Positions 1-32,695 of a stretch of 32,695 nt of DNA are shown here, in pieces. The notes under the pieces are model-generated. The model was not told where the DNA came from. It was given only the letters and a program-made list of their open reading frames with translations, and did not search any database. How positions within the stretch are numbered: position 1 is the first letter of the stretch; each line of letters starts with the position of its first letter. Source of the DNA: a virus. The stretch lies in IMG/VR virus record IMGVR_UViG_3300009068_000015, positions 1 to 32,695 of that record; one strand, 5' to 3'. Made by a program: the position numbers and the translations under genes.

Positions 1-123
1 CCTTTAGTAGGGAATGATATTATCAGGTCCGACTTATTGTTTTCAAATGGAATAACCTGCGTAAGTTTCTCAAAGAATGTTTTAGCAAGTTTATAAGTAG
101 GAGTTATGTATGCTACATTATAA
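1..123. repeat. Terminal direct repeat, left copy
   Basis: These 123 bases are identical to 32573-32695. The repeat lies inside the large terminase reading frame, and the frame continues perfectly when the two copies are merged. This indicates a circular or circularly permuted genome of 32572 bp, with the repeat probably being an assembly overlap. A genuine 123-bp physical terminal repeat is less likely but not excluded. Confidence 0.97.
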
Positions 124-266
124 CCTCGTAATGCGTTTGATATTATCTCAATCTGAGATAGTTCCGATTTACCAAACCTCCTACCACACATAACAACTCT
201 AAATCTTGCTGAGCTGTCAAGGATTACTTGTTGGTTAATATGTGGTTCTGGAAGTTCAATACGCAT
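1..266 (-). CDS. terL: Terminase large subunit, N-terminal part (continues at 32695)
   Basis: This is the start of the packaging motor ATPase and nuclease. It begins with ATG at 264-266 and leaves the window at base 1. Joined to the right-hand part it gives a protein of 383 aa. Walker A is CGRRFGKS at residues 27-34, of the R-rich type found in phage large terminases. The Walker B motif FVVIDE (residues 109-114) lies just past the join in the right-hand part. The start follows the stop of a 59-aa gene by 10 bases, so the two are probably cotranscribed. The function is clear; the only oddity is that the linear window cuts the gene. Confidence 0.95.
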   Translation of the reverse strand, partial: MRIELPEPHINQQVILDSSARFRVVMCGRRFGKSELSQIEIISNALRGYNVAYITPTYKLAKTFFEKLTQVIPFENNKSDLIISFPTK

Positions 267-276
267 TATTTATTTT

Positions 277-456
277 TTAATTGTTATTAAAGGTTTCATT
301 ATAATATTGTTCACTTGTCATCATTGATATATGACTTGTTTCATAAGCATCTATTATCTCTTGCTTGTGCATTTCTTTAGCTTGTTCAAATTTGCCCAAA
401 AAATCATTTGGTATGATATGTTTTATTTCATTGTAAAACCATTCTATTGATGTCAT
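277..456 (-). CDS. Small conserved phage protein, 59 aa
   Basis: An ORF of 59 aa sits between the structured-RNA region and terL. It has a Trp near the N-terminus (EWFYNEI), a charged helix with QAKEM followed by KQEIIDAY, and a C-terminal EQYYNETF motif. Proteins with this QAKEM...QYYNETF arrangement recur in Bacteroidota phages and prophages, often several per genome, but I know of no function for them. The leader contains AATCAAAATCAAA at 470-482, shared with the small gene at 12281-12385. The stop is 10 bases ahead of the terL start. Confidence 0.8.
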   Translation of the reverse strand: MTSIEWFYNEIKHIIPNDFLGKFEQAKEMHKQEIIDAYETSHISMMTSEQYYNETFNNN

Positions 457-511
457 AAGTTTAAATTTATTTGATTTTGATTACTATTAGTACAATTATT
501 TAATTATAAAT

Positions 512-597
512 ACTCCGATGAGAGATTTAAACTCTCGTACTGACAACTTGGTCAGATGTTAGTAATGGCTACTTAGTAGCTCCACATCAATCGGAGT
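512..597 (-). ncRNA. tRNA-like folded RNA (cloverleaf mimic), class unknown
   Basis: Read on the minus strand, bases 590-597 pair with 512-519 (8 bp) to close a junction with three arms. The arm next to the closing stem is GAGAG-TTTAAAT-CTCTC, a 5-bp stem with a 7-nt loop directly abutting the closing stem, as a T-arm does. The middle arm is CTGAC-CAAGTT-GTCAG. The third arm is long, closed by GATGT/ACATC, and contains a GCTAC-TAA-GTAGC hairpin. It is not a normal tRNA: the middle loop has 6 nt, the D-arm equivalent is far too long and lacks GG, and no CCA is encoded. Its position upstream of terL could mean a regulatory RNA, a packaging signal or a decayed tRNA. Confidence 0.55.
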
Positions 598-599
598 TA

Positions 600-653
600 T
601 TAGGACATTTAACCTGTGCATGACTTGAAGTCCATTCTGAGAGGTATTCCTAA
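600..653 (-). ncRNA. Second folded element next to the tRNA-like RNA
   Basis: TTAGGA at 600-605 pairs with TCCTAA at 648-653. Nested inside are AGGT/ACCT-type pairs and a GAC-TTCAA-GTC hairpin. The element begins 5 bases after the stop of the gene at 659-931 and ends 2 bases before the tRNA-like fold. It may act as a 3' end structure of the upstream mRNA or as part of one larger RNA. There is no T-run, so it is not an obvious intrinsic terminator. Confidence 0.35.
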
Positions 654-658
654 ATATA

Positions 659-931
659 TTAGAATGGCAAATCTGCAGTTTCAGATTTAACTTGTTTTGA
701 TATTATTGATGGATGAATACCCTTCGCTTCAAAAGTGTCAAGTTCAATGTAGAACTTACCTTCTTTAGATTTCTTTACTTCAAGATTAACCCATCCTTTC
801 TTTTCTTTAGATTTTAAAAAGTTAATAGCCTCATCTACTTTGAATGATAACTTACCGATAGCCCAGTCAGGAGCATTGTCATTTCTCTTGAAGATAATAC
901 CCTGTGCAAATTCCTTTGTTTGTTTTTCCAT
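659..931 (-). CDS. Small protein with an SSB-like acidic tail, 90 aa
   Basis: The start chosen is the ATG at 929-931. A longer start at 1009 would add an implausible hydrophobic stretch translated from the repeat region. The 90-aa protein has alternating beta-type segments (GKLSFKV, GWVNLEV, GKFYIEL), which would suit an OB-like fold, and it ends in ADLPF. Single-stranded DNA-binding proteins end in a similar acidic-hydrophobic tip (DIPF) that recruits partners. I therefore infer a ssDNA-binding or annealing-partner role beside ERF (11408-11956) and NinG, but no diagnostic SSB motif is visible. A TAnnTTTG sequence lies just upstream. Confidence 0.6.
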   Translation of the reverse strand: MEKQTKEFAQGIIFKRNDNAPDWAIGKLSFKVDEAINFLKSKEKKGWVNLEVKKSKEGKFYIELDTFEAKGIHPSIISKQVKSETADLPF

Positions 932-946
932 GATGTTATTTTTTAA

Positions 947-954
947 CAAATATA
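947..954 (-). promoter_or_regulatory. Possible -7 promoter element TATATTTG
   Basis: The minus strand reads TATATTTG, matching the Bacteroidota -7 consensus TAnnTTTG, 15 bases upstream of the start codon at 931. No convincing TTTG element lies 19-21 bases further upstream, so this is weak. Confidence 0.3.
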
Positions 955-987
955 AATTAAAGATTTGAAATAAAAAAATTGAAATCG

Positions 988-1083
988 TTACAAATAATAA
1001 CACTTTCAACCCTCACTTTATTACAAATTTAAACTAAAACAACCCTCACTTTGTAACAAATACTGCTATAAATTTGTTACAAA
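988..1083. repeat. 33-bp tandem repeats and TTTGTnACAAA palindromes
   Basis: Two units of exactly 33 bp (988-1020 and 1021-1053) share a TTACAAA start and a CAACCCTCACTTT end. A partial third unit starts at 1054. Overlapping them are two perfect odd palindromes, TTTGTAACAAA (1050-1060) and TTTGTTACAAA (1073-1083), 23 bp apart. There is no gene in this stretch. It looks like a cluster of protein-binding sites, such as operators or replication iterons. Confidence 0.65.
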
Positions 1084-1095
1084 AATCACATTATA

Positions 1096-1142
1096 GTAGA
1101 AAATATTCTACAAAAACTGTCTTTTAGTGGAAAATAATCTAC
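1096..1142. repeat. Paired 16-bp dyad repeats
   Basis: GTAGAAAATATTCTAC (1096-1111) is repeated as GTGGAAAATAATCTAC (1127-1142), 31 bp apart. The first is a near-perfect dyad with GTAGAA/TTCTAC arms. Such spaced dyads are typical of regulator binding sites. They sit beside the 33-bp repeats in the same gene-free block (932-1252). Confidence 0.55.
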
Positions 1143-1168
1143 AAAATCCTATTATAATATACCCGATA

Positions 1169-1199
1169 ATGCATGAATTTTTATACATTTTTCATGCAT
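1169..1199. repeat. Inverted repeat ATGCATGAA / TTCATGCAT
   Basis: Arms of 9 bp (1169-1177 and 1191-1199) are perfectly complementary and separated by 13 bases. The repeat lies 54 bases downstream of the stop at 1253. No T-run follows, so it is more likely an operator or an RNA hairpin than an intrinsic terminator. Confidence 0.5.
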
Positions 1200-1252
1200 A
1201 ACTTGTCATTAATTGCACATCTTACCTTGCAAAAAGTGTAACATATTGCACT

Positions 1253-1432
1253 TTATCGTTCCAATTTGTGTAGTGTAATATGCCTGGCGAAGTAAATATG
1301 GTTAGGATTCAGATTGAATTGTGCAAGTTGATTAATGACATACCTTGTAGTTATCTCATCAGATAACAATCCGATAGACATTTCCTTCTTAGTATCCATT
1401 ATCATTAATATTACTTCATAATACTCACTCAT
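1253..1432 (-). CDS. Small uncharacterised protein, 59 aa
   Basis: The ATG at 1430-1432 overlaps the stop of the preceding 37-aa gene as ATGAGTGA, an arrangement typical of translational coupling. The protein is amphipathic with an internal NQLAQFNLNPNHIYFARHITLHKLE stretch at the C-terminus and no recognised domain. It is the last gene before the 320-base repeat region. Confidence 0.6.
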   Translation of the reverse strand: MSEYYEVILMIMDTKKEMSIGLLSDEITTRYVINQLAQFNLNPNHIYFARHITLHKLER

Positions 1433-1538
1433 TATCTGAATCGTAATCTTTGCCTAAAGTTTTATCAATTATGATAATTGTAGTTAGTAATAATACTGCA
1501 GATATTATTGAAACTGATAATAATATTGTGTTAGCCAT
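1425..1538 (-). CDS. Tiny membrane protein, 37 aa
   Basis: Starting at ATG 1536-1538, the product has one hydrophobic segment (ILLSVSIISAVLLLTTIIII, residues 4-23) followed by a charged tail. It is probably a single-pass inner membrane peptide of unknown role. The leader carries two copies of TTTAAAGCG 10 bp apart (1539-1547 and 1549-1557 on the plus strand). The 8-base overlap with the next gene supports expression of both. Confidence 0.55.
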   Translation of the reverse strand: MANTILLSVSIISAVLLLTTIIIIDKTLGKDYDSDNE

Positions 1539-1625
1539 TTTAAAGCGATTTAAAGCGTTTTATTGTTTGAGTAGTACATTGATATCAATTTGCAATTAAA
1601 GTATCGTAATTGTCAAGTAAATGCG

Positions 1626-1991
1626 TTACAGGATAGTTTTACCCTTAACGAATACAACCTCTATCTTTCCATCCTGTGTTATGTTAGCAGTTTCTTTTGG
1701 CTTACCGTATACTCTGGTTAATAATGTTTCAAGTGAATAAAGGCTTCCTTTCTCCAAAGATTTACGCATAGCGTTAGCTATTGTTCTTTCCAGGACCGTT
1801 GCTTTAGGATTTCTAAATACTTCGCCTAATTCATCTAAGTCCATTGCCATCATTACCTGTATAGTATCATTTACTTCAGAAACTTTATATCCTGCTTCCT
1901 TTAGTAGAGTAACGTATTTCTTAGGTCTGCCATTAGGATTTAATACCTGTCCTTTCTGTATCTGATACTTTTCAATGTCTTTCTTTGCCAT
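1626..1991 (-). CDS. terS: Probable terminase small subunit, 121 aa
   Basis: The N-terminus has a KGQVLNPNGRPKK segment, the NPNGRPKG-type motif of DUF5681 and related proteins common among Bacteroidota small terminases. A helical region follows (about residues 25-95). The large terminase is encoded downstream, separated by small genes and the repeat and RNA block. Small terminases bind the pac or cos site and feed DNA to the motor. The sequence identifies the family only weakly, so another DNA-binding role remains possible. Confidence 0.65.
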   Translation of the reverse strand: MAKKDIEKYQIQKGQVLNPNGRPKKYVTLLKEAGYKVSEVNDTIQVMMAMDLDELGEVFRNPKATVLERTIANAMRKSLEKGSLYSLETLLTRVYGKPKETANITQDGKIEVVFVKGKTIL

Positions 1992-2007
1992 GTGCTTTTA
2001 TTGTGCT

Positions 2008-2706
2008 TTATTTTAATTCAAATGACCCAATTAATCTATTTGTTGCACCCGTTTTTTTCATATCTTTTAAACCTTTATGTTCACTACCTCTTCCAAATGA
2101 CATACATCTCCAATTAATTAATTTTTTTAATGCATAAATCAAACTTGGCGAAGATGTTGTAATAGTATATCTCCACTTTTCTTTTTTATATATCTTTCCG
2201 ACTTCTTCTAATAATTTAATTCCAAAACCTACTCCTTGATAATCAGGTAAAATTACTAATCTATGTACTTTTTTAATTGTCTTATCTATATTAGGCAAAT
2301 GTATTACTGATAAAAATCCAGCAATTTGATTATTAATTATTGCAATAAATACATTTGCTGCATTATTATGACTATGACTTAAATAGTGGTGTTTAGCAAA
2401 CATTTTCCAAATTGTTTTATCTGCTGTATTGAATATTTCAAATTTAATTTCTGGTCTATTTTTTTTTTGCCCTTCAAAACTTTGAAAGGTCATAGTATCA
2501 GTATTAAATATCCAATCAGGTAATAACCAATCTTGAACATCAAAATGACATGATAATGCTATAAACTTTTTATTAGATTTTCTAATTGCTTTTTGCATAG
2601 CAAAAGAACCTATTTGAGCAACATTTCTATCTACTACTGAAGTAAATTCATCAAAAACAAATAATTCTTTATCAGATAAAATAGCATTCGCTAAATCAAC
2701 TCTCAT
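2008..2706 (-). CDS. ABC-ATPase C-terminal half fused to a GNAT acyltransferase domain
   Basis: This 232-aa frame begins in the middle of an ABC ATPase. It has LFVFDE (Walker B, residues 15-20), a D-loop-like SVVDR, and a switch His in SCHFD (H54). A GNAT domain follows, with HHYLS at 106-110 and the acetyl-CoA-type motif LPDYQGVGFG at 153-162. It is in the same frame as the gene at 2710-3072, separated only by TAA and one AAA codon. The intact family is an ABC-type ATPase fused to a predicted acetyltransferase, as in COG2401. The start ATG at 2704-2706 sits 3 bases after the stop, so reinitiation is possible. Either a nonsense mutation has broken one gene, or two subunits are made. An HY pair ahead of the GNAT core recalls Mu Mom DNA modification enzymes, but that link is speculative. 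Confidence 0.75.
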   Translation of the reverse strand: MRVDLANAILSDKELFVFDEFTSVVDRNVAQIGSFAMQKAIRKSNKKFIALSCHFDVQDWLLPDWIFNTDTMTFQSFEGQKKNRPEIKFEIFNTADKTIWKMFAKHHYLSHSHNNAANVFIAIINNQIAGFLSVIHLPNIDKTIKKVHRLVILPDYQGVGFGIKLLEEVGKIYKKEKWRYTITTSSPSLIYALKKLINWRCMSFGRGSEHKGLKDMKKTGATNRLIGSFELK

Positions 2707-2709
2707 TTT

Positions 2710-3072
2710 TTACCCATTACTTAAAACTGAATAAGGCTTTAACCATGAAGGAGGAGAACTAAATCCAACTGAATTAAAAGCATTTGTTATTTCTTCAACA
2801 GATTTATCTTTAGGCATATCATCCAAAATACAATTTTGACTATATTGAAAATTTGTTATGTATTCTTCAGGAAATAATTCTTTTGCTATTGTTGTTTTTC
2901 CTGTTCCACTTTTTCCAATAATTAAACCTATTTGCCAATTATTTGGTAAATCTATATTACCTTCAAATTGTTCAATTATTTCTTCATTTTGTAAATCAAA
3001 TTTTCCAATTACTGAAGCTACTCTAAATGATTTATTAGGCTTTGTTTTTCTTATAATGTTAAAAGTCGGCAT
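2710..3072 (-). CDS. ABC-ATPase N-terminal half, ends at an in-frame stop
   Basis: The 120-aa product carries Walker A GKSGTGKT at residues 53-60 and ends with SVLSNG. That is the start of the ABC signature (LSNG followed normally by E or Q, then K). The expected next residue is replaced by TAA at 2710-2712, after which the frame continues as KMRVDLA into the gene at 2008-2706. On its own this half lacks Walker B and cannot hydrolyse ATP in the usual way. Its start overlaps the ParB-like gene by 22 bases. A single G-to-T or C-to-T change would explain the stop. Confidence 0.75.
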   Translation of the reverse strand: MPTFNIIRKTKPNKSFRVASVIGKFDLQNEEIIEQFEGNIDLPNNWQIGLIIGKSGTGKTTIAKELFPEEYITNFQYSQNCILDDMPKDKSVEEITNAFNSVGFSSPPSWLKPYSVLSNG

Positions 3073-3563
3073 TGATAATTTTGTTCTATTAGTTTATTGT
3101 AAGTTGTTTCTTGTTCCATTTCATCTTTACATATAATTTCTATTCTAAATTCAGATTTTATATTATCAGATAAATCTTTTAATTCTTTTTCATCTTCAAT
3201 TTTAAAATTAGGAATATCCAATCCCCATTCTTCAAGTTTATCTACATCCCAGTTATTAGCAAGGTCATCCCAATCCCACTCTCCGAATCCTACATTATCT
3301 TTAATGATAAATTCTTTTAGTTCTTCTTCGCTAAAATCTTTAGCTTGTTTAATCCATGTATCAGGAATATCCTTATATCCTAATTCATTTAATGCTTTCA
3401 ATCTCATATTGCCACCTTGAACAATAAAGTTATCATCTACTACGATAGGTCTTAACTCCATCATCTTTGGAAGTGCCTTTATTGATTCGCATAGTTTTTT
3501 AAACTTATCATCCTTAATAATTCTTGGATTATTAGGATTGCTTTTAATCTGACTTATTTTCAT
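3051..3563 (-). CDS. ParB-like nuclease-domain protein, 170 aa
   Basis: Residues 1-65 match the ParB/Srx-like fold: SNPNNPR, then RPIVVDDNFIVQGGNMRLKALNELGY, containing the GGxxRxxAL-type motif. A C-terminal region with Trp and acidic residues (GEWDWDDLANNWD) is common in phage ParB-like proteins encoded beside DNA-modifying enzymes. The last 22 bases overlap the ABC-ATPase start, and the first 4 overlap the methyltransferase stop, so these genes are tightly coupled. A role in DNA recognition or modification is inferred. It is unlikely to be a plasmid-style segregation ParB because no ParA is present. Confidence 0.8.
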   Translation of the reverse strand: MKISQIKSNPNNPRIIKDDKFKKLCESIKALPKMMELRPIVVDDNFIVQGGNMRLKALNELGYKDIPDTWIKQAKDFSEEELKEFIIKDNVGFGEWDWDDLANNWDVDKLEEWGLDIPNFKIEDEKELKDLSDNIKSEFRIEIICKDEMEQETTYNKLIEQNYQCRLLTL

Positions 3564-4093
3564 ATCTTGATATCTTTAATTCCGTAAAAATATAAATCGT
3601 GCATTGTTTCGTGTGCTTCTTTTAGTTCGTATTCACTGAAGCATTTATCTAATTCAAAAACTTGCTTAAAATCTTCTTCACTAATATTACGATAATAATC
3701 ATTAGTAAATGGAGATGCAAAGCCATGATTTTCAGATGTACCATGTTCTTCCCTTCCAGGAGCTGCACAAGTCATTATTAATAATCCTCCTTTCCTTAAT
3801 AAATTATAAGCATTTAATAATGTTTCTTTCCAATGTATATCATGCTCTAAACATTCTGTAGTAATAATAATATCAAATTTAGTTTTGCTTTTAAATAAAT
3901 GACCACTGCAAACTATATCAACATTATTACCTTCTCCTATATCTATTCCTGTATAATAAGGATTAATAAATAAATAACGATTATTTCCGTTAATATCTAA
4001 ACTTCCTATATCTAAAACTTTACAAGTATTAAATAATTCAGGATATTTGTTTTTTACTGAATTGCAGAAATCAATTTGTTCTTTATGTGCCAT
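3560..4093 (-). CDS. SAM-dependent methyltransferase (class I), 177 aa
   Basis: A Rossmann-type methyltransferase with motif I VLDIGSLDINGNN near residue 25, an acidic motif II in YTGIDIGEGNNVDIV, and FDIIITTECLEH followed by LLRKGGLLIM. This is the type 11/23 small-molecule-like arrangement. No DPPY-type motif is present, so it is not a classical DNA base methyltransferase. It sits between a glycosyltransferase block and the ParB-like gene, and related proteins often accompany glycosyltransferases. The substrate is unknown. Confidence 0.8.
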   Translation of the reverse strand: MAHKEQIDFCNSVKNKYPELFNTCKVLDIGSLDINGNNRYLFINPYYTGIDIGEGNNVDIVCSGHLFKSKTKFDIIITTECLEHDIHWKETLLNAYNLLRKGGLLIMTCAAPGREEHGTSENHGFASPFTNDYYRNISEEDFKQVFELDKCFSEYELKEAHETMHDLYFYGIKDIKI

Positions 4094-4099
4094 ATTTAT

Positions 4100-4390
4100 T
4101 TATTTATTATTTTGATTGTACCATGTATAAACTTTTACTAAGAACCCTAATACACATATCGGACAGGTATTCTGATAATGATAATTAGGTTCAGCTAATT
4201 CTCTATAAGCTATTAATATTTCATTTTGTATATGATGATGAAAGTTTACTATCTCTCCACAAGACATATAGAAATCATAGAAGTGTTTATGATTTGACAA
4301 TGTTGTCAAATGCTTGTTTTCTTCCTTTGTTGATTTCAAATAGGTTGTAGTTTGTTGTTGCCCATTCGTGGATTTTTTCGCCATATTCAA
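4100..4390 (-). CDS. Small Cys-containing protein, up to 96 aa
   Basis: The conserved-looking part is the C-terminal half, with His-rich NFHHH, then NTCPICVLGFLVKVYTWY carrying a CxxC pair. The long start overlaps the glycosyltransferase by 104 bases and gives a Gln/Thr-rich N-terminus of doubtful reality. An ATG at 4265-4267 would give 55 aa starting after the glycosyltransferase stop, and TTG codons lie between. No function is recognised. Single CxxC proteins of this size recur beside phage glycosyltransferases, which is a contextual observation only. Confidence 0.5.
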   Translation of the reverse strand: MNMAKKSTNGQQQTTTYLKSTKEENKHLTTLSNHKHFYDFYMSCGEIVNFHHHIQNEILIAYRELAEPNYHYQNTCPICVLGFLVKVYTWYNQNNK

Positions 4391-5297
4391 TTCGTTTATT
4401 AGGATTTAAAATTAGGTCTTTTATATATTTAAACCAATCTGATTGTTTTTCTACCCAAAGCACAGGAGCAGACATATCTAAAGTATATGGTTGCACCTTT
4501 GAACATATCACAGGAACTTTTTTACTCGCTGCTTCAAGTAGTTTAAGATTTGATTTACAAGAATGCCACCTGCTATTCTCTAAAGGAACTAACATAATAT
4601 CAGCCCATTCATAATGCTGCATATAGTTAATAGGTTCTAAAGAATGTAGTTTTGTATAAGGCAATTGACCATTACAAGTAAAAGAATTAAACATCTGATC
4701 CCACAAATACTTAGTTATTGGATCAGTATCATTGTAACCTCCTAAAACCATTTTTATTTTATTTGCTAATGGCTTTAATCTTTGTAATGGATATTTAAGA
4801 ATCTCTAAATCGTGCTGATGAGTAACGCCACCTGCCCAGAATATCCTAACTCTTTCATCTTCTCTTTTTACATCTGTGAATTGATGATGACCATAAGGCA
4901 AAGCGTTTGGAAATATCTGAATGTTTTTATTGAATGGATAAACTCTTTCAGCTATGTTTTCATTTGTGCAGGTAATTAAATCAGCGTATTTAAAATTATT
5001 CTCAATGATAGGCTTACGTTCTAAATAATCGTAATAGTTAAGATGGTTAGCAGGAAGAACCCAATCATCATCTATATCCATAACTATTTTAGAAGTCATT
5101 TGCTTTCTAACTTCTTCCCAATCTTTGTCTAATGGACTTAAACGATTATAGAATATTATATCCCAACCTTCTTCTAAAAGTTCAATAGAAGGAATATCAG
5201 TTACAGTAGCTTTTATATCGTTCATAAACGCCAAAGGCAAAGTTACCCTATGTAGAGTAACGCCTGACATTTTATGACCTAATCCTAATATTCTCAT
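4287..5297 (-). CDS. GT-B glycosyltransferase (family 4-like), 336 aa
   Basis: The N-terminal Rossmann half begins MRILGLGHKMSGV. The C-terminal half contains RIFWAGGVTHQHDL and an acidic sugar-nucleotide region ending in KLLEAASKKVPVICS, the usual layout of GT group 1 enzymes. A DIDDDW segment lies near residue 75. It would transfer a sugar from a nucleotide donor to an unknown acceptor. In a phage this may be modified DNA, a virion protein or a host glycan. The start overlaps the preceding stop as ATGA. Confidence 0.85.
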   Translation of the reverse strand: MRILGLGHKMSGVTLHRVTLPLAFMNDIKATVTDIPSIELLEEGWDIIFYNRLSPLDKDWEEVRKQMTSKIVMDIDDDWVLPANHLNYYDYLERKPIIENNFKYADLITCTNENIAERVYPFNKNIQIFPNALPYGHHQFTDVKREDERVRIFWAGGVTHQHDLEILKYPLQRLKPLANKIKMVLGGYNDTDPITKYLWDQMFNSFTCNGQLPYTKLHSLEPINYMQHYEWADIMLVPLENSRWHSCKSNLKLLEAASKKVPVICSKVQPYTLDMSAPVLWVEKQSDWFKYIKDLILNPNKRIEYGEKIHEWATTNYNLFEINKGRKQAFDNIVKS

Positions 5298-5494
5298 CGT
5301 ATATGAATTTTATTATCCTCTACTTCATCCATTTTAATAATGGTTAATCCTTTATAAGACAGTTCTCCTATAGGACATTCATCAGATAACTCCATTGATA
5401 ACTTATCATAGTTCAAAGGACTAACGATAAACTCAGTATATCTATCTCCGTACTCAGCTAACATTTTATCCAGTATATCTGTTAATTTGAACAT
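5294..5494 (-). CDS. Small uncharacterised protein, 66 aa
   Basis: A short mixed-charge protein with no recognised motif. Its 3' end overlaps the glycosyltransferase start by 4 bases and its start overlaps the preceding gene by 29. The tight packing in the operon is the main support that it is expressed. Confidence 0.6.
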   Translation of the reverse strand: MFKLTDILDKMLAEYGDRYTEFIVSPLNYDKLSMELSDECPIGELSYKGLTIIKMDEVEDNKIHIR

Positions 5495-5768
5495 TCTCTT
5501 TTTGTTTTAGTTGTTCTATAATCATAAAAGCATTACATCCTAAAGCTACAAGATGACCGTATTCCTGCTCATCTGAATAGTTACCATTCATAACTTCTAT
5601 GCAATGTCTTAGAAGTGCTTGTTTTAAATCCTCAACTTCTAAAGGTTTTTTCCAATTACCTACCGGATATTTATGCCTATTCAATTGCATCCTTTCAGCC
5701 ATCTTCTTGACATAATCAAAATCTATATCGTATACTAACTTCTTTTCAATTTCTTTATATCCTGACAT
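5466..5768 (-). CDS. DUF5664/MazG-like nucleotide pyrophosphohydrolase candidate, 100 aa
   Basis: The sequence holds KYPVGNWKKP, then RHCIEVMNGNYSDEQ, then GHLVALGCNAFMIIEQL. This helical order (K-P-x-G-N-W, RH, DEE-like, H-x-x-x-L-x-C-N-A) matches the DUF5664 or dATP/dGTP diphosphohydrolase-like families encoded by many phages. Such enzymes adjust nucleotide pools or support base-modified DNA. The metal-binding acidic cluster is only partly evident (SDEQE), so activity is uncertain. The start follows the next gene's stop as TAAATG in reverse order, indicating tight coupling. Confidence 0.6.
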   Translation of the reverse strand: MSGYKEIEKKLVYDIDFDYVKKMAERMQLNRHKYPVGNWKKPLEVEDLKQALLRHCIEVMNGNYSDEQEYGHLVALGCNAFMIIEQLKQKENVQINRYTG

Positions 5769-6005
5769 TTATTTTATTTTAGTTCCTAAGAATCCTGCTC
5801 CAAATATTATCGCTACAAAATAACTTACTTCAATTGGCAACAAATAGAATGCAACTGCCGACCATACCGAAAGACAGGTAACACAATCAAATGGCTTTAT
5901 TCTTTGATGTGGCATCATTGAAAATCCTTTCTTTATTGCAGATGGAATCCCTGCAACATTTACAAAGTAATAAGCAAATAAAAAACCTGCTAATGCTGTT
6001 ATCAT
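5769..6005 (-). CDS. Small membrane protein of DUF1360-like type, 78 aa
   Basis: Two or three hydrophobic segments (residues 1-20 and 47-72) flank a KPFDCVTCLSVWSAV loop with a CxxC. This F-x-C-x-x-C-x-S-x-W pattern is common in DUF1360-like phage and Bacteroidota membrane proteins. The function is unknown. It is not close to the lysis genes, so a holin role is not favoured. Confidence 0.65.
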   Translation of the reverse strand: MITALAGFLFAYYFVNVAGIPSAIKKGFSMMPHQRIKPFDCVTCLSVWSAVAFYLLPIEVSYFVAIIFGAGFLGTKIK

Positions 6006-6538
6006 AAATTATTTAATGCTTTTTTTAATTCCTGCTTTGTCTTTTTTACTACTGCAAATACATGACTTTTAGGAATCTTAAAGTATTCAGCCACTTTAAC
6101 TGAACTATTAAATTCTACGTATTTATTAAAAATAATTGATTCATGAGCATCGTTAGGACCTTTATCAATCTTTTCTTTTAATATCTTATTTGCCAGTTTA
6201 TAGCTGACATCTGAGATATGATTAGTAGTATTTATTGAATAATATTCATCAAAGTTAATTTCTTTTTTCTTTTTAAATGCTGTGTAAAATGGTGAAGTTG
6301 ATGAAGTTCCCATTAACCAAATCATCTTCATCGTGTAATCTATTAACTTATTTTCTTTCTGTAGCTTAATTATTTTCTTACAGTCAATAGATAAAAGTGC
6401 CAAAGCCATTTCCTGTCTTAAATCATCCTGTAGTTCATCAGGCTTAATCTTTGAGATTAAATCAGCAATCTTTTTGTGATTGTATATTTGCTCAATATAT
6501 TGAGAACATTTGCTCATTTGATTGAGTAAAGATATCAA
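6002..6538 (-). CDS. Sigma-factor-like transcription protein, 178 aa
   Basis: Residues 35-50 hold DELQDDLRQEMALALL, resembling sigma region 2 (DLxQExxLxL). The C-terminus holds a helix-turn-helix of region-4 type (KVAEYFKIPKSHVFAVVKKTKQ, about 147-168). The centre is atypical. Phage-encoded sigma-like proteins redirect host RNA polymerase to phage promoters. A candidate target is the repeated leader found ahead of the genes at 23479, 24060 and 30995. Both neighbours overlap by 4 bases. The identification rests on motif pattern only. Confidence 0.6.
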   Translation of the reverse strand: MISLLNQMSKCSQYIEQIYNHKKIADLISKIKPDELQDDLRQEMALALLSIDCKKIIKLQKENKLIDYTMKMIWLMGTSSTSPFYTAFKKKKEINFDEYYSINTTNHISDVSYKLANKILKEKIDKGPNDAHESIIFNKYVEFNSSVKVAEYFKIPKSHVFAVVKKTKQELKKALNNL

Positions 6539-6897
6539 CTATTTTTATATTTCAAAATTACATCTTGCAATTCTTCGCGACTATACTTATAAACTTTATT
6601 CTTTGACTTGCTTTCAAGTTTAATAACGTACTTATCTCCATAGCGTTCTACAAGTCCTATCCTGTACATTATCAGATTCCCATGCAAATAGTTATTGCAC
6701 TTTAGACATTGCCCATGTACATTATCTTCATCAAATGTCAAAGCAGAATAATGACCTGAACTGAAGTAATGCCCTGCATGGTCTATTTTAGAGCCACAAC
6801 TAATACATCCTAAATCTTTATCTCTGTTCCGGATAAAAGCATTAAAGACAGTTTGTGCTTTAGCTTTTAGTTTTGGAAGTGTTATAGTTTTTCGCAT
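6535..6897 (-). CDS. ninG: NinG/Rap-family recombination nuclease, 120 aa
   Basis: The protein matches the lambda NinG family: an N-terminal basic helix, IRNRDKDLGCISCG, HAGHYFSSGHYSAL, NVHGQCLKCNNYLHGN and a final Y-R-x-G-L segment. Two CxxC pairs and a His form a zinc site like HNH nucleases. NinG (Rap) targets branched recombination intermediates such as Holliday junctions. It fits with the ERF annealing protein of the early region. The length is shorter than lambda NinG (about 200 aa), as is common in Bacteroidota phages. Confidence 0.92.
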   Translation of the reverse strand: MRKTITLPKLKAKAQTVFNAFIRNRDKDLGCISCGSKIDHAGHYFSSGHYSALTFDEDNVHGQCLKCNNYLHGNLIMYRIGLVERYGDKYVIKLESKSKNKVYKYSREELQDVILKYKNS

Positions 6898-6900
6898 AAT

Positions 6901-7626
6901 TTATGAAGTACAAGCACAATCAAATGCAGGTTTAATTTCGCTTAAATCGTAATCTTTAAATAAATTATTTTGAGCAATATCTCTTAATTGTTTTATAGTA
7001 GTTCCATTAAAATAAGTATATCCTTTTCCTATATTTTTATTATTTTCTTCATCCTTAATCCAATCTTCAGCTAATTCTGGATAACTTGCTAAAATAGACA
7101 TAATTGCATTTTTGCCTTTCATAAAGCATAAAGTACAATTTCCTAATATTGAAGGTATTTCAAGATTGTATTCTTTTTTGCTCCAGTAATCATTTATAAT
7201 TTTTTTATCTATTTTATTGTCAAATAATGGAAATTTATCAATAACTCCTTTCCACATTTGTTTTCTACGTTTAACTCTTAATGGTTCATCATATCTAAAA
7301 CCTATAATATTTTCATATTTAATTAAACCTAAACTTCTTAAATATCTTCTTGCAGTTTTTATCTTTAATTCAACAGTACAAAATCTTTTAAAATTATTAG
7401 GTATCTGTTTTGTTCTATTTAATAATTCACGAAATCCTCCATCATAAGATAAACGAATAATTGGAATATTCTCATGTGATTCAAAATCATTTATGAATTT
7501 ATATGTTTTTGGATGCTCCCTTCCTGTATCGCAAAATAAAACTAAATCTCCTTCATGATATTCATGTATGGTCATGTAAGCAGAAGTTTTCCCTCCACTA
7601 AAGTTTATTATTCTTTGCATAATCAA
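6901..7626 (-). CDS. PAPS-reductase-like (adenosine phosphosulfate/ATP-PPi loop) protein
   Basis: The N-terminus has the PP-loop NFSGGKTSAYM, followed by VLFCDTGREHP. Cysteines appear in RFCTVELK, GNCTLCFMKGKN and the C-terminal DCACTS, suggesting an iron-sulfur or metal site. Phage relatives are annotated as phosphoadenosine phosphosulfate reductase, but they lack sulfate pathway partners. Related DndC-type proteins act in DNA phosphorothioation. Here no other Dnd proteins are visible, so the role is unknown. The start may be the second Met (7620), and the gene overlaps its upstream neighbour by 23-29 bases. Confidence 0.8.
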   Translation of the reverse strand: MIMQRIINFSGGKTSAYMTIHEYHEGDLVLFCDTGREHPKTYKFINDFESHENIPIIRLSYDGGFRELLNRTKQIPNNFKRFCTVELKIKTARRYLRSLGLIKYENIIGFRYDEPLRVKRRKQMWKGVIDKFPLFDNKIDKKIINDYWSKKEYNLEIPSILGNCTLCFMKGKNAIMSILASYPELAEDWIKDEENNKNIGKGYTYFNGTTIKQLRDIAQNNLFKDYDLSEIKPAFDCACTS

Positions 7627-8314
7627 TAAAAGCCATTTTCTTGGCTAAGTTTTTAAGATTGTATAATTCCTGACTATCTTTATCAAATCCTACTTCTAAC
7701 TTATGGCAAAAGTAATTATAGTTAGCAATATCTTCTTTGCTAAATGAACTGGCTATCTCTTTCAATTGTTGCTTTCTATAATCCTTTGCTTTATCAAAAA
7801 TAGCAATTCTTTCAAGTTTTGATAATTTATACATTCCTAACCTTTCTAAATAATCAAATAAGTAAGGAGGAATAAAGTTGATGTTTAAATCTGAATTAAG
7901 ATAGTATTGAATATCTTCTTTCATTTCCTGTTCTGTAGTTTCTGCCATTGGTAACGCTTTTATTTCTTGTTGTTTAATATTCTCATTTGAGAAGTTTTTA
8001 AGCCATCTGCGATAAGAATTAAATATCCTGCAAAAGTATTCTAAAGTAAATTGATCATAGCATTTAATATCATCAATATCTAAAAGTCCATTAATCGCTT
8101 TGTCAAATGCTATTATTAGTTCGTTTACTGTCTTATTCGGATAATTAGTTCTTATGTAATTGAATAAGAATTGGTCCTGTTCAGCAGTAGGAAAGTGCTG
8201 TGGTCTTAATCCTATCATCCAGTAAACTATTCCAAACTTTTGGCTAAGTTCTTTATCAGATGCTTCTGATATCTTTAATCCTTCTAAAGCCTGTTTAACT
8301 GTATCTATTTGCAT
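7598..8314 (-). CDS. Replication-module protein of unknown function, 238 aa
   Basis: The start chosen is ATG 8312-8314 (MQIDTVKQALEG), which limits the overlap with the upstream gene to 20 bases. An upstream Met at 8371 would overlap by 77. The protein is largely helical with no Walker motif. A segment GIVYWMIGLRPQHFPTAEQ and a long central region precede basic C-terminal helices. Its place directly after the DUF1376 protein suggests a helicase-loader or adaptor role, as partner genes in phage replication modules often have. I could not identify the family. Confidence 0.65.
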   Translation of the reverse strand: MQIDTVKQALEGLKISEASDKELSQKFGIVYWMIGLRPQHFPTAEQDQFLFNYIRTNYPNKTVNELIIAFDKAINGLLDIDDIKCYDQFTLEYFCRIFNSYRRWLKNFSNENIKQQEIKALPMAETTEQEMKEDIQYYLNSDLNINFIPPYLFDYLERLGMYKLSKLERIAIFDKAKDYRKQQLKEIASSFSKEDIANYNYFCHKLEVGFDKDSQELYNLKNLAKKMAFIDYAKNNKL

Positions 8315-8978
8315 ATTCCTTGTATGCGTTGAATTTATCTTCTGCAGTTGTTGGTTTTCCATTAGTTTCAAATTTTTGATTTTTAATCCAATTTACAAAA
8401 TGTAAGTAAACTTTATTCTCTGAATGATAATATTGCTCTCCTGTAAGATATTGAGATTTAAATACTTCCCATAGGTCATTAACCTGATTTACAGTTATTG
8501 TTTTTTGCTTCTGTATTTTAATTTGTTGAATAGAACTAATTATATAATTTTCAGGTAATATGGTAATTTCTTCTTTTTTGAAATATTTACCTTTATTTTT
8601 ATTTATATCTATATTTTCATTTTCATTTTCATTTTCCATATGAGAGGTCATATGACCACTTTCATTTTCTTTATTTTTAGTATATTGATTATTGCCTAAA
8701 ATGTTGTTCCTTCTTGACTTTGTGAAGTTTTTTCTTTTATTAATTTCTATATCTAATCGTTCATTAAACCATAGTTTTTTATCATCTTGAATAAATTTGT
8801 GCTTGACTTTATCCCAAACTTGTCCAACAACTTGACCAATCATATGAGAGGTCATATGACCACGATTAAACTGCATCATTAGGAGTTCCATATAAGCACC
8901 TTTTTCTTCAAATGTCATTCCCATTGTGCCACCTATCCAATCATTAGGATAGAATAAAAAAGCTGGATCTTTTGCCAT
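8295..8978 (-). CDS. DUF1376-type replication initiation protein, 227 aa
   Basis: The N-terminal domain contains PAFLFYPNDWIGG and MTFEEKGAYMELLMMQF, the hallmark of DUF1376 and related phage replisome organisers. That domain is a winged helix expected to bind the origin. Low-complexity linkers follow: GHMTSHM occurs at residues 40-46 and again at 108-114, then ENENENEN. A C-terminal DnaD-like segment (VNDLWEVF, FVNWIKNQ) ends the protein. The duplicated peptide reflects a 23-bp DNA repeat (8637-8659 and 8841-8863) and may be part of an intragenic origin, as in lambda O. A terminator-like hairpin lies immediately upstream. Confidence 0.8.
   Translation of the reverse strand: MAKDPAFLFYPNDWIGGTMGMTFEEKGAYMELLMMQFNRGHMTSHMIGQVVGQVWDKVKHKFIQDDKKLWFNERLDIEINKRKNFTKSRRNNILGNNQYTKNKENESGHMTSHMENENENENIDINKNKGKYFKKEEITILPENYIISSIQQIKIQKQKTITVNQVNDLWEVFKSQYLTGEQYYHSENKVYLHFVNWIKNQKFETNGKPTTAEDKFNAYKEYANRYS
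8613..8636. repeat. ATTTTC tandem repeat, four units
   Basis: Four uninterrupted ATTTTC hexamers encode the ENENENEN linker of the replication protein. They sit directly beside one copy of the 23-bp repeat. A purine/pyrimidine-biased, AT-rich stretch next to repeats is a typical unwinding element. Confidence 0.6.
8637..8659. repeat. 23-bp direct repeat with GGTCATATGACC palindrome, copy 1
   Basis: Identical to 8841-8863. The repeat contains the perfect 12-bp palindrome GGTCATATGACC (8646-8657) and a second CATATG. It lies inside the replication initiator gene, where several phages keep their origins. Confidence 0.75.
8841..8863. repeat. 23-bp direct repeat with GGTCATATGACC palindrome, copy 2
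   Basis: Identical to 8637-8659, 204 bp away, with the palindrome at 8850-8861. Both copies are read in the same codon frame (GHMTSHM), so a protein-level explanation is also possible. Confidence 0.75.
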
Positions 8979-8983
8979 AAAAT

Positions 8984-9021
8984 AAAAAAAGGGATAATGT
9001 AAGTCGCATCTACATTACCCC
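8984..9021 (-). terminator. Intrinsic terminator or attenuator ahead of the replication gene
   Basis: On the minus strand a hairpin GGGTAATGTA / TACATTA(t)CCC (9020-8991, 9-nt loop) is followed by seven T residues (8990-8984). The T-run ends 5 bases before the start codon at 8978. The loop GATGCGAC is complementary to the loop of the hairpin at 9039-9072. It may end the DnaA-like transcript or attenuate the replication gene. Confidence 0.75.
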
Positions 9022-9038
9022 TTTAAGGATTGAAAATA

Positions 9039-9072
9039 AATTTCATTTCGGATGCGACCTCGTAATGAAATT
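9039..9072 (-). promoter_or_regulatory. Hairpin with a loop complementary to the downstream terminator loop
   Basis: AATTTCATT (9064-9072 read on minus) pairs with AATGAAATT (9039-9047), 9 perfect bp with a 16-nt loop containing GGTCGCATCC. Eight loop bases (GTCGCATC) can pair with GATGCGAC in the next hairpin. It begins 18 bases after the stop of the DnaA-like gene. Confidence 0.6.
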
Positions 9073-9089
9073 GTCATCAAATATACTAA

Positions 9090-9452
9090 TTATCTATTAA
9101 AATAATCAGCAGAACCATAAACTAATTTATAAATGTTGATAACTTTTTCTTTAAAAGCTGGTTCAGTATCAATGTAATTTTCAATGGATTGGATAGAATG
9201 TATTATAGTTGTATGATCCCTTCTGCCTAACATAAAACCTATTGACTTGTAACTCATACTTAAATATTTATCGTTTCTTAAAATATGAGATATAATCTGC
9301 CTACATTCTACTAAATTTTTCCATCTGAACTTTCCCAAAGCTAAAGTAGGACTGACTTTGTAAATTTCGCAAACCTTATTTATAACATCATTTGAAGTTA
9401 TTTTTTTTATAGTATTCATTTCTAATTCGCAATAGCATTTTTCACATAACAT
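9090..9452 (-). CDS. Stand-alone DnaA domain IV (DNA-binding) protein, 120 aa
   Basis: The C-terminal two thirds match DnaA domain IV. The helical region VINKVCEIYKVSPTLALGKFR is followed by ECRQIISHIL, and then the signature GRRDHTTIIHSIQSIE (about residues 77-92). There is no AAA+ domain. The N-terminus has CEKCYC, a possible small metal site, although Met12 (9419) is an alternative start. Such proteins may bind DnaA boxes to recruit or compete with host DnaA. The gene precedes the DUF1376 replication gene and is followed by two hairpins. Confidence 0.85.
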   Translation of the reverse strand: MLCEKCYCELEMNTIKKITSNDVINKVCEIYKVSPTLALGKFRWKNLVECRQIISHILRNDKYLSMSYKSIGFMLGRRDHTTIIHSIQSIENYIDTEPAFKEKVINIYKLVYGSADYFNR

Positions 9453-9477
9453 AATTAATTATTTTAAATTTTAAAAA

Positions 9478-10305
9478 TTATTTCCATAAAGTTGGAGTTG
9501 TTTTTTCTATTTTAGATTTAGCAAATCCATAGTTTTCAATATCAATTTTGTTTTGTTTTTCTTCCATTAACCATTTATTTGCTTTTGTCCAAAATTCTTT
9601 TTTTATTTCAAAACCATATCCTTTTCTATTTAATCTTTCTGCTGCTATTAAGGTAGATCCACTTCCAGCACATGGATCAATAACAACATCTCCTTCATCG
9701 GTAAAAATAGAAATCAATGTTTTTAATAATTCAATAGGTTTTTGTGTAGGATGTATTTTTTCGCTTTCACTATCTCTTGGCCAGTCAATACAATTAAAAA
9801 TCATTTTACCATTATTTCTAAATTTAGGCAATCTATCACGATATAATACTAATCCATATTCACAATTGCCAACTATTTTCATATTAGCTTTTAATACCTG
9901 AGCTGAGAAATTTTTTCTAAAAACTAAATTTATATAATTATTTAATCCATATCTTTTTCCTAATTCAATTAAATACATTTGCTGATCAAAAGCACAAAAT
10001 ATAATCATGCAAGGAGCTTCACTTTTTTGCCTTGATTCACCTTCAACTTTTATTTTTTTATTTTCAGCTTTTAACATAGTAGAGCAAAAGTGCATAAATT
10101 CAGCAGGTCTAAAATCTTCATCAGTATCAAAAAATGATTTTCCAGCTAATTCACTTTCTCCATTTTGATTATCTCCATCTTTATACCATGCAGGATTAGA
10201 AGCATATGCATTATTACCTAAATTATAAGGTATATCTGCAATAATCAATTGAGCCTTTGGAATCGTATATCTTTTATAATTTTGAAAATGATCTCTATAT
10301 ATCAT
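9478..10305 (-). CDS. N6-adenine/N4-cytosine DNA methyltransferase (beta-type order), 275 aa
   Basis: Motif IV appears as IADIPYNLG near residue 23, a DIPY form of the usual DPPY. The SAM-binding FxGxG-type motif I appears late as VIDPCAGSGSTLIAAERL near residue 210, preceded by HPTQKPIELLKTLI. This order (catalytic motif first, SAM motif last) marks the N4/N6 amino-methyltransferases of the beta group. No restriction enzyme partner is nearby, so it is probably an orphan protecting phage DNA. The gene is 3 bases from its upstream neighbour. Confidence 0.9.
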   Translation of the reverse strand: MIYRDHFQNYKRYTIPKAQLIIADIPYNLGNNAYASNPAWYKDGDNQNGESELAGKSFFDTDEDFRPAEFMHFCSTMLKAENKKIKVEGESRQKSEAPCMIIFCAFDQQMYLIELGKRYGLNNYINLVFRKNFSAQVLKANMKIVGNCEYGLVLYRDRLPKFRNNGKMIFNCIDWPRDSESEKIHPTQKPIELLKTLISIFTDEGDVVIDPCAGSGSTLIAAERLNRKGYGFEIKKEFWTKANKWLMEEKQNKIDIENYGFAKSKIEKTTPTLWK

Positions 10306-10308
10306 GAT

Positions 10309-10467
10309 TTAGTTTTTAAGATTGTTTAATAATTGTTTGATAGTATCTTCAGCTATTTCTTTATGCTTTGCTTTTACATAAGCATATACCATAACAACCT
10401 TTTCTTCTTCAGGTTTCTTTAACCAAGGCTTAGGCTTAAACTCTTTTTTTGTTTTTAGGTTTTTCAT
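10309..10467 (-). CDS. Small basic protein, 52 aa
   Basis: Starts at ATG 10465-10467, inside the end of the preceding gene (32-base overlap), and stops 3 bases before the methyltransferase start. The sequence opens with many Lys and contains KPWLKKPEEEKVV followed by VYAYVKAKHKEIAE. It is too short for a family assignment. Similar KPWLKKP...VYVK proteins appear in other Bacteroidota phages from memory, which supports a real gene. Confidence 0.6.
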   Translation of the reverse strand: MKNLKTKKEFKPKPWLKKPEEEKVVMVYAYVKAKHKEIAEDTIKQLLNNLKN

Positions 10468-10651
10468 CTTTTACTTTATCTATTTTTTTATAAGTTAATA
10501 TTTTATTTATGCAGTAAAACTTATGCCCTGATTCATGGAGTACTAAAGATGGATTATCATATCTTAATATGGCCACTCTATCTCCAGTAACTCCATAGAC
10601 TATTTTACTATAAGAACCAACTGAATCTTCTAACAGGTACATCCAAATCAT
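10436..10651 (-). CDS. Small uncharacterised protein, 71 aa
   Basis: Contains an SH3-like or beta-rich central part (GVTGDRVAILRYDNPSLVLHE) and a Lys-rich C-terminus. Met1 (10651) and Met4 (10642) are both possible starts; both overlap the upstream gene. No function is recognised. It resembles short beta-barrel early proteins in general character only. Confidence 0.6.
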   Translation of the reverse strand: MIWMYLLEDSVGSYSKIVYGVTGDRVAILRYDNPSLVLHESGHKFYCINKILTYKKIDKVKDEKPKNKKRV

Positions 10652-10949
10652 CTTTAAGTATTTTTTTAAGTTTATCTAAACGATTCATGAAAGGTAATAT
10701 AATTGCTTCAGGATGATACTTTTTAATAATCTCTACTTCATCTGCATAATATGTTATACAATGTTTAAGCGAAGATTCGTAACCATAGGAATCAGTATCA
10801 GGATTCCAAAGTTTTATTGTTCCTAAAGGTATATTATCCAATTTTAATTCTGAATGTTTGCCTATGTTTAAATAGTTTATAAAAAACTTTCGTGTCACAA
10901 ACTCATCCAAAGCTATTTTTTCTATTGCGATATATGTATTTACTTGCAT
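10608..10949 (-). CDS. Uncharacterised early protein, 113 aa
   Basis: No recognised domain. The N-terminus is beta-rich, with a central GTIKLWNPDTDSYGYESS and a C-terminal helix with Leu/Lys. Both ends overlap neighbours (44 bases downstream, 10 upstream), so it belongs to the same tightly packed early operon as ERF. Confidence 0.6.
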   Translation of the reverse strand: MQVNTYIAIEKIALDEFVTRKFFINYLNIGKHSELKLDNIPLGTIKLWNPDTDSYGYESSLKHCITYYADEVEIIKKYHPEAIILPFMNRLDKLKKILKDDLDVPVRRFSWFL

Positions 10950-11401
10950 AATGTGATTTTATAAGATGAATTACTTTGTTTACTTGGAGGATAAATCTTT
11001 GTAACTTCATCCTCATTTACGATTTCAATACCTGATAAAGGCAATGTTTTAAGAAATTGTTTACGTTGATCAATATCAATTTCTATTAATTCTAACTGCT
11101 TTTCAAGATCTATTAATATATCATCTCCACATTTAGAGTAATCATATTTAATGCCTGTTTCAGCTAACTCAATCTTTGCTCCGGAAGCATTAGTTATATC
11201 CTTTCCGTTCTTAGATACTTCATCCCTAACGTAATCAGTAAATTCTTTTGATGCTCTTACTTCTTTTATGAAGGTTTCCATTACTGAAATCATTTCAGCT
11301 GCTTCTAAGATATTGCCATTATTTAGCAATTCATTTACTGAATTTTGAGCAACTATTTTAATCTGTGTTTTAGTTAATCCGTTTGATAATGTAGGTAACA
11401 T
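10940..11401 (-). CDS. Conserved phage protein next to ERF, 153 aa
   Basis: Helical N-terminus (EAAEMISVMETFIKEVRAS), then FTDYVRDEVSKNGK, then the motif SGAKIELAETGIKYDYSKCGD and a coiled-coil-like C-terminal part (LEKQLELIEIDIDQRKQFLKTL). The SGAKIELAE...YDYS arrangement recurs in Bacteroidota prophages beside single-strand annealing proteins. A helper role in recombination is inferred from context only. It lies 6 bases downstream of the ERF stop. Confidence 0.65.
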   Translation of the reverse strand: MLPTLSNGLTKTQIKIVAQNSVNELLNNGNILEAAEMISVMETFIKEVRASKEFTDYVRDEVSKNGKDITNASGAKIELAETGIKYDYSKCGDDILIDLEKQLELIEIDIDQRKQFLKTLPLSGIEIVNEDEVTKIYPPSKQSNSSYKITLCK

Positions 11402-11407
11402 GGTTAT

Positions 11408-11956
11408 TTATTTAGTGGTTAATAATGTTTCAACTTCTTTAGATAATTTATACTTAGCTTTTATCTTATTGATATCTCCTTTGTCAAGCATATAAGCATG
11501 AGCCTTAGCAAATTCATCACTATTCTTATTTAGCCACGGCTTTTCTGATTGTTTATCAGGACCTCCTGTAGGATAAGTAGCTTTGTTTCCATCATCATCT
11601 TCATCAATGTTTAAAGATAATACTGAAGCTAAAGCATATCTACGTTGATAAGTAATACATGAGCCTCTGCCTTGTGGATCATCCTTTACTGGTTTCATTT
11701 CGTAAGTTGATTGTATCCATTCTCCGGAAGCACCATGAATCAAAATAGTAGTTAATCCGTTATCTCCAGTAGGGAATTGAGATACTGTCAAATCTGATTC
11801 TATCAATGGTTCATTAATAGCGTCTAAGATATTGCTCAATGATGCGTAAGTTGATTTGAAGAAAGGATTTTTAGCATCTTTCTTAATTGTGTCAACTTTG
11901 ACATGAAAAATGATAAGTGCCTGTGCGATGTGTTTAATTGATTCTGATTTTTGCAT
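11408..11956 (-). CDS. erf: ERF-family single-strand annealing protein, 182 aa
   Basis: The sequence has the ERF core: KNPFFKSTYASLSNILDAI (about residues 27-45), then LTTILIHGASGEWI, then DPQGRGSCITYQRRYAL and a DEDDDGN acidic end. ERF proteins anneal complementary ssDNA during phage recombination and genome circularisation. The C-terminal 50 residues are variable and may bind SSB. NinG (6535-6897) and the SSB-like small protein (659-931) are likely partners. The start ATG is preceded by an A-rich ATCAAAAATC leader. Confidence 0.93.
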   Translation of the reverse strand: MQKSESIKHIAQALIIFHVKVDTIKKDAKNPFFKSTYASLSNILDAINEPLIESDLTVSQFPTGDNGLTTILIHGASGEWIQSTYEMKPVKDDPQGRGSCITYQRRYALASVLSLNIDEDDDGNKATYPTGGPDKQSEKPWLNKNSDEFAKAHAYMLDKGDINKIKAKYKLSKEVETLLTTK

Positions 11957-11968
11957 GATTTTTGATTT

Positions 11969-12136
11969 TTAGTTTTTATATAAATTGGTTTGTGAATACT
12001 TTTCTTTGATTCGCTTAGTAACAGAAGTATCAGTGAACTGTGCTTCTTCTTCATCAATTTTCTTTTTTTCGTCATAAAGGATTTTGATTAAGTAGGTTGT
12101 AGATAAGATTGCGATTATACCTAAAAAGATTAACAT
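11969..12136 (-). CDS. Small single-pass membrane protein, 55 aa
   Basis: Begins MLIFLGIIAILSTTYLIKIL, a membrane segment, and continues with a charged cytoplasm-type tail (DEKKKIDEEEAQ). It starts 3 bases after the stop of the next upstream small gene. No function is known. Confidence 0.6.
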   Translation of the reverse strand: MLIFLGIIAILSTTYLIKILYDEKKKIDEEEAQFTDTSVTKRIKEKYSQTNLYKN

Positions 12137-12139
12137 AGT

Positions 12140-12259
12140 TTAGTTTTTAGAGATTAAGTAGTTTTGTAAAGAATTTAAAATTAATATTTTTTCATCTGCT
12201 GTAGCTGAAGATTCTCTGATAGATTGTAGGAGTATTTCCCAGGCTGTTTGTTGTGACAT
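12140..12259 (-). CDS. Small acidic helical protein, 39 aa
   Basis: A 39-aa helix-forming product (MSQQTAWEILLQSIRES...) with the leader ATCAAAATC directly before ATG. It lies in a string of very short ORFs with conserved spacing to both neighbours. No family is recognised. Confidence 0.5.
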   Translation of the reverse strand: MSQQTAWEILLQSIRESSATADEKILILNSLQNYLISKN

Positions 12260-12280
12260 GATTTTGATTTTTAGTTTTGA

Positions 12281-12385
12281 TTAATTGTGAAAGATAATGT
12301 AGTAAATGTGAGAAAGTGCGATTAATGATCCTACTAAGATTGATAGGATAAGAAGCAAGGCGATTTTAAATCCGATTTTTTTCAT
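12281..12385 (-). CDS. Small hydrophobic membrane peptide, 34 aa
   Basis: Starts MKKIGFKIALLLILSILVGS, a basic N-terminus followed by a hydrophobic helix, and ends shortly after. It could be a signal-anchored peptide. The leader AATCAAAATCAAA (12390-12402 on the plus strand as its complement) also precedes the gene at 277-456. The function is unknown. Confidence 0.5.
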   Translation of the reverse strand: MKKIGFKIALLLILSILVGSLIALSHIYYIIFHN

Positions 12386-12405
12386 GTTGTTTGATTTTGA
12401 TTATT

Positions 12406-12432
12406 AAAAAATTGTGCGTTGATTAGTCGCAC
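12406..12432 (-). terminator. Short GC hairpin followed by T-run
   Basis: On the minus strand, GTGCG-ACTAATCAA-CGCAC (12432-12414) is followed by AATTTTTT. The stem is only 5 bp but GC-rich. It follows the stop at 12451 and precedes the start at 12385 by 20 bases, so it could be a partial terminator. Confidence 0.5.
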
Positions 12433-12450
12433 CCCTACGTCTTTGGTTAA

Positions 12451-12657
12451 TTATATAAATTTTACATTATTCTTTTTTAATAATATTTTTATGTCTTTTA
12501 GTAATGTCATATAATCATCCCACATTTGTCCTTTTTTCTTATTAGCAGGTGTAGAATAAATTCTTTCAACACCATTTTTATAATAATCAAACCATTCTGA
12601 AACTGTATAAGCAGGTAGAACATTATGAAGTTTGTAAGTTTTTTTAGATCGTGTCAT
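12451..12657 (-). CDS. Small basic protein, first gene of the early unit, 68 aa
   Basis: Basic N-terminus (MTRSKKTYKLH), a central SEWFDYYKNGVERIYS, and a Lys-rich C-terminus. It is the first gene behind the best promoter in the window, so it is likely made early in infection. No domain is recognised. Small basic first genes often take over host functions, but that is only a guess. Confidence 0.65.
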   Translation of the reverse strand: MTRSKKTYKLHNVLPAYTVSEWFDYYKNGVERIYSTPANKKKGQMWDDYMTLLKDIKILLKKNNVKFI

Positions 12658-12682
12658 GGTTATTTGTTTTTGTTTGATAAAT

Positions 12683-12714
12683 CAAAGATATATAGATTAG
12701 GATTACAAAACAAA
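12683..12714 (-). promoter_or_regulatory. Bacteroidota-type promoter TTTG-N20-TATCTTTG
   Basis: The minus strand has TTTG (12714-12711), a 20-bp spacer and TATCTTTG (12690-12683), matching the -33 TTTG and -7 TAnnTTTG consensus of the Bacteroidota primary sigma factor. Transcription would start near 12676, giving a leader of about 20 bases before ATG 12657. No other promoter in the window fits both boxes as well. Confidence 0.75.
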
Positions 12715-12819
12715 TATTTTTGAAACTTTTTTTAAATAATTTTAAAATAATTTTTTTAGTTCGCTGAAAGTACTATAAACATTGAGTTATTACAAAAAGA
12801 AATATATTTAAGAAAGGAT

Positions 12820-12850
12820 AAAAAAAGGACCGATATAAAAATATCAGTCC
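12820..12850 (-). terminator. Strong intrinsic terminator
   Basis: On the minus strand GGACTGATAT-TTTT-ATATCGGTCC (12850-12827; 10 bp with one G-U pair) is followed by seven T residues (12826-12820). It lies 49 bases past the stop at 12899 and ends the lysis/exonuclease transcript before the early promoter. The gap 12658-12898 holds this terminator and the promoter and has no gene. Confidence 0.85.
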
Positions 12851-12898
12851 GCTTCAATCAAAATCAAAAACCTAAAACCATGAAAACTTTATGAAATT

Positions 12899-13159
12899 CT
12901 AATCTTCATCATCGTCAAATAATTCATCGTGCATCTCATTAATGCAGTCATCAATTATCCTAAGAGATTTTCTCATTATTCTTTTAATTCTTTTAGCATC
13001 TTCTTTTGTCATTATTCCTGTATCAAGTCCTTCAACAGAAGAAATAGCATAGAAAGCACAACTGATATAATCAGTCCTTGTAGTATATTCTACATCTAAC
13101 TCAGGTACTTCTTCCTTTTCAACTTCTTCCGGTGTAGGTTCTTCTAATTCTTTATCCAT
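12899..13159 (-). CDS. Small acidic protein, 86 aa
   Basis: Very acidic at both ends (MDKELEEPTPEEVEKEEVPE and a DDDED tail). The centre has a helical part with basic clusters (KRIKRIMRKSLRIID). The start codon overlaps the stop of the preceding gene as TAATG. Such acidic proteins may mimic DNA or act as inhibitors, but nothing here proves it. Confidence 0.6.
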   Translation of the reverse strand: MDKELEEPTPEEVEKEEVPELDVEYTTRTDYISCAFYAISSVEGLDTGIMTKEDAKRIKRIMRKSLRIIDDCINEMHDELFDDDED

Positions 13160-13338
13160 TAGTTATGATTTTTAAGGATTTCTAAGTCAGGTCTATCTTC
13201 ATCTACTTTCCTTCCCATTTGTTTAGCATTTATCCTGATAGAATTTGCTCTACGATATTGCTTACATAAACTTTCAAGTAATGCTATTCTTTCACTTACT
13301 GGATATACTGCTAAAAGTGATTCTATTATCTTTCTCAT
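13159..13338 (-). CDS. Small basic protein, 59 aa
   Basis: The ATG at 13336-13338 overlaps the exonuclease stop (ATGA) and the stop overlaps the next ATG (TAATG), strong signs of a coupled operon. The sequence is helical and Arg/Lys-rich (SLCKQYRRANSIRINAKQMGRK). No domain is recognised; nucleic acid binding is possible. Confidence 0.65.
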   Translation of the reverse strand: MRKIIESLLAVYPVSERIALLESLCKQYRRANSIRINAKQMGRKVDEDRPDLEILKNHN

Positions 13339-14081
13339 TTGTCAGTTTTTGTATGATATTTATTACAGGTTTTACATTGATACTGAATCTTTTTAACTCC
13401 TGAAGCAGATACTCTATTACACATTCTAACAATATCATCAGAACCACATTCAGGACATGATCCTCTATCCTGTCCAAAGATAACTCCGTAATGAACCTTT
13501 GACAAAATGTGTACTGATAATTCTTTGTAAACTTTTTCAAGAACTACCACATCCATTTTACAATACTTTACCATTTTAGACATTGATACTTTACACTTAT
13601 TAAGCATAATGTCCTTCCACATACCATAGTCAGTTTTTATCTTTTCTCCTACACCAAGAAACTTAGCTATATAATCTAACTTATTACTATTGAATTTAAA
13701 CTTTGACCGGCTTATTTTTAAAGTATCTATTGTAGTATATCCTGGAAACATATCAATGCGATGAAATAAACATCGTGTTCTTATCCATGCTAAATCAAAT
13801 TTATCGCCATTATGTCCTACTAACTCATCAGCAGTATTAGCAATCTGAATAAACTTCTGAAGCATCTTTTTATCGCATTGCTTAGAATCCCATTCTAAAG
13901 AATGAACTTCCTTTGAATCTTCCCACTTGTAACATATACAGATAATAGCCCTTTCTTTGATAATGCTTTCAGGACCTATATTAAGTTTAAATCCTGATTG
14001 CCAAAATAACCCGATATTTGCTGAAACCTCAATGTCAAAAAATAAGCGTTTTCTGTTAGTCCTAACTTGTTTTAGATTCAT
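13335..14081 (-). CDS. DEDDy 3'-5' exonuclease with C-terminal zinc ribbon, 248 aa
   Basis: An RNase H-like exonuclease of the DnaQ/PolB-exonuclease type. Exo I is FFDIEVS (D16, E18), exo II is GHNGDKFDLAWI, and exo III is YCKMDVVVLE, the Y-x3-D of DEDDy enzymes. A CPECG...CKTCNK pair near the C-terminus forms a zinc ribbon. No polymerase domain is present. It may process DNA ends in recombination, repair or replication. It is encoded beside the lysozyme with a 4-base overlap. Confidence 0.88.
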   Translation of the reverse strand: MNLKQVRTNRKRLFFDIEVSANIGLFWQSGFKLNIGPESIIKERAIICICYKWEDSKEVHSLEWDSKQCDKKMLQKFIQIANTADELVGHNGDKFDLAWIRTRCLFHRIDMFPGYTTIDTLKISRSKFKFNSNKLDYIAKFLGVGEKIKTDYGMWKDIMLNKCKVSMSKMVKYCKMDVVVLEKVYKELSVHILSKVHYGVIFGQDRGSCPECGSDDIVRMCNRVSASGVKKIQYQCKTCNKYHTKTDK

Positions 14082-14512
14082 ATTTTGAAGTATAGATTTG
14101 CTTCTGCATCTCTCCTTTTCACAAGTCCTGATAATTGCTTTCCATTTGAATTAACCCACTTCATAAATTCATCTCTAATAGATGAATCATTAGGATTGAC
14201 AATTGCTTTCTTTTTTAATGTACTTGTATTGAAATTACCTATTCCGGTATTATAGGCAAATGAAACCATGGCATCAAATTGATTCTGGTTGCATTTAACT
14301 GTTATATTATTAGCGTATTTATTAACCCAAAACGTTAGTAGTTTTTCTGCTCGTTCAAGTGTTATAGTTTGATTCTCTTTTACTTTAGTTCCATCTTCCC
14401 ACTGAGTATTCCCATATCCACAAGTCCAAAGTCCTGCCGGGCACTTGTAGGATTTCAAACTTAACCCTTCAAATTTCTTAATTAAATCAATACAATTTTT
14501 GCTTACTTGCAT
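14078..14512 (-). CDS. GH24 phage lysozyme (endolysin), 144 aa
   Basis: The catalytic region fits the T4/P22 lysozyme family: KKFEG with E15, then C24 (in the Asp position, as in P22-type enzymes), then T30 of WTCGYGNT. The downstream NQFDAMVSFAYNTGIG is also family-typical. The enzyme cleaves the MurNAc-GlcNAc bond of peptidoglycan. There is no signal peptide or signal-anchor segment, so it needs a holin. The 26-base overlap with the spanin gene places it in a compact lysis cassette. Confidence 0.93.
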   Translation of the reverse strand: MQVSKNCIDLIKKFEGLSLKSYKCPAGLWTCGYGNTQWEDGTKVKENQTITLERAEKLLTFWVNKYANNITVKCNQNQFDAMVSFAYNTGIGNFNTSTLKKKAIVNPNDSSIRDEFMKWVNSNGKQLSGLVKRRDAEANLYFKI

Positions 14513-15014
14513 ATAACAATAATAAAGCTACAATAAATAAAAATAAAAATATGGATATTTTACGAAATACTTTATATCTAACCTCCATTTTGGACTTATC
14601 CAATAGAGCAGAATCTCTCTGATAAGTTAAATTAAATACATTTGCTGAATCAATTTCTATGATAGTATCATGAATAGCAGGTAAAGATTTTATTATCTCT
14701 CTATACTTAGTCACAATTATTTCGCAATCTGTGACAAGTTTATTCTTGACAATAGTATCAAATAAATAGCAAGTATCTGTAATTAACACAGAATCAATTT
14801 TAAGGCTATTTAAAGCATCTAATTTCTTTTTCCATGCTTTGTATTTAGATGAATCAGAAATGGATTTAATAGGCTTGCATGGATACCACAGAGCAGTTTG
14901 TTTAGCAACTACTTCAGGGAACTTTGAATTAGCCTTAATAATCTGATTCGTCGCTTTCTGCTGTGTATAGCAAGATGATAGCAATAAACATACAAATACA
15001 AAAAATAATCGCAT
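14487..15014 (-). CDS. Unimolecular spanin (lipoprotein with C-terminal membrane anchor), 175 aa
   Basis: The N-terminus is a lipoprotein signal (MRLFFVFVCLLLSSC, lipobox LSSC, acylated C15) for outer-membrane attachment. The C-terminus is a membrane segment (ISIFLFLFIVALLLL) for the inner membrane. Between them lies a periplasmic region of about 130 residues. This is the topology of a u-spanin such as T1 gp11, which fuses the two membranes in the last step of Gram-negative lysis. Lysozyme is encoded next to it and holin-like proteins just upstream. Confidence 0.85.
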   Translation of the reverse strand: MRLFFVFVCLLLSSCYTQQKATNQIIKANSKFPEVVAKQTALWYPCKPIKSISDSSKYKAWKKKLDALNSLKIDSVLITDTCYLFDTIVKNKLVTDCEIIVTKYREIIKSLPAIHDTIIEIDSANVFNLTYQRDSALLDKSKMEVRYKVFRKISIFLFLFIVALLLLYASKQKLY

Positions 15015-15017
15015 ACA

Positions 15018-15200
15018 TTATGATTTTCCTGTTACATCATGATCCTTAGTTAAATAACCAAAGGCAGCTAATAAGCCTGCAAATAAAAGTTTATTAATAG
15101 TTTCTTTATCAAAATGATAACCAGTGCCCTCAATGATTGGCTGAATAGCTACCAATACTGCTAAAGCAGCTCCTAAGATAGTTGTTTTGTTACTTTTCAT
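15018..15200 (-). CDS. Holin-like membrane protein, 60 aa
   Basis: The start chosen is ATG 15198-15200, just after the previous stop at 15202; the longer start adds an unlikely leader. Two hydrophobic segments (TILGAALAVLVAIQPII and LLFAGLLAAFGYL) with a short loop and charged ends suggest a class II holin. The gene sits beside the spanin and lysozyme. Confidence 0.7.
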   Translation of the reverse strand: MKSNKTTILGAALAVLVAIQPIIEGTGYHFDKETINKLLFAGLLAAFGYLTKDHDVTGKS

Positions 15201-15201
15201 A

Positions 15202-15411
15202 TTATATATTTTCAAGTTTAAAAATTCTATTTTCATGATTTGCAGATGTTAATTTTAAAGATTCAATATCTTTTTTATTAGCCATGTCTGATATCATAAT
15301 CTGTCTTATCTCATCTATTAATTTCTCAATTTTATTATAAATGACTTTACCTATAAAAGCAATAAGTCCGATGAGAATCATCAATAGAAAGTTAGAAAGT
15401 GAATTGTACAT
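15202..15411 (-). CDS. Membrane-anchored coiled-coil protein (XhlA-like), 69 aa
   Basis: One N-terminal membrane segment (FLLMILIGLIAFIGKVIY) and a charged heptad-like tail (IEKLIDEIRQIM, IESLKLTSANHENRIFKLE). Single-membrane coiled-coil proteins of the haemolysin XhlA type occur in phage lysis modules as holin partners. The assignment is by topology and context only. Confidence 0.6.
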   Translation of the reverse strand: MYNSLSNFLLMILIGLIAFIGKVIYNKIEKLIDEIRQIMISDMANKKDIESLKLTSANHENRIFKLENI

Positions 15412-15413
15412 AT

Positions 15414-15683
15414 TTAAGGAATTAAAGTTAAACCAAGTTTGTTAGCTGCCCATTGAATACAGTAATTATTATCTGCACCCCATTCTGCAAATTCTTCTTT
15501 AGTCATTGTCAAGTTTCCTTGATCAATAACTTTACCTGCTTTCAATAAATGCAAATCTCCATCAGAAGTTAAACGATAATAAAAGTCAGCAGTTTTAGCA
15601 TCCATTGAAAATCCTAAAACTTTTAATTCTAAATTTGTTGCAGTTCCTTTAATTGGAAATACTATTGGTTGTATTTTAGCCAT
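15414..15683 (-). CDS. Conserved tail-region protein, 89 aa
   Basis: The start MAKIQPIVFPIKG at 15683 gives 89 aa and avoids the tail-fibre overlap of the longer frame. The sequence is beta-rich with a C-terminal FAEWGADNNYCIQWAANKLG. A Q-P-x-V-F-P-x-K-G start with an EEFAxWGxDN motif recurs next to tail fibre genes of Bacteroidota phages. It is probably a small virion or fibre-associated protein, but the function is unknown. Confidence 0.7.
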   Translation of the reverse strand: MAKIQPIVFPIKGTATNLELKVLGFSMDAKTADFYYRLTSDGDLHLLKAGKVIDQGNLTMTKEEFAEWGADNNYCIQWAANKLGLTLIP

Positions 15684-15709
15684 TTGTATATTGTTTTTAT
15701 ATTTTATTT

Positions 15710-18190
15710 TTATTGAACTTGCCCGTTTAATATAAACCAAACACCATCTCCGATACTATTATCATATATTAAAGTCATTGAATTTGGTTCTGTATTATGT
15801 AATATATCTACTGGTTGAGTACTATTATAATAAGTATTTCCTACAACTATTTCATTATCTCCTGATGCATATATTGATGTATAATAATCATCCAAAAAAC
15901 CCCATGCTTTTATAATTATTTCTCTACCATCTGGAGGATTTTCTGGTAAATGAATATTTACATTATTATTTGAAAAATAAATTATTAGTATATGGTCATT
16001 TGATTGAACATAATAATCTGCATTACCATCATCTTGAAAAGAACTTATATGTTTTATTCTTGCTCCATTTGTATATAATTCTCCATTAATTGTTGCTTCT
16101 GAATTACTTATTAATCCATTGTGTATATAAGCATTACCTGAAACTTCAAAATTAGCTCCTGTATTATCATCACCAACTATTAATCTTGGAGTACTGCCAA
16201 ATACATCATATGCACTTGCACCATTTATTACAACTGAACCATTTGCATTTATTCTCATTATATCAGCAACATATCCTGCAACTCCTCCTGTATTATCTCT
16301 TTGAATATAATTATATCTCATGAATGAATTTTCAGGATTTACTGAATCGTTACCATTTTGAAACTCAAATCCTGGATAATATCCTGCTGAATTTGTATTT
16401 TTAGTATGCCCAAATGTAATAGATGCACCACCTGTGTTAAAATTGCCTCCATTATAAATTCCTACTTTATTATCACCATTTTTTGTGAATGATGCAGTTT
16501 CAAATAATCCTCTATTCATACCTCCTGATACATTTCCACTTATAACATCAAATTTATTTTGAGGTTGTGTTGTTCCTATTCCTAAACGCTTATTTGTATT
16601 ATTCCAATATAAAGATGAATCTCCACCAAAAGAACCTGAATTATTAAACTGAACATACCCATTATTACCAGCAGGATTTCCACTTCCTGTACTATCTTTA
16701 ATTGCATATCTTGTAGAACCAATATTGAAAATTATACTATCCTTACCTGCTACTCTTGATATGTTTTTTACAAATCTATTGCCCATAGCAGTTGTAGGAT
16801 TTACATCATGCCATAATGAATCAACTCTACTAAATTGTAAAATAGTAGAATCTAAAGGAACTAAAGCAATTTTAACATCTGAAAGTTCATCAAGTTGAAA
16901 CCCATTTCTAATTGCTATTTGTATAGTTCCAAAATTTGGATGCGCCCTTGTTATTGTTCCAATAGCTACATAATGATATGGAGCCAATGGCTTTGTTAAT
17001 GTGTAGCCTCCTGCAACTGTAGGACTTAAATATAAAGTTTGTCCATCTGTATAAGTTGATGTAGGCAAGTTTAAATTTGTAATAACTCCATTTTGAATAA
17101 CTGTTCCTTGTGAATTATTAGGAATATCAGTTTCTACCAATCCGTAAGTATATGCAGAAGTAGATTCTTTATCTGCCTTTGCTAAGGCTATTATTGGTAA
17201 ATTAGATGAATGTGCTCCATTAATATAAATTACACTTCCTTTAGTTATTGTAGAACCTGAATTATTATATACTGTAGTTGTTAATCTTGTTGCAGCACCA
17301 CCTACTCCTGTACTATCTTTAATTGCATATCTTTTGCCTAAAATAGTGAATATGATAGAATCTTTACCTGATTCTCTTTGAATTGTATCTACTGCTCTTG
17401 ATAATGTTCCACCTACACTATCTTTTATTTGATAAATAAGTCCATTTGCAGAAATATAAATTGAATCTTTGCCAGACTCTCTATAAATAGTATCTACTTT
17501 GCTTAAAAACGTTCTGAATTGAAAAGAATCAATATACCCATTAGTAAAATAACCTGCTTGAGCAATTGAAACAATGTCATTATTTATTCTTATTGGATAA
17601 GACCTACCTAATACATTTTGCTTTAAATTGATTCTATTTGAAAGGGAAGCTGTATCTGATTTCCTTAAATATCTTGATAGCATTGCAAGCGTATCAGTTT
17701 TCTTTAAATAAGGTAATAACATTGCAGCAGTATCAGATATATTGACTTTTAAGTTTATTCTATTTGATAATGATGCTGTATCTGATTTCCTTAAATATCT
17801 TGATAGCATTGCAAGCGTATCAGTTTTCTTTAAATAAGGTAATAACATTGCAGCAGTATCAGTATATTTAACTCTTTGGTTAATTCTATTTGATAATGAT
17901 GTAGTATCTAAATAAGTACCTGTTGAAATTGGTGTCCATCCATTAGACCTTGTCCATTGAAATAACACATTATTACAAGTATCAATGGCTATCATTCCAT
18001 TTTTAATGTAATCTGTAATATTAGGAACTCCACAAAATGAAGGGATATGCAAAGTTGAATCAGTTGAAATCCTGTTAAACTTATATCCAAACTGTGGCAT
18101 TACTTGATAAACTTGTCCTTTAGATGACAAGACAAAAAATGACAAGACAATAATTGTCAAAAACTTAAGTCGGTATATTACACGCATCAT
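15710..18190 (-). CDS. Tail fibre / receptor-binding protein with a signal-peptide-like start, 826 aa
   Basis: A long, Asn/Ser/Thr-rich fibre. The N-terminus looks like a Sec signal (RLKFLTIIVLSFFVLSSKGQ), followed by the conserved STLHIPSFCGVP and MIAIDTCNNVLFQW segments. Next comes a 42-aa repeat (DTAAMLLPYLKKTDTLAMLS...). Later parts include two SGKDSI(I)F strand repeats, a GIGTTQPQNKFDVISG trimerisation-type segment, and a beta-rich C-terminus. Repeats and the GIGT motif suggest a trimeric beta fibre that binds the host surface. Why a virion protein carries an export-like signal is unclear. Confidence 0.8.
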   Translation of the reverse strand: MMRVIYRLKFLTIIVLSFFVLSSKGQVYQVMPQFGYKFNRISTDSTLHIPSFCGVPNITDYIKNGMIAIDTCNNVLFQWTRSNGWTPISTGTYLDTTSLSNRINQRVKYTDTAAMLLPYLKKTDTLAMLSRYLRKSDTASLSNRINLKVNISDTAAMLLPYLKKTDTLAMLSRYLRKSDTASLSNRINLKQNVLGRSYPIRINNDIVSIAQAGYFTNGYIDSFQFRTFLSKVDTIYRESGKDSIYISANGLIYQIKDSVGGTLSRAVDTIQRESGKDSIIFTILGKRYAIKDSTGVGGAATRLTTTVYNNSGSTITKGSVIYINGAHSSNLPIIALAKADKESTSAYTYGLVETDIPNNSQGTVIQNGVITNLNLPTSTYTDGQTLYLSPTVAGGYTLTKPLAPYHYVAIGTITRAHPNFGTIQIAIRNGFQLDELSDVKIALVPLDSTILQFSRVDSLWHDVNPTTAMGNRFVKNISRVAGKDSIIFNIGSTRYAIKDSTGSGNPAGNNGYVQFNNSGSFGGDSSLYWNNTNKRLGIGTTQPQNKFDVISGNVSGGMNRGLFETASFTKNGDNKVGIYNGGNFNTGGASITFGHTKNTNSAGYYPGFEFQNGNDSVNPENSFMRYNYIQRDNTGGVAGYVADIMRINANGSVVINGASAYDVFGSTPRLIVGDDNTGANFEVSGNAYIHNGLISNSEATINGELYTNGARIKHISSFQDDGNADYYVQSNDHILIIYFSNNNVNIHLPENPPDGREIIIKAWGFLDDYYTSIYASGDNEIVVGNTYYNSTQPVDILHNTEPNSMTLIYDNSIGDGVWFILNGQVQ
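17631..17902. repeat. 126-bp tandem repeat in the fibre gene
   Basis: Units at 17631-17756 and 17757-17882 are nearly identical, with a partial third from 17883. The period of 126 bp (42 codons) keeps the reading frame. Slippage or recombination here could change fibre length. Confidence 0.9.
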
Positions 18191-18596
18191 AATCTGAAAC
18201 TATATTTATGTTTAAAGTTAATGTTACACCTGAAAGATATTCTTCAAATTTTTCTGAAACTGCATCCCATGAAATAGAATCAACAATAGTCCATGGATTT
18301 TTTTTTATTCTTAAAAAACTAACAATATCAGCAGCAATAGAATGTTGATCCGATGTTACCTCTGTTTCAAATTCACCTTCTACGCCTGACTTATCTAAGA
18401 ACCAAAAAGTAATAGTATAGACTTGCTCACGACCTGAATTGAAAGAACCATTATTTATAGCAAATAAAGCAGCAGGAAAAACAGGCTGATTATCCCAATT
18501 TATCCATTCTATTGGACTTGCAAACTTTACTGTATTTATCATCGCATGACTTTCCAGTAGGTTTGTTATTCTTGTTGTTAGCTGTTTGTAAGTCAT
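18165..18596 (-). CDS. Probable tail-completion / connector protein, 143 aa
   Basis: Starts MTYKQLTTRITNLLESHAMI and contains WINWDNQPVFPAALFAIN, REQVYTITFWFLDKSG and a final SDYDACNIP. This order is typical of a protein family found beside portal and connector genes of Bacteroidota siphophages. A tail terminator or head-tail joining role is inferred from size and context. The last 26 bases overlap the fibre start. Confidence 0.65.
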   Translation of the reverse strand: MTYKQLTTRITNLLESHAMINTVKFASPIEWINWDNQPVFPAALFAINNGSFNSGREQVYTITFWFLDKSGVEGEFETEVTSDQHSIAADIVSFLRIKKNPWTIVDSISWDAVSEKFEEYLSGVTLTLNINIVSDYDACNIPT

Positions 18597-18648
18597 TAAA
18601 CTTTTCTTTTACTTTTTGTAGATACTCTTTTTTGTACCCTTTACTCAT
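18490..18648 (-). CDS. Possible small overlapping basic protein, 52 aa
   Basis: ATG 18646-18648 sits directly after the stop at 18652 and opens a Lys-rich frame (MSKGYKKEYLQKVKEKFN...). It overlaps the start of the 143-aa gene by 107 bases in another frame. The first 17 codons fill an otherwise gene-free 55-base gap. It may be real or only a leader-type frame. Confidence 0.3.
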   Translation of the reverse strand: MSKGYKKEYLQKVKEKFNDLQTANNKNNKPTGKSCDDKYSKVCKSNRMDKLG

Positions 18649-18651
18649 AAA

Positions 18652-19455
18652 TTAATTATATAAGAATGTAAATAATTCACCGGGATAAGCTATATCGCCA
18701 GTAGGTAAAGTAACTACCTTATCATTAATTTGAATTTTACCTGTGTCTGATGTAGTTGTATTTACTATTGTTTTATTTAATCCACTTCTAAAAGCAGATA
18801 TAACAATTGCATTAGAAAGAGAATTTACTACAAAACTTGATTCTCCACCTACAGCAGTATAATAAGCTACTTTTAAAGAAGTAGAACCACCTGAACCTGA
18901 ACTGATAGATTGATTCAGCCAACTACGCTTATTCTCATCAGCACCACCTAAATAAATAGGACTTGTATAAACTTTCTTTTCAGGAAATATTACATCTAAT
19001 CCCATTCCATAATTTAAATACTCATAGTAAAGTTTATAATTCTCTTGCAGATATTTAACCATTCTATTTGAGTAAAATTCAGCCATTGATTTATACTTCT
19101 GCTCAATCAATTCCAAATCTGCTCTGCTTGGCGTAACTGAATCATCGGAAGTTTTCTGTAAGAATCCTTTACTAAATAACTGATAACCCATTGACATTGG
19201 CAACATGCTCATAGTGTACCAAATCAAAGTATCAGTAATATAATCATCTATTAATACTATTTCATAAGGATTTAAATCTCCATTAACAACTCCTAATTGT
19301 AATCTTTTATAAAGCGTACTTCCTAAAACAGGCTGAATAAACATATCTCCTGCTACCTTAACCATTGGGAATATCTGTTTTCCGTCTATATTATTAGATG
19401 CTCCTGTTCTTTCTTTGAAAGTTTGTTCAGTTATAAATAATATATTTTTGCTCAT
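18652..19455 (-). CDS. Head-tail connector-like protein (DUF6712 type), 267 aa
   Basis: The N-terminal two thirds are helical, with ASNNIDGKQIFPMVKVAGDMFIQPVLGS, and resemble the connector-type proteins of Bacteroidota phages (DUF6712). The C-terminal third is beta-rich (GGSTSLKVAYYTAVGGESSF, TSDTGKIQINDKVVTLP), like a small decoration domain. It lies directly downstream of the portal with a one-base overlap, as expected for a neck or adaptor protein. Confidence 0.7.
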   Translation of the reverse strand: MSKNILFITEQTFKERTGASNNIDGKQIFPMVKVAGDMFIQPVLGSTLYKRLQLGVVNGDLNPYEIVLIDDYITDTLIWYTMSMLPMSMGYQLFSKGFLQKTSDDSVTPSRADLELIEQKYKSMAEFYSNRMVKYLQENYKLYYEYLNYGMGLDVIFPEKKVYTSPIYLGGADENKRSWLNQSISSGSGGSTSLKVAYYTAVGGESSFVVNSLSNAIVISAFRSGLNKTIVNTTTSDTGKIQINDKVVTLPTGDIAYPGELFTFLYN

Positions 19456-21458
19456 TATGCTTTTCTTTTAACTATATTAACCATCCAAATGTGCCTGCAA
19501 TATGGTCTGTGTTCCCCATCAGGCTGAGTAAACCATCCACCCCTTCTATCCCATACTGAATAACCAACTCTTTCGCTTATTTTCTCTATATCTTGTCTTG
19601 AATAGAATCTATCTAACTGCATCAACTTTGCACAAAATGGTCTGTTTCTACTATCCTGTGGACCTTCGTAAGAATATCTTACAAGAATATCAGTAACATT
19701 ACTATCCTTTCCAGGTAGTTCAGATACAGTTTTATTAGGAATCCTTTCAATTTGTACATCAGTTCCGACTATCGTTTTTTTTTCAGTAATTATCTTTCTT
19801 TCCAATAGTTTGGAAATGATATCTTCTACATCGCTTTTAGAGCGCTTTAATGTCTTTGCAATTACTTCAGGCGTACTTAGTCCATCCTTTGTAATTAAAC
19901 TCAATACATCGGCTTCTAATTGCGTTAGAGGACTATCTGCAAACTCTTGATAATCTTTGAAAGATTTAGTTTCTAATATTTCATAGTTTAAACGACCTTC
20001 GCCTACTAAACTAAATTCCTGTAGTAATAACTCATCATGGTCCATACTGAACTTTGAAATCTCATCATCAGTTAAAGGATCATTATCAACCCCTAAGAAA
20101 GTATCTACATCAGAATCATTAAATCCGAATCCATTCTTAAGCATCAAAGAAGCCTGCTGTTTATTTAGTTTGCCGTTTGCGAACTGCCTAACTATACGCA
20201 TTACATTCTGATATTGCCTACCGGAAAGATTCTTTAATGATTCGTTCATTGGTACAGGCTGAACTTCTGAAGGCTTAACTACTTTTTCAGTTTCAGGATT
20301 AACAACTACTACCTGACCATCTGAAGTAACCTGACCTGCTTGTAATGGTTCTTTACCCATTAATTCACGAATCTCATTTTGAGTAAGATTAGCAGCTATG
20401 ATATTTTCAGTAAATTCAAACTTTAATGGTTCTACAGGAACGATATTAAATTCACCTTTCTCACCTTTAAGATTTCTAAATTTAGTAAAGATGCTTTCCA
20501 TCTCTGATTGCCTTTCCTGAACGTATGTATTATTAAAGATTTCATAAGCATCTCTAATCTCATTCCTGCTTCCTAACTGACCTTCTGTTTTTATACCAAA
20601 TAAAGATGGACTTGTTACCTGATGCGAAGCAAATATTTCTTGCTGAACGAGGTTATTTACATTAGTAAAATCCTCCTTTGTAAGCGTTGTTGTACCCAAG
20701 TCTAATATGTCAGCAGCATTATCTTTGCTCTTATTGAACATAATAACAACCCTACTACCTGAATCTCCTGTGAATTTCTTTAATAATCCTCTTTCTACTT
20801 CTCCCTTATTTTCTTCTCCTATTGGATCGCCATTATTTAAATTAACGAGTTTATTAGCAACCCATTGCTTTTTAGCGTTCCCAAGTATGTGCCTTGAAAT
20901 CTCTATATCTGATTCTATATAATTTAAACCCTGAAAATATGAAGGCAAAGGATAAATATCTGAAGTAGGATTGTATTCTTTGTAATAATAAATCTGACTT
21001 CCTGTAGGATTGTTTACATTGAAAGCATCATATTCACGAGGTTTTTCCTTAAAGTCAGACCAATTGTCTTTAACGAAATACTTAGTTAAATCTTTGCTTA
21101 CCCTTACTTTATGAAACTCTAAATGATAAACCTCACTCACTTGCTTCATTCTGTTCCATATAACTTGCAAATAAAACCCACGATATAACTCATCGTCCTT
21201 AATGCACTTCTTCATTACATCGTTCCAACTATCCTTACCATTGGCTGAACCTGGAACTTCAAATCCCTTCCCATAGATATAATTGCATTTGCCTTTAATG
21301 ATTGCTCCATGCTTAGGAGATTCATTATAAAGTCCTAACAAATATTCGGGATAATTATTTAGCTCTCCAAATTCTACATAACCCTTAGATTTCTTTTCAG
21401 TAAATCTTGGCTGCTGTGCTTGGTCAAACTGAAGAACTATATGTTTGTAGTTATCCAT
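19455..21458 (-). CDS. Portal protein with inserted winged helix and MuF-like C-terminus, 667 aa
   Basis: The start chosen is Met17 (21458), overlapping the upstream stop by 8 bases. Residues 1-350 form the portal: YVEFGELNNYPEYLLGLY, then VTSPSLFGIKTEGQLGSRNEI. A winged-helix-like segment follows at about 510-559 (LTQLEADVLSLI, STPEVIAKTLKRSKSDVED, KLLERKIITEK). The C-terminus (592-660) has SRNRPFC, YSRQDIEKIS and YCRHIW, resembling the Cys/His end of MuF minor head proteins. The portal forms the packaging vertex ring. I infer a portal-MuF fusion in which the winged helix may contact DNA or the terminase. Confidence 0.8.
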   Translation of the reverse strand: MDNYKHIVLQFDQAQQPRFTEKKSKGYVEFGELNNYPEYLLGLYNESPKHGAIIKGKCNYIYGKGFEVPGSANGKDSWNDVMKKCIKDDELYRGFYLQVIWNRMKQVSEVYHLEFHKVRVSKDLTKYFVKDNWSDFKEKPREYDAFNVNNPTGSQIYYYKEYNPTSDIYPLPSYFQGLNYIESDIEISRHILGNAKKQWVANKLVNLNNGDPIGEENKGEVERGLLKKFTGDSGSRVVIMFNKSKDNAADILDLGTTTLTKEDFTNVNNLVQQEIFASHQVTSPSLFGIKTEGQLGSRNEIRDAYEIFNNTYVQERQSEMESIFTKFRNLKGEKGEFNIVPVEPLKFEFTENIIAANLTQNEIRELMGKEPLQAGQVTSDGQVVVVNPETEKVVKPSEVQPVPMNESLKNLSGRQYQNVMRIVRQFANGKLNKQQASLMLKNGFGFNDSDVDTFLGVDNDPLTDDEISKFSMDHDELLLQEFSLVGEGRLNYEILETKSFKDYQEFADSPLTQLEADVLSLITKDGLSTPEVIAKTLKRSKSDVEDIISKLLERKIITEKKTIVGTDVQIERIPNKTVSELPGKDSNVTDILVRYSYEGPQDSRNRPFCAKLMQLDRFYSRQDIEKISERVGYSVWDRRGGWFTQPDGEHRPYCRHIWMVNIVKRKA

Positions 21459-21822
21459 TGTAAGTGATAAATGTGTTTGATTGTTCGTTATATGTTGTAG
21501 GTTCAAATACTATAGCTGAATTTAGATACATATATCCATCCTCAACCATATTCAATCCTGTTGGATCAGTATTAGTAGAACTTAATTGTTCATAGATTTG
21601 ATAAGTCCACATACCAGTTTCACTATTTAAAAAAATGCTATCTACATCTAAAGTAAAAACATCATACCTTAAAGTAGCACTTGTATTAGTTACTACAAAT
21701 TTAACTACTTCTTGCGTAACTCTATTGGTAAAAATAAATAAAAAATAGGGATTGCTCAGCAATGCTGATTCAGTCCCTGTAAAGTAAATATTTTTGTATT
21801 CTCCTTTAGTTATTACAATCAT
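21451..21822 (-). CDS. Small virion protein, 123 aa
   Basis: Beta-rich, with NPYFLFIFTNRVTQEVVKF and GMWTYQIYEQLS near the centre and a C-terminal VEDGYMYLNS. Related proteins lie between tail or capsid genes and the portal in Bacteroidota phages. It is probably a structural component. It sits just behind the terminator-like hairpin at 21830-21861. Confidence 0.65.
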   Translation of the reverse strand: MIVITKGEYKNIYFTGTESALLSNPYFLFIFTNRVTQEVVKFVVTNTSATLRYDVFTLDVDSIFLNSETGMWTYQIYEQLSSTNTDPTGLNMVEDGYMYLNSAIVFEPTTYNEQSNTFITYNG

Positions 21823-21829
21823 AGTTATT

Positions 21830-21861
21830 AAAAAACCTCCGACTTTTTAATCGGTCGGAGG
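21830..21861 (-). terminator. Intrinsic terminator after the 179-aa tail protein gene
   Basis: The minus strand has CCTCCGAC-CGATTAAAAA-GTCGGAGG (8 perfect bp) followed by TTTTTT. It lies 21 bases past the stop at 21883 and only 7 bases before the start at 21822, leaving no room for a new promoter. Confidence 0.85.
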
Positions 21862-21882
21862 CTTAATATTTATTTTTATTTA

Positions 21883-22422
21883 TTAAGTACCTGGCGTTTC
21901 TAACGCTGCTGCTACTGCTGAACTTACTACTAAGAAATCTTCAGTTTCCATAGATGAGAATTTAAGCATTGCTCCATTACGATCTCCAGGAGCAGTTCCA
22001 CTTGAATTTTCTGCAGAATCCATGAATAAGCCATATCCTTTACCATACATTCTATAAACTCCATCCATTTCAAGAGTAACAAAGTTCAAACGATTCTTTG
22101 CTAATGTGGTAATGATATTTCTTACTGTTGCTGTTCTTGAATTGATAGGGAAACTTACTTCATGAGTATAGTAAACGCTACCATTCTCTAAAGAACCTGT
22201 CATATTTGTAGAAGCTACAGCAGTTCCACGAGGAACTTCAAACTTATAGAATTTTTTACCTGATGCTTTAGTCATAGCAGTAACAGTTCCTGAAGAATCA
22301 ATTATTGTACTATTACCTGAAGCATTTAATAGATTGGCTGACTCTGTCACCCATATTGCTTGGATTCCTCCTATATTTTCTCTGCAGTCAATTACGTATC
22401 CTGCATTTATTACACATGCCAT
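21883..22422 (-). CDS. Probable major tail (tube) protein, 179 aa
   Basis: Beta-rich throughout: GSVYYTHEVSFPIN, TVRNIITTLAKNRLNFVTLEMDG and YRMYGKGYGLF resemble tail tube subunits of siphophages. The gene is bracketed by two strong terminator-like hairpins, as is the major capsid gene, which suggests an abundantly expressed virion protein. The assignment is by fold-like pattern and context, not by a catalytic or named motif. A head decoration protein is the alternative. Confidence 0.6.
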   Translation of the reverse strand: MACVINAGYVIDCRENIGGIQAIWVTESANLLNASGNSTIIDSSGTVTAMTKASGKKFYKFEVPRGTAVASTNMTGSLENGSVYYTHEVSFPINSRTATVRNIITTLAKNRLNFVTLEMDGVYRMYGKGYGLFMDSAENSSGTAPGDRNGAMLKFSSMETEDFLVVSSAVAAALETPGT

Positions 22423-22434
22423 ATATTTTAGTTT

Positions 22435-22464
22435 AAAAAAAAGGTGGTGTTTATTGCACCACCC
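22435..22464 (-). terminator. Intrinsic terminator after the major capsid gene
   Basis: On the minus strand GGTGGTG-CAATAAA-CACCACC is followed by eight T residues (22442-22435). It lies 26 bases past the stop at 22490 and 12 bases before the start at 22422. Confidence 0.85.
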
Positions 22465-22489
22465 TTTTAAGTTAAAGATTATTATTTAA

Positions 22490-23455
22490 TTAGATAGCTG
22501 CGATGAACTTAACCGCTTCACTTACAAAGGCTAGATCCACCCCTACTTTAAATTCTGCACGGAATCTAACGTCATTATTATCTTCGCTATACCACAATTT
22601 GTAGTTAGTTTCTTCAGCTTCTAAATCAACTCCGATAGCCATGTTAGAAAGGCTGATAGCGTAAGCATCTCCTGTTCCATTCAAACCATTTACAGGCTCA
22701 ATTTTAACGTTAGTACCTGGTAAGATAAAACCTTCAAAGTTAGCATCTTGTGGATTGTAAGAGAACATATTTAATGCTCTGTAAGCCAATACTAACAATC
22801 TAAACCAATCGTAACCCACGAAGATTCTAACATCTCCCTTAGCCATAACCTCAGCAGGAATAGCTTTGTAGATACCTTCAGTACAAGCAATAACGTTAGA
22901 AGCAGTTACAGTTGCTACAGCAGAACCAGTGATCCCTGTGTAACCTGAAGCATTTGCATCTATCGGAGAACCTGCAGCAATCAATTTTTGAAGTCCGTTA
23001 AATTTATTCAAGTTAGCAGTACCACTACCTGAATCTCCCTGCCATATTGCAGTTTCTAATTGAGCAGCAATACGAGCATTTTTCTTAGCAAGATAAGCAG
23101 CAGCAAAATCAGCATTACCGAAATCTTCGTAAGTAGAACCTGCTCTTAAAGCCTCCATTGTGTAGTAAGCCTCCAAATCTTTAGGACAAATTTTTTCTTC
23201 TACTTTAATCTTTCCAGGAACAAGTGTTCTTTGAGAAAAAGAAGTAGTACCTGAAGCGTCAAAAGTACAAGATTGACTTGCAAATACTGCATCTGTGTCC
23301 ATGATAGGAAGTGCAGTAGGTCCTTTTACACCAGTCAAAACTATACCATTATCCATGATAAGTTTTTGAGTTTTTGCTCCGATTACTGCCGAAGTCAACA
23401 AAGGCTGAACAAGTTGTTTAGTATATGAACTTAAGCCTGTAAATGATAAAGCCAT
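22490..23455 (-). CDS. Major capsid protein (HK97 fold), 321 aa
   Basis: Ala/Gly-rich protein of the usual size, with an N-terminal arm, a central KICPKDLEAYYTMEALRAGS segment, an ETAIWQGDSG peptide, and a late VRIFVGYDWFRLLVLAYRAL helix-strand pair. It follows the protease and scaffold genes and precedes the tail tube candidate. It forms the icosahedral shell. The gene is followed by a strong terminator, consistent with high expression. Confidence 0.88.
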   Translation of the reverse strand: MALSFTGLSSYTKQLVQPLLTSAVIGAKTQKLIMDNGIVLTGVKGPTALPIMDTDAVFASQSCTFDASGTTSFSQRTLVPGKIKVEEKICPKDLEAYYTMEALRAGSTYEDFGNADFAAAYLAKKNARIAAQLETAIWQGDSGSGTANLNKFNGLQKLIAAGSPIDANASGYTGITGSAVATVTASNVIACTEGIYKAIPAEVMAKGDVRIFVGYDWFRLLVLAYRALNMFSYNPQDANFEGFILPGTNVKIEPVNGLNGTGDAYAISLSNMAIGVDLEAEETNYKLWYSEDNNDVRFRAEFKVGVDLAFVSEAVKFIAAI

Positions 23456-23478
23456 TTTATTTAATTTTTATTTGTTAA

Positions 23479-24039
23479 TTAATTGAATAGAACAGAATAG
23501 TTTTTATCTGTTTTTTCTTCTTTAAAATTGTTTGTTGTTTTTACTATTGGATCAGCAACACCTGTAGGAGTTTCTGCAAGAGTTTGAGTTAAGTTCAAAA
23601 GTCCTTCAATTACCTTTGTAGCTTTTTTAAGTTTAGCTTCGTAGTCAGCAAATTTAGCTTCGTAAGATGCAAACTTTTCGTTAGTAGTAGATTGAAAAGT
23701 CTCAAATAATTCTTCCATTTTTTGCTTCTTACCCATATCTTCAACCATTGAAGGAGCAGAAGGAGCAGGAACGATAGCAGTAATTGCTCCATTATCTCCA
23801 ACAGAGATAACAGTTCCATCTTCCAACTCATGATCTCCAACAGGAGCAGGTTGTCCTTGAATGGTAACAATTCCACCAACTGACAATTCTGAAATTTCAA
23901 CTTCAGTACCATCTTTTAATTTAGCGATTGTAGGCACAATCATTTCAGAAGCATTTGGATCCATAACAGGAGCATCTGCATTATTGACTAATTCACTGAA
24001 TGTCAATCTTAATTTTTCTATGATTTCTTTTGGTGTCAT
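23479..24039 (-). CDS. Scaffold-like capsid assembly protein, 186 aa
   Basis: The middle has a beta motif with repeated charged turns (AKLKDGTEVEISELSVGG, then QPAPVGDHELEDGTVISV). The C-terminal half is coiled-coil-like (EELFETFQSTTNEKFASYEAKFADYEAKL). Such proteins between protease and capsid genes serve as scaffolds or internal cores. The leader carries the repeated motif seen before the genes at 24060 and 30995. Confidence 0.7.
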   Translation of the reverse strand: MTPKEIIEKLRLTFSELVNNADAPVMDPNASEMIVPTIAKLKDGTEVEISELSVGGIVTIQGQPAPVGDHELEDGTVISVGDNGAITAIVPAPSAPSMVEDMGKKQKMEELFETFQSTTNEKFASYEAKFADYEAKLKKATKVIEGLLNLTQTLAETPTGVADPIVKTTNNFKEEKTDKNYSVLFN

Positions 24040-24057
24040 ACTATATAATATACTTTT
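24040..24057 (-). promoter_or_regulatory. Conserved late-gene leader, copy 1
   Basis: The minus strand reads AAAAGTATATTATATAGT directly before ATG 24039. Nearly identical sequences precede ATG 25076 and ATG 31633. It fills the whole 20-base gap from the upstream stop. It may be a phage-specific promoter or a translation-enhancing leader. Confidence 0.6.
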
Positions 24058-24059
24058 GG

Positions 24060-25076
24060 TTAAATAATTACATTTAAAAGTTCCGATATTTTCTTAAGTG
24101 CTTGTTCTTCAGGTGTTAATGTCTTTGTTGGTTCATCGTAATCAAACATTCCTTCTACTGAAAAACCCTTTAAAAAACCATCTTTAATATTCTTCCATAC
24201 TTCAGGATTCTCTACATAAAAAGAGCCAAACCATGAACCATCAGCAATATCTTCAAATCCTTGCATTGGCATAATTCCTCTTTTCTTATCTACGATAAAA
24301 GATTCAAACATTGTACATCCGTCTATAATCATTGAAGGATCGTGCATTAAATTAACGTGATTCTGATACTTCTTTTTAGCAAACTTGATAGCTATTTGTC
24401 TGATAGTTTCAGCAGAGAAAGTAACGTAATGCTCTCCAAACTTTTCATTGTTACGATAGATAGGCATATCTGCCACCATTAAAGGACCTGATATAATATG
24501 TTCATCTTCGCTGATTATCTGAAATGATTGAAAGAATTTAACGCCTATTGAACCCAATTCTTTAACTACATCAGCATTATTATCATGATGTTTAGCTATT
24601 CCTAATTCTTTAATCTTTTCAATCTTTGCCTTATTGCTTCCGGTAGCATAAACTCTTGATTCAGGTATTCCCAATTCTTTAGCAACTGATAACATCCCTT
24701 CCTTATCTTGCCTTGCAGATATGATATAAACAGTATCTCCATTAGAAATTAATCGCTTTGCTAATGATTTACCTCTATCAGTTGACAATGTATCATCGTA
24801 ATCAATACTTACTTTAACTCCTGCGAAATGCTCATCCCATAATGAATTACAAATGGCTACAGCTTGTTCAGATGGCTTTCCTTCATCTATTACGTACTTT
24901 ATGCACCTTGGTAAAAACTCATCTTTATGCTCTCCATTAGATGGATTAATAAATTCCTCTTTGAAAGCTAAGAAATCCTTCTGTATGGCAGGAGCATCTA
25001 CTAAAGCAACATAGCTAACCTCTGAATCATCATTGAGATTTTCGCTTATTTTTAATTCGTAAACTGGAAGTTTCAT
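24060..25076 (-). CDS. XkdF-like prohead protease with an inserted HAD-like domain, 338 aa
   Basis: The C-terminal part (about 215-312) resembles XkdF/assemblin-type prohead proteases: NLMHDPSMIIDGCTMFESFIVD, DGSWFGSFYVENPEVW and FLKGFSVEGMF, giving candidate catalytic H245 and S306. Residues 87-175 form a different domain with HAD motifs: D92-Y-D94-D-T96, S120 of YIIS, Lys in GSNKAKIEK and HHDNNAD with D165. A small CxxxxC-like stretch (residues 52-82) precedes it. The HAD motifs look intact, so a phosphatase or nucleotidase activity could be present on the capsid protease. The gene precedes the scaffold gene. Confidence 0.8.
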   Translation of the reverse strand: MKLPVYELKISENLNDDSEVSYVALVDAPAIQKDFLAFKEEFINPSNGEHKDEFLPRCIKYVIDEGKPSEQAVAICNSLWDEHFAGVKVSIDYDDTLSTDRGKSLAKRLISNGDTVYIISARQDKEGMLSVAKELGIPESRVYATGSNKAKIEKIKELGIAKHHDNNADVVKELGSIGVKFFQSFQIISEDEHIISGPLMVADMPIYRNNEKFGEHYVTFSAETIRQIAIKFAKKKYQNHVNLMHDPSMIIDGCTMFESFIVDKKRGIMPMQGFEDIADGSWFGSFYVENPEVWKNIKDGFLKGFSVEGMFDYDEPTKTLTPEEQALKKISELLNVII

Positions 25077-25095
25077 ATTATATAATATACTTTTT
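25077..25095 (-). promoter_or_regulatory. Conserved late-gene leader, copy 2
   Basis: The minus strand reads AAAAAGTATATTATATAAT directly before ATG 25076, one base different from the copy before 31633. The upstream tape-measure stop is only 9 bases further away. Confidence 0.6.
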
Positions 25096-25104
25096 GTGAT
25101 TTAA

Positions 25105-26772
25105 TTACTTTATCCTTGCTGCCCTATTTAATCTTTCAATTCTTTCTTGATTCCCTGATACATCAGATTCTAAAACAAAGGCTTGAACTGCTGCACTACC
25201 TGCTGCATTAATCTGTGCCTGTTGTAATGCTGTTGCTCCCATTTGTGGACCGATAGGAGCAGCTGTAGTAGGCATAGGAGGAGGAGAAGGAAGATTTAAA
25301 TTCCCACCACCCTTAACCCCTGATAAAACAGATTTAGCTTTTGCTGCTGCACCTAAAACTGCTGCAATCTGAGTAGCATAAAATATTGGAAAAGCAAATG
25401 CCGCTGCAGGACCTGTTGCCTTTGCTGATTTTTGAGCAATCTCTAATCCTTGTATATAACCCGTTGCAGTTCCAATTGCTATTTGTGCTATTGCTAATCC
25501 TTTACCTACTGCTGTTTGAGCACCAACTAATTGAGAAAGAGAACCTAAGGCATCTGCATAAATTGATATTAATTGCCTTTTCATTATAGTTTCTGCTTCT
25601 GCATTTGCTACTCTCCTATTTGCCTCTGCTATTTCATTTTGACTTCTATTTTCTCCTAATAATTTAAGCGTATTATTAAAATTATTTGCATTTGCTATTT
25701 GCCTATCTTCTCTTGCTTTTCCTAATTCATTTTCTGTATTAAGCATTTTTTCATTAAATGCAATATCGTCTTGCCTTCTTTTTTCAGCAGCTTCTTCTCT
25801 TTTCTTTTTTTCAACTGCAGCAGCATCATCTATTTGTTTTTGTTTTTTATTAAGATTTTCTTGTTGTTTTACTAATCTATCTGCATCTGCTTGTTTTATT
25901 TCATAATCAGCCTTATCTCTATATGCTTTTAATAATGCTTGTTTTTCTTGTTCAGTTTTACTTTCATCCTTTGCTATTTCTATTGCATGTTGCTTATATT
26001 CTAAATTTGCTTTTATTTTTCTTTGTGTAAATTCATCATATTTATATCCCTGAGAATCTAAAAACTCATTTGTCTTTTTAATTTGTTTCTCAGTATCTTT
26101 TATAAATGATTCTTGTGCTCTTTTAGCATCACTTGTTACTCCTATAAAATCAGTAATTTTATTTATAAGTTTACCTACATAATCAGTAACACTTTTTAAT
26201 CCTGGAATAAAGTTTAATACTGCTTCTTTTACTTTATCAAAATTAGCAACTAATAAACCAACTCCAACTGCTAATGCACCTATTCCTGTAGCTATTAAAG
26301 CACCTCTTAATGTTGTTAATGAAGTAACTACATTTGTTTTGATAACTCCACTTAGAACTTTGAAAGCATCCTTAGCCTCCAATACGCTATTGATACCTTG
26401 ACTTAAAGCCATTGCTCCCTGAACTTTAGCTAATGTCTTAGCCAAATCTTCTGACTGGTCTCCAAATAAAGCTTGAGCACCTTGTAAAGCAGAAAATCCA
26501 CCGACAACACCACTAATAGCATTGCTGAATGATTTGAACTTGGCATCAGGATTAAAAGCGTCTGTTAATAGTTTTGCATCACCAATAGCATCTTTTAACT
26601 CTGCTGCTTTCTTTGCTGCCTTCTGTGCTGCATCTGAAGTTAATCCAAACTTATCAGCCATCGTAGCAACCTCTGCCTGCGCTTCCCTTAATTGTGCTTT
26701 TAATGATTTAACGCTACCTTCTGCACCTGAAGCGTTCATCGTTGCTTCTAACGCTATAACTGTCTTTGCCAT
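25105..26772 (-). CDS. Tape measure protein, 555 aa
   Basis: Long Ala/Lys/Glu-rich helical protein. The N-terminal half has a coiled coil (SLKAQLREAQAEVATMADK). Central hydrophobic stretches (GALIATGIGALAVGVGLLVANF) follow, then an extended charged coiled coil and a Gly/Ala/Pro-rich C-terminus. This is the usual make-up of siphophage tape measures, which set tail length and help DNA injection. At about 1.5 angstrom per residue it implies a tail near 80 nm. It is downstream of the two large tail genes. Confidence 0.85.
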   Translation of the reverse strand: MAKTVIALEATMNASGAEGSVKSLKAQLREAQAEVATMADKFGLTSDAAQKAAKKAAELKDAIGDAKLLTDAFNPDAKFKSFSNAISGVVGGFSALQGAQALFGDQSEDLAKTLAKVQGAMALSQGINSVLEAKDAFKVLSGVIKTNVVTSLTTLRGALIATGIGALAVGVGLLVANFDKVKEAVLNFIPGLKSVTDYVGKLINKITDFIGVTSDAKRAQESFIKDTEKQIKKTNEFLDSQGYKYDEFTQRKIKANLEYKQHAIEIAKDESKTEQEKQALLKAYRDKADYEIKQADADRLVKQQENLNKKQKQIDDAAAVEKKKREEAAEKRRQDDIAFNEKMLNTENELGKAREDRQIANANNFNNTLKLLGENRSQNEIAEANRRVANAEAETIMKRQLISIYADALGSLSQLVGAQTAVGKGLAIAQIAIGTATGYIQGLEIAQKSAKATGPAAAFAFPIFYATQIAAVLGAAAKAKSVLSGVKGGGNLNLPSPPPMPTTAAPIGPQMGATALQQAQINAAGSAAVQAFVLESDVSGNQERIERLNRAARIK

Positions 26773-26775
26773 ATT

Positions 26776-29112
26776 TTAATATTGTGTATAAATAACTCTT
26801 AATAATTCAACTGTGCAGATATCTCCTGCACTATAATCAATAATTCTTTGTAATCTATATAAAACACCATCTACAAAAATGAACTTACCAAAGTCAAGAT
26901 TAAATATATCTTGCTCAGTTAATTTAATCTTTGCAGTTACTAATCGTGAATCTTTATCTGTAATCTCTGCCATATATGAACTATAATAAGCATTAAACAT
27001 ATTATTTTGAAGTCCACCTGTAACTAAAGTAAAGTAAAGTTCATTAGTTGCTCCAAAATTTATATCTGCGTTAGGAGCATCAGGACTATCAAAATGTCCT
27101 GCATAACCATATTGAGTAGTAGTTAATAATGAGGTTGATCCATTTTTTATTATCCATGATGAAACTCCTGTTATTTTTTTAATCTGCATTATTCTAATAT
27201 TAGAAGAAATCGCTTCCTCATTTACTCCTTTTGTAACTCCATCCCATTTAAAAATAACCGGAAGTATTTTATCTTCTCCACTCCAACCAACTAAAGGACT
27301 TGCAGAAAATATAACTTCGCTTGATGATGATTCTTTTGCAAATTCTAATTGATTATCAAATGTTCTATCTCCATATCCTTCATTGTATTTTTTCTTATAA
27401 AGTTCATTATAATAATCAGAATCAGATTTAAACTTGAAATTATAATAACGGGCATTAATTTCAGACATTGGTTTTATTTTGATCACATTTGATCTATCTA
27501 TTTTTGTAGTCCAATCTATATAAGTTGTTCTATCTAAATCATAAAAATCTACCCATGGTTCAATATTTAATCTTTTTTCAATCAATTTATCTTCAGTAAC
27601 CATTAAGTTAAACATCTTCATTATTGATGTAAAAAAATCTTTTTGAAGTATGTTTCTTGGTATTGCATCATTTACATTTATCACATCATTTAATTGATAT
27701 TCAATAGCACTTGAAGGAGATTTATCTATTGTTATATTTGCAGAATTAATAGCCATTTGATATCCTATAACACTATTAACATAAGTTTGAACAATAATAG
27801 TAAATGATTCATTAGCTGACAATGATTGGATAGTATTTATATTTACTGTATAAAGGCTATAATATAAATTATCTACTGGAAATAAGAATAAATCAATATC
27901 TGTATTTCCTGTAGATGTTGTTTTTCTAAGAATTAATTTTGTTCTTACTATTGTAGAATTTTTAAAAGTTAATAATAATGAACCATTTATATTAACATTC
28001 AAATCAACTGTAGCAGTAAATTTATAATTATATGGAGATGGAGTTACATTAAAATACAATAATGAATAACTATCAAAAGAAACTGGAGTATAAGCTATTT
28101 GACCTTGTGGAACAATATTTGTAACTTGACCTGATGTATTAATTGCATTTCCATAACTTGTTACATTATTTCTATAAAGTAATTTATCATTATGTGGAAT
28201 TATTAATCTATTAAAAAAATCAGTTTTAAAGAAATTTGAACTCCATGTATAACCAGCTTGTTTTATTATTTTAGTAATATATTCTTTAATAAAAAAAGAT
28301 GGTCTAAATGTTTTATATTGATAATCTTTTTTATTGGTAGATTGATTTCCATAATCAATTAATGGATAATAATATCCATAACCTTTTTTAGTTACTGCTA
28401 CTGTTCCATTTGTATTTTGTCCTGTAGGAAAAGATGTAGTTATTACAATGATAGTTTTACCTTCATTTGCATCATAAGTTACATTATCAATAACATAAGT
28501 TCCATTATTTGTTCCTCCTGAAGTCCCTGTTATCACTATTGAATCTCCTGATTCTAATTGATCAAAATTCCATCCATATATGTAAAGATATTTATTAAAA
28601 AATGTTAAACTACCTATACCAAGATTTACAGAAAATGTTTTAGGTAATGTCCAACTGTTTTCAATATATGTAGTATTATATGTATGTTGATACCAATAAT
28701 TAAAATCTAAATCTTCAAGTTTTTTATTTCCTAAAGCATTTATAAATCCTCCTAACTCACCAAATATAGCAACCTCATATTCTATAGATTCTCCATCAAT
28801 AATTATTTCAAGTAATCTAAGAACTCCCTTAATTATAGTTAATCTATCAGATTGAAGTAATACTTTTGCAGATTTAGAAGCATTAAAATTATATCCTACG
28901 TTAGGACCATCAGAATTAAAATTGCTATTTGAAAATTCAAATATATTACCGAATAGTTTATTGTTATTAGCAGTTCCTGGTATTATTAACGTCTTGCTAA
29001 ATGATGTAGCTTTAGCATCTAAATTCTTTAAATCATCTATTGCATAAGTTATTTGATGACTTAAACTATTATCAACATCTAATTCTTGATTTTCTATAAA
29101 TAATCTTATCAT
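26776..29112 (-). CDS. Large tail protein (baseplate/tip type), 778 aa
   Basis: The N-terminus, LFIENQELDVDNSLSHQITYAIDDL with SFSKTLIIPGTANNNKLFG, is the pattern of a large tail protein family encoded next to tape measures in Bacteroidota phages. The rest is rich in Asn, Tyr and Thr with beta character. A tail-tip or baseplate role, perhaps like distal tail and Tal proteins, is inferred from place and size. Confidence 0.7.
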   Translation of the reverse strand: MIRLFIENQELDVDNSLSHQITYAIDDLKNLDAKATSFSKTLIIPGTANNNKLFGNIFEFSNSNFNSDGPNVGYNFNASKSAKVLLQSDRLTIIKGVLRLLEIIIDGESIEYEVAIFGELGGFINALGNKKLEDLDFNYWYQHTYNTTYIENSWTLPKTFSVNLGIGSLTFFNKYLYIYGWNFDQLESGDSIVITGTSGGTNNGTYVIDNVTYDANEGKTIIVITTSFPTGQNTNGTVAVTKKGYGYYYPLIDYGNQSTNKKDYQYKTFRPSFFIKEYITKIIKQAGYTWSSNFFKTDFFNRLIIPHNDKLLYRNNVTSYGNAINTSGQVTNIVPQGQIAYTPVSFDSYSLLYFNVTPSPYNYKFTATVDLNVNINGSLLLTFKNSTIVRTKLILRKTTSTGNTDIDLFLFPVDNLYYSLYTVNINTIQSLSANESFTIIVQTYVNSVIGYQMAINSANITIDKSPSSAIEYQLNDVINVNDAIPRNILQKDFFTSIMKMFNLMVTEDKLIEKRLNIEPWVDFYDLDRTTYIDWTTKIDRSNVIKIKPMSEINARYYNFKFKSDSDYYNELYKKKYNEGYGDRTFDNQLEFAKESSSSEVIFSASPLVGWSGEDKILPVIFKWDGVTKGVNEEAISSNIRIMQIKKITGVSSWIIKNGSTSLLTTTQYGYAGHFDSPDAPNADINFGATNELYFTLVTGGLQNNMFNAYYSSYMAEITDKDSRLVTAKIKLTEQDIFNLDFGKFIFVDGVLYRLQRIIDYSAGDICTVELLRVIYTQY

Positions 29113-29115
29113 AAT

Positions 29116-30297
29116 CTATTTTTGAAATCCGTAACGTTCTTGATTTAATTCAATATCTAATTCTAATACTCTTAACCCTTGCACATTGTGTTTAATATAC
29201 TCGTAATTAGTATTCTTAATCGTTACCGGATAATAATTATTTTCAATATCAATGTATATTGTTCTACTCATTAGTAATTCAGATAACCAAACATATTCTG
29301 CATCAGTCATAAAATCCATTGTTAATTTATAAGTCCAATTGATTTTATTTGAATGATTTATTTTAGATTGATAATAAACATTATTTGAATCATAAAATGC
29401 AACTGATGAAGTTCCAAATTTTTTATTAACCTTAGTATATGACTTTCTCTCTACATCTAATGATAATTTAGAAACAAGATTAAAACAAGCTGTATCAAAC
29501 ATTCCATATTGATTAATAAAATAAAGATTGTATGGTGTATATGTAGGATTACAATCTAAATAAACTCTAAAATTGCTAAAAGATCCTCCAACAGATGTAA
29601 TAATTCTTACATCGTAATATTCTGTATTTTCTGTTATAACAGTAGATCCTTTTGCTGTATTAATAGCTTTAGGACCAATATTTAATTGATAAAATTCTTC
29701 TCCTTGCGAAGTCGCAAAAGTTTGATTTGCAGTAGATGCTGTACTAAAACTTCCGCCATTTATTGAAACTTGCAAAGTAGAAGTTCCACTTGCTTGAACT
29801 GAATTTGTATAAAAAGGTATTAATAATTTACTTTCAAAATCACATTTAGCAGATAATGGTCTATTAGTAAGCCATTTATTTAAAAATGAATTTATTTTAG
29901 TTTGTCCTCTTTTAAATAAAGCTGGAGCATAATTATATGCTGTTATACTTCCACTTGCTAAATTCAATGTGGTTATTCCAGAATAATCTTCACCTACTCT
30001 TATATCATATGTTTGTTTTACTTTATTATTTGCTGTATATAAAAAATTGCTCGTTCCATTTACTGGTATAAACCAACTATAATCAACTTCATTTCTTACT
30101 ACTGATCCAGCATTAAAATAACCTTTTCCATTAGAAGGATCAGGATATACTTTGCATCTTACTAATTGATCTGTTCCACTATAAACATCAAAAACAAACT
30201 TAAAATCTGTTTGTCCACTGGCTGTAGAACTTGCTATAGTCCATAAATCATCCTGAATTGATGAATATGCTGCTGGATTAATTAACGTAACTGACAT
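29116..30297 (-). CDS. Tail structural protein, 393 aa
   Basis: Beta-rich with FKFVFDVYSGTDQLVRCKVYPDPSNGKGYFNAGSVVRN at the N-terminus and a C-terminal VQGLRVLELDIELNQERYGFQ. It pairs with the 778-aa protein 3 bases downstream and probably forms part of the tail tip. No enzymatic motif is seen. Confidence 0.65.
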   Translation of the reverse strand: MSVTLINPAAYSSIQDDLWTIASSTASGQTDFKFVFDVYSGTDQLVRCKVYPDPSNGKGYFNAGSVVRNEVDYSWFIPVNGTSNFLYTANNKVKQTYDIRVGEDYSGITTLNLASGSITAYNYAPALFKRGQTKINSFLNKWLTNRPLSAKCDFESKLLIPFYTNSVQASGTSTLQVSINGGSFSTASTANQTFATSQGEEFYQLNIGPKAINTAKGSTVITENTEYYDVRIITSVGGSFSNFRVYLDCNPTYTPYNLYFINQYGMFDTACFNLVSKLSLDVERKSYTKVNKKFGTSSVAFYDSNNVYYQSKINHSNKINWTYKLTMDFMTDAEYVWLSELLMSRTIYIDIENNYYPVTIKNTNYEYIKHNVQGLRVLELDIELNQERYGFQK

Positions 30298-30298
30298 A

Positions 30299-30922
30299 CT
30301 AATATTTCTTTTTATTTAACGATTCTAAATTTATCTTAACATCTAATCCTAAAGCCTCTCCCATCTGTGCCTCAAAGTCAGCGAATACGCTTGTAATAGT
30401 ATCAGTAAAGTAGTTTGTCTTTTTAATACCATACTTTTTAATCATGTATATTAAATTATCTACTTTTCTATCTATCAAAGATTTCTTTTCTAATCCTATT
30501 CCCCTCGCTTTATCGTTTACTGTGTTACTTACCTTTGCCTTACCTGATTCAATATATTTCTTTATACTCTTACGCCCTTCAGCGTTCATTCCGTAGTTCT
30601 TAAATTTATAAGGACTACCTGAAGCGTTTCTTGAATTTCTTACACCCTGAACACCCTGATTTATAAAATCGTAATAATCCAACATCTTGATAGTTAATGT
30701 TTTTCTATCTTGGCTCATAGATGGAAAGATATTATCAGCCAAAGCACCTGATGAAACTATCCCTTTCTTTCTTATATTCTCAGCTAATACCTTAGCAAAT
30801 TCAACACCATATTGCTCTAATAAATTAATGGCAACAAATATTTCAAACTTGTCGCCTCCTACTCTATCTAAGAAACCGCTACTTATTGCGTCTTGCTGTG
30901 CTTTTCCTAAGCTCGTTGGCAT
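30299..30922 (-). CDS. HK97 gp10-like tail-joining protein, 207 aa
   Basis: An N-terminal helix, LAENIRKKGIVSSGALADNIFPS, and a strand TIKMLDYYDFINQGVQGVRN resemble HK97 gp10-type head-tail joining proteins. The C-terminal part is basic and helical. It follows the tail chaperone genes with a 44-base overlap. A neck or tail-completion role is inferred. Confidence 0.65.
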   Translation of the reverse strand: MPTSLGKAQQDAISSGFLDRVGGDKFEIFVAINLLEQYGVEFAKVLAENIRKKGIVSSGALADNIFPSMSQDRKTLTIKMLDYYDFINQGVQGVRNSRNASGSPYKFKNYGMNAEGRKSIKKYIESGKAKVSNTVNDKARGIGLEKKSLIDRKVDNLIYMIKKYGIKKTNYFTDTITSVFADFEAQMGEALGLDVKINLESLNKKKY

Positions 30923-31178
30923 CCCATTCTAATTTTAATTTTAAGTAAGTCAAATCATTTAAGAACTGAATCACTGGTAATTTCCAAACTGAATCTAAAC
31001 TGATAAATTCAAATTCTGATACGAGTTTGGCATTATAAATCCATCCGAAAGATTTCTGAAATTCGTCATTGCTCTTTTCAGTTCCTCCTTCTTCTCCGTC
31101 TGATCCATTAAATAGGACTCCAAACTTAGAATTGAGTTCTTGAAAAGAGCGTAAAAAAAAACCGCTGAATGATAACAA
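30879..31178 (-). CDS. Tail assembly chaperone T-like part, -1 frame of the upstream gene
   Basis: The frame is open from 31178, but its first possible start there is a weak TTG. The recognisable part begins NSKFGVLFNGSDGEEGG and continues with KSFGWIYNAKLVSEFEFISLDSVWKLPVIQFLNDLTYLK. It is in the -1 frame relative to the 212-aa gene and overlaps it by 184 bases. Slippage at T9 (31161-31153) would join residues 1-160 of that protein to 91 residues of this frame, a 251-aa G-GT-like chaperone. Independent translation is the alternative. Confidence 0.7.
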   Translation of the reverse strand: MLSFSGFFLRSFQELNSKFGVLFNGSDGEEGGTEKSNDEFQKSFGWIYNAKLVSEFEFISLDSVWKLPVIQFLNDLTYLKLKLEWDANELRKSTARRNK

Positions 31179-31633
31179 TGTTTAAAATCTGCTTGTAACA
31201 TATCATCTGCAATCTCCTCATGATTCATAGCATCGTATTCTAAAGGCTTTAATCCTTTCCATGTCCACTTCATTGGAACTACCATCGTAGCCATTAGCTT
31301 GTGCAGATTATCTAATAAGTCAACTCCAAACGTAGCAGTTTCAACATACCTGCCTGCATCTAACTTTGATACATCATAGTTAATCCAATACCACCTTCCG
31401 TTTGCTTTAATAAGATTCTCTGGCTTCCCTTTGTTTAGGTCCACCATCATAGATTCAAAAGCCTTCAGAACATCAGCACATAATCTATTGAACTTCTTTA
31501 CTTTCATTCTATTAACTTCAAATTCTGACTTTCCGGTAAGAACCTGAACAAACATAATTGACTTATCTAAGTCATCAATGGTCGTTTTGTTAATCTCGTT
31601 AATTTGTTGAAATTGTTTAATCGTTAATTTCAT
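30995..31633 (-). CDS. Tail assembly chaperone G-like protein, 212 aa
   Basis: Helical protein beginning MKLTIKQFQQINEINKTT and holding KWTWKGLKPLEYDAMNHEEIADDM. It lies between the terminase and the tail genes and is followed in the -1 frame by a conserved second part, the gpG/gpGT arrangement of siphophages. Codons GTT TTT TTT TAC (31162-31151) form a slippery run. The leader carries the motif shared with the genes at 23479 and 24060. Confidence 0.7.
   Translation of the reverse strand: MKLTIKQFQQINEINKTTIDDLDKSIMFVQVLTGKSEFEVNRMKVKKFNRLCADVLKAFESMMVDLNKGKPENLIKANGRWYWINYDVSKLDAGRYVETATFGVDLLDNLHKLMATMVVPMKWTWKGLKPLEYDAMNHEEIADDMLQADFKHCYHSAVFFYALFKNSILSLESYLMDQTEKKEELKRAMTNFRNLSDGFIMPNSYQNLNLSV
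31153..31161 (-). promoter_or_regulatory. Slippery T9 run, candidate -1 frameshift site
   Basis: Nine T residues on the minus strand hold a T-TTT-TTT heptamer in the right phase. Slipping back one base converts TTT TTT TAC into TTT TTT TTA and enters the chaperone T-like frame. A homopolymer sequencing error is the competing explanation. Confidence 0.6.
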
Positions 31634-31652
31634 ACTATATAATATACTTTTT
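31634..31652 (-). promoter_or_regulatory. Conserved late-gene leader, copy 3
   Basis: The minus strand reads AAAAAGTATATTATATAGT directly before ATG 31633. It matches the copies before 24039 and 25076 almost base for base. The gap from the terminase stop is 53 bases, the longest of the three, so an upstream promoter could also fit here. Confidence 0.6.
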
Positions 31653-31686
31653 AGTGGTTAATTCTATGATAAGTTTTAAATATGTA

Positions 31687-32695
31687 TTAGATATATCTAT
31701 AAACGCCTGAATATTTGTGTTCATTTTTACACTTTACTGCAAGTGCTAAAGCGTTCACACAATCATCGTGGTATCCAGTAGGAGCATTGTATCTAACTCC
31801 TGTAGCTGTGTATTGGTATTCAAAAACATCTAATTCATCTTTTATAGGACCTTCAGGGAAAGCTATTTGATTATTGTGGATAGATGAGGATAATAATTCC
31901 ATCAATTGTTGCTTTGATGTAGATGTATATTTAAATCCGTGCATTGAATTAAAGTTCTTTTGTAGGTCCTCAGTAATAGCATCTCCTACGCCTGTGCTAT
32001 CTATCATAACAGGTTTACTTCTGTCAATAGTTAATATCGTTTCCTTTGTCTGCTTCCAATCCTTTTGGAATCTATTGAAATAAGATACGTTTCCGTTAAT
32101 ATCAAGTCCTACTATAACAGTCCAGTCAAATGACTTAGCTAAATCTATTCCGTAGTAAGCAGCAGGTAAGTTTGAGATAGGCTTAATACATTCAGTTATT
32201 TTATTAGTTCCGAATGGATTCGCTGCGTTCTCCATTGGATTCGCCATATATTCCTGCTCAAATACTGCTTCAGGAAGTTGCCTTCGTGCATCATCAATCT
32301 CATCTTTGTCAATATAAGGATTATCGTAAGTAGAGAATTTAAATGACTGCCAATCTTCGCCTCCTTTCATGAATAGCGAATAGAAATAGTTTTTCCCTTT
32401 AGGCGTGCTGACAAACAATGCCCTACCTTTATAATCTGTCAAAGTAGGTCTTATTGAGTTTAGCCAACCATCTTCAAGGTTAGGAATAAATGAAGCCTCA
32501 TCAATAACTACAAAGTGAAATTTGCGACCTCTTAAATTATCTAATCTTTCTCCGGTAAAAAACTCAACTGAACCTTTAGTAGGGAATGATATTATCAGGT
32601 CCGACTTATTGTTTTCAAATGGAATAACCTGCGTAAGTTTCTCAAAGAATGTTTTAGCAAGTTTATAAGTAGGAGTTATGTATGCTACATTATAA
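31687..32695 (-). CDS. terL: Terminase large subunit, C-terminal part (continues from 266)
   Basis: The frame is open to the right edge of the window and is continuous with the piece at 1-266 once the 123-bp repeat is merged. It holds Walker B FVVIDEA with the catalytic E114, a motif III-like VSTP near residue 143, and an RNase H-like nuclease domain. Acidic nuclease candidates are in GIDLAKSFDWT (about residue 230), MIDSTGVGDA, and the C-terminal YHDDCVNALALA. The gene packages DNA into proheads together with the small terminase at 1626-1991. The next gene starts 53 bases downstream, behind a repeated leader sequence. The ATG-like start at 32440-32442 is an internal TTG and is not a real start. 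Confidence 0.95.
   Translation of the reverse strand, partial: YNVAYITPTYKLAKTFFEKLTQVIPFENNKSDLIISFPTKGSVEFFTGERLDNLRGRKFHFVVIDEASFIPNLEDGWLNSIRPTLTDYKGRALFVSTPKGKNYFYSLFMKGGEDWQSFKFSTYDNPYIDKDEIDDARRQLPEAVFEQEYMANPMENAANPFGTNKITECIKPISNLPAAYYGIDLAKSFDWTVIVGLDINGNVSYFNRFQKDWKQTKETILTIDRSKPVMIDSTGVGDAITEDLQKNFNSMHGFKYTSTSKQQLMELLSSSIHNNQIAFPEGPIKDELDVFEYQYTATGVRYNAPTGYHDDCVNALALAVKCKNEHKYSGVYRYI
32573..32695. repeat. Terminal direct repeat, right copy
   Basis: Exact second copy of bases 1-123. Position 32572 joins to position 1 in the circular form. The window ends inside the large terminase gene, which resumes at 123 and runs to its start codon at 266. Confidence 0.97.

Follow-up and report, generated by a model that had tools for sequence, protein, structure and literature searches.

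A stop codon in the ABC signature of a phage ABC-ATPase/GNAT gene and a candidate slippage site in its interdomain linker

The viral record IMGVR_UViG_3300009068_000015, whose whole stretch of 32,695 nucleotides is referred to here as the window, contains a gene for a protein with an ABC ATPase and a GNAT domain that is interrupted by one stop codon, and the question raised by this locus is what that stop codon means. Our analysis attributes it to a change in a single lineage and points to a second interruption, located in the linker between the two domains and widespread in the family.

Organization of the interrupted gene and its surroundings

The minus-strand frame from 3072 to 2008 is a single open reading frame with one internal stop, and around this position its translation reads PYSVLSNG, stop, KMRVDLANAIL. 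The features of the locus are the following:

3051..3563, minus strand: ParB-like gene identified by profile search, with a 22-nt overlap with the ABC gene
2008..3072, minus strand: ABC-ATPase/GNAT gene with the internal stop; 354 codons and a terminal stop when read through
2710..3072, minus strand: N-terminal fragment of 120 aa, from Walker A to LSNG, terminated by the internal TAA (ORF list, translation)
2890..2916, minus strand: Walker A GKSGTGKTT, residues 53-61 (translation, alignment)
2710..2724, minus strand: ABC signature, LSNG followed by Q or the stop, residues 117-121 (translation, alignment)
2710..2712, minus strand: internal TAA at codon 121, where the close relatives compared all have Q or E
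2008..2706, minus strand: C-terminal fragment of 232 aa from the ATG at 2706, with the remaining ABC domain and the GNAT domain; putatively translated on its own
2647..2664, minus strand: Walker B LFVFDE, residues 137-142 (translation, alignment)
2221..2250, minus strand: GNAT acyl-CoA motif LPDYQGVGFG, residues 275-284 (translation, alignment)
1626..1991, minus strand: next gene downstream, with a weak DUF5681 match; possibly a small terminase, judging by its position

Walker A lies 5' of the TAA, and Walker B, the D-loop, the H-loop and the GNAT domain lie 3' of it; the TAA at 2712-2710 is followed by AAA and then, three bases past the stop, by an ATG at 2706-2704. This arrangement is the one described in the initial annotation, in which a single stop within the ABC signature divides an ABC-ATPase/GNAT gene into two in-phase frames, and the profile searches agree with it. 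The read-through protein matches phrog_11143 over nearly its whole length (1.1e-96, residues 6-333), as well as the Pfam profiles ABC_tran (3.6e-9) and Acetyltransf_7 (3.4e-7), and each fragment alone matches consecutive parts of phrog_11143. Such same-frame continuity over a 354-residue homologue is far beyond chance. The gene has a GNAT domain with its acyl-CoA motif, and its ABC domain has all the motifs, with a stop as the fifth residue of the signature, where the relatives are intact; judged by its sequence, it is a broken copy of a gene that by descent belongs to the phrog_11143 ABC-GNAT family, not an intact member. A structure model of moderate quality (pLDDT 70, pTM 0.49), whose PDB matches are generic ABC and GNAT folds only, places the TAA at the start of the signature helix (119-132).

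The 22-nt overlap between the ParB and ABC genes is the same in 135 of the 141 relatives measured, and in annotated phages the ParB-ABC-GNAT group lies directly upstream of the terminase genes. Positions 1-123 and 32573-32695 of the window form an identical terminal repeat of 123 bp, and the gene for the large terminase spans the ends of the record, which has the appearance of a complete genome, circularly permuted and about 32,572 bp long. Elsewhere in the window are a PAPS-reductase-like gene (6901-7626; SspD model, 2.8e-24; also phrog_424) and a DNA methyltransferase-like gene (9478-10305; phrog_67, 4.5e-47).

Distribution and meaning of the stop at codon 121

The close comparison set consisted of 80 loci from IMG/VR, among which the TAA at codon 121 is present only in the window and in one near-identical contig. 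The 57 unique close relatives have CAA (53), CAG (3) or GAA (1) at this codon, so that the stop does replace the E/Q of the signature, as had been proposed, with Q in 56 of them and E in the remaining one. It is important to note that our first search for relatives was biased toward Q, given that one of its patterns contained the residue of codon 121; two further scans were consequently carried out. A scan of IMG/VR for any stop in the signature motif found the near-identical contig and one chance match (L082), which we discarded as unrelated DNA, and the version of the pattern with Q or E gave at least 120 matches. When the C-terminal half was used as the query, excluding codon 121, the stop was again found in the near-identical contig alone. 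No relative other than this contig has a split inside the ABC signature. The initial annotation had suggested looking for the same stop in related phages; apart from the near-identical contig, the relatives proved to be uninterrupted at codon 121. Among 239 unique family loci, only one other stop breaks the aligned frame outside the linker: Tenacibaculum phage pT24 has a TGA at a different position, within the GNAT part of its gene (L210:3694-3696), which is annotated there as two ABC transporter genes.

The contig sharing the TAA, IMGVR_UViG_3300010885_022288, aligns with the window over 15,805 bp with 0 mismatches and one 1-bp gap (99.994%), and this gap, at window position 12977, is the sole difference between the two assemblies. 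Both probably represent the same virus population, so that the shared stop counts against an assembly slip, yet it is not an independent biological replicate. Both assemblies have the same base here, although a 1-bp gap distinguishes them at another position, and this makes it very unlikely that the TAA reflects an error in sequencing or assembly, or the calling of a minority allele as the consensus.

Since all the other close relatives compared have Q or E at this position, we consider it very likely that the window carries a phage ParB-ABC-GNAT-type gene (phrog_11143) with a single lineage-specific nonsense change in the ABC signature, from CAA to TAA, which takes one transition. A fresh nonsense mutation is thus the best of the three options that the initial annotation had offered. 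Constraint was measured by pairwise dN between the window and its nearest relatives, in comparison with intact pairs of similar divergence: the values are 0.19 versus 0.14 for residues 1-120, 0.09 versus 0.08 for 122-205, and 0.19 versus 0.24 for 206-354, and all three parts lie within about 1.4 SD of the intact-pair values. In columns conserved at 95% or more, there are 0 departures after the stop and four mild departures before it (93rd percentile), the latter counting against our preferred explanation. Because both halves are intact and normally constrained, the stop is probably recent, or else both pieces are still useful; the data fit either case.

The second of these cases would correspond to a genuine split enzyme, in which pieces of 120 and 232 aa are both translated, by reinitiation at TAA-AAA-ATG, and reassemble as a working ABC-GNAT protein. 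The intactness of both halves and the separation of ABC and GNAT in other lineages speak for it, as does the ATG three bases past the stop, which together with its A-rich surroundings would be in keeping with a functional protein made of two pieces and thereby counts against a simple nonsense change. However, those other lineages separate the domains at the linker, and none of the relatives is interrupted within the signature; the break in the window is located where the signature helix begins, and its ATG corresponds to a normal conserved Met in the intact protein. The two-subunit enzyme suggested in the initial annotation is therefore improbable.

Programmed readthrough of the TAA into a full-length protein, another of the suggested options, would account for the open and conserved frame past the stop. 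This possibility is remote given that the TAA is confined to one lineage and relatives have a sense codon, that a TAA followed by A, as in the TAAA context found here, is an efficient stop, that TAA is the usual terminator in the window, and that we found no tRNA gene in the window. A suppressor tRNA was rejected on this last ground. An altered genetic code with TAA as glutamine is still harder to credit. It would agree with the Q at codon 121 of all close relatives but one; nevertheless, 27 of the 39 tabulated ORFs of the window end in TAA, which contradicts a reassignment, and the ABC-GNAT gene itself ends in TAA where its relatives end.

If the nonsense change is the correct explanation, it would be a recent event, and the TAA would probably have inactivated the ABC ATPase. 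Ribosomes terminating there may begin again at the nearby ATG, a reinitiation that is plausible from the sequence and that would produce a C-terminal fragment whose GNAT domain is intact. It also has to be considered, against a simple loss, that the TAA is the consensus in two assemblies, and hence that the virus persists with the stop. In itself, the stop has little import beyond a caution against taking the gene split of one genome as design.

A conserved A10 run and frame changes in the interdomain linker

The linker between the two domains, 240 bases downstream of the TAA, has the sequence GAA GGG CAA AAA AAA AAT AGA CCA, and its most conspicuous element is the longest A-run on the coding strand of the window:

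2459..2468, minus strand: A10 run within the linker, a candidate site of slippage, where insertion of a single A creates a TAG immediately

The run is invariant in 95 close in-frame relatives (at least 65% identity), among which codons 202-206 never vary synonymously. No stretch of this kind elsewhere in the gene is as long, and the second most constrained region is the gene start, where the ParB gene overlaps. Codon choice is biased: lysines 203 and 204 are encoded by AAA in 100% of cases, compared with 49-97% for conserved lysines elsewhere, and glycine 201 by GGG in 94%, compared with 1-23% for other conserved glycines. The run is thus conserved beyond coding need (codons 202-206, G201). 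In the same region, threonine 195 (window 2488-2490) is ACC in about 90% of relatives versus 10% gene-wide, and it is possibly part of the slippage context.

One extra A would change the reading to AAA AAA AAA TAG, an instant stop, and in nearly all A10 members an added A gives an immediate TAG or TAA. Among the 229 unique relatives that have both domains, 192 have GNAT and ABC in one frame; GNAT lies in the -1 frame in 33 relatives and in the +1 frame in four, and in these 37 cases the switch is at or near an A-run, a T-run or a T_TTT motif. This change of frame in the linker, 80 codons beyond the position of the TAA, is a widespread interruption in the family and was absent from the initial annotation.

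The frame is predicted by the base after the run. With an A10 followed by T, 103 of 104 relatives are in frame; an A11 followed by T is in the +1 frame in four of four, reading KKK-stop; and a run of 9-10 A followed by G is in the -1 frame in 15 of 16 (nine of length 9 and six of length 10). In 15 of the 16 other -1 relatives, which lack an A-run, a T_TTT motif lies in frame near the linker, and given that T_TTT is common in AT-rich DNA, its short sites are weak evidence. T-runs of at least 7 (T7-T9) occur in seven -1 relatives with T_TTT, including one that has an A-run as well. In the -1 members, the GNAT homology mostly begins right at the linker, so that, as with the stop produced by an added A, the shifted frame leads to a defined product. 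For 10 of these 33 members, a separate start cannot account for the GNAT frame, since it has no ATG, GTG or TTG before the HYL motif. On a quick tree (FastTree), which has many weak branches, there are 22 changes over six frame states.

These results suggest that the ABC-GNAT family likely uses programmed slippage at the linker to produce an ABC-only and an ABC-GNAT protein at a set ratio, keeping the two-product outcome while site and polarity vary. In intact relatives, slippage at the A10 or at A/T-rich sites would yield both proteins from one gene: A10 lineages would encode the fused form in frame and truncate it by a slip, and other lineages would have the short form as their in-frame product (A9-A11, T7-T9 or T_TTT motifs) and obtain the fusion by a slip. 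No stable RNA fold was found 3' of the run in 11 sequences (z of -0.5 to 2.0, mononucleotide shuffles). A downstream stimulatory structure is not required in every case of ribosomal -1 frameshifting; this result leans toward transcriptional slippage over ribosomal frameshifting.

An alternative that we regard as rather unlikely is that replication errors switch the A10 run as a phase-variable homopolymer, or that the run is a site of protein binding or of packaging. Exact scans of IMG/VR for the TAGACC context found A11 in five contigs and A9 in two, alleles that make phase variation a live rival for this context, and the gene adjoins terminase genes in other phages. On the other hand, a random switch should yield mixed states, and the relatives with 9-10 A followed by G keep an almost constant -1 relation despite their varying tract length, which speaks against phase variation as the whole story; a fixed binding site would not explain the T_TTT near the linker of the -1 relatives that lack an A-run.

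Programmed slippage at the linker is a better lead than the stop and, if confirmed, would put a known mechanism to a new use. One gene would then yield two defined products in a phage system that is widespread but uncharacterised and for which DNA modification is predicted, which would explain why many records annotate separate 'ABC transporter' and 'hypothetical' genes, and searches for the modified base would need co-expression of the ATPase alone and the ATPase-GNAT protein. We found no reports of frameshifting for the ABC-GNAT family in the part of the literature covered.

Predicted function and comparison with known systems

A 2021 survey states that a GNAT coupled with an ABC ATPase had earlier been predicted to introduce an acyl modification of unknown nature on a DNA base, and its named example is Tenacibaculum phage pT24 (PMC7824862), which is a direct tblastn match of the window protein. 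The survey, as searched, makes no mention of a frame change at the linker. Acylation of a DNA base is thus the published prediction for the family (PMC7824862), in agreement with the DNA-modification function that the initial annotation had thought plausible. The Aravind-group GNAT/ABC ATPase system shares with the window the ABC and GNAT architecture and, in many members, the ParB-like upstream gene; the window copy differs by the stop in its ABC signature. The Mom protein of phage Mu is also a GNAT-fold enzyme that modifies phage DNA, according to the same survey (PMC7824862), and it differs from the window protein in being without an ABC domain. A comparison with Mom-like proteins had been proposed for this locus; no Mom-named model of Pfam or PHROGs matched the window protein, only general GNAT models, a weak negative. 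Defence-system models gave partial ABC-type matches only.

Closer in organization are Orf23-25 of Lactococcus phage P335 and the Streptococcus Javan phages, which have the same ParB, ABC and GNAT order upstream of the terminase and the same 22-nt ParB-ABC overlap as the window. Unlike in the window, their ABC and GNAT are in different frames that meet at the linker, not at the signature.

With regard to the mechanism, the in-frame product of Escherichia coli dnaX is the long form, and a slip at its A-run leads to an immediate stop and a short form, by ribosomal -1 frameshifting with stimulators. The A10 lineages resemble it in having an in-frame long form that a slip at the A-run would truncate, and differ in that no downstream RNA structure was found at the A10. 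In tssM1 of Citrobacter rodentium, transcriptional slippage at an A11 run produces a short and a long protein, both of which are needed (PMC4256274). Both cases have a homopolymeric A-run beside a stop codon; the proteins are unrelated, and slippage was experimentally shown in tssM1 and is deduced from sequence comparisons here. Moreover, the usual state of the window family is in frame, so that slippage would truncate the protein, as it does in dnaX.
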